Below are positions 1 to 64,000 of a stretch of 64,000 nucleotides of DNA, piece by piece. Under the pieces are notes generated by a model. The model saw nothing but the letters and a program-made list of their open reading frames with translations, searched no databases and was not told the DNA's origin. Origin of the DNA: Clostridiales bacterium (GTDB lineage: Bacteria > Bacillota > Clostridia > Christensenellales > JAISNN01); the NCBI GenBank assembly GCA_031276195.1, contig JAISNN010000088.1, forward strand, positions 1 through 64,000, read 5' to 3'. The first letter of the stretch is position 1, and every line of letters begins with the position of its first letter. A program made the position numbers and the translations under genes.

Positions 1-557
1 CCCCTCCCACGGAGGGGAATATGAGGAAAGTGAGGGAAGTTTCGCCCCACCCCTTTGATCCCCTCCCACGGAGGGGAATAGCGGATAATAAGAAAAATGC
101 CGTTAAAATGCGTCGCTTTTGTTTCCTATCGTCATGGACGTAAAAGGTGAGTTTCAAGCGGAACGTTACGCCCCACCCCTTTGCCCCCTCCCACGGAGGG
201 GAATATAAGGATAATAAGAGAAATACCGTTCAAATGCGTCGCTTTTCGTTTTTTGCCGTCGTTGACGTAAAAAGTGAAATTTCAAGCAGACGTTACGCCC
301 CACCCCTTGACCCCTCCCACGGAGGGGACTGTAAGGATAATAAGAGAAATACCGTTCGAATGCGTCGCTTTTCGTTTTTTGCCGTTGTTGATGTAAAAAG
401 TGAAATTTCAAGCAGACGTTACGCCCCACCCCTTGATCCCCTCCCACGGAGGGGAATATGAGGAAAGTGAGGGAAGTTTCGCCCCACCCCTTTGATCCCC
501 TCCCACGGAGGGGAATATAAGGATAATAAGGTAAGAATATAAAAGCATTCAAAAAAG
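1..557. repeat. Tandem array of ~126-bp palindrome-bearing element
   Basis: The hairpin core CCCCTCCCACGGAGGGG (perfect 7-bp stem, CAC loop) begins at 1, 60, 185, 311, 438 and 497. Spacings of 125, 126 and 127 bp define a tandem unit; the flanking spacings of 59 bp are shortened units. Between cores is a conserved filler containing AAATGCGTCGCTTTT and GCCCCACCCCTT. Open frames on both strands merely translate the repeat. The same unit recurs at 3.3, 15.5 and 18.4 kb. Confidence 0.85.
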
Positions 558-907
558 AATACGAAACGGTTCAAAAAAATTTAAAAAACGAAAACGAATA
601 TAAAAGTATTCAAAAAATAAAAGAGAATATAAAAGGATTCAAAAAAGAATACGAAACGGTTCAAAAAAATTCAAAAAACTAAAAACGAATATAAAAGTAT
701 TCAAAAAATAAAAGAGAATATAAAAGCATTCAAAAAAGAATACGAAACGGTTCAAAAAAATTCAAAAAACGAAAAACGGATATAAAAGCATTCAAAAAAC
801 GAAAAACGGATATAAAAGCATTCAAAAAACAAAAAAAATATAAGAGCATTCAAAACGTGAAAAAAGACGTGAAAAGATAAAAAAAGAATGCAAAAAGGGG
901 ATTCACG
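558..907 (+). repeat. Purine-rich repeat leader upstream of yqfD
   Basis: Degenerate tandem copies of units such as ATAAAAGCATTCAAAAAA and GAATACGAAACGGTTCAAAA fill the region between the 126-bp array and yqfD. The + strand is strongly A/purine biased with few stops and no credible gene. No clear sigma-A promoter is visible. Confidence 0.7.
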
Positions 908-2023
908 ATGGATTATACTGTTTTTAGAATCGCTTCCCTAAGATGCGAAAAGGCGGTTTCGCTTCTTTCCGCGAAAGGCATACTTGTTTTTGACGCGAAA
1001 ATAAAGGAAAACGACCTTTATTTTAAGGTAAAAAGAAATGACCGCCGAAAGATAATTGCATTATTCGACGAAATGTGCTATACTTATCAAGTCGTCGGCG
1101 AATACGGGCTTTTTTTCCGTATTTCCGCGTTTTTTAAGCGGAAAGGGCTGGTCGCCGGAGTCTTAATCGCCGCCGTTTTGCTTTCTTTCGTCAATTCGCG
1201 CCTGAACGAAATACGGATAAACGGACTGAAAACCATAGAACCCGCCGTAATCGAGGCGGTTTTGGAAAACGAGGGCATAAAAAAAGGCGTAAAAACGAGC
1301 GCGATCGACAAAAAACGGCTGGAATATATAATCGTTAGTTCGGTTGACAAAGTCGCTTTCGCCTCCGTCAAGATAAGCGGAATGACGCTTATCGTCAATC
1401 TGTATGAGGAATTGCCGCCGCCCGCCGCGGTCGATATGACAAAGCATACCCCCGTTATTGCAAAAAAAGACGGGACGGTTTCGCGCATCGTTACTCTAAG
1501 AGGTACGCCCGCAGTAAAAGCCGGCGAAGCGGTGAGGGCGGGGGACGTTCTCATTCATCCGTATGTCAAAGTCGGGGACGCGGACGCCGGAACGAGGGCT
1601 TCGGGCGAAGTTTTCGCAAAGGTGTGCTATTCCGGGACGGCGGCGTTCGTTGAAAACGGCGTAGAAACCGTTTTGACGGGCCGGTCGGAAAGTTTTAATC
1701 TCATCGGGATTTTCGGCGCGGCGATAGGAAAAACTCCGGCGTCTCCGTATGCGTTATTCAAAACCGCCGTTAAGACGCGCGGCCTTTTCGCGCCCGTACC
1801 CGTCAAACTTACAAGACTGACGTATTTCGAGTTGAAAACCGAGAACGTAACGCGCGTGTTCGAGGAAGAACTGCCGAACCTTATCGAACGCGCAAAAAAA
1901 GACGCGCAAAAAACTCTGCCCGCCGGAGCGGACGTTACGGACTCTTGGTATGTCGTCAGGAACGTCGTGGACGGAGGGCGCGTCGTCGAATATTATTATG
2001 AGGTTGAGGAAAAGATTTCGTAG
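908..2023 (+). CDS. yqfD: Sporulation protein YqfD
   Basis: 371-residue membrane protein of the YqfD family, made during sporulation, whose molecular role is not well defined. The N-terminal 75 residues form a small soluble domain (RCEKAVSLLSAKGI near residue 14), followed by one membrane segment around residues 80-98, then a long extracytoplasmic or forespore-facing part containing a conserved segment near residue 177 (KDGTVSRIVTLRGTPAVKAG). The ATG at 908 follows AAGGGG by 8 bases. It is followed by phoH as in many Clostridia and Bacilli. yqfC, its usual upstream partner, is not seen; only repeats lie upstream. Family assignment rests on overall sequence recognition plus the phoH neighbour. 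Confidence 0.88.
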   Translation: MDYTVFRIASLRCEKAVSLLSAKGILVFDAKIKENDLYFKVKRNDRRKIIALFDEMCYTYQVVGEYGLFFRISAFFKRKGLVAGVLIAAVLLSFVNSRLNEIRINGLKTIEPAVIEAVLENEGIKKGVKTSAIDKKRLEYIIVSSVDKVAFASVKISGMTLIVNLYEELPPPAAVDMTKHTPVIAKKDGTVSRIVTLRGTPAVKAGEAVRAGDVLIHPYVKVGDADAGTRASGEVFAKVCYSGTAAFVENGVETVLTGRSESFNLIGIFGAAIGKTPASPYALFKTAVKTRGLFAPVPVKLTRLTYFELKTENVTRVFEEELPNLIERAKKDAQKTLPAGADVTDSWYVVRNVVDGGRVVEYYYEVEEKIS

Positions 2024-2299
2024 GAGAGGCGGGAATACAAAAAAAGCGGAACGCTTAAAAAATAGAATACTTGAAAAATAAAACGTTAAACACGGAATAC
2101 TAAAAATAGAATACTAAAAATAAAACGTTAGAAAATAGAACGGCAAGAAGGGAAAACTAAAAAACGGAACGCTAAAAAAACGGAATGCAAAAAATAAAAC
2201 GTTAAAAAGGGAACACTAAAAAAATAGAATACTAAAAAACGGAATACAAAAAAATAAAAGGTTGAAAAACTAAAAACGAAAAATCGGAGTAAAAAGTAT
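2024..2299 (+). repeat. Purine-rich repeat leader between yqfD and phoH
   Basis: About 270 bp of short degenerate repeats of the type AAAAATAGAATACTAAAAA and CGGAATGCAAAAAATAAAA. No hairpin terminator and no reading frame I would trust. yqfD and phoH may still be co-transcribed through it. Confidence 0.65.
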
Positions 2300-3265
2300 T
2301 TGGACGAATTTGATAACAACATTACGATAAAATATACAATCGACGACTTTGACAGTATCAAAGCCTTGTTCGGAAACGCCGACGAAAATATAAAATTTCT
2401 CTCCGAACATTTTAACGTTACGATTTTTCCGCGCGACGACGCTTTTAATATCTACGGCGAAAGGCAAAACGCCGAAAATGCCGAAGCGGTTCTCGACGCC
2501 TTCGTCAAACTCTCAAAACGCGGCGGCTCACCAAAAAAAACCGACCTCAAAATCCTCGTCGACCTCCTCCGCGACGGACGGCTGGACGGTATCGACGCGC
2601 TTTTCGACGTCGTTGCCGCGACCGCAAAGGGCAGAAATATACGCTGCAAGACGATAGGGCAAAGGCTCTATGTCCGCGCGATTATGCAAAATGACCTTTG
2701 TTTCGGAATCGGCCCCGCGGGAACGGGAAAAACTTATCTCGCCGTCGCGCTCGCCGTCAAAGCATACAAAAATAAAGAGGTCGAAAGAATAGTGCTGACG
2801 CGCCCCGCCGTGGAAGCGGGCGAAAAACTCGGATTCTTGCCGGGAGATTTGCAGGAAAAGGTCGATCCTTATCTCCGTCCGCTATACGACGCGCTCCAAG
2901 AGATGTTCGGCTTCGAAACCTATCAAAAACTCGTCGAACGCGGAAATATAGAGGTCGCGCCGTTGGCTTATATGCGCGGACGTACGCTGTCCGACGCTTT
3001 TATCATTCTCGACGAGGCGCAGAACGCCACGAAAGAACAAATGAAAATGTTCTTGACGAGAATGGGAGAGGGAAGCCGCGTCGTGGTTACGGGCGACGTA
3101 ACGCAGACGGATTTGCCGCCCGAAAAGTCGGGACTTGTCAACGCCGTCGAACTTTTAAAGGATATCGACGGGATCGGAATCGTGTACCTTTCGGGGAAGG
3201 ACGTCGTCAGGAGCGGACTCGTAAGACGCATTATCGAAGCGTATGAGAACGACGGGAAAAATTAG
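2300..3265 (+). CDS. phoH: PhoH-like ATPase
   Basis: 321-residue PhoH-family P-loop ATPase, thought to act in RNA metabolism together with YbeY. Walker A is GPAGTGKTYLA (about residues 138-148) and the Walker B/DEAQ segment is ILDEAQNATKEQMKMFLTRM; an N-terminal KH-like segment precedes the ATPase. The start chosen is TTG at 2300, with GGAG 10 bases upstream (2286-2289); no ATG in this frame gives the full N-terminus. It lies between yqfD and yqfF in the conserved order. Length is typical for the family. Confidence 0.93.
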   Translation: MDEFDNNITIKYTIDDFDSIKALFGNADENIKFLSEHFNVTIFPRDDAFNIYGERQNAENAEAVLDAFVKLSKRGGSPKKTDLKILVDLLRDGRLDGIDALFDVVAATAKGRNIRCKTIGQRLYVRAIMQNDLCFGIGPAGTGKTYLAVALAVKAYKNKEVERIVLTRPAVEAGEKLGFLPGDLQEKVDPYLRPLYDALQEMFGFETYQKLVERGNIEVAPLAYMRGRTLSDAFIILDEAQNATKEQMKMFLTRMGEGSRVVVTGDVTQTDLPPEKSGLVNAVELLKDIDGIGIVYLSGKDVVRSGLVRRIIEAYENDGKN

Positions 3266-4053
3266 ATAGCGCAAATATAAAAATTATAGCGGTTTAAAAA
3301 TCGGACGCCCACCCCTTTATCCCCTCCCACGGAGGGGAATGTAAGGATAATGAGGGAAATATCGTTAAAATGCGTCGCTTTACAAGTCCTATCGTCATTG
3401 ACGTAAATAGTCCATATCAAACGGAGCGTTACGCCCCACCCCTTTGATCCCCTCCCACGGAGGGGAATTGAGGATAATGAGGGAAGAAGTCGCCCCACCC
3501 ATACGGTAACGGGTAAAAATGTCGAAAAATTTTATAAAAAAGCGCGGTATAGATCCGCGTTTATAAGCGTCAAAAAAGACATACGAAGGGCAAAAGGCGC
3601 GGCGTGAAAAACACGTCGGAAAAGAGAGATATAAAGGCGTAAAAAAACATAAAAAACCGCAAATGTAAATCAAAAAAAACGCGGTATAGATCCGCGTTTG
3701 TAAGCGTAAAAAAGCATACAAAGAGAAAAAAACGCGCGGTGAAAAACACGCCGGAAAAGAGAGATATAAAGGCGTAAAAAGACATAAAAAACCGCAAATG
3801 TAAATCAAAGAAGGCGCGGTGTAGATCCGCGTTTATAAGAGCGTAAAAAAAGCATACAAAGAGAAAAAAACGCGCGGTGAAAAACACGCCGGAAAAGGCA
3901 TACAAAAGCAAAAAGTGCGGCGTGAAAATGCGACAAGAAAGACATACAAAAGCAAAAAGTGCGGCGTGAAAATGCGGCAAGAAAGACATACAAAAGCAAA
4001 AGGCGCGGCGTGAAAAACGCGTCCGGAAAAGATAAAAAAGCGAGGGAAAATTT
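3266..4053 (+). repeat. 788-bp repeat region upstream of yqfF
   Basis: Two parts. First, two copies of the CCCCTCCCACGGAGGGG element start at 3321 and 3449 (128 bp apart). Second, three copies of a ~136-bp unit, each opening with the palindrome CGCGGTATAGATCCGCG, start at 3543, 3680 and 3815 (the third has GTGTAG), followed by shorter repeats of GCAAAAGGCGCGGCGTGAAAA. A long antisense open frame across 3570-4145 is an artefact of these stop-poor repeats. No gene is supported here. Confidence 0.8.
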
Positions 4054-5544
4054 ATGAGTAAAGAAAAAAGAAGGGCGGGAGCGTCCGCCGCGGATACGGC
4101 GGAAGAAAACGGAGAAAATACCGCGCTCGCCCCAAAAAAGGACAAGCGCGCGCGCGCGCAATTTTTTAAGGCTCTCGGGCTGAACGCCGCCGTTTCGTGC
4201 GTTTTGACGTTGTTTTACGCTTTCGCCGTGCGCGGAGGTTTCGGGACGGGTTGGGATAGAGAGAGCATAACGGAAGTTATAACGGTATTTTTCGTCTTAA
4301 CTCTCGTCTATATTCTGCTGTTCGCTTACGAAAAATATTTTGCGGAGGCGTTGAAAGGCAATTCCATAAAACCTTTCGCGGTTTCGCTCTTGATTTCGGC
4401 GGCGACGGTGGGCGCGTCGCTGGCGTTTATGAAATACGTTTCGGTGTTTTTTGTTCCGATCGCCTTTTTGTTTTTGCTTTGCGCGGCTCTCGTCGGGCTT
4501 AGAACCGCTATTTTTAACCTCTTTACTACCGCGCTCGCGCTGTGTTTTATAGTCCTGAACAACAACGGCGTTTACGACGTCAACGGCGCGATATGCGGAA
4601 TTTTGTGCAACACCTTTACGGGCGCGCTGATGATTTTCGCGTCCGGAAAGAACGGCAAACGCGTCGACATACTCTTCTATAACGTATTTTTCGGATTTAT
4701 CGCCGCGGCGATTTCGACGGTCTACGCAACCCTTTCCTATGAATTCTCTACGGAAAACGCGCTTTGGCTTTTCGCGTCCGTCGTCGCGTCCGTAGCGGTA
4801 TTTTGGCTGCTTTTGCCCGTTTTTGACAAGATTTTCGACGTTTGCACCGATTTCAGAATATTCGAATATACAAATCCCGCAAACCCCGTCTTGAAAGAAT
4901 TGAAAGAAAAAGCCCCCGGAACATACCATCACTCCATTATGGTCGCGTCGCTCGCCGAGGCTTGCGCGGAGGCGGTCGGAGAAAATCCGCTGCTCGCGAG
5001 GGCGTCGGCATATTATCACGACATAGGAAAGATCAAAGCCCCCGAATTTTTCGGCGAAAATCAGTTCGACGGCTATAATCCGCACGACGAATTGATCCCC
5101 GAGGTCAGCGCAAGCAAAATTATCGCGCATACCAAAAACGGCGTCCAAATCCTCAAAGAAAAAGGATTCCCCGAGGAAATCGTCAGAGCGGCGGAGGAAC
5201 ATCACGGTACGTCGCCCGTCAATTTTTTCTATAATAAGGCGAAATATATGACGGAGGGCGGGCTGGAATCAACCGATTACGTCTATGACAATCACAAGCC
5301 GACGACGAAAATTTCCGCGATTTTGATGATATGCGATACCGTCGAATCGGCGGTCAGGGCGAACCAAAGCGCGGATACGGAGGCATTGATCGCGAAATTG
5401 ATAAAGGATAAGATCGATATGGGACAGTTTAACGAGTGCGATATTTCATTGAAGGATATCGAAATTATAAAAAAGACGTTGGTCGAAAGTATTCCGCATA
5501 TGTTTCATTCGAGGGTCAGATACCAAACCGAAAAGAAAGAATAG
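4054..5544 (+). CDS. pgpH: 7TM-HD domain phosphohydrolase, YqfF/PgpH type, lacking the N-terminal sensor domain
   Basis: 496-residue membrane protein with about eight hydrophobic segments (residues 42-260) followed by a cytosolic HD domain: THR-TYR-HIS-HIS (TYHHSI, about residue 296) and YYHDIGK (about 328). PgpH proteins of this family hydrolyse c-di-AMP. Bacillus and Listeria homologues are roughly 700 residues and begin with a membrane helix plus a ~250-residue extracellular 7TMR-HDED domain; here a basic soluble N-terminus leads straight into the membrane block, so that domain is missing. Start ATG 4054 follows GCGAGGGAA. It sits between phoH and ybeY as expected. Its 3' end is duplicated just downstream. 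HD chemistry is inferred from the family. Confidence 0.88.
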   Translation: MSKEKRRAGASAADTAEENGENTALAPKKDKRARAQFFKALGLNAAVSCVLTLFYAFAVRGGFGTGWDRESITEVITVFFVLTLVYILLFAYEKYFAEALKGNSIKPFAVSLLISAATVGASLAFMKYVSVFFVPIAFLFLLCAALVGLRTAIFNLFTTALALCFIVLNNNGVYDVNGAICGILCNTFTGALMIFASGKNGKRVDILFYNVFFGFIAAAISTVYATLSYEFSTENALWLFASVVASVAVFWLLLPVFDKIFDVCTDFRIFEYTNPANPVLKELKEKAPGTYHHSIMVASLAEACAEAVGENPLLARASAYYHDIGKIKAPEFFGENQFDGYNPHDELIPEVSASKIIAHTKNGVQILKEKGFPEEIVRAAEEHHGTSPVNFFYNKAKYMTEGGLESTDYVYDNHKPTTKISAILMICDTVESAVRANQSADTEALIAKLIKDKIDMGQFNECDISLKDIEIIKKTLVESIPHMFHSRVRYQTEKKE

Positions 5545-5555
5545 AACCGCCGACA

Positions 5556-5672
5556 TTTGACGAATGCGGCATTTCATTGAAGGATATCGGAATTATAAAA
5601 AAGACGTTGGTCGAAAGTATTCCGTATATGTTCCGGTCGAGGGTCAGATACCAAACCGAAAAGAAAGAATAA
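5556..5672 (+). repeat. Degraded second copy of the pgpH 3' end
   Basis: About 117 bp repeat the last ~110 bp of pgpH, stop codon included, at an offset of 128 bp. The copy encodes the same C-terminal residues (LKDI.IIKKTLVESIP) with several substitutions and ends SRVRYQTEKKE. Because 128 is not a multiple of three and the parental gene stops first, the copy is not expressed as part of PgpH. Confidence 0.85.
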
Positions 5673-5719
5673 AGGACGTTTTAAATTTTTTACATAGTTT
5701 TCAAGAGGAGTAATGGAAG

Positions 5720-6193
5720 ATGCTCGTTTTGTTTGATTTTCCGAACGGATATGAAGAGGATTTGAAAAGGGTGTATAAAGCCGCGCTCAAAAAACTCGGA
5801 CAGCGCGATATTTTCGACGTCGAGGTTTCAAATACCGCGAAAAATAAAATGAAAAAAATCAACCGCGAGACGAGGGGCAAGGACGCGGTTACGGACGTTT
5901 TGTCCTTTCCGAACCTTTTGATCGAGAGTTTTCCCGTCAAAAAAAGCGCGTTTAAAACCGATATAAATCCCGAAACGGGGCGTTTAACTCTCGGCGAAAT
6001 AGTCGTATGCTATGACAAAATTAAGGAGCAGGCGGAGGAATTCGGGCATTCGTATAAGCGCGAGTGCTGCTATCTTTTTTTGCACGGACTGCTGCACCTA
6101 TTCGGGTTTGACCACGAAAACGATGAGGATAAAAGGGTTATGAGAACCGCGGAGGAGGAGATTATGAGCGCGGCGGGGATAGGGAGAGAGTAG
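5720..6193 (+). CDS. ybeY: Endoribonuclease YbeY (16S rRNA maturation)
   Basis: 157-residue zinc-dependent endoribonuclease family protein acting in 16S rRNA 3' processing and ribosome quality control. The metal motif HGLLHLFGFDHENDED (residues 121-136) has the three expected histidines (HGxxHLxGxDH). GAGGAG at 5705-5710 lies nine bases before ATG 5720; an earlier ATG at 5713 is out of frame. It follows pgpH and the tail echo. dgkA, which often comes next, is absent; cdd follows directly. Length is normal. Confidence 0.94.
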   Translation: MLVLFDFPNGYEEDLKRVYKAALKKLGQRDIFDVEVSNTAKNKMKKINRETRGKDAVTDVLSFPNLLIESFPVKKSAFKTDINPETGRLTLGEIVVCYDKIKEQAEEFGHSYKRECCYLFLHGLLHLFGFDHENDEDKRVMRTAEEEIMSAAGIGRE

Positions 6194-6535
6194 CGGTTAG
6201 CGGCGGCGGTATTAAAAGTGAAAAACGGCGGTATAGTACCGCGGAAAGTGAGATATAAAAAGCGGAAAAAGATATCGGAAAAATACAATATAAAGATTCT
6301 AAAAGATATGGTAAGAAAACCCGGAAAAGAGGGTAAAAAAGTTTTTAAAAACGGCGGTATAGTACCGCGGAAAATGAGATATAAAAGACGGAAAAACACA
6401 ATATCAAAATCCGAATAAAAAACATAAAAAGCGGCGTGGGGAAACACATACGAAAAATTTTTTTAGGGAAGAGTCCTATCGCTATTTTATTTTCAAAATA
6501 TGCAATTCGGGCGGTTCCGAAAAGGGGGTACTTTT
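6194..6535 (+). repeat. Intergenic repeats with two palindromes upstream of cdd
   Basis: Two copies of a 126-bp unit, each containing CGGCGGTATAGTACCGCGG, at 6226-6244 and 6352-6370, followed by GGAAARTGAGATATAAAA. The stop-poor frame across 6218-6418 only translates the repeat. No promoter or terminator is clear. Confidence 0.8.
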
Positions 6536-6937
6536 ATGCTTGACAAGGATACCGATTTGGCTTATATAGCCGATTTACTCGTTCCCGCGGCGAAAGCGGC
6601 GGCGGAAAACGCATACGTTCCGTATTCCGAAAGGGCGACGGGCGCGGCGATTTTGACCGCGGACGGCATCATATACGGCGGAGCCGCCGTCGAGGTCGGA
6701 GTTTTTTCCGCGTCGATATGCGCGGAACGCGCCGCGATCGCAAGCGCGGTAACCGCGGGCGAAACGCAGTTTGACGCCGTGGCGGTGTATAGTTTCGGCG
6801 GAGAACCGATCTGCCCTTGCGGACTTTGTATGGAAACTATCGCGGAGTTCGTCAAGGGGATCGTCGTCATCGCCGCGTGCGACGAAAAAATGGATATATA
6901 CTACATAGAGGACATCAAGAATTTAGGAAAAAAGTAA
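6536..6937 (+). CDS. cdd: Cytidine deaminase
   Basis: 133-residue cytidine/deoxycytidine deaminase, converting cytidine to uridine for pyrimidine salvage. The zinc-site and catalytic motifs are CAERAAI (zinc cysteine and catalytic glutamate, about residues 58-64) and PCGLCMETI with two further zinc cysteines. ATG 6536 is preferred over the in-frame ATG at 6500 because GGGGG at 6524-6528 is spaced seven bases from it and the resulting N-terminus matches family length. It is part of the phoH-ybeY-cdd-era run. Its tail is echoed 97 bp downstream. Confidence 0.92.
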   Translation: MLDKDTDLAYIADLLVPAAKAAAENAYVPYSERATGAAILTADGIIYGGAAVEVGVFSASICAERAAIASAVTAGETQFDAVAVYSFGGEPICPCGLCMETIAEFVKGIVVIAACDEKMDIYYIEDIKNLGKK

Positions 6938-7015
6938 GGAATTTTATAGCGTTAAATGAAAAAAAACGAATAGAACCGTCGTTTTAGAAAATTGCGAATA
7001 CGGTAATATATGGAA

Positions 7016-7070
7016 AAATTCAGGCAAAAAGTAATGAATTTTATAGCGTTAAATGCAAAAAAAACGAATG
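7016..7070 (+). repeat. Echo of the cdd 3' end
   Basis: About 55 bp repeat the end of cdd and the bases after its stop (shared core GAATTTTATAGCGTTAAATG) at an offset of 97 bp. Located in the cdd-era gap. Confidence 0.7.
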
Positions 7071-7119
7071 AAAAACACGCTTATGTTATATAAAAAACAT
7101 ACAAAATAAGGAAAAATAT

Positions 7120-8013
7120 ATGTATAAATCATGCTTTATATCCATCGTCGGAAAGCCGAACGCCGGAAAATCTACCCTTTTGAATACGCTGATCGGCGAA
7201 AAAGTGTCGATCGTTTCGTGGCGGCCGCAGACGACGCGCAACATAATAACGGGAATTTTGCACGGCGAAGACTATCAAATCGTCTTTTTGGATACACCGG
7301 GCATACAGTCCGGCAAGAGTATGCTGGGCGAGTATATGGCGAAAAGCGTCAAATCCGCCTCGGACGGCGCGGACGCGGTTCTATACGTCGTCGACGGCGC
7401 GAAAAAAATCGAGGAGGACGAATACCGCGATATAGAAAAAATGTCGTATTCGCAAATCCCGCTCGTCGTCGCCGTGAATAAAACCGACGATGCGAATAGG
7501 GAATTGCTCGTCAAAAACCTTTTGAGATTCAACGAAATGAAAAAAATCGCCGCGATCGTTCCCATTTCCGCGCTGAAAGGCGGAAACGTCGAAGCGTTAA
7601 AAGACGAACTGAAAAAGTTTTTGAAGGACGGCGAAAAATATTATTCGGAGGATATGATCACCGATAAAACTTTACGCTTTTTGGCGCAGGAAATCATACG
7701 CGAAAAGACGCTTCTATACCTCGAAAAAGAGATCCCTCACGGCATAGGCGTCAATATAACGAGTTATATAGTGCGCGAAAACGGAATCGCCGATATAGAG
7801 GCGGAAATCATAGCCGTAAAACAAAGCCATAAGCCGATTATTATCGGGAAGGACGGCGCGATGCTCAAAAAAATCGCGTCTGCGGCGCGGCGCGATATCG
7901 AGAAAATTTCAGACGAGAAAGTGTTTTTGAAGGTTTGGGTCAAGGTCAGAGAGGATTGGCAGGATAACTATTCGTATTTAAAAGAATTGGGATACGACAA
8001 GAAAGAAATATAG
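7120..8013 (+). CDS. era: GTPase Era
   Basis: 297-residue GTPase needed for 30S subunit assembly. G1 is GKPNAGKST (residues 11-19), G2 is in the RPQTTRN segment, G3 is DTPG, and G4 is NKTD (about 122). The C-terminal KH domain includes KPIIIGKDGAMLKKI (about 244-258). ATG 7120 follows AAGGAAAAATAT. yqzL and recO, usually the next genes, are found 19 kb away at 27.3-28.9 kb, so the cluster has been split. Confidence 0.95.
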   Translation: MYKSCFISIVGKPNAGKSTLLNTLIGEKVSIVSWRPQTTRNIITGILHGEDYQIVFLDTPGIQSGKSMLGEYMAKSVKSASDGADAVLYVVDGAKKIEEDEYRDIEKMSYSQIPLVVAVNKTDDANRELLVKNLLRFNEMKKIAAIVPISALKGGNVEALKDELKKFLKDGEKYYSEDMITDKTLRFLAQEIIREKTLLYLEKEIPHGIGVNITSYIVRENGIADIEAEIIAVKQSHKPIIIGKDGAMLKKIASAARRDIEKISDEKVFLKVWVKVREDWQDNYSYLKELGYDKKEI

Positions 8014-8152
8014 AGAAAGCGTTTGGTTTTTTAAGGAATTTTGCGTTTCGCGCTTAAAATAGGAGTTTAGTTTTTGGAATTTTATGTTTCGGATTGGAAA
8101 AGAGTTTAATTTTAAGGGATTTTATGTTTTCTAACCGCTATATAAGACGCGC
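8014..8152 (+). repeat. Three-fold degenerate repeat after era
   Basis: Three imperfect copies of a ~45-bp T-rich unit (GTTTTTTAAGGAATTTTGCG, then two variants) lie between the era stop and the end of the convergent membrane gene. No clean terminator stem is visible. Confidence 0.45.
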
Positions 8153-8620
8153 TTATTTATAGTCGTCATAAAAATAAGAGTCAAACCGCGCTCTGCGTTC
8201 GGCGCGTCTTTGTCTTTTTTCCGCTTTTCGTTCGGCGCGCCCGCATTCGCGCCGATAGATATATTCTTCGCGCTCGCGCCTCAGTGCAAGGCGTTCGTTT
8301 TTTTCGTCCTCTCTTTTTTTGTTAATTTCAAAGATTTTTCCGTTGATTTTTTTTACGACGGCGGCAATGCTGACGATCGTCCAAAAGACGAAACCCGCGG
8401 CATAGAGCCGCGTATTTGTATCCCAAAAAGTTGGGCGGAAACCGAAAAAGAGTATGAGAATTCCGCCGAACACGACGTAGAAAAACAGATAGAAAAATCC
8501 GCCGTAGATGACCGCCGTAAGCGCGTTGAAAACCGCCCTCAAAACTGAAAAAAGCAGTTTGAAGGTTATGGTATAGAGAATTGCGCGGCATATGTCGCGG
8601 AGTTTGTCAAGTATTTTCAT
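8153..8620 (-). CDS. Small membrane protein with charged C-terminal tail
   Basis: 155-residue protein of unknown function. Two or three hydrophobic segments (about residues 20-60 and 70-90) are followed by a highly charged Arg/Glu/Lys tail likely to be helical and cytosolic. Start ATG at 8620 on the - strand is preceded by TTAGGATT. It converges on era. The dispersed palindrome (variant CGCGGCATAGAGCCGCG, 8396-8412) lies inside the coding region near residues 70-75. I recognise no family. Confidence 0.65.
   Translation of the reverse strand: MKILDKLRDICRAILYTITFKLLFSVLRAVFNALTAVIYGGFFYLFFYVVFGGILILFFGFRPTFWDTNTRLYAAGFVFWTIVSIAAVVKKINGKIFEINKKREDEKNERLALRREREEYIYRRECGRAERKAEKRQRRAERRARFDSYFYDDYK
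8396..8412. repeat. Dispersed palindrome inside the small membrane protein gene
   Basis: CGCGGCATAGAGCCGCG: 5-bp inverted arms CGCGG/CCGCG flanking a 7-base centre, same design as intergenic copies. On the - strand it encodes part of NTRLYAAGF. Confidence 0.65.
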
Positions 8621-8982
8621 AACGGAATCCTAACGGGGTGATTTTTTGATTTTTTTTTAATCTCCGCTTCCTTAACCCTTTTCACGGAGGGGAATTGCGT
8701 GTATTATCATTATAGACGCGATTTATAAAATATAAATGCCGATTTTGTTTGCATATTATTTGATTTTGTATTAAAATAATAAGTAGTTTATATAGAAAAT
8801 AATAGCGCGTAAAGAAAGCGACGCGAAAAAGAGATAAACGAGCGAAGAAAGCGACGCGAAAAAGAGATAAATAAACGAAGAAAACAACGCGAAAAACAAA
8901 AAATACGCGGAAAAATTAATGCAAGCAAGTAAGCCGCGCATACAAAATTCATCAAAAAAAGTCCACAAATAACGGAGGTTTT
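8621..8982. repeat. Intergenic region with degenerate hairpin element and leader repeats
   Basis: A degenerate copy of the CCCCTCC...GGAGGGGAAT element lies at 8676-8695 (left arm decayed). From about 8800 to 8900, three ~33-bp repeats of GAAGAAAGCGACGCGAAAAA precede the next gene. TAATAAGTAG-type AT-rich sequence at 8760-8790 may hold a promoter, but I cannot place a -35/-10 pair with confidence. Confidence 0.55.
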
Positions 8983-10254
8983 ATGGCGAAAAGTTGGTAT
9001 ACCTATCTCGTTCCGGCAGAGGAAAAACGTATCGAACCGCCCTTTATCGTGCCGTCGGCGCAAAAAAAGGGCAGAATCAAAAAAACGATAGACATTATGT
9101 TTATCGAATATACGAGGCTTTTCCGCGTCAATCTGCTCGTCGGCGCGGCGTTTCTGCCCTTTTTGATCTATGTTTTTAGCGTCTTTTTGGACGTCGCCGC
9201 GGTGCAAAACTCTCTCGGCTACGCGCTGAATACCGGAATCGGCTGGCCTCTCGCGTCCGCCGACAACGCCGCAAAACTCGCCGCCCTCATCGGGACAATA
9301 CAAGCGCGCGCGGTCTACGCTTTTTTGTTCGCGCTGATCCCGGGTCCGCTGCTCGCGGGCGCGTTCGACGTCACAAAACTGCTTATGTGGCAAAACTCCG
9401 AAGTAAAAGTCTTTTCGACGCTGATAAAAGCGGTCAAAAAAAATTGGTGGAAATATACCGTCTTGTATTCCGTGTTTTGCGCGGGCGCGCTCGGCGTCGC
9501 GGAACTTGCGCTCGGACAGTATCAAGCCGCCCTCTTAGGTTCCGCGCCGATCGGCGGGTATGTCGGGCTGGGCTTTTCACTCCTCGCGCTCTTGACGTAT
9601 TTTGTTTTTATGATGTACGCCTTTTCGATGATCCCCGTATACGGCGAATTGAAATTTTTGGACGCGTTAAAAAACGGCGCGCTGTATACTTTCGGAATCT
9701 ATCCTTTAAATATCATTTTTGCGATCGTCTGCTTTTCACCCGTTCTCGTCGTCTTTACGGGCAGCGTAACCGCTATGACGATCCTGTTTATCGCGGCGGT
9801 GTTTCTGCTCTTGACGCTGTACGCGTTCTTTTGGACGAGTTTTTGTCAATACGGCTTTGAGAATTTTTTGAATAAAGTGTATGAAATATACGTTGCCGAA
9901 AACGCTAAAATCGGCGGCAAAAAAGCGGAAAGTAAAAATATCGAAGGAAAGACGGAGAATAAAAACGCCGCCGGGAATAAAAAAGCGGAAAGCAAGAACG
10001 CGGAGGGAAGTAAAAAACCGGAGAGTAAAAACACGGAGAATAAAACCGCCGAAGGAAGTAAAAAACCGGAAAGCAAGAACGCCGTTGAGAATAAAAAAGC
10101 GGACGGTAAAAAGACCGTAAATAAAAATTTCGACGGGAATAAAAAAACGGAGAATAAAACCGCCGCCGAAAACAAAAATTCCGAAACGAATCCGGGTGAA
10201 AAAAAGAAAAAACCCGTGAACGTATATAAAAATCCGAAAAAGAAAAAGAAATAA
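8983..10254 (+). CDS. YesL-like polytopic membrane protein with Lys/Asn repeat tail
   Basis: 423 residues. Residues 1-300 hold about six hydrophobic segments arranged as in YesL/DUF624-type membrane proteins (inference, no signature motif certain). From residue ~305 to the end is a hydrophilic tail of degenerate repeats such as KKAESKNAEGSKKPESKN, rich in Lys, Asn and Glu, ending KNPKKKKK. The tail is presumably cytosolic and disordered. The start ATG 8983 has GGAGG seven bases upstream. Function unknown; YesL proteins often accompany carbohydrate uptake genes, but none is adjacent here. Confidence 0.7.
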   Translation: MAKSWYTYLVPAEEKRIEPPFIVPSAQKKGRIKKTIDIMFIEYTRLFRVNLLVGAAFLPFLIYVFSVFLDVAAVQNSLGYALNTGIGWPLASADNAAKLAALIGTIQARAVYAFLFALIPGPLLAGAFDVTKLLMWQNSEVKVFSTLIKAVKKNWWKYTVLYSVFCAGALGVAELALGQYQAALLGSAPIGGYVGLGFSLLALLTYFVFMMYAFSMIPVYGELKFLDALKNGALYTFGIYPLNIIFAIVCFSPVLVVFTGSVTAMTILFIAAVFLLLTLYAFFWTSFCQYGFENFLNKVYEIYVAENAKIGGKKAESKNIEGKTENKNAAGNKKAESKNAEGSKKPESKNTENKTAEGSKKPESKNAVENKKADGKKTVNKNFDGNKKTENKTAAENKNSETNPGEKKKKPVNVYKNPKKKKK

Positions 10255-10514
10255 GAAAAACCGTATAGAAATCCGGTAAAAAGTTGAGCGGAAATTCGAC
10301 GGAAATACTCTGAAAAATTAAAAAAAGATATAAAAAACAAATCGAAATTTTGAAAAATCCGATAAAATACCTAATAAAGACGCTAAAAAACGACGGAAAT
10401 ACCGTAAAAAGTTAAAAATTAAAAATAAACAAATAAAATTAAATAAATATCCGATTAAATCCCGAAAAAAAAACGGTTAGAATTTATGCGGATTTTTGCG
10501 GACGGCTTAGATGT
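10255..10514 (+). repeat. Purine-rich leader before the methyltransferase gene
   Basis: About 260 bp of A-rich degenerate repeats with recurring TCCGGTAAAAAG, CGACGGAAATAC and CCGATAAAATACC. No terminator stem visible. Confidence 0.55.
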
Positions 10515-11276
10515 ATGGAATATTCCGCTCTTTATAAATATTATGACCTTTTGATGAAAGACTACCCCTACGAAAAAACGGCGGCGTTCGTTTCGGAAAG
10601 GCTGAAAACACTCGGCGGTTCCGCGTCGCATCCGTTAAAAGGCTTTGAATTCGCTTGCGGAACGGGCAAAATGACCCTCGCGCTCGCGGAAGCGGGATGC
10701 CGTATGACCGCGTCGGACGTGTCGGGCGATATGCTCAACGCCGCCGCCGAAAAAGCAAAAAACGCGGGACAAAAAATTATTTTTTTGAACGCCGACGTGA
10801 ATAAACCCACGCTTTTAGGAAAGTATGACTTCGCCGCGTGTTTTACGGACGGCTTTAATTACGTCGAATCTTTATCCCGTATGGAACGGCTTTTTGGGAT
10901 GATTTACGGCGCGCTGAGAGAAGGGGGATTGCTGATTTTCGATATGAGTACGGCGTATAAGGCGAGAAATATTCTGTCCGAAAGGCTGTATTTCGACGAC
11001 GGGGAAGAGTTGTCGTTTTTTTGGAGGAATTCAAAATATTCGGATAAAAGCCGCAAAATCCGTATGAATTTGACATTTTTCGAGAAAAAAGACGGGGTTT
11101 ATGTGCGTTCCGATGAGGAAAACGCGCAGTATTTTTATGAAAACGGCGAAATCGCGGAGATTTTGAAAAAAAGCGGCTTTAAAGCGGAATTTTTTGACGA
11201 AAAGTTGAACGCCGTAAAGGGCGGATTCAAAAGGAATTTTGAAAGGCTGGTCGTCGCCGCGAGAAAAGAAAATTGA
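10515..11276 (+). CDS. Class I SAM-dependent methyltransferase
   Basis: 253 residues with a Rossmann methyltransferase fold. Motif I is FEFACGTGKMTLALAEAG (about residues 45-62), followed by the acidic SDVSGDML loop (motif II) and a motif near ADVNKP, then TDGFNYV at the usual motif IV place. The substrate cannot be told; the family includes many small-molecule enzymes. The ATG 10515 lacks a strong Shine-Dalgarno sequence; another ATG four bases upstream is out of frame. It is a single gene with repeat-rich flanks. Confidence 0.82.
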   Translation: MEYSALYKYYDLLMKDYPYEKTAAFVSERLKTLGGSASHPLKGFEFACGTGKMTLALAEAGCRMTASDVSGDMLNAAAEKAKNAGQKIIFLNADVNKPTLLGKYDFAACFTDGFNYVESLSRMERLFGMIYGALREGGLLIFDMSTAYKARNILSERLYFDDGEELSFFWRNSKYSDKSRKIRMNLTFFEKKDGVYVRSDEENAQYFYENGEIAEILKKSGFKAEFFDEKLNAVKGGFKRNFERLVVAARKEN

Positions 11277-11499
11277 AAAAAGGAAAATAAAAAGCGTTTT
11301 TTGAATGGAAAGGTTTTGTAGAGAGTAACGAATAGAACGAAAAACGAAAGATATTTGTTAAGTAAAAGAGAATTTAAAACTAAAAGATATTTGTTTAATT
11401 AAAATGTTTTTTCCGATGAAAAAAGAAACGAAAAAGCGTTTTTTGAATGAAATTTTTATCGGTAAAAAAGTAAGGAAGTTATACGGGAATAATATATAT

Positions 11500-12615
11500 A
11501 TGAGTGTTGCGAAAAAGTATTTATTAAACGGTTCGATCGTCGTTACGGTTATCGATTCCACGGACATTTTACACGAGGCGGCGAGGCTGCACGGGTTGGG
11601 AGCCTTGCCCGCGGCGGTCTTGAACCGCGTTTTGACCGTCGGGGTCTTTATGGGGCGCGACCTGAAAAACGAGGAGGATAAACTGTCCGTAATCGTTTCG
11701 GGCGCGTCGGAGGACGGCTCGGGCGGCGAATCGGTGAAGATTGCCGTCGCCGCGAAAATGGATTCCGTCAAGGGATACGTCGAAGAAGGGCGGCTGCTTA
11801 TAAACGGCGAAGCAAAAAAATATTGCGAAAAAACGGATAACTATGAAAAAACAGACGGCGAAGCGGATTGCGGAAACGGCGGTAAAAAAATTTCCGAAAA
11901 TAAAATAAATTCCGAAAATGAAACGGATTCCGAGAATACAATAAACGCCGAATATAAGACGAACGGCGAAACGGAATGCAATGCCGCAAAAGAAATAAAT
12001 TCCGAACAAAAAATAAATTACGAAGACGAAACGACCGCCGCGACGGCATTCAAAAACGCCGCGGACTCCGCCGCGGGCGGCGAGGGATATATAACCGTCA
12101 TCAAGGATTCGGGAATGAAAGAACCATATACCGGACGGTCGGAATTGGTCAAAGGCGATTTGTCGTCCGATTTCGCCCTCTATTTCACTGTCAGCGAACA
12201 AAAACCCTCCGCCGTCGTCTTGGGCGAATATTTCAACGGAAAAAAAATACTCGCGGCGGGAGGTTTTTTTGTGCAGGTTCTGCCAGGCGCGGACGATTTT
12301 TTGATCACGATCGTGCAGGACATACTTAGAGATTTCGGCGATTTCGGAAAAATGCTCCGCGAATTAAAAACGCCCGACGCGATTATGGACACATATTTCG
12401 CGGACTTTGACGTGAAAAAAATCGACGAGTTCACGCCGCGTTATTTTTGCGGGTGCGGCGGGGAAAGAACGCGGAATATTATACGTATGCTGGGGCGCGC
12501 CGAAGCGTATGAAATCTTGAAAAACGTCGGAATGATCGAGGCGCGCTGCGACTTTTGCGGAAAGATATATCGATACGGAGCGAAAGAAGTCAAAGAAATT
12601 TTCGAACAAAAATAA
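11500..12615 (+). CDS. hslO: Hsp33 redox-regulated chaperone with a large low-complexity insert
   Basis: 371-residue Hsp33, a holdase activated by oxidation. The redox switch is present at the C-terminus: CGC followed by CDFCGK gives the CxC...CxxC zinc site. Start ATG 11500 is chosen because the family begins about here (MSVAKKYLLNGSIVVTVIDS); the frame is open 96 bp further up but that stretch is repeat-derived (an AAAGCGTTTTTTGAATG echo). Between GEAKKYCE (about residue 107) and GGEGYITVIKDSG (about 193) lies an ~85-residue insert of Glu/Asn/Thr/Lys repeats (KINSENETDSENTIN) absent from normal Hsp33, which is about 290 residues. Confidence 0.9.
   Translation: MSVAKKYLLNGSIVVTVIDSTDILHEAARLHGLGALPAAVLNRVLTVGVFMGRDLKNEEDKLSVIVSGASEDGSGGESVKIAVAAKMDSVKGYVEEGRLLINGEAKKYCEKTDNYEKTDGEADCGNGGKKISENKINSENETDSENTINAEYKTNGETECNAAKEINSEQKINYEDETTAATAFKNAADSAAGGEGYITVIKDSGMKEPYTGRSELVKGDLSSDFALYFTVSEQKPSAVVLGEYFNGKKILAAGGFFVQVLPGADDFLITIVQDILRDFGDFGKMLRELKTPDAIMDTYFADFDVKKIDEFTPRYFCGCGGERTRNIIRMLGRAEAYEILKNVGMIEARCDFCGKIYRYGAKEVKEIFEQK
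11815..12075 (+). repeat. In-frame low-complexity insert in hslO
   Basis: About 260 bp of degenerate 21-27 bp repeats (AAAATAAATTCCGAAAATGA type) encoding ENKINSEN-like peptides, placed in the Hsp33 core domain between conserved strands. Reading frame is kept throughout. Confidence 0.75.
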
Positions 12616-12763
12616 CGCTAAAACATAAACGTGAAAAATATAAACGTAAAAAACGCAAGCGCGGAAAGTGGGAATTTTAAAAGTGAAACGGTATTAAAAA
12701 CGAAATAATTTAAATTTTAAATTTAAAGAATTTAAAGTAAATTTAAAATTAAAGGAGAGCGGA

Positions 12764-14446
12764 ATGGTTGTGATTCCAAAACTCGGAAAGGCGGAAGTGA
12801 AAGATGGAAAAATAGATTTGAGAACGCTGAAAAGCGTCTTTATTTGCGCGGAATTCGGCGGGATTTTGCCCGTCGTCAACCGCACGCTGTTTGAAAAAAT
12901 CGGTTTGCATTTGCAAAGCGGCGGCGCGGACGATATCCCGGGTATGCGGATTTTTTTTGACGGGCATTTGAATCCCGAGGGTTATGAAATGAAAATTTCA
13001 GAAAGCGGAATAGACATAAAAGCGGGAGGAAAAAACGGTGCGCTCTACGCTTGTCAAACGCTTAGAGCCGCCTTGAAAGCGGACGCAAAAACGCGCGGTT
13101 ATACCAAGGATTTTGGCGGAAATCCGGACGCTTCCGCGAACCCGAAAGCGGACGCAAAAACGCGGATCTATACCGCGGATTTTTGTGAAATTTCAGACGC
13201 TCCCGCGTATTCGTACAGGGGGCTGCTGATCGACGTCGCGCGGTATTTTTACGACGCGGAATACATAAAAAGAATACTCGATTTGATGCTTTTACACAAA
13301 ATGAATACTTTGCATTTGCACCTCACCGACGATCAGGGCTGGCGAATCGAAATTAAAAAATATCCGCTTTTGTCCGAGATCGGAAGTAAACGCGAAAAGA
13401 CGCATATCGGCGGTTGGAAAAATAAAAACGACTTGGACGACGGCAAGCCTCATTCGGGATTTTATACGCAAAAAGAGATGAAAGAAATCGTCGCTTACGC
13501 CGCGGAGATCGGAATTCAAATCATTCCCGAAATCGATATGCCCGCGCACTTTGCCGCGGCTTTCGCGGCGTATCCGCATTTGGCTTGCCGCGACAAAAAG
13601 GTGAGCGTGCCGTGGTATTTCGGCGGACACTACCCCTCCGTTCACGGCGAGCGCGACTGGAACAGAAGCGCGTGCATAGGGAAGGAGGCGACTTTTAGAT
13701 TTATTTTCGACGTTATCGACGAGATTTTCGATATATTTCCCGCGCCGTATTTTCATATCGGCGGCGACGAAGCCCCGAAGGACGAATGGAAAAATTGCCC
13801 CGACTGCCAAAGACTTATGAAATCCGAAAATATCGGGAGCGTCGAGGAATTGCAGAGATACTTTATGCGGAAAATAAACGCCTACGTCAAGAGCAAGGGC
13901 AAAAATCTCATCGCGTGGAACGAGGCTTTGGAGGGCGGAAATTTCGATACGGAGATGATCGCGCAGTATTGGACGCCCAAAAAAGACCCGAACGTCCGTG
14001 AGTTTCTGAAAAAAGGCGGCAGAGTTTTGGTCAGTAAGCATAACCCTATGTATTTCGATATGCCGTTTTCTCAATATCCGCTGAAAAATATCTATAAGTT
14101 TAAACCGTCGGAGCCGATCGGGGAGGAGTATGCGGATCGGATCGCGGGCGTGGAAGCCGCCGTCTGGACGGAGTGGCTGGGAAGCCGCGAAAAATTGGAA
14201 TTTCGCCTTTTGCCGCGTCTTTCGGCGGCGGCGGAGGTTTGTTGGACGGGCGGCGGCGGAGAGGATTACGCGGAATTTTCGGCGCGGATAAAGGAATTCG
14301 GCGAGATATACGAGGGCTTGGGCTTCAATTACGCGAGGGCGAAAACCGCCGATCCCAAAAACCCGGTAAAAAGAATTTTGACTATGCGCGATTTTTTCTT
14401 TAAGGATCCGGACAGAGAGTTTAAGGAAAACGAAAAATTGAAATAA
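12764..14446 (+). CDS. GH20 beta-N-acetylhexosaminidase (cytosolic)
   Basis: 560-residue family 20 glycoside hydrolase removing terminal N-acetylhexosamine. A GH20b N-domain (1-100) leads to the barrel starting at YRGLLIDVARYFY; HLHLTDDQGWRIEIKKYP and the catalytic HIGGDEAPK (Asp-Glu pair) are intact, as is the later WTEWLGS segment. No signal peptide, so it acts inside the cell, perhaps on imported chitin-, mucin- or cell-wall-derived amino sugars (inference). Start ATG 12764 follows AAAGGAGAG. Between the N-domain and barrel there is a 23-residue unit present twice (KADAKTR.YT.DF), the second carrying the dispersed palindrome. Confidence 0.92.
   Translation: MVVIPKLGKAEVKDGKIDLRTLKSVFICAEFGGILPVVNRTLFEKIGLHLQSGGADDIPGMRIFFDGHLNPEGYEMKISESGIDIKAGGKNGALYACQTLRAALKADAKTRGYTKDFGGNPDASANPKADAKTRIYTADFCEISDAPAYSYRGLLIDVARYFYDAEYIKRILDLMLLHKMNTLHLHLTDDQGWRIEIKKYPLLSEIGSKREKTHIGGWKNKNDLDDGKPHSGFYTQKEMKEIVAYAAEIGIQIIPEIDMPAHFAAAFAAYPHLACRDKKVSVPWYFGGHYPSVHGERDWNRSACIGKEATFRFIFDVIDEIFDIFPAPYFHIGGDEAPKDEWKNCPDCQRLMKSENIGSVEELQRYFMRKINAYVKSKGKNLIAWNEALEGGNFDTEMIAQYWTPKKDPNVREFLKKGGRVLVSKHNPMYFDMPFSQYPLKNIYKFKPSEPIGEEYADRIAGVEAAVWTEWLGSREKLEFRLLPRLSAAAEVCWTGGGGEDYAEFSARIKEFGEIYEGLGFNYARAKTADPKNPVKRILTMRDFFFKDPDREFKENEKLK
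13075..13212 (+). repeat. 69-bp in-frame duplication with palindrome in the GH20 gene
   Basis: Two units start at 13075 and 13144 (69 bp = 23 codons), sharing AAAGCGGACGCAAAAACGCG. The second contains CGCGGATCTATACCGCG at 13161-13177, an exact reverse complement of the intergenic copies at 3543 and 3680. Confidence 0.85.
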
Positions 14447-14860
14447 TATACTTTATGAATAATGAGAGAGAATGCCGTTTGAGGCGTTCTCTTTTTTTAT
14501 TTTTTTGATATTCAAGTTTGCGGTGTTCTTTTTTTATTTTACGATATAAAGTTTGCGTGTTCTTTTTTATTTTTTGATATTTAAAAAGGTATATAATTTT
14601 TTTTTGAGGCAATAATTTTAGGGCTTGTTCGGTTGAAATGAAATGAAAAACGATTGGAATAGAGATGAAAAAACGATTGAGATAATGCCGAAAAACGGCT
14701 AAAATAATGAGTGAAAACGGTTGGAATAGAGATGAAAAAAGATTGGAATAATACGGAAAAACGGTTGAAATAGTGCGGAAAAACGATTGAAATAATACAA
14801 GAAACGGTTGAAATAATGCGGAAAAACGATTGAAATAATACAAAAAACGGAGGTTTTTTT
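14447..14860 (+). repeat. GH20 terminator and spoIIR leader repeats
   Basis: A terminator hairpin lies at 14467-14498. From about 14500 three degenerate copies of a T-rich echo (GTTTGCGTGTTCTTTTTTATT) follow. From about 14640 to 14850 come eight or so ~33-bp repeats of CGGTTGAAATAATGCGGAAA with CGATTGAAATAATA variants. No gene. Confidence 0.7.
14467..14498 (+). terminator. Rho-independent terminator after GH20
   Basis: Stem AGAGAATGCC / GGCGTTCTCT (one G-T pair) with a 6-base loop, followed by a run of seven T. Confidence 0.8.
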
Positions 14861-15421
14861 ATGAAAAAAGGCGCGTACATAGCCGCCGTTGCAGTTGCCG
14901 CGGCGGTTATATCGGGAATTTTTGCCGCAAATATGTTCCTTGGATACGTAAAGACAGGCGAACCCGAAACGGAATATTTACGCATCCATATCCGCGCAAA
15001 CAGCAATTCCGCGGAGGATCAAAGCGTCAAATATTCGATCCGCGACGAGACGGTCGCATACCTTACTCCCGTTCTCGCGGAATGCCGCACGGCGGAAAAC
15101 GCGGCGGAAAAAATCCGCGAAAGCCTAAACGGGATTTCCGCGCTGGCGGATAGGGTTCTCGCCGCGAACGGGTTGAACTACAATGCTAAGGCGGAGATCA
15201 GGGCGGAGGAATTTCCGACGAGAATATACGGGGACGTGGTTTTAGAACAAGGGGTCTATAACGCTTTGATTTTGGAACTTGGCGAGGCGAAAGGGGATAA
15301 TTGGTGGTGTATAGCCTTTCCTCCGCTTTGCTTCATTCCCGCGGAGGACGACGGGAGCGGATTGGTCAAATATCGGTCTAAAATATGGGAAATTATAGAG
15401 GAATTTTATGAGAATCGGTAG
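14861..15421 (+). CDS. spoIIR: Stage II sporulation protein R
   Basis: 186-residue secreted signalling protein that, in Bacillus, is made in the forespore under sigma-F and triggers SpoIIGA-dependent processing of pro-sigma-E. A single N-terminal membrane/signal segment (residues 5-27) is followed by the conserved LRIHIRANSNSAEDQSVKY core and FPTRIYGD.VL..G.YNAL segments, all family hallmarks. Start ATG 14861 has GGAGG nine bases upstream. Its transcription would be expected from a forespore promoter; none is discernible in the leader repeats. Confidence 0.92.
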   Translation: MKKGAYIAAVAVAAAVISGIFAANMFLGYVKTGEPETEYLRIHIRANSNSAEDQSVKYSIRDETVAYLTPVLAECRTAENAAEKIRESLNGISALADRVLAANGLNYNAKAEIRAEEFPTRIYGDVVLEQGVYNALILELGEAKGDNWWCIAFPPLCFIPAEDDGSGLVKYRSKIWEIIEEFYENR

Positions 15422-15996
15422 GTGAAAATTTTGAAAATTGCGGAAGAATATAGGAATTATAGACGTAATTATATAAAAAGCGATAAAAATGACGCCCCAC
15501 CCCCTTACCCCCTCCCACGGAGGGGAATTGAGGATAATAAGGGAAGTTAGCCCCAAATATACGCCGCTACCACGGAAGGGTTTGCGGAATAAAATCTCGG
15601 GGAATAAGACTGTATCAAATATAAAAAACACAGAATTTTGCTAAAATCGGTGGGTAACTATCTTGAAAAATGTGGAATTATAGGCGGAATTTTAAAAAAC
15701 TATATGTATGTTTTTAAAAAAAATTAGGCGAAAAACAGTTTGAAATACGGTAAAAAACAGTTTGAAAATCGGCGAAAATAGTTTGAAATACGGTAAAAAA
15801 CAGTTTAAAAATCGGCGAAAAACAGTTTGAAATACGGTAAAAAACAGTTTGAAAATCGGCGAAAAACAGTTTGAAAATCGGCGAAAATAGTTTAAAATAC
15901 GGTAAAAAATAGTTTAAAAATCGGCGAAAAATAGTTTAAAAATCGGCGAAAATAGTTTAGAATGCGGAAATTTATGGAAATCGGGAGGGATAAATT
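15422..15996 (+). repeat. 575-bp repeat region before sleB
   Basis: One copy of the CCCCTCCCACGGAGGGG element at 15509-15528 with its GCCCCACCCCCTTA left flank. From 15735 to 15960 there are about ten ~32-bp tandem units alternating ACGGTAAAAAACAGTTTGAA and ATCGGCGAAAAACAGTTTG. No gene. Confidence 0.75.
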
Positions 15997-16713
15997 ATGA
16001 ACGGAGGAATAAAAGTTTTTGCGGCGGTGTGTATTTTGGCTCTCGCCGCGGGGTATGCCTTGGTCTTTTCGGACACTTTTTCACCGAATGCGCCCGAGTC
16101 TTGGACCTTTGAAAGCGAGATCGCGGAAGCCGCCGCTTTGAAACAGGGCAGCAGGGGCGACGACGTCAAAACCGTGCAGAAAAAGTTGAAAAATTGGGGG
16201 TACTATTCCGGTTCCGTGGACGGAATCTACGGCGCGCAAACCGCCGCCGCCGTCAAAGCCTTTCAAAAGAAAAATAAATTGACCGCCGACGGAATCGTCG
16301 GAACAAAGACCGCCGCCGCAATGGGTATAAGCCTTTCGGGGACGACGGCGGGGGGATATAAATCTTCCGATCTCGACCTTCTCGCTAAGTGCGTGTACGC
16401 GGAGGCGAGGGGCGAACCGTATACGGGGCAGGTGGCGGTCGCCGCGATTATATTGAACCGCGTCAAAAGTCCGCAGTTTCCGAATACCATTCCCGGGGTC
16501 ATATATCAGCCGTGGGCGTTTACGGCGGTTCACGACGGGCAGATCAATCTCACGCCGAATCAAAACGCATACAACGCCGCAAAAGACGCGCTGAACGGTT
16601 GGGATCCTACCTACGGCTGTATATATTATTATAATCCGCGAACCGCAACGAGCCAATGGATTTTTAGCAGGGAAGTTAGGCTGACTATCGGGAATCATAA
16701 ATTTTGCGTATAG
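15997..16713 (+). CDS. sleB: Spore cortex-lytic enzyme SleB
   Basis: 238 residues: signal peptide or membrane anchor (6-26), a PG_binding_1 domain (about 48-105; LKQGSRGDDVKTVQKKL and TAAAVKAFQKKNKLTADGIVG), then a SleB/Hydrolase_2 catalytic domain beginning LLAKCVYAEARGE with the catalytic Glu and a late W.FSREV...IGNHKFC segment. It degrades spore cortex peptidoglycan during germination. Start ATG 15997 follows GGGAGGGA. The next gene, ypeB, encodes the partner normally required for SleB assembly, which confirms the role. Confidence 0.95.
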   Translation: MNGGIKVFAAVCILALAAGYALVFSDTFSPNAPESWTFESEIAEAAALKQGSRGDDVKTVQKKLKNWGYYSGSVDGIYGAQTAAAVKAFQKKNKLTADGIVGTKTAAAMGISLSGTTAGGYKSSDLDLLAKCVYAEARGEPYTGQVAVAAIILNRVKSPQFPNTIPGVIYQPWAFTAVHDGQINLTPNQNAYNAAKDALNGWDPTYGCIYYYNPRTATSQWIFSREVRLTIGNHKFCV

Positions 16714-17032
16714 ATAGGCGGAAACGATAGGGCGTAAGTTGTATAAAATAAAGGATAAAAACAATAAAAAACGCCGTGAGCGCGCCGTGTAAAATATAGC
16801 GTAAGATATATAAAATATAAGAGATAAAAAGAGTAGAAAAATGAGGTATAGTACCGCGAAAAATTATATAATATAAATTATATAAAAACATAAGAAAAAA
16901 ATATTGCAAATGCGGCGTGTAAAATATAGCGTAAGATATATAAAAGATAAGAGATAAAAAGAATAAAAAAAACGAGGTATAATAGCGCGAAAAATTATAT
17001 AATATAAGTCATATTTAAGGAGAGTGTAAAAA
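16714..17032 (+). repeat. Repeat leader between sleB and ypeB
   Basis: Two ~130-bp copies of a unit (CGTGTAAAATATAGCGTAAG, then GAGATAAAAAGA) each ending in the palindrome variant: GAGGTATAGTACCGCG at 16843-16858 and GAGGTATAATAGCGCG near 16975. TATAAT-like sequences lie within the second copy but without a recognisable -35. Confidence 0.7.
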
Positions 17033-18394
17033 ATGGATCGCGAAAACAAAAAAGCGAAAACCTACGACGCAAAAAAAACGTCAAAACTTTTGCTTATCGT
17101 TTCTTCGATATTGCTTGCCGGGACGATCGGGCTGGTCGTGCATAACGTCGTCGTAAAAAGGGACAGGGATTCGTATATGCAGGAGATCGAAAACGACTAC
17201 GAACTGTCCTTTTACGAGTTGATTCAAAGCATAAACGACGCGGAAAGTAAACTTGGAAAACTGACGGTTTCGACGGGGCGTAAAAATCAAGAGACTCTGT
17301 TGAACGAAATCAATAAACTCGCGGCGGTTTCGATCGGTCACCTCAGCCATTTGATTCAAAAGGACGGAGGCGACCTTAAAATTGTGAGATTTATAAACCA
17401 ACTCGGCGACTACGCCGACTATCTGTACGGAAAAACCGTAAACGGCGAGGCGTTGTCAAACGGGGACAAGGACAAGCTGGGAGAGATACAAACTATGGTT
17501 CAAAGGCTGGGACAAGAACTTTCAAGCGTTCAAAACAAGATGGACGAGGGATACAGGCTGATCAACGGCTATTCGGGCAAGGACGCGTTTTTGGCGGACA
17601 TATTCGACGGGCTGAACGAAACGACGGTCGAATATCCGAAAATGATATACGACGGACCGTTTAGCGACGACGCGGAAAAAAAGACCGCGAAAGGGCTTGA
17701 CGGCGAGGACGTTTCGGAGGAGGACGCGCGCGGAATTATCACCGGAATTTTCGGCGGCAAGGGCATCGGCGGCATAGATTTTTTGAACGAGAGCGGCGGC
17801 GTTATTCCCGCGTATAATTTCCTTATGCGCGGCGACGGCGGACAAGAGATCTATATCGCCGTTACGAAGCGCGGCGGCAGGATTTTGAATATGGATAATT
17901 TCCGCTCCGTAGAGGGCGGCGGACTGTCCGAAGAGGAATGTATCGACGCTGCAAGCGCATTCGCCGCGCTGATAGGTTTTAGCGATATGAAAAACGTTTG
18001 GGTGAGCGATTACGACGGCGTTTTGTATGTAAATTTTGCCTATGAAGAGGGCGGCGTGATATATTATCCCGATATGATAAAAGTCAAGGTCGCTTCGGAT
18101 AACGGAGAGATTTTGGGCGTAGAGACCGCGAACTATTTTTTGAATCACACGGAACGCGCGCTGAAACCCGTCGGGATCGACGCGCATACGGCGGGGGAGG
18201 CGGTGTCGGATAAATTGGTCATAGAGTATGTGCGGCTCGCGCTGATTCCGAAAAAGGGCGCGGAAGTGTTGTGTTATGAATTTTATTGCGGCTATGACGG
18301 CGCGGACTATTTTGTTTATGTGGATGCGGAGAGCGGCGAGGAGACGGATATTTTGAGGGTCATAGACAGCGGCAGCGGAAGGTTGTTGTATTAG
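17033..18394 (+). CDS. ypeB: Germination protein YpeB
   Basis: 453-residue membrane-anchored spore protein, partner of SleB. One N-terminal membrane segment (about residues 18-38) precedes a helical YpeB_N-like region (40-190) and PepSY-like repeats in the C-terminal half (near GGIIT.IFGGKGIGG and AYEEGGVIYYPDMIKV). AAGGAGAG 10 bases upstream marks ATG 17033. It follows sleB by 319 bp of repeats, so the usual tight bicistronic arrangement is stretched. The last ~20 bp are echoed twice downstream. Confidence 0.92.
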   Translation: MDRENKKAKTYDAKKTSKLLLIVSSILLAGTIGLVVHNVVVKRDRDSYMQEIENDYELSFYELIQSINDAESKLGKLTVSTGRKNQETLLNEINKLAAVSIGHLSHLIQKDGGDLKIVRFINQLGDYADYLYGKTVNGEALSNGDKDKLGEIQTMVQRLGQELSSVQNKMDEGYRLINGYSGKDAFLADIFDGLNETTVEYPKMIYDGPFSDDAEKKTAKGLDGEDVSEEDARGIITGIFGGKGIGGIDFLNESGGVIPAYNFLMRGDGGQEIYIAVTKRGGRILNMDNFRSVEGGGLSEEECIDAASAFAALIGFSDMKNVWVSDYDGVLYVNFAYEEGGVIYYPDMIKVKVASDNGEILGVETANYFLNHTERALKPVGIDAHTAGEAVSDKLVIEYVRLALIPKKGAEVLCYEFYCGYDGADYFVYVDAESGEETDILRVIDSGSGRLLY

Positions 18395-18666
18395 GGTAAG
18401 CGGTCGCCCCACCCCTTGCCCCTCCCACGGAGGGGAATATAAGGTAATGAGGGAAGTTTCGCCCCACCCATTAGATTCACTCCCACGGAGGGGAATAGCG
18501 GAGAATAGAGAAAGCCTTGACGGGTATTTTTAAGGGGAGCGGAAGGTTGTTGTATTAGGGGGAAGCGGTCGCCCCACCCCTTGCCCCTCCCACGGAGGGG
18601 AATATAAGGAGAATAGAGGAAGCCTTGACGGGCATTTTTAAGGGGAGCGGAAGGTTGTCGTATTAG
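18377..18666. repeat. ypeB tail echoes interleaved with the hairpin element
   Basis: The ypeB end (GGAAGGTTGTTGTATTAG at 18377) recurs at 18541 (offset 164) and 18649 (offset 108). Each is followed by GGTCGCCCCACCCCTTGCCC and CCCCTCCCACGGAGGGG (18419, degenerate 18477, 18584). The stop codon and downstream element were copied together. Confidence 0.85.
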
Positions 18667-19085
18667 GGCGGTTGGGGTCAAAGAGGATATTTTTTGCATA
18701 AGTTTGATTTAAGAGGTGAAAAATTGGGATATTTTGTCAATTTTTTACCTCTTATTTTTACCCTTTAAAGATTTGACATTAAATTAAAAAAGATATATCA
18801 TAAATATGGTCATAAATATGCGTATTTTAAAAGAAAGGGAAAATTAAATTTCTTTTGAATTTTAAAAAATCCTTTTAGGCGCGGTACTGTATCGCGGATT
18901 TAATGGCAAAATATCAACGCAAATATTATATCGTAGGGGCGGATAGGCTAAGAAAAATCCGTATTATAGTTTAATGTGTAAAACGGCGCGAAAAACGAGG
19001 CTCTATACCGCGTATTTTCGGAGAAAAAATTAGCGCGTATGTTATATCGCGGAGAGGTTGAAGTATATTTTGTGAAACGTGAATT
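18667..19085. other. Gene-free region with palindrome copies
   Basis: AT-rich sequence without a supported gene. It holds palindrome variants at 18880-18897 (CGCGGTACTGTATCGCGG) and weaker ones near 19000 and 19037, plus a T-rich stretch after an inverted repeat near 18715-18760 (GAGGTGAAAAATT ... TTTTTTACCTC) that may act as a terminator. Confidence 0.5.
18713..18757 (+). terminator. Possible terminator (AGAGGTGAAAAATT hairpin)
   Basis: AGAGGTGAAAAATT pairs with AATTTTTTACCTCTT around a loop of about 14 bases, followed by ATTTTTACCC. The first strong stem downstream of ypeB and its echoes. Confidence 0.5.
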
Positions 19086-19575
19086 GTGTTTTTTGGGGCT
19101 GAAAGTTGTTTTTTAGGCGGTACTATATCGCGGATATTTGGAATGAAAGTTGATATAGGTGTTATATTAAATGTTATATTATACGGGCGTAAGCGTATGC
19201 GGGGAAAGGGTTGATTGTGTTTTTTGGGGCGGAAAGTTGTTTTTTAGGCGGTACTATATCGCGGATATTTGGAATGAAAGTTGATATATATGTTATATTA
19301 AATGTTATATTATACGGGCGTAAGCGTATGCGTGGAAATGGTTGATTGTGTTTTTTGGGGATAAAAATTGTTTTTTTAGCGGTACTGTACCGCGGGTATT
19401 TGGAATGAAAGTTGATATATATGTTATATTAAATGTTATATTATACGGGCGTAAGCGTATGCGTGGAAATGGTTGATTGTGTTTTTTGGGGCGGAAAGTT
19501 GTTTTTTAGGCGGTACTATATCGCGAATATTTGGAATGAAAGTTGATATAGTTGATATATATGTTATAGGAGATC
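19086..19575. repeat. 131-bp tandem array upstream of the alkyltransferase gene
   Basis: Four copies begin at 19086, 19217, 19348 and 19479, giving an exact 131-bp period despite base divergence. Each opens GTGTTTTTTGGGG, contains the palindrome (19117 GGCGGTACTATATCGCGG and equivalents), then GGAATGAAAGTTGATATA and, in the first three, TACGGGCGTAAGCGTATGCG. The last copy is cut short and runs into the ribosome-binding site of the next gene. Confidence 0.9.
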
Positions 19576-19582
19576 TCTTTGT

Positions 19583-19879
19583 ATGAGTTTTTTTGACGAG
19601 GTGTACGAGGTTGTAAAAACCGTTCCGAAGGGAAGGGTTATAAGTTACGGCGGCGTCGCCGCGCGCTGCGGAAAGCCATCGGCGGCGCGGCAAGTCGGGT
19701 GGGCTTTGCACGTCAATCCCGATCCCGAGCGTATACCTTGCCATAGGGTGGTTACGAAAGACGGGCGGTGCAGCGCGGCTTTCGCTTTCGGCGGTGAGAA
19801 CGAACAGATCGCAAGGCTCTTGGCGGAAGGTGTGGAATTTGCGGACGGAAAGGTCGATATGGAGAAGTACGGGGTTTGA
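19583..19879 (+). CDS. Methylated-DNA-cysteine methyltransferase domain protein
   Basis: 98-residue single-domain member of the O6-alkylguanine-DNA alkyltransferase family. The active-site PCHRVV (residues 53-58) keeps the acceptor cysteine, distinguishing it from alkyltransferase-like proteins with Trp at this place; the helix-turn-helix segment PKGRVISYGGVAARCGKPSAARQVG is also clear. The N-terminal ribonuclease-like domain of Ogt/Ada is absent. The segment after PCHRVV is shorter than in Ogt. AGGAGATC precedes ATG 19583. Repair activity is inferred from the retained cysteine. Confidence 0.85.
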   Translation: MSFFDEVYEVVKTVPKGRVISYGGVAARCGKPSAARQVGWALHVNPDPERIPCHRVVTKDGRCSAAFAFGGENEQIARLLAEGVEFADGKVDMEKYGV

Positions 19880-19950
19880 GAACTCGTATTTATAGGTAAC
19901 GGATTAAAAGTTGATTAATATAACATTTTAAAAAATATTAAAAAAAAGTA

Positions 19951-19980
19951 TTGACAAACAAATAAATTTAAGTATATAAT
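19951..19980 (+). promoter_or_regulatory. Sigma-A promoter for the MMPL gene
   Basis: Perfect TTGACA (19951-19956), 18-bp spacer, perfect TATAAT (19975-19980). Confidence 0.8.
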
Positions 19981-19983
19981 GTA

Positions 19984-19997
19984 TTTAGATACCTAAA
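19984..19997. promoter_or_regulatory. Putative operator overlapping the MMPL transcription start
   Basis: Inverted repeat TTTAG-ATAC-CTAAA immediately after the -10 box, covering the expected start site; a second imperfect one (AAACA...TGTTT) lies at 19995-20015. The layout suits a repressor of TetR or MarR type (inference); no regulator gene is adjacent. Confidence 0.5.
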
Positions 19998-20016
19998 CAG
20001 TTGCAGTAGTTGTTTG

Positions 20017-20240
20017 GAAAAAGCAAGCAAAGATATGACGGAAAGCAAGTAAAGTTATGACGAAAAGCAAGCAAAGATATAACGAAAAGCAAGCAAAGAT
20101 ATAACGAAAAGCAAGCAAAGATATAACGAAAAGCAAGCAAAGTTATAACAAAAAGCAAGCAAAGTTATAACAAAAAGCAAGTAAAGATATGACGGAAAGC
20201 AAGCGAAAACAAAAGAAAGGCATAACGAAAAGCAAAAAAA
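20017..20240 (+). repeat. 22-bp tandem repeats in the MMPL 5' leader
   Basis: About nine copies of a 22-bp unit, AAGCAAGCAAAGATATAACG with AA, differing by one to three bases (GTTATAACA, GATATGACGG). They lie between the promoter and ATG 20364, so they should be transcribed as part of a ~375-nt leader. Confidence 0.85.
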
Positions 20241-20363
20241 CGAGATATAAAAGCCTTATAAAGATTCGGTTTTTAGCATATAGATAGAAAAATATTTAAT
20301 AATCGGCGCGCGGAAAAAAAATTGCGGCTGCGGCGCGCGGAAACAAAGGAGTTACATAGTTTT

Positions 20364-23300
20364 ATGATTAAAAAAATTGCGGAATTTGTCGTGAACAAGC
20401 GGATTGCCATAGTCGTTTTGGTTTTGGCGTTCGCCGCGCTCTGCGGATATTGGACGACGAAAATTGAAGTGAATTACGATTTCATAAAATATCTGCAATC
20501 GGATACCGATTCGGTCAAGGCGATCGACGCTATGAAAGAGGAATTCGGAATGACGGGAACGTCCGAAGTTATGGTCAAAAATTTGACGCTCGGCGAAGCG
20601 AAAGAGATTCAAGGCAGGCTCGCGGACGTCGAGGGCATTAAGACCGTAAACTTTTTTAACACGCCCGTATACTTTCTCGACGAGGACGGCGACGGCACGG
20701 GCGACGCGCTCTTTAAATTGTTTTTCGACGGCGACGACTATTCGGTCAAGGGCGAAAACGTCGTTTCGGAGATCGGAGAAATCTTAAAAGATCACGATAT
20801 CGCTTTTAACGGCGCGCTGGTTCAGAACGTTGAACTGAAAAACAGGATTCAAGAGCAGATCCCGATGGCGACCGCCGTCGCTGTTTTGGTCGCGGCGATT
20901 ATCTTGATTTTGACTTCAAAATCGTGGTTCGAGGCGTTGATTGTAGGCGTGATGCTGGGCGTTGCGGTCGTCATAAATTTGGGGACGAATTATCTTCTCG
21001 GAGAAATTTCTTTCGTTACACAATCAATCGCGGCGATATTGCAACTCGCGCTCACGATAGATTATTCGCTTATGCTCCTGCATCAATACCGTGAGGAACT
21101 GTCTTTCGGCGCGGGCGCGGCGGACGCTATGAAAAACGCCCTCGCAAAAACGGCTTCGCCCATTTCGTCGTCGGCGTTGACGACCGTCGCGGGGCTGGGC
21201 GCGATTATGCTGATGAGTTTTACGCTCGGCTTCGATATCGGGCTGGTTCTCTCGAAAGCGGTTTTGTGCAGTATGGTTTCGGTCTTTTTGCTCATGCCGC
21301 CCCTGGTCGTCATATTCGCAAAACAGATCAAAAAATCGGAACATAAGGACATAATAAAAGAACCGAATAAGAAAAATACGAGATTCGCTAAGGGCATAAA
21401 CAAAATCAAAAAGCCCGCCGCGGTCTTTTTCGCGTTGGTTTTGATCGGATCGTACTTCGTTCAAACGGGCGTGAACTTTATTTATCTCGAAACCGCAAAA
21501 GATATGGTCGGAAAGAAAAACGCCGTTGAGGAACGCTTCGGATACAGCAACCTTATGATGGTTATGACGCCGAAAGCCGAAACGGATGAGGATTACGCGA
21601 AACATTCCGCGCTCGTCGAATGGCTCAAAACGCAGACGAATTCCGAAGGTAAACCCGTATACCGCGACGCTCTCTCCACCGTAACGCTGACGCGCCGCCC
21701 CGTGAACGCAAGCGAAGCGGCAAACCTGCTCGGAATCGACGAAAAATTGACGGGACAACTTTTCGGAATGTATTATCTCGAACGCGGAATCGCGGACGGC
21801 GGCGCGGAAGAGATGTCGATGAAAGAATTCTCCGCATACCTCAACGGAATCTTGTCCGGAAAAAACGAACCGCCCTTTGACTTCGATATAAGAGAGGTCT
21901 TGGGAGAGGAAACCGCGGACGTTTTGACGGGGCTTTTGGGCTTTATAGACGAAGGAATCAATGCGGACGGATTGTACGCCTTTTTGCAAAACGAGAGCGT
22001 TAAAAATCTCGGAATCGACCTTTCGGGGCTGCCGAAAGAATATATAAATCAAATTTTCGGAATGTATTACGCCGAAAAAGGACTGTTCAACGAAAAAGCC
22101 TCCCTCCGTGAGGTCATTAACTATCTCGACGAAAAACTCGAAAATCCGGGCGCGGACGGAATCGACGTCGGCGCGTTCTTGACGGAGGACGAAAAAACGG
22201 CGGTCCGCGCTTTCGCAAAACTGCTGAACGCTCTAAACGACGAAACGGGATTGTCCCCGGGCGATTTTTACGGCGTCTTGACGGACGGGGATATTCAATC
22301 TCTCGGGATATCGTTCGGAAATATCACGGAGGCGCATATAAAGCACGTCTACGCATACTATAATTTCCAAAAATTCCAAAAGGAAGGCGGAGTTTATAAA
22401 ATTTCCGTGTGCGAATTCGTCGGCTACCTCAACGAAATCGCGAAAGGCGGCGCGGAAGCGGAGATGATCAAGGGGATTTTAGGCGAAACGAATTTTGATA
22501 TCCTTATGAATTACGTTTCGCTCCTGAACGGCGTCATCGGCATAATTCCGCAAGAATATACGCCCGATGAACTATTCGATATGATTCAAGGCGGCGGTCT
22601 CGACGGGGCGTTCGGGCTGTCTTTCGCGGAGTTTCCGAAGGGATATATAAAGCAGTTGTACGGAATGTACTACTACGCGAACGGCTTTTTAGACGACGCG
22701 AAGTTTTCTATGTATGATTTGATCAAATATCTCGCGGAGGCGTCCGCCGGAGATGCCGAATCAAACGTCGACCTGAACGCCCTCTTGGGAAACGGCGGCG
22801 CGGACGTATTGCGGGCGGCGGCGTTTATGCTGGATCTTGCGCTTTCGGAAACGCCCGTTTCGCCGTCGGCATTCTTTGAGGCGGAGGAGTTTGAGGGGAT
22901 TTTGAATTCGTTCGAGGGAATCGGTGGCTATATCAACCACATATACGCGTATTATAATTTTAAGCAAATGACGGGAGATTATAAAATCACCCCCGGCGAC
23001 TTTATCGTCTATCTATGCGGAGCGGCGAGAGGAGCCGAAAACGTCAAAACGACGCTCGATATCGAAAACCTCTTAAAGGATACGGGCATAGACTTTGAAC
23101 TCGTACAAAAAGGCGCGGGAATGTTGGAAGCGGCGATCGCGCTCTTGGATAATACGGATAATACGTATACGCCGGAGGAATTTCAAACGGCTATAAAAAG
23201 CAGGCTTTCAAGTTACGGCGGCGACGCCGCGGACTTGGCGGAGAAAATCGATATCGCGTATATAAATCAAATCTTCGGAATGTATTACTACCACGACGAC

Positions 23301-26300
23301 AGAATGAACGGAGACGGATACGATAAGATAAATATGAAAAACCTTTTGGCGTTCGGAGACGGGCTCGTTTCGGGAGACATTCCTTTCCCGATCGACGTCA
23401 AAGAACTGCTCGGCGAAAACGCGGCGTTTTTGAGGGCGGCGAAAAGTTTCTCGGACATTTTGCAACCGTCAATACCGGATCAATATGAAAACGAATATAC
23501 TTATGACGGGCTTTATACCGCTTTGACGGAGGACAAGATAAAAAACGCGGTCGATATCACGAATATAGACGGAAAGGGAACGGGAATCACAAAGGACTAT
23601 TTGGAAATTTTGTACGCGTGGAAACAGTATAAAAAACACGGAATGACGCTCGGGACGTTGGATTTGACGGATGCGGTGAAAGCACTTTTTAAACTCGCGG
23701 ATATGGCGGGACGGGGAATAGATTCCTCTACGCAAAGTCTTATCAACGTAAGTGTCGCGGGTTTGATTTTGTTTAATCCCGATAAATACAAAGGGCTGAC
23801 ATGGGACAAAGCGGCCGACACCATCGTTCCGTTATCCGGCGGACAAGCAACGCGCGAGACGGTCGAACTCGCGTACGCCGTCGAATTCTTTGAAAAGCAA
23901 AGAATAGGCGTTAGCGACAACGCGGGCGATTTGTTCGCTTTTGTAGCGGACGAGATGACGGAGCCGGGAAATCCCGCCTATTTGGGAATCGTGAGCGATA
24001 TGCTGAAAGGCGGCGCGCTGAACCTCTTGAAAGCCGCCGTCAAAATGAGCGAAGAAGCGGAGATATGCAAAACGCATACGGAAATGGCGGAGACGCTGAA
24101 CGGCTACGCGGAAGTCTTCGGCTTGAAGGGCGAAAACGGAAAAGACGCGGTTCCCGACGCGCTCGTGAAACAACTGTATATACTCTATTGGGGAAACCGC
24201 GGTTTTTCAAATATGGAAAACAACAAGAAACCGAGGGATGTCGTTTTGAAAGACCTTTTGGAATATCTGTCGTCCGCGGTAACGCCCGAATCGGAAAACT
24301 TTGAGGAGTTTATATATAACAACGTTCTCGTTCCCGTCCTGTCGGGCTTTGTAAAGGAGGGCGCGCCGAAAGAGGATTCGGAAAACGAAGCGAAAAAACT
24401 TATCGCCCTCGCCGCGGGAATTTTTTCGGACGTCGATAAAAACCTCAAAACACCGCTGACATACGCCGAAACCGCGGAAATTCTGAAAGAATATATGTCC
24501 GTCCTTGCTACGGACGGGGAAATTCCCGTCACGGAACTTACCGAACAAGCGTACGCGATGTATTATTATAACGCCGAAACCGAGAAGGCTTTAAAAGGAG
24601 TTTTGTTGACGGATTTAGCGAAATTCTTAGGGGGATTGATCGACGAAAATCAAACGGCGTATAACCCCGTCATCGCGGACGCGCTCGGCGAAAACGCGGA
24701 CGCGGCGGCGGAAATTTTCGGAATCGTAAAGGAACTTTACGGCGATATAAATAAGCCGCTTTCCGTGTCCGAAACGGTCGAAAAATTGACGGAATATACG
24801 TCGGGTATGGACGGCGCGCTGAAAATCGACGGAGAACTTATCGAACAGGCGTGCATATTGTACCTTTCCGCGAATGATTATAAAGGGATCGGGTTTGAAA
24901 GAGCGGTTGCGGTCGCCGATATTCTCGGAGTGATTTCCGGTTCGCTCGAAAACGAGAACGGGCTTATATACGGAATCGTGTTCGGCACCCTCGCGGGCGA
25001 AAACCCCGACGAAACGAAAATCGCCGAAACGAAAGAAACAATCGAAACGATTAAAAATGCGGCTCTCGCCGCCGCGTTCTTAAATACGCAATACGATATC
25101 GGCGAAATCGCCTCTCTCTTGGAGGGCTTGTCGGAGATCGAAGGGTTGGATTTCGATATCGGCGGCGAATTGATCGAACAGGCGTTCGTTATGTACTTTT
25201 CGGGCAAAGGTGAAACCGCCGCGGAGCCGATCGGCTTTTTGGAAACCGTAAGATATATAAGAGATCTGATCGACGGCGACGGAAAGAACGATAACGCGCT
25301 GATCGCGGGCTTTTTGGGCGCGGACTTAAAGGACGCTTTGATTTTGGCGGAGAAGTTGGCGAAGGAAAGCGGCGATCCCGTTTCGTATGAGGACGCCGGA
25401 GCGTTGATCGAAAAATATTTGAACGGTTTGAACGGCGCGGATCCCGAAGCGGGCGCGGGCGTGTTCGGCGAAACGGATTTCGGTATCGCGGACGGCGCGG
25501 ACTATACCGCCCTTATGCTCCAAGCCTATATTATGTACGCCGGAAACAAAAACACCCTCCCGGCGCATAAAGCCGAATTAACGGACATTTTTGAATACGC
25601 CGTTTCGCTGACGGAGAACGGCGGCGGCGAATTCGGTTCGGTCATAGAGGGGCTTTTGGACGGGCTTTTCGACGGAGAATTATCTCCCGAAGCGGTCTCG
25701 GAATTGACCGAAAGCGTCCGCGCGTTCCTTAGCGGAACGAATTCAAAAAAGACCTATACCGATCTTGCGAACGAAATAAATTTACTCGCGGAAGCCGTTA
25801 AAGGGATCGCGGAAGACGCGGAAACCGCCGAAATCGACGCGCGTCTGTTCGAGCAAGTCTACGTTATGAAAATGTTGGAGGAAAATACTCTGCCGACGGA
25901 GAAAGTTACCGTTTCCGATTTGGTTTCATTCCTATACGAGATAATCGACGACGACATCGTTTCGGGCTTTATAGACGGCGGAATGCGCGCCGAAATAGAC
26001 GACTACCGCGATTCGCTGAATACCGCGGAGGCGATGTTCAACGGAAAAGAATATTCCAGAATGGTCTTTACGTTCGATCTTCCCGCGTCCGGGGACGAGG
26101 CTTTCGCTTTTACCCTCAGCCTCAAAGCGAAAGCGGAGGAACTCTTCGGACGGGACGCCAGAATCGCGGGGAACAGCGTCGTCTTAAAAGATATCAGCGT
26201 AAATTTTGAAAAAGATACGGTCGTAACCTCCGTCGCGTCTATTATATTTGTGTTTTTGATCATCGCGCTGATCTATAAATCGTTTATGATTCCCGTCATT

Positions 26301-26858
26301 TTGGTTCTGCTCATTCAAGCGGCGACTTGGATCGCATTCTCAATGGCGGTTATTCTCGGCGAACCCGTGTACTTTATGGCGTATACCGTGGTTTCGTGCA
26401 TACAAATGGGCGCGGCGGTCGATTACGGAATACTTTTGTCCACAAAATACCTGTATAACAGAAAGTTTATGAATAAAAAAGACGCGGCGGGCTGCGCCGT
26501 AAAAGATTCGTTGAAAACGATTTTGACCTCCGGTTCGATTATGGTGATCGCGGGCTTCATACTTTATATCGCGTCTACCACGCTGGTGCTTTCAAGTATC
26601 GGTATGTACATTTTCAGAGGCGTGGGAATGTCGATCTTGATGACGATCTTTATACTGCCCGCGCTGCTCTTAATCTTTGACGGGTGGATCGAAAAGACAA
26701 CCAAAAACGCGGACTTCTATAAGGGCGGCAAAACGATCGACGGAGGAGATTTTAAGTTTAAAGACGAGAACGGTGTTTCGATTCCGCTGGAAAGACAAAC
26801 GGACGAGAAAGGCGGCTTGTTTTTCGGGAGCGGAGAAACGGACGGAAATGAAAATTAA
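20364..26858 (+). CDS. Giant MMPL/RND-family membrane protein with ~14 repeats in the extracytoplasmic loop
   Basis: 2164 residues, versus roughly 700-1100 for most Bacillota MMPL proteins. Two RND halves are evident: TM1 at 13-30, then TM2-6 (about 172-335; TIDYSLMLLHQYREE), and a second half from about residue 1890 (VASIIFVFLIIALIYKSF; AVDYGILLSTKYLYNRK). The TIDYS/AVDYG segments correspond to the conserved proton-relay helices. Between them, residues 458-1860 hold about 14 diverged ~95-115-residue repeats with the signature YINQIFGMYYxxxG followed by a helix like LxDLxxYL. ATG 20364 is chosen (AAAGGAG upstream) over a TTG at 20322. Substrate unknown; exporters of this class move lipids, surfactants or peptides. 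Confidence 0.9.
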   Translation: MIKKIAEFVVNKRIAIVVLVLAFAALCGYWTTKIEVNYDFIKYLQSDTDSVKAIDAMKEEFGMTGTSEVMVKNLTLGEAKEIQGRLADVEGIKTVNFFNTPVYFLDEDGDGTGDALFKLFFDGDDYSVKGENVVSEIGEILKDHDIAFNGALVQNVELKNRIQEQIPMATAVAVLVAAIILILTSKSWFEALIVGVMLGVAVVINLGTNYLLGEISFVTQSIAAILQLALTIDYSLMLLHQYREELSFGAGAADAMKNALAKTASPISSSALTTVAGLGAIMLMSFTLGFDIGLVLSKAVLCSMVSVFLLMPPLVVIFAKQIKKSEHKDIIKEPNKKNTRFAKGINKIKKPAAVFFALVLIGSYFVQTGVNFIYLETAKDMVGKKNAVEERFGYSNLMMVMTPKAETDEDYAKHSALVEWLKTQTNSEGKPVYRDALSTVTLTRRPVNASEAANLLGIDEKLTGQLFGMYYLERGIADGGAEEMSMKEFSAYLNGILSGKNEPPFDFDIREVLGEETADVLTGLLGFIDEGINADGLYAFLQNESVKNLGIDLSGLPKEYINQIFGMYYAEKGLFNEKASLREVINYLDEKLENPGADGIDVGAFLTEDEKTAVRAFAKLLNALNDETGLSPGDFYGVLTDGDIQSLGISFGNITEAHIKHVYAYYNFQKFQKEGGVYKISVCEFVGYLNEIAKGGAEAEMIKGILGETNFDILMNYVSLLNGVIGIIPQEYTPDELFDMIQGGGLDGAFGLSFAEFPKGYIKQLYGMYYYANGFLDDAKFSMYDLIKYLAEASAGDAESNVDLNALLGNGGADVLRAAAFMLDLALSETPVSPSAFFEAEEFEGILNSFEGIGGYINHIYAYYNFKQMTGDYKITPGDFIVYLCGAARGAENVKTTLDIENLLKDTGIDFELVQKGAGMLEAAIALLDNTDNTYTPEEFQTAIKSRLSSYGGDAADLAEKIDIAYINQIFGMYYYHDDRMNGDGYDKINMKNLLAFGDGLVSGDIPFPIDVKELLGENAAFLRAAKSFSDILQPSIPDQYENEYTYDGLYTALTEDKIKNAVDITNIDGKGTGITKDYLEILYAWKQYKKHGMTLGTLDLTDAVKALFKLADMAGRGIDSSTQSLINVSVAGLILFNPDKYKGLTWDKAADTIVPLSGGQATRETVELAYAVEFFEKQRIGVSDNAGDLFAFVADEMTEPGNPAYLGIVSDMLKGGALNLLKAAVKMSEEAEICKTHTEMAETLNGYAEVFGLKGENGKDAVPDALVKQLYILYWGNRGFSNMENNKKPRDVVLKDLLEYLSSAVTPESENFEEFIYNNVLVPVLSGFVKEGAPKEDSENEAKKLIALAAGIFSDVDKNLKTPLTYAETAEILKEYMSVLATDGEIPVTELTEQAYAMYYYNAETEKALKGVLLTDLAKFLGGLIDENQTAYNPVIADALGENADAAAEIFGIVKELYGDINKPLSVSETVEKLTEYTSGMDGALKIDGELIEQACILYLSANDYKGIGFERAVAVADILGVISGSLENENGLIYGIVFGTLAGENPDETKIAETKETIETIKNAALAAAFLNTQYDIGEIASLLEGLSEIEGLDFDIGGELIEQAFVMYFSGKGETAAEPIGFLETVRYIRDLIDGDGKNDNALIAGFLGADLKDALILAEKLAKESGDPVSYEDAGALIEKYLNGLNGADPEAGAGVFGETDFGIADGADYTALMLQAYIMYAGNKNTLPAHKAELTDIFEYAVSLTENGGGEFGSVIEGLLDGLFDGELSPEAVSELTESVRAFLSGTNSKKTYTDLANEINLLAEAVKGIAEDAETAEIDARLFEQVYVMKMLEENTLPTEKVTVSDLVSFLYEIIDDDIVSGFIDGGMRAEIDDYRDSLNTAEAMFNGKEYSRMVFTFDLPASGDEAFAFTLSLKAKAEELFGRDARIAGNSVVLKDISVNFEKDTVVTSVASIIFVFLIIALIYKSFMIPVILVLLIQAATWIAFSMAVILGEPVYFMAYTVVSCIQMGAAVDYGILLSTKYLYNRKFMNKKDAAGCAVKDSLKTILTSGSIMVIAGFILYIASTTLVLSSIGMYIFRGVGMSILMTIFILPALLLIFDGWIEKTTKNADFYKGGKTIDGGDFKFKDENGVSIPLERQTDEKGGLFFGSGETDGNEN

Positions 26859-27260
26859 TTAATACGGACTTTTTGCGTCAATGACGACGGGGAACGGAAA
26901 GGGCGCATTCTAAAACTTATTCAAGATTATTCGCCCGTTTCAAGGGGACGGGACGGCCGCTTCTGAAAGGAAATTTCAGCCAAAATAAAATTACGCGAAT
27001 AAACGACGGATTGCCGCGCATTCTATTAGCGAACCGATAAATGATTTTGTCTATCGAAAGCCTTCCTTGATACGGAAAACGGAGATATATATGAGGATCG
27101 CGTCTTTTTAGACGCCAAAAAAATCCCGCGCTTTCCGGATTTCGGCGGACGGACGGTGATATTTGAGTTTTTGGGTTCGTCAAAATATGAACGTTTTTTA
27201 AACAAGCGGAGACGTTTTTCCGCCGATTGCAAAAACGTTCAAAAAAAAGGAAGGTGAGCG
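26859..27260. other. Gene-free region between MMPL and yqzL
   Basis: Unlike most gaps here, it is not visibly built of tandem repeats. It has a small hairpin GCGTC-TTTTTA-GACGC at about 27103-27118, with no following T run. I find no convincing gene or RNA. Confidence 0.4.
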
Positions 27261-27359
27261 GTGGAAAATAAGGAAAGACTTTGGGACATTTTTTCGCGGA
27301 CGGGTAATCCGTGCGTGTACAGGCTTTATAAGGCGGTCAAAGACCCCGAATCAAAGTGA
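27261..27359 (+). CDS. yqzL: YqzL-like micro-protein
   Basis: 32-residue reading frame starting at GTG 27261 with a strong AAGGAAGG five bases upstream. The product contains LWDIFSRTGNPCVYRLYKAV, matching the YqzL pattern (W-x-x-F-S-x-T-G-N-x-x-x-Y-x-x-x-K) of small Bacillota proteins encoded between era and recO. It lies directly upstream of recO here, which supports the assignment. It is shorter than the ~45-residue Bacillus protein. Function is unknown in the family. Its tail is echoed 73 bp downstream. Confidence 0.75.
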   Translation: MENKERLWDIFSRTGNPCVYRLYKAVKDPESK

Positions 27360-27953
27360 TTTTAGCGTGTAAAGCGTATGCGCCGCCGGATAATCTCAAA
27401 ATAAGACGGTCAAAGACCGCGAATAAAAGAGGTTTTCTTAGGCGTATGCGTCGCTTGACGACCTATAAATAAAAGACGGCGCGGCAGCCGGATCGGAGGA
27501 TTCGATTCACATTCGGCGGCGTTTATAAAGGCAAGGTTGTTATAGCGCATAAGTTATAATGAACGGGGCGTAAATTTTCGGTATTTCAGGCGGTATAGTA
27601 CCGTCGGATTTGAGAGAAAATATCTATCGGATTTAAAGGATAAAAACCATTGGATTCGAGGGATAAATACCGTTTCGGTTCGGAACGGCGCGGAAGCGGA
27701 TAATTGCGGGATATTTCCCGGGCGAGCAAAAGCGGATTCTTTCTTGCGGTCGCCCGGATGCAAAAAAAAGAACGGGTAAAACCCGTCTTGGCGGAGAATG
27801 GCTTAACAGCCGCGGAGACGTCGCCGCTTTTTGTCCTGCCGCGATTGATATAGATTGCGACCTTTATAACGGTTTGCGTGAAAAAAAATAACGCCTTACG
27901 AATTCAAAAAAATGTCTTGACGGAAATTCCAAAAACAAAACGGAGTAATTATA
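27360..27953. other. Gene-free region between yqzL and recO
   Basis: Begins with an echo of the yqzL 3' end (CGGTCAAAGACC at 27334 and 27407). A palindrome copy, GGCGGTATAGTACCGTCGG, is at 27589-27607, and small hairpins (ACGGGTAAAACCCGT near 27773) follow. A TATAAT at 27555 lacks a -35. No gene recognised. Confidence 0.5.
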
Positions 27954-28877
27954 ATGGACGGATTGAAGCTAAACGCCTTATGCGTAAAAGCGGTCGATTA
28001 TAAGGACAACAAAACATTGCTTACTTTATGCACCATAGAGAAGGGCAAAATCGGCGCGGCGATAAGCGGAGTAAAATCCGAAAAATCAAAGTTACGGTTT
28101 GCGGCTTCTCTTTTGTGCTTCGGCGAATATATTTTTTCGGAGCGCGGCGGCCGCTATACCGTTACGGGCTGCACCCTCACCGACGGTTTTTTTGAGGCGC
28201 GAAACGGCGTCGAACGACTGTATTCCGCGCTGGCGGTAACGGAAATCTTGGACAAAACGACGGAGGAGCATACGGATATTTCCGCGAATATCTATTCCGC
28301 TTTGAACGCCTTGAAAAATATCGCATACGGGGAAAATCCGCTCGGCGCGCTTTTGGAATATACGGTTGCGGCGTCGGCGGAGGCGGGGTACGCTATCGAT
28401 TTGAAAACCTGCGCGGGGTGCGGCGCGCCCGCGGCGGAAGGGTGGTTCGACGCGGAGACGGGAGGCGGAGTTTGCGGGGCGTGCAGAACGCGCAATTCGG
28501 TCGGAATGTCAAAGGGCGCGTTTAGGCTGCTATATAACACGGTATATAACAAAAAGCGCGGTATAGAACCGCGTGAAAACGGCGTTTTAAATTCCGCGAA
28601 TAGCGGCGCGAAAACGCAAAAAAACGACGCTTTGAATTCGGAGGATATCGGCGCGAAAGCGCAAGGGAATGAGGTTTTTAGTTCGGAGAATAGCGGCGCG
28701 AAAACGCGGCGAAACGACGCTTTGAATTCCGGAAACGGCAGTATCGAAATACATAAAAACGACCTTGAAGATAATTTATATGAATGTTTGAGAGTCGTAA
28801 ATTCCTATTTTTCCGCGTGCAACGAGGTTCGTATAAACGCCTTGAATCAGTTGCTGTCTTTGAGATTTTTTAAGTGA
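27954..28877 (+). CDS. recO: DNA repair protein RecO with tandem-repeat insert
   Basis: 307-residue RecO, which loads RecA on SSB-coated DNA with RecR. The N-terminal OB fold (1-80; ALCVKAVDYKDNKTLLTLCT) and zinc cluster (CAGCGAP...CGACR, about residues 151-180) are normal, and the C-terminal helix (NEVRINALNQLLSLRFF) ends the protein. Between YNKKRGIEPR (about 200) and DNLYECLRVV (about 268) is a ~65-residue insert: four 15-residue repeats of NSxNSGAKTxxNDAL, preceded by the palindrome encoding RGIEPR. ATG 27954 follows CGGAG. Separated from era by 19 kb. Confidence 0.9.
   Translation: MDGLKLNALCVKAVDYKDNKTLLTLCTIEKGKIGAAISGVKSEKSKLRFAASLLCFGEYIFSERGGRYTVTGCTLTDGFFEARNGVERLYSALAVTEILDKTTEEHTDISANIYSALNALKNIAYGENPLGALLEYTVAASAEAGYAIDLKTCAGCGAPAAEGWFDAETGGGVCGACRTRNSVGMSKGAFRLLYNTVYNKKRGIEPRENGVLNSANSGAKTQKNDALNSEDIGAKAQGNEVFSSENSGAKTRRNDALNSGNGSIEIHKNDLEDNLYECLRVVNSYFSACNEVRINALNQLLSLRFFK
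28557..28573. repeat. Dispersed palindrome in frame within recO
   Basis: CGCGGTATAGAACCGCG encodes RGIEPR at the left edge of the RecO repeat insert. Identical in design to intergenic copies. Confidence 0.85.
28576..28755 (+). repeat. Four 45-bp in-frame repeats in recO
   Basis: Units of 15 codons (NSANSGAKTQKNDAL, NSEDIGAKAQGNEVF, SSENSGAKTRRNDAL, NSGNGSIEIHKNDLE) with diverging DNA. They lie just before the last helix of RecO. Confidence 0.85.
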
Positions 28878-29316
28878 AATAAGCGTTTGTAAGCGGTTTA
28901 ATTTATAGGTTTTTCAAATGAAATTTTCCTAAGCGCGGAATAATAAGCGTTTATAAGCGGTTTAGTTTATGGGTTTTTTAAGTGAAATTTTTTATCTTTC
29001 ATTAGGATTTTTATTCATTTAACGGATTTTTTTAAAAAAATCCGCGCACGTTTAGCAAATTTTGATAATTTTCCGGAATAAAAAATGAAAAAACATTGAC
29101 ACGGACGCGTTTTTAGGTTAAACTATATTCATAAAACTTTTAATCTTTTTACTTTCATCGCTGAAAACATACGTTTTGCTTTTTTAAACCGTTTTATGAA
29201 GTAAATTTAAAAAGTATATCGGGTGTGTGGATTGAAAGTTTAAGATTAGTATAAAACAATCTAAACGGCGGAAACGGATTTTAATAAAAAATAATAGGCT
29301 AACCGGGGAGGTTCGT
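28878..29316. other. recO tail echo and promoter region
   Basis: Two imperfect copies of TAAGCGTTTRTAAGCGGTTT plus TTTTTTAAGTGAAAT, which starts inside the recO end, at 28866-28990. Beyond it is AT-rich DNA carrying the promoter at 29096. No gene. Confidence 0.6.
29096..29124 (+). promoter_or_regulatory. Sigma-A promoter upstream of the zinc-ribbon gene
   Basis: TTGACA (29096-29101), 17-bp spacer, TAAACT (29119-29124); leader of about 185 nt to the start codon. Confidence 0.5.
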
Positions 29317-29817
29317 ATGGTTTGTATCGGTTGCGGCAGGGAAATTGGCGGCGGCGAGCAGTATTGCAAGCATTGCGGCTTTAAATCCGATGTAACTTAT
29401 GCCCGAAACGGCGGCGGCGCGTCGGGCGGCGGCGCGAAAGCGAAAAAACGTAAGGCTGCCGGCGCGGAGTACGGTTGGGATTCGTTCGCGCAGGTGAAAG
29501 GCGGAGCGTTGGAGGGCTATTATCAGCCCGCCGTCATTAAACGCCGCGGGCTGTGTGCGCGGAAACCGCGCGTTTCAAAGGTGTATGACGGCGCGGCGGT
29601 CGTTTCGCTTTTTATCGCGGCGGCGGCTTTGGTTTGCGCTTTTTTGGGCGTATTCGGGGTTGCCGTCGTTCCTTATGCGGGCGCGGCGCTTGCGGTTGCC
29701 GCGGTGATCGCGGCGTTTGCGGAAAAGCGTAAAAATTTTAACTATACATATGTCGGAATCGCACTCGGAATTATCGCCTTTTTTGGTTCGGTATACGGAA
29801 TTTTTATCGGATTATAA
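29317..29817 (+). CDS. Zinc-ribbon membrane protein
   Basis: 166 residues. An N-terminal zinc ribbon (CIGCGREIGGGEQYCKHCG, two CxxC pairs at about residues 3-6 and 17-20) is followed by a Gly/Ala/Lys linker and two to three hydrophobic segments from residue ~88 (VVSLFIAAAALVCAFLGVF; YAGAALAVAAVIAAF; ALGIIAFFGSVYGIFIG). This layout is common in Bacillota proteins of unknown function. GGGGAGG precedes ATG 29317. A degraded copy of its last ~45 bp follows at an offset of 122 bp. Confidence 0.75.
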   Translation: MVCIGCGREIGGGEQYCKHCGFKSDVTYARNGGGASGGGAKAKKRKAAGAEYGWDSFAQVKGGALEGYYQPAVIKRRGLCARKPRVSKVYDGAAVVSLFIAAAALVCAFLGVFGVAVVPYAGAALAVAAVIAAFAEKRKNFNYTYVGIALGIIAFFGSVYGIFIGL

Positions 29818-29892
29818 AAAAAATCGAAACGGGTTGAGGCTATATTAAAAACGGAATTAAAAATTCAAATGTCTAAACCGCGTATTTTTAGA

Positions 29893-29952
29893 TTATCGCT
29901 TTTTTGGGTTCGGTATACGGAATTTTTATCGGACTATAAAAAAATCGAAACG
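29893..29952 (+). repeat. Echo of the zinc-ribbon gene 3' end
   Basis: About 60 bp repeat the end of the gene, its stop and the following AAAATCGAAACG at an offset of 122 bp (shared TTCGGTATACGGAATTTTTA). Confidence 0.85.
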
Positions 29953-30044
29953 CGGGATGCGTAATTAGGAAAAATTAATGCCATTTCATTTTCCGTTTCG
30001 GAAGTGAAACGGCATAAGAAATCGGAGGATCGGTAAAAAACATA

Positions 30045-30635
30045 ATGTCTGAAAATCATAAAACGAGATTGAAAATTTTTAACGAGGCTCTTATTTTGTT
30101 CTCGCAAAGGGGATACAAAAACGTTACGATGAGAGATATCGCGTGCGCCGTGGGCATCAAGGCGGGTTCGATTTACAGCCATTTCAAGTCGAAATCGCAC
30201 CTTTTGGGAGAGATGTACGATTTCTTTTTGGAAAAGCAAAGGGAGATCGCGCCGTCTCTCGAAAAGTTGCTTGCGGACGCCGAAACTAAGCCCATACGCG
30301 AGGTTTTTATGTCGCTGGACTATCATTTTTCGGATGCGGAGGAATTGATGGACAGGATCGTCGTCGTCGCCTGCGCCGAATCGCGGACGGACGAACTGAG
30401 CGGCGAATTTGTCCGCAAAACGTATACCGAACTGCCGAAAAAATATTTGGGCGCGCTTTTGGAAAAACTGATCGAAATCGGACGCATAGAACCTATGAAC
30501 GTGGACAATTTTTTGTATATTTTTTCGAGCGTCGCGTTCTATACGACGATGCGGCTGTTCACGAAATATCAACCGACCGTCGAGCAGTGGCTGCGCGTTT
30601 GGGAGACGATGTTTTCGATGATAAAACAAAAGTAG
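30045..30635 (+). CDS. TetR-family transcriptional regulator
   Basis: 196 residues. The N-terminal helix-turn-helix is typical: ALILFSQRGYKNVTMRDIA...VGIKAGSIYSHFKSKSHLL (about residues 14-54). The C-terminal ligand domain is all-helical and not assignable. Start ATG 30045 has GGAGG about 16 bases upstream, a loose spacing. It is alone between repeat regions; the target could be the palindromic operator upstream of the MMPL exporter 10 kb away, but this is only a guess. Confidence 0.87.
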   Translation: MSENHKTRLKIFNEALILFSQRGYKNVTMRDIACAVGIKAGSIYSHFKSKSHLLGEMYDFFLEKQREIAPSLEKLLADAETKPIREVFMSLDYHFSDAEELMDRIVVVACAESRTDELSGEFVRKTYTELPKKYLGALLEKLIEIGRIEPMNVDNFLYIFSSVAFYTTMRLFTKYQPTVEQWLRVWETMFSMIKQK

Positions 30636-31146
30636 ACCGGATCGTTTTATGATTGTTTTAGAAAATTTTGAATTGCGGAAACGGAAACGATTAACGGTTT
30701 GCAAAAAATCAATACGACGGCAAACGCGCCTTAAATAATTCAAAAATATTTACGGCGTATTTTTATACATTTACGACGCAAAATCGAAACGTTTAAAGTA
30801 TTATTTCATATGAGATACCAAAGGGTTTGCGGAGTTATTACGGCGTTATTTATGTGATATGCCGAAAGGGTTTACGGTATTATCCGTATGAGATATTAAA
30901 AATGTTTACGGCATTATTTTTTTATACGTTTATTACATAATGCGGAAACGTTTACGGTATTATTTCATATGAGATACCAAAGGGTTTGCGGAGTTATTAC
31001 GGCGTTATTTATGTGATATACCGAAAAGGTTTACGGTATTATTCGTATGAGATATTAAAAATGCTTACGGCATTGTTCTTTATATATTTACTATATAATA
31101 CATAGTTTGGTATTGCTTTTTATAAGGAGCGGATAAGGAAATACAT
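30636..31146. repeat. 159-bp duplicated repeat block upstream of the cysteine desulfurase
   Basis: Two copies of a 159-bp block (TATTTCATATGAGATACCAA at 30802 and 30961), each itself made of two ~80-bp halves sharing GTTTACGGTATTAT and ATGAGATA. A TATAAT at 31094-31099 may be a -10 box; the nearest -35-like TTGTTC is only 15 bp away. Confidence 0.8.
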
Positions 31147-32430
31147 ATGATTTATTTGGATTATGCGGCGGATACCCCCGCGGACGAAGCCGTTTTGAAG
31201 GTTTTTTTGGAAACGCAAAGGGAATTTTTTGCCAATCCGAATTCCTCTCACGCCTTAGGCGCGGCGGCGGCGGAAAGGCTGAAAACGGAAATTGAGAAAA
31301 TTAAGAGTTTTTTTGAGGGCGCGGAAGACTATGAATTCATTCCCACAGCGACCGCGAGCGAGGCGAATAATCTCGCTTTGAGGGGAATAGCCGAAAGTTA
31401 TAAAGAAAACGGAAAACATATAATATCCACATATTTGGAGCATCCGTCCGTAGGCGGCGCGCTTACGTATTTGCAGGGGAGGGGCTATGAGGTCGAACTC
31501 GTCCAGGTCAAAAAAGACGGAAAAATCGACCTCGAACACCTCGAATCGCTGATGAGAAAGGATACGGTTTTGGTTTCGGTGTGCGCGGTCGACAGCGAAT
31601 TAGGGACGGTTCAGCCGATCGGGGAGATTGCGAAGATCGTTTCAAAATATCCGTTATGCCGTTTCCACACGGACGCGGCGCAAGCGGTCGGGAGGCTTTC
31701 GGAATACAAAGATTTGACGCATAAAGATAAGGACGGGGATAAAGACTACGGAAATGGGAAATTTCATACGGACGCGGCGCAAGCGGTCGGGAGGCTTTCG
31801 GAATACAAAGACTTGACGCATAAAGATAAGGACGGGGATAAAGGCGGCGGAAAGGATAAGGATGTTAAATTTTCACTTCAAGGTATTTCTTGCCTATCGT
31901 TCGCCGCGCATAAATTTTACGGATTGAACGGCGCGGCGTTTTTGGTTCGTCATAAAAAAACGGTTTTAACCCCTTTGATTCACGGAGGGAGCAACGCTTC
32001 TTTGTATCGCGGGGGAACGCCTTCGCTGCCGCTCGCCGCGTCCGCAAGAGAGGCTATCGAACGCGCGTATTCGGAGGCGGAAACGCGGTATAGAAGCGTC
32101 CTTTTTCTCAACGTTTTTTTGAGAGATGAATTGTCAAAAATCAAAAGGATCAAGATAAACAGTCCGAAAGACGCGTCGCCTTATATCCTCAATATAAGCG
32201 TCGACGGGATCAAGGGCGAAGACACAAAGGACGCGCTCGGCAAGCGCGGAATCTGCGTGTCGGTCAAGTCCGCCTGCTCCGTCAAAAATGTGCCGTCAAA
32301 GGCGGTCTATGCCGTTACGGGCGACAAAAAACGCGCCGCGTCGTCTTTCCGCGTCAGCCTTTCGCACTTGACGGCGCGAAGCGAAGCGGAGGAATTCATA
32401 AGAGCGGTGAGGGAGATTTGCGGCGAATGA
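31147..32430 (+). CDS. Cysteine desulfurase (NifS/IscS family) with a 33-residue duplication in the active-site region
   Basis: 427-residue PLP enzyme that releases sulfur from cysteine for Fe-S clusters and tRNA thiolation. Conserved parts: YLDYAADTP at the N-terminus, NPNSSHALG, the TATASEANNLAL loop, PLP lysine in SFAAHKFYG, catalytic Cys in KSACS, and the SSFRVSLSHLT segment. The PLP-contact segment FHTDAAQAVGRLSEYKDLTH is present twice, 33 residues apart (about residues 173 and 206), joined by Asp/Lys/Gly-rich linkers. Usual length is about 380-390. Only one copy can occupy the site. Neighbours ttcA-like and a CymR-like regulator fit a sulfur role. ATG 31147 follows AAGGAGCGG by about 13 bases. 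Confidence 0.9.
   Translation: MIYLDYAADTPADEAVLKVFLETQREFFANPNSSHALGAAAAERLKTEIEKIKSFFEGAEDYEFIPTATASEANNLALRGIAESYKENGKHIISTYLEHPSVGGALTYLQGRGYEVELVQVKKDGKIDLEHLESLMRKDTVLVSVCAVDSELGTVQPIGEIAKIVSKYPLCRFHTDAAQAVGRLSEYKDLTHKDKDGDKDYGNGKFHTDAAQAVGRLSEYKDLTHKDKDGDKGGGKDKDVKFSLQGISCLSFAAHKFYGLNGAAFLVRHKKTVLTPLIHGGSNASLYRGGTPSLPLAASAREAIERAYSEAETRYRSVLFLNVFLRDELSKIKRIKINSPKDASPYILNISVDGIKGEDTKDALGKRGICVSVKSACSVKNVPSKAVYAVTGDKKRAASSFRVSLSHLTARSEAEEFIRAVREICGE
31663..31860 (+). repeat. 99-bp tandem duplication within the cysteine desulfurase gene
   Basis: Units begin at 31663 and 31762 (99 bp = 33 codons), nearly identical over at least 80 bp. Both keep codons for HTDAAQAVGRLSEYKDL, so an essential motif is duplicated rather than a linker. 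Confidence 0.95.
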
Positions 32431-32663
32431 ATTTATCTTTATCCGTATAGAAAATTTATAAAAACAACGGAAAATTTAATAAAAACGATACGGGAACATA
32501 TAAAAAGCGATTAAAAAAACATACCGCGTAAAACGTTATAAAATAGTATATATCTTGTGATATATATTATATTATATTATATTATATTATAAATAACGCC
32601 GCAAAAAAAGCCGGCAAAAAAACGCGGCGTAAAATAATTCGGTTCACGAAAAAAAGGTGAAAA

Positions 32664-33497
32664 ATGGAAAGATACGAACAAATCGAAAGAAGTATAATCA
32701 CCACATACCGGGCGCATATTTGGAAAAAATTCGTCGAGGCGGTCAACGAATACCGATTGATCAAAAACGGCGATAAAATCGCCGTCTGCATTTCGGGCGG
32801 CAAGGATTCTATGCTTATGGCGAAGTGCTTTCAGGAATTGAAAAAACACGGAAAAAATAACTTCGAGGCGGTCTATCTCGTTATGGATCCCGGCTATAAC
32901 GAAATCAACCGCTTGACGATAGAAAATAACGCCAAACTTTTGAACATTCCGGTCACGGTATTCGATTCGGATATTTTTGAGGCGGTCGCGTCCGTCGACA
33001 AAACGCCGTGTTATCTTTGCGCGAGAATGAGACGCGGCTGTCTGTACTCGAAAGCGAAAGAATTGGGATGCAACAAAATCGCGCTCGGACATCATTTCGA
33101 CGACGTGATCGAAACGGTTATGATGGGTATTTTGTATAACGGACAGATTCAATCGATGATGCCGAAACTGCATAGCGACAATTTCGAGGGGATGGAGTTG
33201 ATCCGTCCGCTGTATAAGGTCAAGGAGCGCGACATAATAAATTGGAAAAATTATAACGACCTGAATTTCATTCAATGCGCCTGCCGCTTCACGGAGAACT
33301 GCACGGTTTGCGACAACGGGGGAGGCGGTTCGAAAAGACAGGAAATGAAATATCTTATTAAGACATTGAGAAAAAACAATCCGAACGCCGATTTAAATAT
33401 TTTTAACAGTATGTATAATATCAATCTCGATACGGCGATAGGGTATAAAAAGGACGGCATAAGACACGGATTTTTAGACGGATATGAGGAGAGTTGA
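32664..33497 (+). CDS. TtcA-like PP-loop tRNA thiolation enzyme
   Basis: 277-residue ATP-pyrophosphatase of the TtcA/TilS superfamily, likely tRNA 2-thiocytidine synthesis. The PP-loop is ISGGKDSMLMAK (about residues 43-54); CYLCARMRRG (about 115-124) provides the central CxxC that binds an Fe-S cluster in TtcA; ALGHHFDD and the C-terminal C...C pair (CTVCDNG) are also present. ATG 32664 follows AAAGGTGAAAA. The cysteine desulfurase upstream is a plausible sulfur donor. Its last ~100 bp are echoed downstream. Confidence 0.87.
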   Translation: MERYEQIERSIITTYRAHIWKKFVEAVNEYRLIKNGDKIAVCISGGKDSMLMAKCFQELKKHGKNNFEAVYLVMDPGYNEINRLTIENNAKLLNIPVTVFDSDIFEAVASVDKTPCYLCARMRRGCLYSKAKELGCNKIALGHHFDDVIETVMMGILYNGQIQSMMPKLHSDNFEGMELIRPLYKVKERDIINWKNYNDLNFIQCACRFTENCTVCDNGGGGSKRQEMKYLIKTLRKNNPNADLNIFNSMYNINLDTAIGYKKDGIRHGFLDGYEES

Positions 33498-33499
33498 TC

Positions 33500-33612
33500 G
33501 CCGCTTTAAATATTTTTAACGGTATGTATAATATCAATCCCGATACGGCGATAGGGTATAAAAAGGACGGCATAAGGCACAAATTTTTGGACGGATATGA
33601 GGAGAGTTGATC
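33500..33612 (+). repeat. Echo of the ttcA-like gene 3' end
   Basis: About 110 bp repeat the end of the gene (from TTTAAATATTTTTAAC through GAGGAGAGTTGATCGCC) at an offset of 113 bp, with about 90 percent identity by eye. The copy ends nine bases before the convergent regulator gene. Confidence 0.92.
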
Positions 33613-33620
33613 GCCGGTCG

Positions 33621-34052
33621 TTAAATATAAAACATATATCCCGTTCCCGTCGTCTTGCTTTTTTCGACGACGGCTTGCAGGGTGATTCCGTTCAAAAGAT
33701 TTCCGACGAACGAGTCCAGCGGCTCCCAAACCGTGCTTTGAACGGCCTTTTCGATATACGCCGACGGCGAATCGAAATTTATTTCCGTGCGTTCAAAAAG
33801 CCCCGTTTCCGTCGCTTTCAGAATGTCCGAAACCGTGATTTTGTCTGCGGAAACGTCCAAAAAATAGCCGCCTTGCGAGCCTTTGACCGACTGGACAAGC
33901 CCCGCATTTTTCAAAAGCGACAAGACTTGTTCCAAATATATCTTGGAAATTCCGAGTTTTTTTGCTATATCGACGGCGGTTTGGTGCGCGGAACGCTCCG
34001 CAAGACAGACCATAACGGCGATTCCGTAACGTCCTTTCGTTGAAATTCTCAT
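33621..34052 (-). CDS. Rrf2-family regulator, CymR-like
   Basis: 143 residues. MRISTKGRYGIAVMVCLAE and the winged helix (SKIYLEQVLSLLKNAGLVQS, KGSQGGYFL) are typical Rrf2; the C-terminal GYMFYI resembles the end of CymR, the cysteine-metabolism repressor of Bacilli. The three-cysteine Fe-S ligand cluster of IscR is missing (one Cys only, in the HTH part), again favouring CymR. The ATG at 34052 is chosen over one three codons upstream because AAAGGATGG then sits at proper spacing. It faces the desulfurase/ttcA genes convergently and the ABC gene divergently; control of sulfur genes is inferred. Confidence 0.87.
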   Translation of the reverse strand: MRISTKGRYGIAVMVCLAERSAHQTAVDIAKKLGISKIYLEQVLSLLKNAGLVQSVKGSQGGYFLDVSADKITVSDILKATETGLFERTEINFDSPSAYIEKAVQSTVWEPLDSFVGNLLNGITLQAVVEKSKTTGTGYMFYI

Positions 34053-34167
34053 ATGAACCATCCTTTAAAGAAATTTTTTTGCAATAAATAAATCGCGGAT
34101 ATATACATTGATATTGTTTAACTTTCAAAAACAGTATAAGTTTATATGTTTGATATACATTGGCTAT

Positions 34168-34196
34168 ATTTTAAAGCATTTAGGCGAATTTGTCAA
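34168..34196 (-). promoter_or_regulatory. Sigma-A promoter for the CymR-like gene
   Basis: Reading the - strand: TTGACA (34196-34191), 17-bp spacer, TAAAAT (34173-34168). About 115 nt upstream of the start codon. Confidence 0.75.
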
Positions 34197-34211
34197 TAGG
34201 TTTAGGATAAT

Positions 34212-34340
34212 TTGAAAAATAAGGATTTTAAAGTTTAAGATATGAATGAATTAACGCCGAGAAAGGTCGAAAATATCTTTAACGGAGCGGATCGAAAAGT
34301 ATCGCCGATAAAGGTCAAAAAAAGTATCTCTGCGGAGCGT
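34212..34340 (+). repeat. Degraded copies of the ABC gene 5' end
   Basis: Copy A (34212-34290) repeats TGAAAAATAAGGATTTTAAA, the ATG context and first codons of the downstream gene; copy B (34304-34340) repeats GGTCAAAAAAAGTATCTCT. The true gene start at 34373 is the third copy. Copy A contains its own ATG at 34242 opening a 36-codon frame to 34352. Confidence 0.85.
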
Positions 34341-34352
34341 ATTGAAAAATAA
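34242..34352 (+). pseudogene. 36-residue open frame echoing the ABC protein N-terminus
   Basis: ATG 34242 to TAA 34352. The product begins MNELTPRKVENIF, mirroring MNELTLKNVKKKY of the next gene, and later reads VKKSISAERIEK from copy B. Probably a by-product of tandem duplication; whether it is translated is unknown. It shares the AAGGATTTTAAAG upstream context of the true gene. Confidence 0.4.
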
Positions 34353-34372
34353 GGATTTTAAAGTTTGAAAAT

Positions 34373-35698
34373 ATGAATGAATTAACGCTGAAAAACGTCA
34401 AAAAAAAGTATCTCTACGGAGCAAACGCCCTGAACGGGGTGAGTTTTTCTCTGAAAAAAAACGAACGCTTGACGCTGTTCGGCGGCGGCGGCGCGGGGAA
34501 AACAACTCTCTTGAAGGCCGTTGCGGGATTGACGGACTTCGATGGGGAAATTCTTCTCGACGGGGTTGACATACGCGGAATTCCTCTTAAAAAGAGGGGT
34601 ATTTCGATGACCTTTCCCGACGCGTTTAAGCCGCGGAAAAGCGTCTATGAAAACCTCCGTTTTTCCTTTGAAATCCGCGGTATAGAAGGGAAAATTTTTG
34701 AGGAAAAATTGCGCGAAATAGACGGAATTTTCGGTATAGGATATCTGTACTTTTTTAAGTTTAAAGATCTAAACCAAAGGCAGAAAGCCGTCGTTACCGC
34801 CGTGCGCTGCCTTATACGCGAAGCGGAATTGTATATCCTCGACAATCCGTTAAAGGGCTTGCCAAAAGAAGAAAAGCGTGATTTTCTATTGAAAATGTTG
34901 ACCTATTTAAAGGGGCGCGGTACGCTGATCTATGCGACGGACGACCTCGGCGAGGCGCGTTTTTTGAATTTTTTCAATGTCATTTTGGATTGCGGATATG
35001 TGAGCGGAAAGGGCTTTTTTTCCGAACTGTATTTTAAACCGCGCGAACTTTCGGTTTGCCGCCTTTTGGGAATGAACGTCTTTGCGGACGGGGAGGAATA
35101 TGCCGTCGTGAAACCCGAGAATTTGGAATTTGAGCCGTATAGCCTTGAACGGCTTAGTAAGGAGAAAGAGGAGAACGACGGGCGCGGCCGCCGCGATGAA
35201 AACGGCTTAAAAGATGATTATAACGGAGAAACGGGCGCGTTTTTTTGCGGTTCGGTTGGAAATGCGGCGGAAGATGAGAGCGGTTTGAGCGGTGATGATA
35301 GTGGGGAAACGGACGCGGTTTTTTGCGGTTCGGTTGGAAATGCGGCGGAAGATGAGAGCGGTTTGAGCGGTGATGAGAACGGGGAAACGGACGCGGTTTT
35401 TCGCGGTTCGGTTGGAAATAAGACGGGAAATGAGATCGGTCGCGGAAAAAAAACAGACGGGAATTTTAAAAGTTTATGCGCGGAGGCGGTGTTGATCGGG
35501 ATCGAGAGCGGTTTTATGTGTGAGGTATATCATTTCGTTGCGGAAAGAGAGCCGCGGGAGTTTTTTTGCGCGGCGCGTTCCTTTTCTCCCGAAAACGGCG
35601 GATCTATACCGCCGAAAATCGGTGAAAAATACGCGCTTTTTTATGACGAAACGAAGGCTTTACGATATAATAAAGCGGATGAAAAGGCGATAGATTGA
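34373..35698 (+). CDS. Degenerate ABC transporter ATP-binding protein (MalK-like)
   Basis: 441 residues. Walker A (GGGGAGKTTLL, about 38-48) is intact, but other ABC motifs are not: the Q-loop reads ISMTFPDAFKP (Pro for Gln), the LSGGQ signature is replaced by LNQRQ, the Walker B glutamate is Asn (LYILDNPLKGL) and the switch His is Asp (YATDDLGEA). After the nucleotide-binding domain, a TOBE-like tail is split by ~100 residues of acidic 26-residue repeats (GETDAVFCGSVGNAAEDESGLSGD). ATP hydrolysis is doubtful; the frame is intact, so it is kept. No permease lies nearby. ATG 34373 has weak Shine-Dalgarno and sits in triplicated 5' sequence. Confidence 0.8.
   Translation: MNELTLKNVKKKYLYGANALNGVSFSLKKNERLTLFGGGGAGKTTLLKAVAGLTDFDGEILLDGVDIRGIPLKKRGISMTFPDAFKPRKSVYENLRFSFEIRGIEGKIFEEKLREIDGIFGIGYLYFFKFKDLNQRQKAVVTAVRCLIREAELYILDNPLKGLPKEEKRDFLLKMLTYLKGRGTLIYATDDLGEARFLNFFNVILDCGYVSGKGFFSELYFKPRELSVCRLLGMNVFADGEEYAVVKPENLEFEPYSLERLSKEKEENDGRGRRDENGLKDDYNGETGAFFCGSVGNAAEDESGLSGDDSGETDAVFCGSVGNAAEDESGLSGDENGETDAVFRGSVGNKTGNEIGRGKKTDGNFKSLCAEAVLIGIESGFMCEVYHFVAEREPREFFCAARSFSPENGGSIPPKIGEKYALFYDETKALRYNKADEKAID
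35211..35450 (+). repeat. Three 78-bp in-frame repeats in the ABC gene
   Basis: TTCGGTTGGA occurs at 35251, 35329 and 35407: period 78 bp = 26 codons. The first two units are nearly identical, the third diverged. Confidence 0.9.
35596..35614. repeat. Dispersed palindrome in frame near the ABC gene 3' end
   Basis: CGGCGGATCTATACCGCCG encodes GGSIPP; arms of six bases flank a 7-base centre matching the GATCTATA orientation of other copies. Confidence 0.75.
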
Positions 35699-35765
35699 TG
35701 AAGCGATACGGAAATCGATCCTTAAATTATGACACATTATACCCCTTAAAATTGATATTTAAGGC

Positions 35766-35808
35766 AAAAAAGCGGAATACTTAAACAGATTAAGTATTCC
35801 GCTTTTTT
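35766..35808. terminator. Perfect bidirectional hairpin terminator
   Basis: AAGCGGAATACTTAA / TTAAGTATTCCGCTT with loop ACAGA, flanked by A6 and T6. Its core TTAAACAGATTAA is the reverse complement of the core of the hairpin at 54990, so it belongs to a repeated hairpin family. Confidence 0.85.
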
Positions 35809-35826
35809 GTTTGCATAGTATTCTGA

Positions 35827-35863
35827 AAAATCCCCTCGCGCATTCCGCGGAGGGGATTTTTTT
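35827..35863 (+). terminator. Strong GC-rich hairpin with T8 tail
   Basis: AATCCCCTCGCG / CGCGGAGGGGATT (one bulged G) around CATTC, then T8. The GGAGGGGATT arm resembles the 126-bp element hairpin. Confidence 0.75.
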
Positions 35864-36077
35864 TGCTCATTTCGGGAGATGAAAAAACCTTTCGCGGGAG
35901 TTTCGGCTTTTTGTTTAGGAGAATTTTTGTCGTATTCATTTTTTTACGTACGTGAATTTTTGTTCGCTAATTTTGGTGATAAAGAAAAATTTTTGTTTGA
36001 CTTGCGTTAAGTTGTTTGCGTTTATTCCGTGCCGCCGCGTTTTGGGAAAAAGCCGGGAAATTTTCGGCCGGCAAGTG

Positions 36078-36086
36078 TGGTATACT
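36078..36086 (+). promoter_or_regulatory. Possible extended -10 promoter for the surface protein gene
   Basis: TGGTATACT: TG one base before TATACT (36081-36086). The -35 region is poor. Confidence 0.35.
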
Positions 36087-36477
36087 GGTAGACGTTGCCA
36101 AATTGAAATTGACACTATTTACAAAACGCAAAACAATACGATAATAAAAAGATAAAAAAACGTTAAAGCAAGCTGGAAAAACAAAACGCGGAAGTGAAAG
36201 GCGGAAAATACCGAATAAGACGATAAAAAGGATAAAAAATACGGTAAAACAAGACGGAAAAATAAAACGCGAAAGTGAAAAGGCAAAAAACGCCGAATAA
36301 GACGGCAAAAACGAAATACGTAATAAGACGATAAAAAAATATAAAAAAGGCGAAACGGCGTGAAATAATACGGAAAAACGTATATCGGAACGGCGAAAAA
36401 CGCCGAATAATAGGGCAAAAAACGCCGTAAAAAGCGAAAAATATAAAAACATTAAACCATATCGGAGAGTACATTTT

Positions 36478-39400
36478 ATGAAAAACTTTGTTGCAAAAAC
36501 CCGGACGCGCCTAATCAAATACATAACCGTCATAGCGGCGATAGTCCTGACGGGCGGGCTCGGCTCGCTCTTTACCGCCGGGCAATTAAGCGGAGAGGGT
36601 AAGTTTATCGGCGGTTCGGCGCGTGAAAATACCGTTTCGGCGGCTAAGGTTAACGTGGACGTTCCGACGTTCAGGATCGATAATATCGAAGGAACGGGCG
36701 CGAATTTGAGAATCGGCGTTACATTGGTAAAGGTAACGCTCAAGATGAACGCCGATTCCGAAGACTACGCCGACGGGGAAATCACCGCAATCAAAGATTC
36801 GCAAGAAACGATAGCCAACGTTTCCCATACCGGTCTTTGGACCGCGTTTGCCGCGAAGTTGGGTTACGTTAAAGACGTCGGGGCGTTTTGGGAGGACGAG
36901 AAGCCCACGGGGATTATGTTCGGAGACGGTACGACGCCTCTTTCGATTCCCGAATGGGGCAAGAAAGTTCCGTTTTTTACGATGAACCCGAAAAATAAAA
37001 AGGACGTGATAATTTTCGGTCAAGCCGCTGCCGCTTCCGCGGATAATAACTTGGAAACCGAACCGCTGATCTATTATGATCCCGTATCCGCGGCTGGTTT
37101 GGCGGATCTGTATATCTCGAAATCGGTTAAACTGACAAGCCGCCTTACCTCCGTATTGAAGATCGGCGGGACGGGCGTCGGAAAGATATGTATCAACGGT
37201 GAATTGAAAAAAATCGAAGACGCTCCGAAGAACGTTAATCCCGTCGTCGAAGTCGCGACCTCCGCGTCTATGACGCAATTTTCTTGCGGCGCGAAAATCG
37301 AAAACCAAGGGAGCGGCTACGGCGTATCCTTTACGGGAAAGTTTCGCGGCTCCGCTCCGACGTTTACGGGGAGTATAATCACGGGAATAGAGGGGGAAGA
37401 GACCGGCGACGCGGGGCTTTATTTCGGCGCGGAATGCCGCTTTACCGAAGCCTATTTAAACGCGGCGGTAATTAAAAATATCGGCGTTAAAAAAGAGGCT
37501 TACGCCGCCGAGTTTAACGGACGTCCGAAGGTAACCGTGGGGAACGGCTCGCTTATCGAAAGCGGCACTGCGGTAACGTTAAAGATCAATCTCGACTCTA
37601 CTCCCTCTCTGTTGAACTTCAAAGAGGAACTTATAGTCAAAGGAAAGTCGCGGATCGTAAATACGAACGAGTCGGACGGCAAGGCGTTGCTGGTCGACAA
37701 GGGGCGCGTTCATATACAAAACGAAGGGACGACGGTCGAAAGCCGCGGCGAAAAAAGCAATACCATATATCTCAAAAACCAAGCCGAAAACGTCGCTATT
37801 TTGCAGGTTAAGGTGTCGGACGGCGCGCTCGTAAAGGGGAAGGGTACGGTCGTCTATGCCGATACTGAAAAATTAGGCGCGGGCTCGGGCGGCACGATCG
37901 GAGAGGAATGCGACAACGGGGTCGCGGTCGGAAGCGGCGGCAGAATCGAAACGGAGGGAAACGGCGCGGACAACGCGGCGGTTTTTCTAAAAAACGGGGC
38001 GGCGGCGCGCATTATCGACGGAAGCGTCGTGTCGAAAGGCGTAAGTTCTTGTATCAGAATGGAAAATAATAATTCCGCGTCGAAGATTGTAGGCGGCAAG
38101 TCCGAAATCGTCAACGAATATACGGGGGATTCCGCCGCGAATTATATGATTTATATAAAGGAAAGCCCCGATTTGATCCTCAATATCGAGGGAGCAAGCG
38201 TCGTATCCAAAGCCAAAGACGGAGGCGGAATCTATCTGGACGGCGCGGCTCTGTCGATCGTCGCGGAAGCGAGACTTAATGCGAATATAGGCAAATATCC
38301 CGCCGTATATCTGAAAAATAACGCGCGTATCCTTGTCAAAAACGGGCATATAACGGGTATAGTTCAGTCCGGCGCGGACGCGGATTTGCGCGGAGTTATC
38401 GTCAACGATTCGGAGAGAAAAGGTACGGCGGACGATAAGGACGGCGCGGTATTTATAACGGACGGCGGAAAGGTGAGCGCGGAAACCGCGGAAGGCGCGT
38501 CGCTTTTTGTTCCCGCGGTCTATTCGACGGACGGAACGGTGCTGATTTTGAACGGGGACGCCGATAACGGCATAACCGTAACGGCAAAAACTAACGCGGA
38601 TAAGATGTATAAAGGAACTATAATGCTCGACGGCGAAAACGCAAGCCTCTATATCGAAACGAAACAAACGTCTTCCGCGGTCGTTTCGGAGGGAACGGGT
38701 CCGTTGATTTATAACAAAAGAGGGAACGCCGCCGATTACGGCGGAGTTTACGGTAACGCGGTCGGCATAAAAAGCGGAATCGTGGGATCGGGTACGGACG
38801 GAGAGAGGGTAACGATCGAAACCGTGTGCGGAGGCGTATACGTCGCGCCGGGCGCGTCCGTCGGCGGTTATTGCGGCAAGAACGCGGAAAAGGGCATAAT
38901 ATTCGCATACGGCAGTTCCGAGATCATAGTCGAAGGTACGGTCAAGTCCGAAAAGGATTACGACGACGGCGCAAACGCGGTTTATCTCTCCGCGGGTACG
39001 CGCCTGCATTTGAAGGGCGCGGGTACGGCGAAAATTCAAGGAGCGATAAATATCGCGGAGGACGGCGGCGCGTCCAACAGAACTATGTCCGCGGATTTCA
39101 AACCCTCGGAGAGCGGAGGTAAATTGACTTTCGCCGTGAGGGATCGGGACGCGCGCGGCAAGTTTATTCTGTTTTACGCCCCGGCGAATCAAAGTTTGAG
39201 TACGGATCATTTCGCCGCTTATAAAATCACAAAAAAAGACAAGATGAAACTCGACGTAAAAAGCGTGCCGAACGGGGACGAAACGGGCAAAAACGACATT
39301 GCGGTAGATATAGAAACGGAGGAAATTAAAATCGAAAAGATCGTTATTTCATCCAAAACATACGACAAAAGCGACGACGTTCTCGATACGCAGACGGTGA

Positions 39401-42123
39401 GCGTAACTTTCAAAAAAGCGGGCGGCGACGGCGCGGAAGTTACGGTTTCGTTTAAGATAATTTCCTTTAAATATGCAAGCGCGAACGCGGGAAAAGACAT
39501 AGAGGTTTCGGGGACGGTCGAATTGAGCGACGAGGATAAAGATTTTTATCATTTTGCCGTCGATAATGAAAAAGTGCAGTCGATCGATATAACCGCGAAG
39601 GCGGAAATCACCCCGAAAGAGTTGACGCTGACGGGCGTAACCGCGTCCGATAAGGTGTACGACGGAACGGCGGAAGTAACGACGCTGACGGGAGGAACGA
39701 TAGAGGGGGTCTTGGACGGCGATACGGTGGACTTTGAATTGTCGGACGGAACGACGGAAAATCGAAAGACGGGAGAGAATAAAAAGGTAACGTATAAGGC
39801 GGTATTGAGCGGAGAGGACGCCGGAAATTATACGGTAAAAAACCAAAACGAAGTCAAGATCAATATCACCGCAAAAGAAGTAGATATAACGGGATTGTAC
39901 GCCGATAATATGACGTATAACGGAAGTACGGAAGTTAAAATCTTAACCGATAAGGTAAAAATCTCGGGATTAGAAACGGTCGATAACGGAAAGGTAAGCG
40001 TCGAAGTAAAGAACGCAAAAGTTTCAAATAAGAACGTCGGAGACGGGAAAGCCGTAACGTATACGGTCAATTTGACGGGGGACGAAGCGGAGAACTACAA
40101 GATTAAAAACCAAAACGAAGTCAAGATCAATATCACAGCAAAAGAAGTAGATATAACGGGATTGTATGCCGATAATATGACGTACAACGGAAGTACGGAA
40201 GTTAAGATCTTGACCGATAAAGTAAAAATCTCGGGCTTGGAAACGGTCGATAACGGAAAGGTAACGATCGAAGTAAAGAACGCGAAAGTTTCAAATAAGA
40301 ACGTCGGAGACGGAAAGGTCGTAACGTATGCCGTTAGTTTGACGGGGGACGAAGCGGAGAATTACAAGATTAAAAACCAAAACGAAGTCAAGATCAATAT
40401 CACAAAAAAAGAATTGACGATAGCGGGAATCAAGGCGGTTGACAGAACCTATAACGGCGAAAAAACGGTCGCTTTGGATCTTAGCGGAATGGAGGTAAAA
40501 GGGCTTATCGAGGGCGACGAGGTTACGGTTTCGGCGGATACGTTCGGGTACGTTGAAAGCGCGGAGGTCGGGAGCGGCAAAAAAGTTGCGGTCGGATACG
40601 AAGTTTCGGGCGCGGACAAGGAAAACTACACCTTTGCCGATATCGGTTACGTGACGGTGAATATCACCGCCGCCCCCGCCGAACCGGAAAACCCCGAAAA
40701 TCCCGAAAACCCCGAAAATCCGGAAAATCCCGAAAATCCTGAAAACCCCGAAAATCCCGAAAATCCCGAAAACCCGGAAAATCCCGAAAAAACGATCGAC
40801 GGAACTAAGGAAGCCGAAATCGACGAATTTTTGAAAAAATACGGCGGCAATACGGCGGAATTGGTTTACGACGCGAAAGACCATGCGAACGATCTTAACG
40901 GTAATTTGACCGAAATCAAAAAGATTGAGGGAATCGCGGACGCGGAGTTAGTCATAGAGCAAGGCGGCGCGGTTGTAAGCGCGATCAAAAACGCGGGAAC
41001 GTATACCCTGACCTTGACGATAAAGACAATTACGGGCGAAAAATCGGGCTGGACTTTCAATGACAAAACGACGGAAAAGGCGGTAACTTGGACGGTTCGG
41101 ATCAAAAAAGCGGCGGTAACCGTAACGGTCGAAGCCGATAACAGAGAGTACGACGGAACGAATACGGTGAAAATTCATATCGATAAAGATAAGATTTCGG
41201 GAATACTCGGAAGCGACGATTTGACTATCACCGCGGAAACGGGAACAACGGCGGACGCGGGCGTGGGTAAGGACAAGCCGTTCACGCCGAACGCGGTCAT
41301 AACGGGAGCGGACAAAGACAATTATGAAATAGTCTTTAAAGGCGCGACGGTTACGATCAAGGCGACGAATACGGAAAATCCGCAGCCCGGCGAAAAACCG
41401 TATGTCATCGGCGGAGAGGTGATCGAAGCCGGGATCGAAGCCGCCGAAACGGAAAACGCTCTCAAAGCGGATTACGACGGAGCGGCGCATACGGACGAAG
41501 CGTTGGAGGGCTTACTCGGCGGATTGAAAGGTATCGGCGGAATCGCGGATGCGGTTGTCAAGGGCTACAAAAAAGCGGACGGAAACGCGGTTGACGCGAT
41601 GAAAGACGCGGGAACTTACACCGTCGAGATCGAATTGACCGCCGACGAAAAAGCGGAAGCGCCCGCGTATGCTTGGGCGTTTGCGGACGGCGAAAAGACT
41701 TATACCGTATATGTAACCTATACGATCGGCAAGATTAAGTTGACGGTGAAGGGTATAACGGCGGTTGACAGAGTGTACGACGGGACGATGAAGGTTGATT
41801 TGAACACGGACGGAATGACGATCGAAGGGTGGGCGACGGATGACGACGAAGCAAAATTCACCCTTATGATCGCGCCGAAAGGAACGGTCGGCAGCGCGGA
41901 CGCGGGAACGGACAAAACCGTTACGTTAGACATAAGCGGAACCGCGCTCGGAAACTACGTCGTCGAGTATGCCCCCGTTACGGTAAACATTCTTGCCGCG
42001 CCCGAAGAAGAAGGGCTTGGCTCTCTATGGAGTTTATTCCTGCTCGCATCGTTTACGGGTTTTGCCGTGTATTGCTTGTTTGCGTATATCGCCCAAAAGA
42101 GAGAGGTGAAGAGAAGAAGGTAA
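36478..42123 (+). CDS. Giant surface protein with beta-helix-like, YDG/MBG-type and proline-rich repeats
   Basis: 1881 residues. An N-terminal signal or membrane segment (about 14-35) opens the protein. Residues ~50-900 are Gly/Ser/Thr/Val-rich with many short strands (KVSAETAEG, GAVFITDGGKV), suggestive of a right-handed beta-helix. From ~955 come several YDG-type modules (KVYDGTAEVTTLTGG, MTYNGSTEV, TYNGEKTV), two of them an almost exact 89-residue duplication. An (E/P)-N-P-E-N repeat hinge lies at ~1401-1437, followed by three more MBG/YDG-like modules. A C-terminal membrane segment (~1845-1868) and KREVKRRR anchor it; there is no LPXTG. An adhesin-like role is inferred. GGAGAG precedes ATG 36478. 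Confidence 0.85.
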   Translation: MKNFVAKTRTRLIKYITVIAAIVLTGGLGSLFTAGQLSGEGKFIGGSARENTVSAAKVNVDVPTFRIDNIEGTGANLRIGVTLVKVTLKMNADSEDYADGEITAIKDSQETIANVSHTGLWTAFAAKLGYVKDVGAFWEDEKPTGIMFGDGTTPLSIPEWGKKVPFFTMNPKNKKDVIIFGQAAAASADNNLETEPLIYYDPVSAAGLADLYISKSVKLTSRLTSVLKIGGTGVGKICINGELKKIEDAPKNVNPVVEVATSASMTQFSCGAKIENQGSGYGVSFTGKFRGSAPTFTGSIITGIEGEETGDAGLYFGAECRFTEAYLNAAVIKNIGVKKEAYAAEFNGRPKVTVGNGSLIESGTAVTLKINLDSTPSLLNFKEELIVKGKSRIVNTNESDGKALLVDKGRVHIQNEGTTVESRGEKSNTIYLKNQAENVAILQVKVSDGALVKGKGTVVYADTEKLGAGSGGTIGEECDNGVAVGSGGRIETEGNGADNAAVFLKNGAAARIIDGSVVSKGVSSCIRMENNNSASKIVGGKSEIVNEYTGDSAANYMIYIKESPDLILNIEGASVVSKAKDGGGIYLDGAALSIVAEARLNANIGKYPAVYLKNNARILVKNGHITGIVQSGADADLRGVIVNDSERKGTADDKDGAVFITDGGKVSAETAEGASLFVPAVYSTDGTVLILNGDADNGITVTAKTNADKMYKGTIMLDGENASLYIETKQTSSAVVSEGTGPLIYNKRGNAADYGGVYGNAVGIKSGIVGSGTDGERVTIETVCGGVYVAPGASVGGYCGKNAEKGIIFAYGSSEIIVEGTVKSEKDYDDGANAVYLSAGTRLHLKGAGTAKIQGAINIAEDGGASNRTMSADFKPSESGGKLTFAVRDRDARGKFILFYAPANQSLSTDHFAAYKITKKDKMKLDVKSVPNGDETGKNDIAVDIETEEIKIEKIVISSKTYDKSDDVLDTQTVSVTFKKAGGDGAEVTVSFKIISFKYASANAGKDIEVSGTVELSDEDKDFYHFAVDNEKVQSIDITAKAEITPKELTLTGVTASDKVYDGTAEVTTLTGGTIEGVLDGDTVDFELSDGTTENRKTGENKKVTYKAVLSGEDAGNYTVKNQNEVKINITAKEVDITGLYADNMTYNGSTEVKILTDKVKISGLETVDNGKVSVEVKNAKVSNKNVGDGKAVTYTVNLTGDEAENYKIKNQNEVKINITAKEVDITGLYADNMTYNGSTEVKILTDKVKISGLETVDNGKVTIEVKNAKVSNKNVGDGKVVTYAVSLTGDEAENYKIKNQNEVKINITKKELTIAGIKAVDRTYNGEKTVALDLSGMEVKGLIEGDEVTVSADTFGYVESAEVGSGKKVAVGYEVSGADKENYTFADIGYVTVNITAAPAEPENPENPENPENPENPENPENPENPENPENPENPEKTIDGTKEAEIDEFLKKYGGNTAELVYDAKDHANDLNGNLTEIKKIEGIADAELVIEQGGAVVSAIKNAGTYTLTLTIKTITGEKSGWTFNDKTTEKAVTWTVRIKKAAVTVTVEADNREYDGTNTVKIHIDKDKISGILGSDDLTITAETGTTADAGVGKDKPFTPNAVITGADKDNYEIVFKGATVTIKATNTENPQPGEKPYVIGGEVIEAGIEAAETENALKADYDGAAHTDEALEGLLGGLKGIGGIADAVVKGYKKADGNAVDAMKDAGTYTVEIELTADEKAEAPAYAWAFADGEKTYTVYVTYTIGKIKLTVKGITAVDRVYDGTMKVDLNTDGMTIEGWATDDDEAKFTLMIAPKGTVGSADAGTDKTVTLDISGTALGNYVVEYAPVTVNILAAPEEEGLGSLWSLFLLASFTGFAVYCLFAYIAQKREVKRRR
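39841..40374 (+). repeat. 267-bp tandem duplication in the surface protein gene
   Basis: AACCAAAACGAAGTCAAGAT occurs at 39841, 40108 and 40375: two 267-bp units (89 codons each) of near-identical sequence encoding consecutive YDG-like modules. Confidence 0.95.
40681..40790 (+). repeat. ENP repeat hinge
   Basis: About a dozen 9-bp units (GAAAATCCC type) encode ENPENPENP. Synonymous third-base variation among units suggests it is not a recent expansion. Confidence 0.9.
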
Positions 42124-42137
42124 AATGGAATAAAGAT

Positions 42138-42171
42138 AAAGCGTTCGGTATTTTTATCGAACGCTTTAATC
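42138..42171 (+). terminator. Terminator after the surface protein gene
   Basis: Perfect stem AAAGCGTTCG / CGAACGCTTT around a 10-base loop, followed by AATCTTTAATTT. Confidence 0.8.
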
Positions 42172-42387
42172 TTTAATTTGAGCCGTTTACCGTTTTGCGT
42201 TATGCCGTATTATTATATTTATATCGCATTTTCATTATGTTGTGTTGTATCGCATTGCGTTTAATATCGCATCGCCTTCTACCGTATCGCGTTATACCGC
42301 ATTTTACAATCATACGCTTGATTAAAAAGTCTAACCGCTGTATTTTCGTAAATTTATACGCTTTTTGATAAATAACTATATTTTATT

Positions 42388-42415
42388 TTGTCTTTTTAAA
42401 AAAATGTGATATACT
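42388..42415 (+). promoter_or_regulatory. Possible promoter upstream of coaX
   Basis: TTGTCT (42388-42393), 16-bp spacer, TATACT (42410-42415). It would give a leader of about 325 nt made of repeats. Confidence 0.4.
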
Positions 42416-42745
42416 GTATGAGATATAAACGACTTGCGTATATAAAATAAAGAAAAGCCGTACGCGAAGCGAAGAAAAGGATATACGAACATAAAGAAAA
42501 AGGTATACAAATATAAAGAAAACGAATACGCAAAATAAAGAAAAAGGTATATAAAATAAAGAAAAAGATACGCAAAATAAATAACTTGCGTATACAAAGT
42601 AAAAAAAAACTATATTCGGAATAAAAAAATTGCGTATGCGAAATGAAAAAAAGCGGTATGCGGAATATTAAATTATCGTCCGTTTAAACGGTTGATTTTT
42701 ACGCGTGAACGCCGATTGAAATGCGGTGGGAGGGTTTTGTTTTTT

Positions 42746-43528
42746 ATGATTTTGGTTATGGATATAGGCAACACGAATGTCAAGTTCGGTTTGTTCGACG
42801 GCGCGGTTTTGAAACAGAGTTGGAGAATTTCCGCATCGAAGTCCAGAACGGCGGACGAATTGGGGGTCGTAATCGGGAATCTTTTCGCGACCGCGGGACT
42901 GTCGTATAAGGACGTTCACGGCGTCATTATGGCGTCCGTTCAGCCCGCGCTGAACTATACCGTCGAGCATGCGTGCGAATATTATATCGGGAAAAAACCG
43001 ATTATCGTCAATTCGGATATCTTAACGGATATGAAATTTATGTACACAAATCCCGAAGAGTTGGGCGCGGACAGAATCGTGAACGCCGTCGCGGCATACG
43101 GCGAATACGGCGGTCCTTGCATCATCGTAGACTGCGGAACGGCAACCACTTTCAGCGCGGTCAACGCGGACGGCGCGTTTTTGGGCGGCGCGATCGCCCC
43201 GGGAATCAAAGCGAGCGCGGACGCTCTGACCGAAGCCGCGTCGAAACTCCCAAAAATCGAACTAAACAAGCCGAAAAATATAATCGGAAAATCGACGATT
43301 AGCAATATGCAGTCGGGAATCATAAACGGCTTTACGGGGCTTGTGAATTATATTTTGATCAAAATGAAAAAAGAAGACGAACTCTCGGGCGCGAAAGTTA
43401 TCGCGACGGGCGGACTGAGCGAACTGATCGACTTCGACGAGGGCTTAAACGTCATAAAAGACCGCGCGCTTTCCATCAAGGGATTAAAACTGATATACGA
43501 CAAAAATTACGATAAATATACCCGTTAA
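42746..43528 (+). CDS. coaX: Type III pantothenate kinase
   Basis: 260 residues, normal length. Phosphorylates pantothenate as the first step of coenzyme A synthesis. The ASKHA-fold motifs are DIGNTNVKFGLF (phosphate loop, residues 5-16), EELGADRIVNAVAAY (about 98-112) and IVDCGTATTFSAV (about 120-132). ATG 42746 (MILVMDIGNTN) is chosen over an in-frame ATG 18 codons upstream because it matches the family start; a GGTGGGAGGG lies 12 bases before it. No other CoA gene is adjacent. Confidence 0.94.
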   Translation: MILVMDIGNTNVKFGLFDGAVLKQSWRISASKSRTADELGVVIGNLFATAGLSYKDVHGVIMASVQPALNYTVEHACEYYIGKKPIIVNSDILTDMKFMYTNPEELGADRIVNAVAAYGEYGGPCIIVDCGTATTFSAVNADGAFLGGAIAPGIKASADALTEAASKLPKIELNKPKNIIGKSTISNMQSGIINGFTGLVNYILIKMKKEDELSGAKVIATGGLSELIDFDEGLNVIKDRALSIKGLKLIYDKNYDKYTR

Positions 43529-43869
43529 ACTTACGGTAAAAAACGGCTAAAAACACGCGGTATAGAAGCGCGGAAAATTGATACGAAAAAACTAATAAAT
43601 TTGCATATAAAAGCAGGTAAAACGAGATAAAAAAACGATTAAAAACACGCGGTACTGTACCGCGGAAAAACGAGATAAAAAACGGGTAAAATCAACCGTT
43701 AAAAACGCGGAAAAAACGCGGAAAAATAATGCAGAAAAGCGTGAAAAATAATACCGAAAAAATATAAAAAATAATGCGGAAAAACATAGAAAAATAATGC
43801 GGAAAAGTAAAAGAAATATATATTAAAAACGCTTGAAATTAAGATAAAAAAATAAGGAGAAACTGTTTT
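43529..43869 (+). repeat. Repeat leader with two palindromes upstream of hom
   Basis: Palindrome copies at 43556-43573 (CGCGGTATAGAAGCGCGG) and 43648-43665 (CGCGGTACTGTACCGCGG), 92 bp apart, each preceded by TAAAAACA. From 43700, purine-rich repeats of AATAATGCGGAAAAACATAG lead to hom. I looked for a T-box or riboswitch and saw neither. Confidence 0.75.
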
Positions 43870-45150
43870 ATGAATAAGGTCGGAGTCGCCTTGCTGGGGC
43901 TTGGAGTCGTCGGGAGCGGAACGTATAAAATTCTCGTCGAGCAGCGCGAAAAAATCAAGAAAATCTACGGCGTAGATTTGGAAGTTTTGCACATTTTGGA
44001 GCGGGACAAGAGCAAAGCCGCCGCTCTCGGAATCGATCCCGATATCGTTTCGACGGACGTCGAAAACGTCCTGAATAATCCCGATATAAAGATTGCCGCG
44101 GAGTTTTTCGGCGGCACGGAACCCGCGAAAACCTTTCTTGTCAAGTGCCTTTTGAAGGGCAAGAGCGTCGTTACGTCAAATAAGGAATTGGTTTGTAAAC
44201 ACTTCGCCGAATTGGAAGCCGCGGCGGCAAAAGGGAAAGCGGGTCTGTATTTCGAGGCGAGTTGCGTGGGCGGCGTTCCCGTGATACGGACGCTCACCGA
44301 CGCTATGCAGGCGAACGACATCAAGGAAATTAAGGGCATCATAAACGGCACGACAAACTATATTTTGTCGAGTATGGCGAACGACGGAACGGACTATAAG
44401 GACGCGCTCCTTTCCGCGCAGAGGCTTGGATATGCCGAAGCCGATCCTACCGCGGACACGGAGGGCTACGACGCGTCGTATAAACTGAGCATTTTGTCGT
44501 CCTTGGCATACAATAAGCACGTTCCTCTCGACAAAATTTTCCGCGAGGGAATCAATAATATCACCGCGGAGGATATAAATTTCGGCAAGGAATTTGGTAT
44601 GACCTTGAAACTTCTCGGAATCAGCAAAAATATAGACGGAAAAATCGAGGCGCGCGTCCATCCCGCGTTTATCGACAACAATCACCCTTTGGCGAGCGTG
44701 AAGGGTTCGTTTAACGCCGTTCATTTGGTCGGGAACAACGTCGGCGACGTTATGCTGTACGGACGCGGCGCGGGCGACCTTCCGACGGGCAGCGCGATTG
44801 TCAGCGATATCGTTTTCGCGGCGGCGCAAACCAAACACAGACGCTACGCCTTTGTTTCGGAACGCGTCAAGCCCGCCGATTTTATAAGCGACTTTTTGTC
44901 GGAATATTATATCAGAATGAAGGTGAGCGACAAGGCGGGGACGCTCTCGAAAATCTCGGGCGTTTTCGGGAAATTCGGCGTTTCCATAACTACGGTATTG
45001 CAAAAGCCGCCGACGGACGACAGCGGAATCGTTTCGATTATCTTTATCACGCATTTGACGCGCGAAGGGGCGATCTCGAAGGCTATCGGCGCGATCAAAG
45101 AACTTGAAAACGTCGCGGAAATCTCGAACGTCATACGCGTGGAAAAATAG
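43870..45150 (+). CDS. hom: Homoserine dehydrogenase with ACT domain
   Basis: 426 residues. Reduces aspartate semialdehyde to homoserine for Thr and Met synthesis. The NAD(P)-binding GLGVVGSGTYKIL (residues 10-22), the KGKSVVTSNKELV region, GIINGTTNYILS (about 156-167) and the YAEADPTADTEGYDASYKL substrate segment (about 189-207) are all intact. A C-terminal ACT domain (about 347-426; RMKVSDKAGTLSKISGVFGK) suggests feedback control by an amino acid. AAGGAGAAA precedes ATG 43870. thrB, thrC and asd are not nearby. Tail echo follows. Confidence 0.95.
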   Translation: MNKVGVALLGLGVVGSGTYKILVEQREKIKKIYGVDLEVLHILERDKSKAAALGIDPDIVSTDVENVLNNPDIKIAAEFFGGTEPAKTFLVKCLLKGKSVVTSNKELVCKHFAELEAAAAKGKAGLYFEASCVGGVPVIRTLTDAMQANDIKEIKGIINGTTNYILSSMANDGTDYKDALLSAQRLGYAEADPTADTEGYDASYKLSILSSLAYNKHVPLDKIFREGINNITAEDINFGKEFGMTLKLLGISKNIDGKIEARVHPAFIDNNHPLASVKGSFNAVHLVGNNVGDVMLYGRGAGDLPTGSAIVSDIVFAAAQTKHRRYAFVSERVKPADFISDFLSEYYIRMKVSDKAGTLSKISGVFGKFGVSITTVLQKPPTDDSGIVSIIFITHLTREGAISKAIGAIKELENVAEISNVIRVEK

Positions 45151-45183
45151 GATTTAAGGAAACTTTCGCGGGAAAATAAATTC

Positions 45184-45242
45184 GGCGCGATCAAAGAACT
45201 TGAAAACGCCGCGGGAAAGCAAGATTTAAGGGAAATTTTTTA
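45184..45242 (+). repeat. Echo of the hom 3' end
   Basis: GGCGCGATCAAAGAACTTGA and following bases repeat the hom segment at 45088 (offset 96), with loss of about 30 bp, ending GATTTAAGGGAAA as after the true stop. Confidence 0.85.
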
Positions 45243-45297
45243 AGAAATAAAAATATGGAAAAAACCGATATAAAAAAGTAAATTTATTCATTTTAAA

Positions 45298-45315
45298 CGC
45301 GGTATAGTGCCGCGG
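45298..45315. repeat. Dispersed palindrome between hom and adh
   Basis: CGCGGTATAGTGCCGCGG, one base off a perfect copy of the consensus. Confidence 0.85.
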
Positions 45316-45352
45316 AATATTAAGTCTTTCGTATATGGAAAAAATAGATATA

Positions 45353-45396
45353 AAAAAGGGGGCCGCGCCGCGTTTTAGGCGGCGCGGCTCCTTGAA
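45353..45396 (-). terminator. Terminator of the iron alcohol dehydrogenase gene
   Basis: GC-rich stem GGAGCCGCGCCGCC / GCGGCGCGGCCCCC around TAAAAC, followed on the - strand by T5-6. Confidence 0.8.
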
Positions 45397-45423
45397 ATAT
45401 TAAACGTTTTAAATTAAAAAAAA

Positions 45424-46632
45424 CTATAAATCAAAATTTATCTGTTCCGCGTTTTGACTCCGCGGCGTGATTACGCCTTTCATAAAACTGAGATTATAAA
45501 TTTTCATAACGTCCTTGAAGTCGAGCGGTTTTCTGTCGAATTTGAAAAGATCGCCCATAACGTCGATGGCGTTTTTTGTATAATTTATAATCATATTTTT
45601 ATTCATTCCGTAGCGTTTATAGTCGATATTCGCGACAAAACAAGACTTTTTCAGGTTGTGGAGAAATTCGATAAAACCCTCGGGCGCGGGATACGAACCG
45701 GCGGCGGCGGACAAATCTTTTAAGCGGTCGGGGCATACCGTCAAAAAATGATTGAAATAGTCTTCGCACAAAAAAACCAACCCCGCGCCGTGCGGCAGGC
45801 TTCGGTGATACGCGCTGAGCGCGTGTTCCATAGAATGCTGCGACGTGCAGCCCGAAAGGCATTCGACAAAGCCCGAAAGGACGTTCGCGTAGGAGAGATT
45901 TTTCCGCGCTTCGAGGTTGTTCGGGTTTTCAACGGCTTTCGGAAGATATTTTGCGGCGAGCGAGACGCTTTTTAGGGCGTACATATCGCTAAGAGGGGAC
46001 GCCGCTTTGTTTATGTAACCTTCCGCGGCGTGCATAAGGATATCGAATCCGTGAAACGCGGTCAGTTCGCACGGAACGGACAGCGTAAGTTTCGGATCGA
46101 TAAAACTTATCGCGGGATAGAGGCATTCGCCTTCGAGTCCGACCTTTTCGCAAGTAACTTCCTTGGTTATCACCGCGAACGGGTTGACTTCCGAACCCGT
46201 CGCCGCCGTCGTCGAAAAAAGCACGATCGGAAGCGCGCCGTATCTCATCGGGAGGTTTTTTCCCGTGCCGCCCGAAACGTAGTCCCAAAGGTCGCCGCCG
46301 TTTTTGTAGAGCATCGCGATACATTTCGCGCTGTCCATAACGCTTCCGCCGCCGAGACCGATTACGAAATCGCATTTTTCCAACTTCGCCAACTCCGCCG
46401 CCTCTTGAACGTTGGCTTTGAAGGGGTTGGGCGCGATTTTGTCGTAGACGACGTAGGACGTGCGGCATTTTTTTAGTTCGGTCGTCAGGCGGTCGAGATA
46501 CTTGAACCTTTTGACCGAATTTCCGCCCGTAACGATCAACGCCTTGCCGCCCGGGAGTCTGCAATTTTGAATTTCATCGAAAGCGTCGTTTTTAAAAATC
46601 ACCTTTGTGGGAATGTGATAACAAAAATTCAT
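45424..46632 (-). CDS. Iron-containing alcohol dehydrogenase
   Basis: 402-residue group III (Fe-dependent) alcohol dehydrogenase, NAD(P)-linked, related to butanol and 1,3-propanediol dehydrogenases. The nucleotide motif IGLGGGSVMDSAK (about 92-104) and metal site GFDILMHAAEGY (Asp/His), SQHSMEHALSAYH and LPHGAG histidines are present. The ATG at 46632 is preferred over an upstream TTG because AAAGGA sits seven bases before it. Substrate not predictable; a fermentative aldehyde reductase is likely. Monocistronic on the - strand, between hom and the InlB-repeat protein. Confidence 0.92.
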   Translation of the reverse strand: MNFCYHIPTKVIFKNDAFDEIQNCRLPGGKALIVTGGNSVKRFKYLDRLTTELKKCRTSYVVYDKIAPNPFKANVQEAAELAKLEKCDFVIGLGGGSVMDSAKCIAMLYKNGGDLWDYVSGGTGKNLPMRYGALPIVLFSTTAATGSEVNPFAVITKEVTCEKVGLEGECLYPAISFIDPKLTLSVPCELTAFHGFDILMHAAEGYINKAASPLSDMYALKSVSLAAKYLPKAVENPNNLEARKNLSYANVLSGFVECLSGCTSQHSMEHALSAYHRSLPHGAGLVFLCEDYFNHFLTVCPDRLKDLSAAAGSYPAPEGFIEFLHNLKKSCFVANIDYKRYGMNKNMIINYTKNAIDVMGDLFKFDRKPLDFKDVMKIYNLSFMKGVITPRSQNAEQINFDL

Positions 46633-47039
46633 AAACAATCCTTTTAAACGCCGAATTGAATTTTGACCGAACGCCGCTTTTTTTAAGCGGCATTTTTTAT
46701 ATATCTATATGTCCGTATTCTTTATACTTATATAATAATATTATCGCTTATATCCATATCTATATCTATACCTATACTTATATACCTATATACTTAATAT
46801 GCCAATATACTTCATTATATCAAAAATACGGCGTTTACGCAATAAAATTTTTTGTAGTTTTTGGGAATTCGTTTACAATTTTCACGCAATATGTTTATTC
46901 GCGGTTTTAAGCGGAATATTTCGTGTCCGGAAAGAGGGCGGTTCGTTTTATTCGGAGTTTCATAAGAAAGACCGTAAAAACTTTTTTACGGTCCGGTTTC
47001 TTTTTTTCGTAATGTTTTTTTTAAATCCCTCGTTTGTGC
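46633..47039. other. Gene-free region between two - strand genes
   Basis: Very AT-rich TATA-type repeats at 46695-46800 (ATATCTATACCTATACTTAT), presumably including the adh promoter on the - strand, though I cannot fix its boxes. The terminator of the next gene lies at 46970-46992. Confidence 0.5.
46966..47008. terminator. Bidirectional hairpin downstream of the InlB-repeat gene
   Basis: GACCGTAAAA / TTTTTACGGTC stem at 46970-46992, with TTTCTT on the - strand side and T7 further on the + side. Confidence 0.7.
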
Positions 47040-47819
47040 TTAGGGGGAGGGCGCGGCGATCCATTTTGCGAATATCGTAACGGGTTTTACCGTACCCGCC
47101 GGGATATACGCGATCTCCGTTCCGGGAATAAAATCTCTGTCGGTATACCAGCCCGCGAATATAAACCCTTCTTTATACATTTGTTCCGTTCCGGGGAGAG
47201 TTATCTCCTCCTCGACCGTAAACGTACCCAAAGGAATGGCTCCCGACGCATAGCCGCCTCCGTTCAGCACTACGTTTATCGGGAAATTGAAAGGAATCCA
47301 TTTCGCGTAAAGCGTCGTATCTGCCGTTATTTTTGACGTGAAATCAAATTTTGTTTGCAATTCCGGATCTTCGTACCAATCCTCAAAGACATATCCCTCT
47401 CTGACGGGGAAATCCGGCTTTTCTATAACCGACAACTTCCATACCACGCGGCGGTCGACGTCGCTCCCGCCCTTCGAGTCGAACCTGACGGTCGCCAAAG
47501 GATTAAAAAAGAAGTATGCGGTGAGCAGCAGCCCCGCGATGATAAGCCCCGTGAGGAAACGCGTCAAAGCGGCGTTTCTCGGGGGGATGACGTAGGGATA
47601 TTTTTTCTTTAACCGTTCGTTTTTTACGGCTATTTTTATTTTTTTCTTTTCGGCGCGTTCCTTTGCCTTTAATCTCGCTTTCGCTTGTTTTTTCGCGGCG
47701 AGTTTAGCCTTTTTTTTGGCGATTTCGCGCGCTTTCGCCTCGGCTCTCAATTCCGATTTTGACTTCGGCGGAACTTTTTTGAGTTTTTTATTTTTTTTGA
47801 CCGCTTTTTTCTTGCTCAT
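47040..47819 (-). CDS. Membrane protein with two InlB-type (Listeria-Bacteroides) repeats
   Basis: 259 residues. A Lys/Ala/Arg-rich N-terminus (1-85; KAREIAKKKAKLAAKKQAKA) likely forms a cytosolic basic helix, followed by one membrane segment (about 95-112) and two extracellular InlB B-repeat/Flg_new modules: FDSKGG...REGYVFEDWYEDPE...TLYAKW and LNGGG...KEGFIFAGWYTD...TIFAKW. The ATG at 47819 (MSKKKAV) follows CGGGGAG; an upstream in-frame ATG gives a leader without support. Function unknown; perhaps a surface-exposed binding protein with a nucleic-acid or membrane-binding tail. Confidence 0.78.
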   Translation of the reverse strand: MSKKKAVKKNKKLKKVPPKSKSELRAEAKAREIAKKKAKLAAKKQAKARLKAKERAEKKKIKIAVKNERLKKKYPYVIPPRNAALTRFLTGLIIAGLLLTAYFFFNPLATVRFDSKGGSDVDRRVVWKLSVIEKPDFPVREGYVFEDWYEDPELQTKFDFTSKITADTTLYAKWIPFNFPINVVLNGGGYASGAIPLGTFTVEEEITLPGTEQMYKEGFIFAGWYTDRDFIPGTEIAYIPAGTVKPVTIFAKWIAAPSP

Positions 47820-47965
47820 CGAAAAAACTCCCCGATATTTTTCGTAATCGCCATAAACAACCCTCGGCGGTATCCCGCGCGGCGCAAATATTCCGTTTAA
47901 AATTCCGCGCAAGCAATAAAAAACGATAAGGGTATTATTTAAGGATATTATTTAGTATAGTATAT

Positions 47966-47994
47966 AGTATACATATAAATCACTAAAAAGTCAA
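47966..47994 (-). promoter_or_regulatory. Sigma-A promoter for the InlB-repeat gene
   Basis: On the - strand: TTGACT (47994-47989), 17-bp spacer, TATACT (47971-47966). Confidence 0.75.
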
Positions 47995-48369
47995 TATATA
48001 TTTGCAAATTTTTTTTAATTATTTGATATAAAAAACGCGGCGGAAAACTTTTTTAAAAAAGTATTTTCCCCCTACGCCCTCTTTCAAAAACTTTAAATAA
48101 TTTTTCGGCGTTGAGTTTTTTGGGAGTTGAAAAAAGCGCGGCGGCGTTGATTTTTTTGAATTGTAAAAGAGGCGCGGCGGCGTTGAGTTTTCGGGTTACA
48201 AAAAAGTGAGGCGTTGAATAATGGGGTCGTTATGGGAATTTTTCGCCTCTCACGGCAAATGAATGCGGCGTCTTTTTAGATCGGACGCCGCCGGACTTTA
48301 AAGTTTAACGAAAATATATCCGGATAAAAAAATGTTCATAACCTATAAATTTGTTGAAAAAAGAGATTT

Positions 48370-48410
48370 TGTGGATAAAACTACGAAAATGTGGATAACT
48401 GTGTGGATAT
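48370..48410. promoter_or_regulatory. Cluster of three DnaA boxes
   Basis: TGTGGATAA at 48370-48378 and 48390-48398 (exact reverse complement of TTATCCACA) and TGTGGATAT at 48402-48410, all in one orientation, 220 bp upstream of the dcw promoter. Confidence 0.65.
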
Positions 48411-48630
48411 GTAGGGACGAATTTCCATTTTTAAATTTTTTGCTTCAAAATCGGGGGTTTTTTGTAATTTTCATATTAAAAGGCTAAAAAAATTAATATA
48501 TATTTACCCAAAAAACAATATTTTTCGCGAAAATCCGCGTTTTTTCATTGACGAAAAAACACGCTTAATGCCGTTTCGGAAAAAAAATCAAAAATTTTTA
48601 AAAATTTTTGATTTTTTTGGTGAAAAAGGG

Positions 48631-48659
48631 TTGAAAGTGGAGAAGATATGTGATATAAT
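48631..48659 (+). promoter_or_regulatory. Sigma-A promoter of the dcw cluster (mraZ)
   Basis: TTGAAA (48631-48636), 17-bp spacer, TATAAT (48654-48659). Confidence 0.8.
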
Positions 48660-48826
48660 AATGACGTGATAAAAAAACAGACCGTATTCGCTTTGTTTCG
48701 GGCGTTCGGCGGAGTTGAATTTTGAACCGATAGGGGAAAATGACCGACGGCTAAGTCCGTTCGGCGGCTTTGGACTTTGACTTCGGAGTAGATATGACGT
48801 TTGTTTTTTAAAATTCGGGAGAGAAA

Positions 48827-49327
48827 ATGAGTTTCAGCGGAAATCAACGTTTATTATTAGACGAAAAAGGTCGTATGAGAATACCGTCGCGCTACCGCGA
48901 CGAACTCGGTGACGATTTCGCGCTGTCGAAAGGTCCGAAAAACTGTATCTATATTCTTTCCGCAAAAAAGGCGCGCGAGTATGAGGACGACCTGATCGCC
49001 CTAAACGCCGCCGCCGATATATTCGACTTTGACGGGCAGATGATTTTGAACGCCGCCGCCGACGCGCTGTATTTTCCCGACGTGGACGAGCAGGGCAGGT
49101 TCGTTTTGAAAAACGAATACAAGGCGTTCGCATCCATAAAAAAGGAAATCGTCGTTTCTGGCGCGACGGACAAGTTGACGCTTTGGGGAGCGGAGAGATA
49201 CGACGAACTGTTCGGCGGATCGAATTATGAAACGATGATCAAAAAATTGTACGAGATGAAGATGAAAAAAGCCGAATTTGAAAAAGACAAGCAAAGACAA
49301 AACGCGGACGCGCAAGACGGCGAATAA
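48827..49327 (+). CDS. mraZ: Transcriptional regulator MraZ
   Basis: 166-residue MraZ with two SpoVT/AbrB-like modules: LLLDEKGRMRIPSRYRDEL (about residues 7-25) and FPDVDEQGRFVLKNEYKAF (about 84-102). It binds upstream of its own operon and represses dcw transcription in bacteria studied. GGGAGAG precedes ATG 48827. The C-terminal tail (MKKAEFEKDKQRQNADAQDGE) is longer and more charged than usual (typical length about 143). First gene of the cluster, followed by rsmH. Confidence 0.93.
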   Translation: MSFSGNQRLLLDEKGRMRIPSRYRDELGDDFALSKGPKNCIYILSAKKAREYEDDLIALNAAADIFDFDGQMILNAAADALYFPDVDEQGRFVLKNEYKAFASIKKEIVVSGATDKLTLWGAERYDELFGGSNYETMIKKLYEMKMKKAEFEKDKQRQNADAQDGE

Positions 49328-49670
49328 AAAAACGCAACGGCTATATAGATACTATAATATAAAGCGAAAGAAAAAAAACTAAAAAATAAAATGCGGAATG
49401 AAAAATACCGCTAAAAAGCCGCTATATTATAGATACTATATAATATAAAACGAAAGAAAAAAGACTAAAAAATAAAATACGGAATGAAAAATACCGCTAA
49501 AAAACCGCTATATTATTGATACTATATAATATAAAGCGAAAGAAAAAAACTGAAAAATAAAATACGGAATGAAAAATACCGCTAAACCGAACGCGGGCAA
49601 ATAACCGCCGCTATAACCGCATAATCACCGATCACCGACCGCTAAACTTAAAACGGGAAAATAAAAAATT
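49328..49670 (+). repeat. Three ~85-bp repeats between mraZ and rsmH
   Basis: Units aligned at GATACTATA (49348, 49432, 49517; spacings 84 and 85) share AAAGCGAAAGAAAAAAA and GGAATGAAAAATACCGCTAA. They separate genes that in most genomes are a few bases apart. Confidence 0.88.
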
Positions 49671-50603
49671 ATGAAATTTAATCACGTTCCCGTAATGCTC
49701 GGCAAGTGCATAGAGGGTTTGAATATAAATCCGGACGGAATTTATTTCGACGGGACTCTCGGCGGCGGCGGACACAGCCTCGAAATCGTAAAAAGGCTGA
49801 CTTCCGGCAGGTTGATCGCCGTGGATCGCGACGGCGACGCCATAAAAGCGGCGTCTTTGCGTCTTAAAGCGTATTCGGACAAAATCACTTTCATTCACGA
49901 CGATTTTAAAAACGTCGCGAAACGGTTCGGCGACTTCGGAATCGCTAAGTTGGACGGCGTACTGCTCGACCTCGGCGTGTCGTCCTATCAAATCGACGAC
50001 CCGAAAAGGGGATTTTCATACCGCTTTGACGGCGGACTCGATATGCGGATGGATCAAGAGCAAGAATTGACGGCTTTCGATATCGTCAACGGATATTCGG
50101 AGAGCGAACTTACGAAAATATTTTTTCAATACGGCGAGGAGAGGTTTTCAAAACGGATCGCCGAAAACATCGTCAAAAACAGAAAGCAAAAGCCGATAAA
50201 AACCACGGGCGCGCTTTCTGAGATCATAACGGACAGCGTTCCGATAAAATTTCGGTACGCGGACGGAAACCCTTGCAAAAGGGTATTCCAGAGTTTGAGA
50301 ATTTGCGTAAATTCCGAACTCGCGGGATTGTACGAGGGAATACTTTCCTTGGCGGGGCGGTTAAAAAAAGGAGGAATCATCGAAGTAATTTCTTTTCATT
50401 CGTTGGAGGACAGGATCGTCAAGCAAGCCTTTAAATATATGGAAAGCGATTGCGTCTGCGGCAAGGGTATGCCCGTTTGCACGTGCGGAAAGGTCAGAGA
50501 GGGGATTATTCTGACAAAAAAACCGCTGACTGCCGACGAAGGGGAATTGAAGGCAAATCCGAGAGCGGCAAGCGCGAAACTGAGAATCTTGGAGAAGGCG
50601 TAA
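49671..50603 (+). CDS. rsmH: 16S rRNA m4C1402 methyltransferase RsmH
   Basis: 310 residues, SAM-dependent N4-methylation of C1402 of 16S rRNA. HVPVMLGKCIEGL, FDGTLGGGGHS (SAM motif, about 23-33), LDLGVSSYQIDDPKRGFSYR and the C-terminal ISFHSLEDRIVKQAF are diagnostic. ATG 49671 lacks a strong Shine-Dalgarno (AAAACGGGAAAAT). Length is typical. Second gene of the dcw cluster. Confidence 0.96.
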   Translation: MKFNHVPVMLGKCIEGLNINPDGIYFDGTLGGGGHSLEIVKRLTSGRLIAVDRDGDAIKAASLRLKAYSDKITFIHDDFKNVAKRFGDFGIAKLDGVLLDLGVSSYQIDDPKRGFSYRFDGGLDMRMDQEQELTAFDIVNGYSESELTKIFFQYGEERFSKRIAENIVKNRKQKPIKTTGALSEIITDSVPIKFRYADGNPCKRVFQSLRICVNSELAGLYEGILSLAGRLKKGGIIEVISFHSLEDRIVKQAFKYMESDCVCGKGMPVCTCGKVREGIILTKKPLTADEGELKANPRAASAKLRILEKA

Positions 50604-50890
50604 GGCGGGTAATTTTTTGCGGCATATAAAAATGAGGCGAAAAATGCGGAAAAACGCGGCAGCGCGGCATTAAAAAATGCGGAAAAACGCGGCGGCGCGG
50701 CATTAATATAACGCAAAAAAGGCAAAAAATCTACGGATGAAACGAATAATTTTATATAATAAACGGTATAAAATATCGTGATTCAATAAAAAACCGATGA
50801 AAAATCGGTAAAAAACCGATAAAAATTAATAAAAACATAAGTCAAACTTATCTGATTTGAGAAATGACAGGTTTTACAGGGGGACCGCTC
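50604..50890 (+). repeat. Leader repeats before the FtsL-position gene
   Basis: Two copies of GCGGAAAAACGCGGCRGCGC (50645, 50678) and four runs of AAAAACCGATAAAAA. No promoter evident. Confidence 0.6.
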
Positions 50891-52471
50891 ATGGATTACT
50901 CTTTTAGAAGCGAGTTCGGCGATCGGGAGAGCGGATACAAATCCGCTTTGACTTCCGGCAATTCGACGAACAAAATCAAAGCGCGCACTACGTTTGAATA
51001 CGATGTGCAGCCGTCCGCAACGACTAACTTTTCGGGTGGAGCGCAGCCGTCCGCAACGACTAACTTTTCGGGCGGAACGCAACCGTCCGCAACGGCTAAC
51101 TTTTCGGGCGGCGAATTCGCGCGCGGCGGACGCGGTGAATATTCCGTGGGTTACGCCGGCGTTACCGAGTACGGCGACGAAGAAGCCGAGCGCGTCGACA
51201 AACAAAGAAGGCAGGCGGAGGGCGTAAGGGTGCTGTACGCGCCCATTATCAAAACGAACGAAACCGCTGCGAACGCGGGCGGAGCGCAAACGGCGGGGAA
51301 TGCCGTTCAAGCGGGCGACGCCGTAAATATACCCGATCGCGGCGAAAACCGCGGCGCGGGGATTTTTGACGCGGGACAAAACGGCGCGAATCAAAACGAT
51401 TTTCAACAAACGCGCGGCAGACCCGAATCCTATGTGGATTTTGCCCTTAGGAACAAGAATTTTGAATCGCGGACGAGAAACGCGAATACCGCGAACGGCG
51501 GTTTGTACGTAAGCGCGCCGAATAATTCCGTTCCGAGCGGCGGTGCGTATGTGAATAATCCGGCTCAAAACGCGGGAGCGTATGTGAATAATTCCGTTCC
51601 GAGCGGCGGCGCGTATCAGAACGGCGGCGCATATGTGAATAATCCGGCTCAAAACGCGGGAGCGTATGTGAATAATTCCGTTCCGAGCGGCGGCGCATAC
51701 GGCACATCCGCTTTAAACGCGGAAGCGGGTTTCGGCGTGAACGTTTCGCGCGCGCAAAACGGCGCGTCGCCGGCGGAGAGGCTCTTTTACGGGAGCGGTT
51801 CGTCGTCGGACGGTTTCTTTGAAAACGCGGTGTCTACGGTTCGTTCGGATTTTGACAGACGGCAAGAACTCAACAAACTTTTACGCGAACACGAGGAAAA
51901 AAGAGCCGCTTTGGACAGTTACGACGACAAGGTAAAATACATATACGAGACGGTAAAAAACAACAGAAACGGCGAGATTTTGAACGTCGGAACCGACGGT
52001 ATAGAACCGCGTTTTGAGAGGGATTTTTCATACTCCGCGGAAGGCTTTGCCGGGGTGGATACGGATAGCGTATACGGCGGTTTTGACGACGGCGCAAAGG
52101 TCGTTGAAATTTCCTCCGGCGCGGACTCGATCCGCGTCGTCGAGCCGAGCAATTTTAGGCGCGTACGGCAAGTCGAGAAGCGCGGCGCGGATTTTTACGA
52201 CATCGACGGCGAATTTAACGGCGCGTATGAAGGGCGTTCAAAGACGGAGGGCGGCAAATCGGGATTTTTCAGATCGCTTTTCAAGAAAAAGGACGGAACG
52301 GGACGCGCAACGGGTTTGACGGGGCTTGGGAAGTTCGTCGTGTGCGTGTACGTCGCGCTTGCGGCGGCTCTCGCCGTCTTTATAATCTCCAACCAAAGCG
52401 GAACGGGCGGCGCGCCCGTCGACAGTTCGCAACCAGCGGCGGTTGAGATTGAGAGCGTTTCGGACAAATAG
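50891..52471 (+). CDS. Single-pass membrane protein with a long low-complexity cytosolic domain, in the ftsL position
   Basis: 526 residues of unknown family lying exactly where ftsL normally sits (rsmH-ftsL-pbpB). Residues 1-480 are hydrophilic, Asn/Gly/Ala/Ser-rich and repeat-bearing: QPSATTNFSGG three times (about 40-75) and NNSVPSGGAYVNNPAQNAGAYV units (about 215-275), with a short charged helix (RQELNKLLREHEEKRAALDSY, about 320-340). One membrane helix (about 483-502) leaves only ~25 external residues, too short for the FtsL coiled coil. ATG 50891 is chosen for AGGGGG seven bases upstream. It may be an FtsL replacement, a divisome scaffold or unrelated; position is the only evidence. Confidence 0.7.
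   Translation: MDYSFRSEFGDRESGYKSALTSGNSTNKIKARTTFEYDVQPSATTNFSGGAQPSATTNFSGGTQPSATANFSGGEFARGGRGEYSVGYAGVTEYGDEEAERVDKQRRQAEGVRVLYAPIIKTNETAANAGGAQTAGNAVQAGDAVNIPDRGENRGAGIFDAGQNGANQNDFQQTRGRPESYVDFALRNKNFESRTRNANTANGGLYVSAPNNSVPSGGAYVNNPAQNAGAYVNNSVPSGGAYQNGGAYVNNPAQNAGAYVNNSVPSGGAYGTSALNAEAGFGVNVSRAQNGASPAERLFYGSGSSSDGFFENAVSTVRSDFDRRQELNKLLREHEEKRAALDSYDDKVKYIYETVKNNRNGEILNVGTDGIEPRFERDFSYSAEGFAGVDTDSVYGGFDDGAKVVEISSGADSIRVVEPSNFRRVRQVEKRGADFYDIDGEFNGAYEGRSKTEGGKSGFFRSLFKKKDGTGRATGLTGLGKFVVCVYVALAAALAVFIISNQSGTGGAPVDSSQPAAVEIESVSDK
51006..51113 (+). repeat. Three 36-bp in-frame repeats in the FtsL-position gene
   Basis: CAGCCGTCCGCAACGACTAA with TTTTCGGG, three copies at a 36-bp period, encoding QPSATTNFSGGA. 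A second repeat block at 51530-51700 encodes NNSVPSGGAYV units. Confidence 0.9.
51994..52011. repeat. Dispersed palindrome in frame within the FtsL-position gene
   Basis: CGACGGTATAGAACCGCG, one arm imperfect, encodes DGIEPR; compare RGIEPR from the RecO copy. Confidence 0.7.
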
Positions 52472-52499
52472 GATTTGAAAAGTTTGACTAGTATAATTT

Positions 52500-52550
52500 A
52501 AAACGGCTTAAAGTATGCGGATATGGTACACGATAAGCCGTTTTTTTTGT
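52500..52550 (+). terminator. Terminator, first copy
   Basis: AAACGGCTTA / TAAGCCGTTTT stem around a ~22-base loop, then T8. Confidence 0.7.
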
Positions 52551-52628
52551 TGTGTTTTTATGGCATTGTATTTTTTTTGTATTCCGCGAGGCTTGCCGCG
52601 GTTTTTTTTATGGCGTTTTCCGTAATTT

Positions 52629-52676
52629 AAAACGGCTTAAAGTATGCGGACAGAGTATATAAATAAGCCGTTTTTT
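52629..52676 (+). terminator. Terminator, second (echo) copy
   Basis: Same AAACGGCTTA / TAAGCCGTTTT stem repeated at +129 bp with a diverged loop and T6. Confidence 0.7.
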
Positions 52677-52946
52677 GTTGTGTTTTTAGGGGATTTTATG
52701 TCGGTTTATTAGTATTTTTTGCCATAGTATTTTTGACGGCGGTTGATTTTATTTTATTCGTATTTCCGTATTTGTGCTTTTGCCGCGCTTGTTTTTTATT
52801 TTATTCACATTTTTTTTGACTCTGTATTTTTATGGTATTGTTTTTATTTTATTCGTATTTTTATCATAGTGTTTTTATATGCGGCATATAGTTTATAGCG
52901 ATTTTATTTTTTCGGTCGGTTTTGCGTTTTGTCCGGAGTGTTTTTT

Positions 52947-54854
52947 ATGAATAATTTCAATTTTTATTTTAAGCGTAGGTTGTCCGCGTTCACCGTGCTG
53001 ATAGCCTTTGTTTTTGCCGCGCTTCTTGGCAGGCTTTTTTACGTTCAGGTCGTGATGTCGGCGGATTTGCAGGCGAAAGCCCTTGATCAATGGACGCGCG
53101 ATCTCGAACTCGACGCGGAACGGGGAAAAATTTATGACCGAAACGGAGTGGTTTTGGCGGAAAATTCGACAAAATACACCGTTTATGTCCGTCCGAACGC
53201 CGTTTCGGACCCGGAAAGCGTCGCGCAAGCGTTGGGCGAACTCTTGGATGCGGATTGCGAAAAACTTTTGGGAGAGATCAAGGCGCATAAAAAATCCGAA
53301 ATTACCGTCGCGAAAAACGTCGAGAGATACACTATGCTGGACATTATGTCGCGTGAAATGAACGGCGTATATTTTTCCTCTAAAAACAACCGCGTATATC
53401 CTTACGGAAATTTTTTGACGCAGGTCGTGGGATTTGTGAACGGCGACGGGAGCGGACAATCGGGGATCGAACTTTTTTACGACAAATACCTGACGGGGAC
53501 GGACGGGCGCAGTCTCACCGAAACCGACCTTATCGGAAAGGGTTTAAAGGGCGGCGCGACGGTTTATATTCCGTCGATTCCCGGAATGAACGTCAATTTG
53601 ACCGTGGATTATAGAATTCAGAGCATCGTCGAAAGCGCGGTTTCGGAAGCCGCGGAAACGCATAAAGCAAAGGGCGTTGCGGCGATCGTTATGAACGCCA
53701 AGACGGGGGAGGTTGCGGCGATGGCGCAATATCCGTCTTATGACTTGAATTACGTTCCGCGCGGCGATATAGCCGCGCTTTTCGAGAATTCTAAGAGCGC
53801 GCTTATTTCGGGCGTTTTCGAGCCGGGTTCGACGTTTAAGATTTTGACCGCCGCCGCCGCTTTGGAGGAGGGGCTTGTGAATTCAAGCAAACTTTTCACC
53901 TGCCCGGGATACAGAATCGTCGACGGACAGAAAATAAAATGCTGGAAGACGAAGGGACACGGCACGCAGACCTTTATCGAGGGCATTCAAAACAGTTGCA
54001 ACTGTGTTTTTATGGATTTGGTTCAGGCGTTAGGTACGGAGAGGTTTTATAAATACCTAAAAAAATTCGGAATTTTCGAGCGGACGGGCATAGATTTGAG
54101 GGGCGAGGCTTCCGCGCTTTCGATCGCGGAAAAGAACGTCAAGACGGTCGATCTCGCGCGTATCGGTTTCGGGCAGGCGATCGCGATGACGCCCGTCGAA
54201 CTTTTGAACGCCGTTACGTCGGTCGTCAACGGCGGAAACGTTTTGACGCCTTATTTGGTCTCGTCAATAATCGACACGAACGGCAAGATTGTTTTAAGGA
54301 ATTACCCTAAAATAAAGGGCGTATCGGTGAGCGGAAAAACGAGCGCGGTTATGCGGCAATACTTGGAAAGCGTCGTGAAAAACGGCGGGGGAAAGGCGGC
54401 CGGCGTTCCGGGCTATCCGATCGGCGGCAAGACGGGAACGGCGCAGAAATATCAAAGCGGCGGCGGGATCGCGCAGGGAAAATATATCGGTTCGTTTATC
54501 GGTTTTTATCCCTCTTACGATCCGGAATACGTGTTGATGTTCATCGTGGACGAACCCGGGACGGGAGTGTATTACGGGAGTATCGTAGCCGCGCCGTACG
54601 CTGGTAAAATATTTTCGTCGATGTTCAATTATCTCGATATCGAGCCGAATTTCACGGAGGGCGATTTCGCCGATATGGTGGAATTTGAAATGCCCGACCT
54701 GCGCGGAATGGCCTTTTACGACGCGGAAAGTTTGCTGAAAAAAATGGGAATTTCATACGAATTTGAGGGCGATGGGGATTTCATTACATATCAAATTCCC
54801 GCGGCGGGGAGTAAGATTACGGCGAGAAACGTCGTATATATCACGACCGGTTAG
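52947..54854 (+). CDS. Class B penicillin-binding protein, SpoVD/FtsI type with PASTA domain
   Basis: 635-residue transpeptidase. An N-terminal membrane segment (about 12-32) leads to the PBP dimerisation domain (QWTRDLELDAERGKIYDRNG) and the transpeptidase with catalytic GSTFK (SxxK), SCN (SxN; NSCNCVFMDL) and KTGTAQK. A single PASTA domain (MPDLRGMAFYDAESLLKKMG onward, ~585-635) ends the protein, as in SpoVD, the sporulation-specific PBP; with no other class B PBP visible, it may instead be the vegetative FtsI/PbpB. CCGGAG precedes ATG 52947 by eight bases. It lies between the FtsL-position gene and murE. Confidence 0.92.
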   Translation: MNNFNFYFKRRLSAFTVLIAFVFAALLGRLFYVQVVMSADLQAKALDQWTRDLELDAERGKIYDRNGVVLAENSTKYTVYVRPNAVSDPESVAQALGELLDADCEKLLGEIKAHKKSEITVAKNVERYTMLDIMSREMNGVYFSSKNNRVYPYGNFLTQVVGFVNGDGSGQSGIELFYDKYLTGTDGRSLTETDLIGKGLKGGATVYIPSIPGMNVNLTVDYRIQSIVESAVSEAAETHKAKGVAAIVMNAKTGEVAAMAQYPSYDLNYVPRGDIAALFENSKSALISGVFEPGSTFKILTAAAALEEGLVNSSKLFTCPGYRIVDGQKIKCWKTKGHGTQTFIEGIQNSCNCVFMDLVQALGTERFYKYLKKFGIFERTGIDLRGEASALSIAEKNVKTVDLARIGFGQAIAMTPVELLNAVTSVVNGGNVLTPYLVSSIIDTNGKIVLRNYPKIKGVSVSGKTSAVMRQYLESVVKNGGGKAAGVPGYPIGGKTGTAQKYQSGGGIAQGKYIGSFIGFYPSYDPEYVLMFIVDEPGTGVYYGSIVAAPYAGKIFSSMFNYLDIEPNFTEGDFADMVEFEMPDLRGMAFYDAESLLKKMGISYEFEGDGDFITYQIPAAGSKITARNVVYITTG

Positions 54855-55154
54855 GACGCGCTTTTTTATACCCGTTACGCTTTCAAATCATATTTGACCG
54901 GCGATGCCGCAATCCGTTTAATTAATTTTTTTTGCGGCGCGTCAAAATGCGGCGCGTTTGCATAGTATTCTAATATTTCCGGATAATAGAATACTTAATC
55001 TGTTTAAGTATTCTATTATCTATAAGATTTACGGGGTAAATTTTAGAATATATAATCTGTTTATATATTCTAAAAGACCTTTAAAGAGATAAAAACGTCA
55101 AAAAATATAGAAAAAAACGCTTTTGAAGCGAATATAAAAATAAGGTGATAAAAA
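54855..55154. other. Intergenic region with two hairpins of a shared family
   Basis: GCATAGTATTCT at about 54959, then two perfect hairpins (54984-55022 and 55041-55078). The final 70 bp are a purine-rich leader to murE. Confidence 0.65.
54984..55022. terminator. Perfect hairpin with TTAATCTGTTTAA core
   Basis: GATAATAGAATACTTAA / TTAAGTATTCTATTATC around TCTGT; no T run follows. The core matches the reverse complement of the terminator loop at 35766-35808. A similar hairpin (TTTAGAATATATAA / TTATATATTCTAAA) follows at 55041-55078. Termination is uncertain. Confidence 0.55.
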
Positions 55155-56786
55155 ATGAAACAACTTGTCGAACTCTTAAAAAATGTCAAAATCGTGAAAA
55201 AATGTGGGGCTATGCCTCTTGAAATTACCGACCTTGCGATTGACTGCAAAAAGGTGAAAAACGGAGGAATTTTTATCGCGGTCAGAGGATCCGCCGCGAA
55301 CGGAAACGACTATATTTTTGACGCGCTAAAAAACGGAGCCGCGCTGATTGTGTCGGACGACGAAAGAGCGTTAAAAAAAGGAATCGGGAATTTTTCGGAG
55401 AAAGAAACCGGATTAAAAAACCGAACGGCTGATGCCGGAGGTGAAATAACGCCGAAAGAGGAAAGCGGAAATTATTCGGAAAACGAAACGCAAAACGTTT
55501 GCGGAGGTGAAATAACGCCGAAAGAGGAAAGCGGAAATTATTCGGAAAACGGAATTGAAATCCCGTACATAATAGTCGAGGACGCGAGAGAGGCATACGC
55601 TTTCATCGCGGCGAACTATTTCGGAAACCCCGCGGCGGGTATGCGGTTCATCGGGATTTCGGGTACGAACGGAAAGACTACGATAGCGCATATGATATAC
55701 CATATATTATATTCAAACGGCATAAAAACGGGGCTTATCGGCACGATCGGAAACATTATCGACGGCTTGCGCGGGGAGACGGATATGACTACGCCCGATC
55801 CGTACGAACTTTTTGCCGTTTTGAAAAAAATGAGAGATTGCGGAACGGAAGTCGTCGTATCGGAGGTTTCGGCGCACGCGATATACCTAAAAAAGATAAA
55901 CCCGATCATCGCCGACGTGGCGGTTTTCACAAATTGTTCGCAAGATCACATAGATTTTTTTAAGACGATGGAAAAATACGCCGAAGTCAAAAAGTCGTAT
56001 TTCACAAAAAAACACGCGCGGAGCGTCGTTATAAACGCCGACGATTCGGTTGGCGTGGAGATTATCAACGGCTCTGACGCGAAAGTCATAAGTTACGGAA
56101 TCAAAAATCCGTCCGACGTGTTCGCGATCAATATACGCCTTTCTATGGCGGGTTCGGGTTTTTTTGCCAATCTTTTCGACGACGTGGAGGAAATCCGCCT
56201 GCCTATACCCGGGCTTTTCAACGTATATAACGCTCTCGCCGCGATGACGGCGGCGCGGCTCTTGAATATATCGCTGAAAGATTCCGCGGAAAGCCTTTTG
56301 AGTCTGCCCGAAATTCCCGGACGGTTCAATCTCTTGACGGCGGAAAAATGCGGCTTTGTCATAGACTACGCGCATTCTCCCGACGGTCTGAAAAAAATTC
56401 TCATAGCGGCGAGGGGGATCACCAAAGGACGGCTGATATGCGTATTCGGGTGCGGCGGAAACCGCGATAAAATTAAACGCCCGATTATGGGGCGCGTCGC
56501 CGCGGACTACGGCGACTTTACAATTCTCACGTCCGATAATCCGCGCTTCGAGGAGCCGGAAGATATAATACGCGATATCGAAAACGGCTTAAAGGGTATA
56601 ACGGATCAATATATGAATATAATAGACAGAGAAAAGGCGATAAAAAAGGCGTATGAAATAGCCGGAAAAAACGACCTTATCGTCGTCGCCGGAAAGGGAG
56701 CGGAGGATTATATAGATATTAAGGGCGTGAAATACGAATACGGCGACAGGAGAGTTATAGAGGAAATTATCGCATCCGAGCGTTGA
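55155..56786 (+). CDS. murE: UDP-MurNAc-tripeptide synthetase (MurE) with repeat insert
   Basis: 543 residues. Adds the third amino acid, probably meso-diaminopimelate given the DNPR motif (SDNPRFEEPEDI, about 455-466), to UDP-MurNAc-L-Ala-D-Glu. The ATP motif is ISGTNGKTTIAH (about 170-181) and CGGNRDKIKRPIMG is present. Usual length is about 490. The excess is an insert in the N-terminal UDP-binding domain, between ALIVSDDERAL and IEIPYIIVEDAREA, containing a perfect 22-residue tandem repeat (GGEITPKEESGNYSEN). AAGGTGAT precedes ATG 55155. murF, which usually follows, is absent; mraY comes next. Confidence 0.94.
   Translation: MKQLVELLKNVKIVKKCGAMPLEITDLAIDCKKVKNGGIFIAVRGSAANGNDYIFDALKNGAALIVSDDERALKKGIGNFSEKETGLKNRTADAGGEITPKEESGNYSENETQNVCGGEITPKEESGNYSENGIEIPYIIVEDAREAYAFIAANYFGNPAAGMRFIGISGTNGKTTIAHMIYHILYSNGIKTGLIGTIGNIIDGLRGETDMTTPDPYELFAVLKKMRDCGTEVVVSEVSAHAIYLKKINPIIADVAVFTNCSQDHIDFFKTMEKYAEVKKSYFTKKHARSVVINADDSVGVEIINGSDAKVISYGIKNPSDVFAINIRLSMAGSGFFANLFDDVEEIRLPIPGLFNVYNALAAMTAARLLNISLKDSAESLLSLPEIPGRFNLLTAEKCGFVIDYAHSPDGLKKILIAARGITKGRLICVFGCGGNRDKIKRPIMGRVAADYGDFTILTSDNPRFEEPEDIIRDIENGLKGITDQYMNIIDREKAIKKAYEIAGKNDLIVVAGKGAEDYIDIKGVKYEYGDRRVIEEIIASER
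55437..55568 (+). repeat. 66-bp in-frame duplication in murE
   Basis: Units start at 55437 and 55503, identical over about 49 bp from GGAGGTGAAATAACGCCG. A degraded third unit (IGNFSEKE) lies just upstream. Confidence 0.95.
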
Positions 56787-56977
56787 TAAACGCGCTTCGA
56801 TACGCTTAAAAATCCGCTTTTAAATATAAATAAATCCGCCAAAAAACGCGGTATTATACCGCGAAAATCCGCTTTTTAAAATGCGGAAAAACGGAAAGAA
56901 AAATAGGTTTTTAAATATAAATAAATCCGCTAAAAACGCGGTATTATACCGCGAAAAAATAAGGGCTTTTAAGTATT
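56787..56977 (+). repeat. 90-bp duplicated leader with palindromes before mraY
   Basis: Two copies of TTTTAAATATAAATAAATCC followed by CGCGGTATTATACCGCG, palindromes at 56847-56863 and 56937-56953 (offset 90). The second ends in the mraY ribosome-binding site region (AAGGG). Confidence 0.88.
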
Positions 56978-57997
56978 ATGAGCGAATACAAAAACCTAAT
57001 TATTATACTTCTCGCGGCTCTCGCGGCTTTCGCCGTATCGATGCTGATTTCGCCGTTTGTAATAAAAATTACAGAACGGATAAAGGCGGGGCAGCCTATT
57101 TTGAAATACCTCGAACACCACGAAAAAAAGGTCGGAACTCCCACGATGGGCGGCTTCATTTTTATCATTCCCGCCGCGCTCATAACTCTTTCCGTCGGCT
57201 ATAACCGCCTTTCTCTCGTAGCGGTTTTGACGGCGGCAAGTTATGGAATCGTCGGTTTTTTGGACGATTTTATAAAGGTTCGACGCGGGATGAACGAGGG
57301 CTTGAAGCCATATCAAAAGGTCGTCGGGCAACTCGGAATCGCGGTCATCGCGACGCTTTTCGCATATTATAACGACGGTATAGGAACGTCCGTAAAAGTG
57401 CCTTTTTCCGTTTTTGAGGTCGATCTCGGGATATGGTTCATACCTTTTTCGATTTTCGTTTTCGTCGCCGTAACGAATTCCGTAAATTTGACGGACGGAA
57501 TAGACGGGCTTGCCGGCGGTTCGGGCGCGGCGGCTTTCGCGGCTTTTTCGGCGGCGGGAATTTTGTACTATTTGGAGGCGGCGCACTACGGCGCGGCGGC
57601 TTTCGCGGACGGTTTGTTTTCGCTGGCGGTTTTTTCGGCGGTTTTTTCGTGTTCTCTGCTGGGTTTTTTGTGGAAAAACGCCGGTCCTTCGAGGATTTTT
57701 ATGGGCGATACGGGTTCGCTGGCGATCGGCGGAGGTTTGGCGGCGGCGGCGATATTTATGCGCAATCCGTTGATTTTGCCGATCGTCTGCGCCGTATACG
57801 TATGGTCGAGCGTAAGCGTAATTTTGCAAGTGGCGTTTTTTAAGGCGGCGAAGAGACGGATATTTAAAATGTCGCCCTTTCATCATCATTTGGAATTAAA
57901 AGGTTATTCGGAGGCGAAAATTACGACGTTCTATACCGTCGTTACGATAGCCGCCGGGCTGGTCGGGATTATTTCCGTGATATTAAATTTGAGTTGA
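56978..57997 (+). CDS. mraY: Phospho-MurNAc-pentapeptide transferase MraY
   Basis: 339-residue polytopic enzyme making lipid I from UDP-MurNAc-pentapeptide and undecaprenyl phosphate. About ten membrane segments; signature motifs KKVGTPTMGGFIFI (about 49-62), FLDDFIKVRRGMNEGL (Asp-Asp pair, ~93-108), NSVNLTDGIDGLAGG (~166-180) and FHHHLELKGYSEAKI (~298-312) are intact. Start ATG 56978 follows AAGGGC. Last recognisable dcw gene in the window; murD, ftsW, murG, ftsQ and ftsZ do not follow. Confidence 0.96.
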   Translation: MSEYKNLIIILLAALAAFAVSMLISPFVIKITERIKAGQPILKYLEHHEKKVGTPTMGGFIFIIPAALITLSVGYNRLSLVAVLTAASYGIVGFLDDFIKVRRGMNEGLKPYQKVVGQLGIAVIATLFAYYNDGIGTSVKVPFSVFEVDLGIWFIPFSIFVFVAVTNSVNLTDGIDGLAGGSGAAAFAAFSAAGILYYLEAAHYGAAAFADGLFSLAVFSAVFSCSLLGFLWKNAGPSRIFMGDTGSLAIGGGLAAAAIFMRNPLILPIVCAVYVWSSVSVILQVAFFKAAKRRIFKMSPFHHHLELKGYSEAKITTFYTVVTIAAGLVGIISVILNLS

Positions 57998-58297
57998 TTT
58001 AAAACTTTCGCGGATCGGGGCCGCCGCCGCGTAATTTAAGACGCGGAAAAATATAAAAATACAGTATTTCGATAATACGGAGCGCGTTTTTTATCCCGAT
58101 CCGTTGTTTTTTATGTCAATCGTTTTTTCTTGTATTGCATAGTATTCTATAGCGCGGAATACTCTATTTTTTCTAAAAAATAACAATTATACTGATTAAA
58201 CTTTTAATCCGTACGGTATACGGATTAAAATCCGCCGCCGGCTTTGACGGCGCGGGGCGGAAAATTCACCCGTTTAATGCCGTCATAGCGGTAAACC

Positions 58298-58345
58298 CGG
58301 CAAAATGTTTGCATTTTGCCGCCGCTCTTATAAGAGCGGTTTTAG
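58298..58345 (+). terminator. Tandem hairpins, probable terminator
   Basis: CGGCAAAATG-TTTG-CATTTTGCCG directly followed by the perfect palindrome CCGCTCTTATAAGAGCGG and TTTTAG. Confidence 0.6.
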
Positions 58346-58416
58346 ATCAAAGGTACGTTTGATTTAAAAATTTAACCGCTATATAACTTTTTTTAATATA
58401 AATTTATCCAAAACAC

Positions 58417-58445
58417 TATACATTGTGTTTTTTTTATGGTATAAT
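58417..58445 (+). promoter_or_regulatory. Promoter upstream of the degV gene
   Basis: TATACA (58417-58422), 17-bp spacer, perfect TATAAT (58440-58445). Confidence 0.5.
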
Positions 58446-58720
58446 AACAAAAAAGGCGTTTATTTTAAGACATTAATTTCAAAAAGATTATCGTTTAAAA
58501 ACAAATTCAAAAAATCAAGCGGCGTTAAATTCAAAAAAAAGAATCCAACGGGGAAAGAGTTAGATTCAAAAAAGAGCGTTGCTTACCAAAAAAACAAATT
58601 CAAAAACGACGCGCGTTAAAAACCGCGCTAATTCAAGAAAAAAATCAAAATCGGGAAAAAGTTAAATTCAAAAAAAGAATCAATCAAAAAATTTTAAATT
58701 CAAAAAAAAGGAGTTTTATT

Positions 58721-59590
58721 ATGGCCGTTATGTTTTGCGACACGAACTGCGAACTTTGGTTTGACAAGGCGCGCGAATTGGATTTAAAGGTGATCAAAAT
58801 GCCTTACACGATCGGCGGAAAGGAATTCTATTACGATCTCGGCGAGAAAACCGATTTCAAAAACTTTTACGACGAGATGAGGAGCGGAAAAACCCCCAGC
58901 ACTTCGGCTCTCAACGCCGACAATTACAAGGAATATTTCGAGCCGTATTTCAAGGCGGGAGAGGACGTTCTCTACGTTTCTTTTTCGGACAAACTGTCCG
59001 CGACGTTCACTTTTATGGATCAAGCCGTCGCCGAATTAAAGGAAAAATATCCCAAAATAAAGTTTGTCAGATTCGACACGCGGGCGATTTCGCTGCCCGC
59101 CGGAATGCAGGTCTATCTCGCGAAAAAATATATGGACGGCGGGCATACGATCGACGAAACGGTCGAATATCTCAAAGACCTCACAAAGCATATCGCCGTG
59201 GAATTCGTCGTGGACGATTTGAAATATTTGAAGCGCGGGGGCAGAATTTCGGGTTTGCAGGCCGCCGTCGGGACGCTGCTCAATTTTAAGCCGATTTTGA
59301 AGTTGAGCGACGACGGAAAGATTGTCAATACGACCAAGGTCAACGGCAGAACGAAGGCGATTACGCACATCGTGGAGGGCATAAAGGCCAAGGGTACGGA
59401 TTTGGATAAATATCCGATCGCGATAATCCACGCGGACTGCGAGGCGGACGCGCTCAAATTAAAAGAAAGATTGACGGCGGAGTTGAACAATCAAAATCTT
59501 GACATTTGGATTCAGCCCATAGGTCCGGTCATAGGGACGCATTGCGGACCGGGAACTTTGGCTTTGGTATATCACGGAACGGGGAGATAG
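58721..59590 (+). CDS. DegV-family fatty-acid-binding protein
   Basis: 289-residue DegV/FakB family protein. These proteins bind fatty acids, and FakB members present them to the kinase FakA. The N-terminal domain has TPSTSALNADNYKEYF (about 57-72), then SFSDKLSATF; the second domain has DDLKYLKRGGRIS (about 165-177) and the C-terminal HCGPGTLALVYHG, all typical. AAAAGGAG sits nine bases before ATG 58721. fakA is not nearby. Three ~90-bp repeats begin inside its stop region. Confidence 0.92.
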   Translation: MAVMFCDTNCELWFDKARELDLKVIKMPYTIGGKEFYYDLGEKTDFKNFYDEMRSGKTPSTSALNADNYKEYFEPYFKAGEDVLYVSFSDKLSATFTFMDQAVAELKEKYPKIKFVRFDTRAISLPAGMQVYLAKKYMDGGHTIDETVEYLKDLTKHIAVEFVVDDLKYLKRGGRISGLQAAVGTLLNFKPILKLSDDGKIVNTTKVNGRTKAITHIVEGIKAKGTDLDKYPIAIIHADCEADALKLKERLTAELNNQNLDIWIQPIGPVIGTHCGPGTLALVYHGTGR

Positions 59591-59926
59591 GTTTTTATAC
59601 GGAATTGCGGAAATAACGAGCGGAAAAAGAGTTTTTACGCGGTATAGTACCGCGGTTTATCAACGGAAAAAGCGTACGGGTTTTTTATACTAATTGCGGA
59701 AATAACGAGCGGAAAAAGTTTTTTTACGCGGTATAGTACCGCTGTTTGTCAACGGAAAAAGCGTACGGGTTTTTTATACGGAATTGCGGAAGTAACGAGT
59801 GAAAAAAGTTTTTTTACGCGGAAACGATATAAAACAAACTATGTAAAACAATAAAAAAATAATATCAAAAATATAAAAACAAACGACAAGAAAATTTAAG
59901 AAAAAAAACAAACGGAGATAAGATCG
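59591..59926 (+). repeat. Three ~90-bp repeats after degV
   Basis: ATTGCGGAAATAACGAGCGG starts at 59604, 59693 and (variant) 59783. The first two carry palindromes at 59638-59655 (CGCGGTATAGTACCGCGG) and 59727-59744. The last ~90 bp are a leader for the next gene. Confidence 0.9.
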
Positions 59927-60496
59927 ATGTACTATACCGTGGATTTTTATGGCATAGAGAGGAAACTCCCGATTTGCCCGATCAGCGAAACCCTTCAAAT
60001 CGCCGCTTTTAATATGCTGGGCGACAACGAATTGACAAAGGTTTTGGCGGAGGAAGCGTACAAAAAAATCGAAAATCTGGATTTCGATATTTTTTTGACC
60101 GCGGAATGCAAGGGGATAGCTTTTACGCAGGAGGTTTCGCGCCTTTTTTACGAAAGGAAAAATCAAAAGTTTTTTGTGGCTGCGCGCAAGGGCTTTAAAC
60201 TCTATATGAACGAACCCGTTTCGGTCGAGGTCAATTCGATCACGACGAAGTCCTCCCAAAAACTCTGGCTGTCAAAGGACGAAGCGGGCAAACTGAAAGG
60301 GAAAAAGGTCGTCATAGCCGACGACGTTATTTCGACGGGGAACACCGTCGCCGCGATTTATAAACTTCTTGAAAAGGTCGGGGCGGAGGCGGTCGCGGAA
60401 CTTTGCGTATTCGCCGAGGGGAGCGCGACGGAGCGGAAAAATATATTTTATCTTAAAAAATTGCCTTTGTTTGACGGAAACGGAAGAGAGATTTAG
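59927..60496 (+). CDS. Phosphoribosyltransferase (purine type I family)
   Basis: 189 residues. The PRPP-binding motif VVIADDVISTGNTVAAIYKL (about 126-145) and an N-terminal YGIERKLPICPI hood-like part fit adenine/xanthine phosphoribosyltransferase relatives; TAECKGIAFTQEVS matches the 'PPi loop' area. The exact base cannot be told. AACGGAGATAAGATCG precedes ATG 59927. The gene's last ~60 bp are echoed at an offset of exactly 120 bp. Confidence 0.82.
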   Translation: MYYTVDFYGIERKLPICPISETLQIAAFNMLGDNELTKVLAEEAYKKIENLDFDIFLTAECKGIAFTQEVSRLFYERKNQKFFVAARKGFKLYMNEPVSVEVNSITTKSSQKLWLSKDEAGKLKGKKVVIADDVISTGNTVAAIYKLLEKVGAEAVAELCVFAEGSATERKNIFYLKKLPLFDGNGREI

Positions 60497-60555
60497 GATT
60501 TATATTTTATAGTATTCCGGAATTTTCAGAATGCGGATTAATAAAACACGCGGAC

Positions 60556-60620
60556 GGAAAGCATATTCTATCTTAAAAAATTGCCTTTGTTTGACGGAAA
60601 CGGAAAAGAGATTTAGGATT
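60556..60620 (+). repeat. Echo of the phosphoribosyltransferase 3' end
   Basis: TCTTAAAAAATTGCCTTTGT through AGAGATTTAGGATTT repeated at +120 bp with about four differences in 60 bp; includes the stop codon. Confidence 0.93.
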
Positions 60621-60784
60621 TCGGGATTTTATAATCCGCGTTAATCAGGGCGCGGCTGTTGTTTTTTTGGAATGGAGTATCGTTACGATATAAAAATTTT
60701 GTTTACAAAGCGGTTTTTTACGCCGTAAATATTTAAAAATTTACATATAAATGTGAGTCATAAAAAAAACTTTCTTTATTCCGC

Positions 60785-60813
60785 TTGTAATTATACATAA
60801 AGTATGATATAAT
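60785..60813 (+). promoter_or_regulatory. Sigma-A promoter of the SCP2-like/aminotransferase operon
   Basis: TTGTAA (60785-60790), 17-bp spacer, TATAAT (60808-60813). Leader of about 140 nt. Confidence 0.7.
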
Positions 60814-60954
60814 TAATATTAAGAACCCGTACTATGCCGATATATTTTCCGTCGTTTTAAATCGTTAAAGCGGCTGGTAAAACGGATTTTTTAAAAACTC
60901 TATTTTTACACCACAATTTATACCAACAAAAGTTAATCGGAGGTTTTTTTATTT

Positions 60955-61740
60955 ATGATGGATGTCAAGACAAAAGCCGGCATCAACTTGCACGCCGTGT
61001 TGCGCAACATTCAAGAACTGTGCGACATCGACGAAACCGCGGGTAATGCCGTCAAAGGCAAAAAAATTACCGTGAAATTTTCCGTCAAGGGCTGCGAGCC
61101 TATGGCTTTGGCTTTCGACGACGGGAAATGCGTCTATCTTCGCGGCGACGCCCTGAAAGAGGGCGCGAAGGGCGCGCTCAAACTGTATTTTTCCTCGCCC
61201 GAGAAGTTCAACACTCTCGTGGACGGCGGAAAGGTTACGCCCATTCCGTCCGGGGCGATAACTAAGATCGGATTCGTCTTGAAAGAATTCAATATACTTA
61301 CGGAGCGTTTGGCGCACTATCTCCAACCTACGGAAGCGGAAAAAGCCGAACTTTTGACGGATAAGACGTATTTTAAAGACAACACCACACTTCTCGCGTA
61401 CACCGCTTTTCACGCCCTTGCGGAGATCGGGAATACCGATCCCATCGGACGCGAAATCGCGCGCAGAATGCCCGACGGAAATATCAGTATCGAGGTCAAG
61501 AACGGTCCGTCGATCGGCATTTCGGTCAAGGGGGGGCGTATGGCGGCGCAAATCGGCGGATTTGAAAAGCCGAGCGCGCTTATGGTGTTCGACAATCTCA
61601 ACGTCGTAAACGACGTATTAAACGGAAAAACCGACGTTTACAGCGCGATGGGTATGGGACTTTTCGCCATCAGCGGATTGATTCCCCTGCTCGACAATAT
61701 GAGCCATCTTTTGGGCTTTGTTCCGAAATATTTGGGTTAA
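60955..61740 (+). CDS. SCP2-like sterol/lipid carrier-type protein (tentative)
   Basis: 261 residues, soluble, no signal peptide. The layout hints at two SCP2-like halves: GKKITVKFSVKGCEPMALAF ... GALKLYFSSPEKFNTLVDGG and GNISIEVKNGPSIGISVKGG ... ALMVFDNLNVVNDVLNGKTD followed by a hydrophobic helix (MGLFAISGLIPLLDNM). This resembles the beta-sheet plus C-terminal helix of SCP2 domains, but no catalytic residues exist to test and I am not certain. GGAGG sits 11 bases before ATG 60955. It is followed by the aminotransferase at 20 bp, with no repeat between, one of the few tight operons here. Confidence 0.6.
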   Translation: MMDVKTKAGINLHAVLRNIQELCDIDETAGNAVKGKKITVKFSVKGCEPMALAFDDGKCVYLRGDALKEGAKGALKLYFSSPEKFNTLVDGGKVTPIPSGAITKIGFVLKEFNILTERLAHYLQPTEAEKAELLTDKTYFKDNTTLLAYTAFHALAEIGNTDPIGREIARRMPDGNISIEVKNGPSIGISVKGGRMAAQIGGFEKPSALMVFDNLNVVNDVLNGKTDVYSAMGMGLFAISGLIPLLDNMSHLLGFVPKYLG

Positions 61741-61760
61741 TTTTAGGAGGATTTTTATTA

Positions 61761-63005
61761 ATGGACAAGTTGAACGTTTACGACAAGAGCAGATCGCTGT
61801 ACAACAGAGCGTTGAAGTGCATTCCTCAGGGCGTGTACGGGCATTTAGGCCCTTCTAACGGCTGTATGATTCCCGTCGACTACTACCCGATTTTTTCTCA
61901 GAAAGCGAAAGGCGCGTATTTTTGGGACGTCGACGGAAATAAATTTTTGGATTATATGTGCGCTTACGGTCCGAATATTTTGGGATATAACGACGAGGAC
62001 GTCGACAAAGCCGCTTTGGCGCAACTCAAAAAAGGAAACTGTACCACAATTCCCGATTCGGTTTTGGTTGACTTTGCCGAATTGTTGACGGACACCACGG
62101 GCAAAGATTGGGCGTTTTTCGCCAAAAACGGCGGCGACGTAACCGCTCTTTCGGTCTTGACGGCGCGCGCCGCGACGGGCAGGAAAAAAATCGTTATGGT
62201 AAAGGGGGGATATCACGGCGTCGCTCCTTGGATGCAAAAATTGGGCTATGCCGGAGTGGTCGAGGAGGACGTCGGAAACAACCTTTACGTCCATTGGAAC
62301 GACATAAAGGAATTTGAGGATTTGATAAGCAAATACCCCGGTCAGATCGCCGCCTTTATCTCCACGCCGTATTATCATCCGACCTTCGAGGACAACAAAC
62401 TTCCCGCCGAAAACTATTGGAAGGGCATTCGCGACCTCTGCACAAAGCACGGGATCGTACTCATTTTTGACGATATACGCTGCGGATTCAGATTGAACAT
62501 AGCGGGTTCGGACGCGCACTACGGCGTGAAAGCCGATTTGATCACTTTCTGCAAGGCGATCGCGAACGGATATAACGTTTCCGCGCTTTGCGGAGTCGAC
62601 TCGTTGAAGGGGGCGGTTTCCGACGTATTCTACACGGGAAGTTATTGGATGTCCGCCGAGCCTTTCGCCGCGGGCGTGGCTTGCATAAACAAAATGAAAA
62701 GAGAAAACACGATCGCGACCTTGCGTTTTACCGCCGACAAACTCCACGGCGGATTGAAAGAAGTCGCAAAAAAGAACGGACGCGAGATCGTCATCACGGG
62801 CGAACCCGTTATGTGGTATATGCGCCATACGAACGACGAGAATTTCTTTATGCACCAGGCGTGGGTCGCCGAATGCGTCAGACGCGGCGTTTTCTTTGCG
62901 AATCATCACAACCATTTTGTCAATTCCGCGATAACCGACGAGGATATAGCGTTTACGCTGGACGTCGCCGACAGAGCGTACAAAGCGATTAAGGACAAGT
63001 TTTAA
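61761..63005 (+). CDS. Class III aminotransferase, glutamate-1-semialdehyde mutase-like
   Basis: 414-residue PLP enzyme of the class III (GSAM-like) family. AYFWDVDGNKFLDYMCAYGP, GGDVTALSVLTARAATGR, the HG pair in GGYHGVAPW, the PLP-binding Asp in LIFDDIRCGFR and the Schiff-base lysine in TFCKAIANGYNVSALCG are recognisable. True HemL normally keeps SGTEA where this has NGGDVT, and no haem genes adjoin, so I do not call it hemL; substrate unknown. AGGAGG precedes ATG 61761. Co-transcribed with the SCP2-like gene, suggesting a shared pathway, possibly of an amino-lipid (inference). Confidence 0.83.
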   Translation: MDKLNVYDKSRSLYNRALKCIPQGVYGHLGPSNGCMIPVDYYPIFSQKAKGAYFWDVDGNKFLDYMCAYGPNILGYNDEDVDKAALAQLKKGNCTTIPDSVLVDFAELLTDTTGKDWAFFAKNGGDVTALSVLTARAATGRKKIVMVKGGYHGVAPWMQKLGYAGVVEEDVGNNLYVHWNDIKEFEDLISKYPGQIAAFISTPYYHPTFEDNKLPAENYWKGIRDLCTKHGIVLIFDDIRCGFRLNIAGSDAHYGVKADLITFCKAIANGYNVSALCGVDSLKGAVSDVFYTGSYWMSAEPFAAGVACINKMKRENTIATLRFTADKLHGGLKEVAKKNGREIVITGEPVMWYMRHTNDENFFMHQAWVAECVRRGVFFANHHNHFVNSAITDEDIAFTLDVADRAYKAIKDKF

Positions 63006-63007
63006 TG

Positions 63008-63055
63008 AAAAACGGAATAGGGAAGCGTCGTTTTAAGGCGTTTCCCTATTTTCCG
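63008..63055 (+). terminator. Terminator after the aminotransferase gene
   Basis: AATAGGGAAGCG / CGTTTCCCTATT around an 11-base loop, followed by TTCCGGTTTT. Confidence 0.75.
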
Positions 63056-63457
63056 GTTTTATGGTATTTTTACGCGTATAAATATATCGGAATTTTCATT
63101 GCAAAGCGTATCAATTTTAAGAGGTATTATACCGCGTTTTTTACGCGTATAAAGAATCGGAATTTTCATTGCAAAGCGTATCAATTTTAAAGGGTACCGC
63201 ACCGCGTTTTTGCGCGTATAAAAGCGGCAAAATTTAAGAGACGCCGCGCCGTATTTTTCAATCATAATTTTTCAATCATATAAAGCATAATGTTTTAAGG
63301 GAAAGCATAGGTTTTAAGAGGTATTATACCGCGTTTTGCGCATATAAAAACATTAAAATTTAAGAGGTACTATACCGCGTTTTTTACGCGCATTTAAGAA
63401 TATCGATTTTAAAGAATATTGATATCATTGATATCAAGGGAATACGGAGGGAATATT
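63056..63457. repeat. ~70-bp repeats with palindromes before the last gene
   Basis: GGAATTTTCATTGCAAAGCG at 63089 and 63159 (period 70) followed by palindrome variants GAGGTATTATACCGCG (63121), GGGTACCGCACCGCG (63193), GAGGTATTATACCGCG (63318) and GAGGTACTATACCGCG (63364), each next to TTTTACGCGTATAAA-type sequence. Confidence 0.85.
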
Positions 63458-64000
63458 ATGAAATTTACGGTTAAAAATTCCGAGATTAAAGATTTGTGGA
63501 AAAATGTTTCTTGGTTCGGGCGTACAAGAAGCCTGATGGTTTTCCGATTTATTTGTATACTTATCGCTTTTTTGCTGACAAATGCTATTTTTATTGCGAT
63601 TGTTCTTTCAAACGGCAGTAGCGCGGGAGTTTTAGAATATTTTAATTCCGTTGGGAAATACATAATGATCGGTTCCGCCGCATTTTATGTTTTGATTGCC
63701 ATTTTTATCGCAATTAGGTTGTCAGATTATCATGTTTTTGCGGCGGATGGTGAAAATGTATACTTTACGGACAAAAGAACCGTAGATAATAAGCAACGGA
63801 AGCGGCCTTATAACAATACTTCGTGGTTCGAAGAGGGATTATATTCGATAGAAAAGTATTCTTATTCCAAAAATAAAAGCGGCGAGGGCGTTTTTGTTAT
63901 TTCCTTTATCGAACCGTCGGATGCCGGAGGACACGGAAAAATAATCGGTATAAAATGCAAATCTTTGAGCGACCCGGGCAGGCTAAAATCTCTTTTGGAT
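63458..64000 (+). CDS. Two-helix membrane protein, truncated by the window end
   Basis: 181 codons from ATG 63458 remain open to the last base. GGAGGG sits six bases before the ATG. The product has a soluble N-terminus (SEIKDLWKNVSWFG), two membrane segments (about residues 28-50 and 73-95) and a cytosolic or external domain with many aromatic and charged residues (WFEEGLYSIEKYSYSKNKSG). No family recognised. Confidence 0.7.
   Translation, partial: MKFTVKNSEIKDLWKNVSWFGRTRSLMVFRFICILIAFLLTNAIFIAIVLSNGSSAGVLEYFNSVGKYIMIGSAAFYVLIAIFIAIRLSDYHVFAADGENVYFTDKRTVDNKQRKRPYNNTSWFEEGLYSIEKYSYSKNKSGEGVFVISFIEPSDAGGHGKIIGIKCKSLSDPGRLKSLLD

Follow-up and report, generated by a model that had tools for sequence, protein, structure and literature searches.

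A 99-bp segment of the desulfurase gene at 31147-32430 is tandemly duplicated in frame, doubling the strand that carries two PLP-contacting residues of the encoded enzyme. The duplication is not special to this gene: such duplications fill the genome, here called G000. The enzyme feature itself is ordinary, and the density of tandem arrays throughout the genome is unusual. Hereafter ‘the window’ refers to the whole 64,000-nucleotide stretch that was analysed, in which the duplication lies among the following features.

30762..31099, no strand assigned: intergenic tandem array 5′ of the desulfurase gene (TRF, period 159, 2.1 copies, 88%)
31147..32430, + strand: NifS/IscS-like cysteine desulfurase gene, 427 aa, with the duplication (Aminotran_5 and NifS/IscS profile matches)
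31663..31761, + strand: copy 1 of the 99-bp unit, with Asp176 and Gln179 (repeat search, TRF)
31762..31853, + strand: copy 2 of the 99-bp unit, with Asp209 and Gln212 (repeat search, TRF)

The first-pass annotation had described a near-identical 99-bp tandem duplication at 31663-31860, and both the repeat search and TRF bear it out. The former pairs 31663-31754 with 31762-31853 at a spacing of 99 and 93% identity, and the latter reports an array at 31669-31853 with a period of 99 and a score of 342. Within a 76-nt core (31669-31744 and 31768-31843) there is a single mismatch, as the remaining differences lie at the edges, and the longest exact run common to both copies is 44 nt. Such a match far exceeds what chance would give. 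The ORF reads through both copies in frame, and the doubled peptide is FHTDAAQAVGRLSEYKDLTHKDKDGDK. Three codon differences between the copies are synonymous (TTC/TTT, CAC/CAT, and GAT/GAC), and three are non-synonymous, all at the 3′ edge. The synonymous changes had been taken to argue against a sequencing duplicate, which is reasonable, although the genome-wide frame bias described below is much stronger evidence.

The protein matches Pfam Aminotran_5 in two separate stretches (2.4e-46, 158.9 bits against a cut-off of 21.5), which places the domain in the class V aminotransferase fold. On the other hand, the NCBIfam equivalog cut-offs are missed (225 of 531 bits for NifS and 209 of 643 for IscS), and the score with the DndA model is also below its cut-off. 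Because the equivalog cut-offs are missed, with the insert depressing the score, the protein is filed solely as NifS/IscS-like; the earlier identification as a NifS-like desulfurase is borne out. Alignment to the Thermotoga maritima NifS-like protein (PDB 1ecx) stops at residue 184 and restarts at 242.

All residues required of a desulfurase are present (K256, C377, H99, D176/D209, and Q179/Q212), and His99, Asp176, Gln179, Lys256, and Cys377 are invariant in a 25-sequence alignment. In the NifS/IscS family, Asp and Gln touch the PLP ring, the PLP-stacking His is a separate, earlier residue, Lys binds PLP, and Cys bears the persulfide. We take His99 to be the stacking His of this protein. Since it lies earlier, and since His99, Lys256, and Cys377 are each single, only the Asp/Gln strand is doubled. 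The claim that the His, Asp, and Gln contacts are duplicated together thus holds for Asp and Gln, but not for His, whereas the PLP Lys and catalytic Cys are single as had been claimed.

The duplication is located in an extra loop of ~56 residues. Same-genus orthologues in G002, G003, and G004 (370, 384, and 374 residues) lack the insert, and identity to relatives is 64–68%. The nearest orthologue, from the sister genome G005 (64% identity), has an unrelated Gly/Asp/Ser-rich insert of ~50 residues at exactly the same loop; no further member of the genus has an insert there. The loop insert is therefore probably older than the duplication, which would later have doubled the strand and part of a pre-existing insert. 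The 99-bp unit is mainly lineage-specific hydrophilic loop insert that extends back into the Asp/Gln motif, and it takes in core strand, unlike most other inserts of this genome. We rejected an active-site duplication with its own function as the default reading, since the unit is part of a lineage-specific variable loop insert.

Tandem arrays with a period of at least 20 were sampled in 234 kb elsewhere in G000, a metagenome-derived assembly of 93 contigs with ~46% GC, in addition to the window, and in five same-genus genomes (241 kb together). The window itself gives 72 TRF rows, some overlapping. In the 234-kb sample, array density is 5.7 per 10 kb, and arrays cover 10.5% of the bases, or 28.8% outside long ORFs. 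The same-genus genomes show 0–1.05 arrays per 10 kb and 0–0.7% of bases, values that rest on samples and may be lowered by repeat collapse, which can happen in short-read assemblies, tandem repeats being known to cause assembly errors (PMC6868369). In other families of the order, most stretches are near zero, with a few at 1–3% of bases. Near-identical arrays are abundant in G000 alone among the genomes sampled. Most arrays of any identity are simple, 95 of 167 having fewer than 2.6 copies.

The period is divisible by three in 40 of 48 coding arrays and in 33 of 100 non-coding arrays (Fisher p = 7e-9). Because the bias is confined to coding DNA and assembly errors are frame-blind, it argues strongly for genuine duplications that selection has filtered. 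Incidentally, long ORFs make up a low share of bases (66%) in the G005 sample (L071–L074), yet few arrays are detectable; its repeats are possibly older and eroded. The pattern is unreported in this group as far as our partial coverage of the literature goes. A scan of viral contigs returned nothing, and one of genome contigs returned one distant match.

Inserts occur in AroA, AroB, MetRS, LspA, DnaX, RecO, an ABC ATPase, RecJ, MutL, and PolA of G000. The six that were measured are hydrophilic, with N, G, E, K, D, S, and R making up 65–83% of residues. Two of the genes lie in the window.

28576..28729, + strand: 45-bp in-frame repeats within recO
35215..35440, + strand: 78-bp in-frame repeats within the ABC ATPase gene

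Also in the window, a 1881-aa ORF contains a 267-bp in-frame repeat (39838-40413, 93%). The open frames of AroB are 352–358 aa in G001–G004 versus 439 in G000 and 447 in G005, and those of AroA are 423–452 versus 638 and 586, respectively, indicating that the expansion is partly common to G000 and G005. Counting insertions by reciprocal best hits across the sampled stretches yielded just 11 and 14 pairs, too few for use.

Replication and repair proteins show various insertions. RecJ (L096, G000:C86:14500-18000) has an insert of more than 100 residues, 33% Asn, that is absent from G005. PolA (L204, G000:C13:29400-32600) has a Gly-rich repeat insert between its 5′-nuclease and polymerase parts; PolA of G005 has different inserts nearby, and that of G002 and G003 has none. 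In the linker of MutL (L208, G000:C82:22000-27500), a degenerate ~10-residue repeat resembling DGENGQNIGEK runs over a long stretch, and the adjoining MutS has no obvious insert.

G000 has PolA with a 5′-nuclease domain (E = 8.6e-57, conserved motifs retained), MutS, MutL, RecJ, XseA, SbcD, and a RecG-like helicase. Loss of mismatch repair, RecJ, XseA, SbcD, RecG, or the PolA 5′ nuclease was considered as the cause of the duplications and rejected on the presence of the genes. Likewise, the presence of the PolA domain speaks against a mutator of the FEN1/PolA-deficient kind, which is defined by loss of the 5′ flap nuclease. As to microhomology at the junctions, the picture is mixed: 7 of 18 simple arrays extend at least 3 nt past two copies, and 9 of 18 show no extension. 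The simple arrays are accounted for by short tandem duplications that occur frequently and then undergo selection.

Inserts in PolA, MutL, RecJ, RecO, and DnaX themselves are suggestive, but prove nothing. We conceived that the species could be a natural tandem-duplication mutator, owing to a change in replication or repair partly common to G005. As these five proteins are themselves lengthened by inserts, the process might feed on itself and drive the proteome toward Plasmodium-like loop inserts. We offer this idea as speculation with a low chance of being right.

The gene following the desulfurase also ends in a tandem duplication.

32664..33497, + strand: TtcA-like PP-loop gene (PRK10696 TtcA, 5.9e-58, under the cut-off)
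33386..33616, + strand: 113-bp tandem duplication (94%) covering the 3′ terminus of the TtcA-like gene with its stop codon

The second of the two copies within 33386-33616 is left untranslated after the stop codon. Because the gene end is copied together with its stop, a period that is not a multiple of three leaves the frame unharmed. The pair of desulfurase and TtcA-like genes is kept in G002, G003, and G005, and also in G022 of another family.

Other desulfurases were found when the genome was searched for a second one, as the first-pass annotation had proposed. An intact IscS adjoins IscU and is preceded by an Rrf2 regulator (L001); L002 holds a second NifS-like gene; and a desulfurase of the TIGR01977 type with 500 aa (L003, 1498-3000) has counterparts with open frames of 384–434 in relatives. 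The TIGR01977-type desulfurase has an in-frame 45-bp repeat insert of its own, at a different loop. The intact IscS beside IscU indicates that the duplicated desulfurase is accessory. It had been reasoned that another intact iscS would make this enzyme dispensable, which is the case with regard to the housekeeping need. TtcA needs a desulfurase, and together with the gene neighbourhood this suggests that the accessory desulfurase is probably the sulfur donor to the adjoining TtcA-like enzyme for tRNA thiolation.

Taken together, we are fairly confident of the following account. Stretches of tens to hundreds of bases would often be duplicated in tandem throughout the genome, and within genes the surviving duplications would be those that keep the frame and fall in exposed loops. 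In the desulfurase, a hydrophilic insert would have come first, separating the strand that contacts PLP (HTDAAQAVGR) from the one that leads to the PLP lysine. Insert and PLP-contact strand would subsequently have been doubled by a 99-bp in-frame duplication that extended back into that strand. The protein would most likely adopt a normal desulfurase fold in which one HTDAAQ copy is used, while the remaining copy, together with the charged linkers, forms a disordered loop, and it would probably serve in accessory sulfur donation to the neighbouring TtcA-like enzyme.

Either copy could enter the core. In register A, copy 1 is in use and a loop of ~56 residues follows; in register B, copy 2 is in use with 33 extra residues before it and ~23 after it. 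The first-pass annotation had foreseen either a looped-out segment or two alternative registers, and both are possible, as chain connectivity is kept in each. It had also called for structure prediction of the packed copy. A single AlphaFold2 model (mean pLDDT of 88.3) puts copy 2 in the core, with residues 205–209 as the core strand, but its input alignment favoured copy 2, so that the model does not settle the register. Core pLDDT is above 90, and the lowest blocks (46–60) are in copy 1 and the linkers, which suggests that the core would tolerate the insert. The protein could even exist in two interchangeable forms, with either HTDAAQ copy entering the sheet and with loop lengths and perhaps activity differing. 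Engineered tandem repeats in T4 lysozyme display such ambiguity. MAFFT aligns every relative to copy 1 or every relative to copy 2 according to the subset and options chosen, so that sequence does not discriminate between the registers. However, the only model obtained leans to copy 2, the doubled state shows no sign of conservation or use, and the orthologues lack the duplication. Thus, we consider two interchangeable forms unlikely.

Inactivation of the enzyme by the duplication, with the gene decaying while other desulfurases cover the need, would fit the intact IscS beside IscU, the further desulfurases in the genome, and the inclusion of core strand in the doubled segment. Yet all 427 codons are open, every catalytic residue is kept, identity stays at 64–68%, and the gene pair is conserved, which makes decay distinctly improbable. 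An artefact of assembly or strain mixing might be suspected in a metagenome-derived genome of 93 contigs, given the proneness of tandem repeats to assembly error (PMC6868369). We regard it as very improbable, because the copies differ, the frame is kept, the multiple-of-three bias appears only in coding arrays, and collapse reduces copy number and could not make inserts that relatives lack. Insertion of a mobile element is hardly credible either, even though in-frame inserts across many unrelated housekeeping genes recall Rickettsia palindromic elements (PMC10969869). The unit has no inverted repeat of at least 10 nt in 31640-31880, no copy was found beyond the tandem pair in the window and sampled contigs (~300 kb), and the inserts are tandem and differ from gene to gene.

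Taken singly, the duplication amounts to a natural experiment on what an enzyme does with a core strand present in two identical versions. Arrays take up ~10% of sampled bases and inserts are found in many core enzymes, mostly lacking in same-genus relatives. If so, a bacterium would allow a direct test of how low-complexity inserts in conserved proteins originate and are tolerated. Seen as a sign of a process acting genome-wide, the duplication is more interesting than the first-pass annotation held.

Among known systems, the group I NifS-like protein of T. maritima (1ecx) shares the fold, the PLP Lys, the catalytic Cys, and the Asp/Gln and His positions. The 427-aa protein differs from the NifS/IscS type in its 56-residue insert and doubled Asp/Gln strand, in scoring under the NifS and IscS equivalog cut-offs, and in being paired with a TtcA-like gene. 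Yeast without the flap nuclease Rad27/FEN1 accumulates tandem duplications of tens to ~100 bp, as ABA to ABABA (PMC5677150). The spectrum of short tandem duplications is alike in G000, but G000 has PolA with a 5′-nuclease domain, and many of its units exceed 100 bp. Rickettsia palindromic elements are in-frame palindromic inserts in unrelated housekeeping genes (PMC10969869); those of G000 are likewise in frame in unrelated housekeeping genes, but are tandem, non-palindromic, and without a common sequence. In-frame repeats within genes also occur in Legionella pneumophila, where the whole genome has 39 significant intragenic repeats, all with lengths divisible by 3 (PMC2639597). G000 differs in having arrays over ~10% of sampled bases and repeats within core enzymes of metabolism and replication, although software and thresholds differ. 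Enzymes of Plasmodium falciparum carry low-complexity inserts, Asn-rich or charged, in loops (PMC11260460, PMC12106546), and G000 likewise has Asn-rich or charged loop inserts in conserved enzymes, for example RecJ. G000 is bacterial, has ~46% GC, and shows many recent, longer tandem units rather than homopolymer-like runs; nevertheless, by the look of the proteins, it resembles the Plasmodium inserts most among the known kinds.
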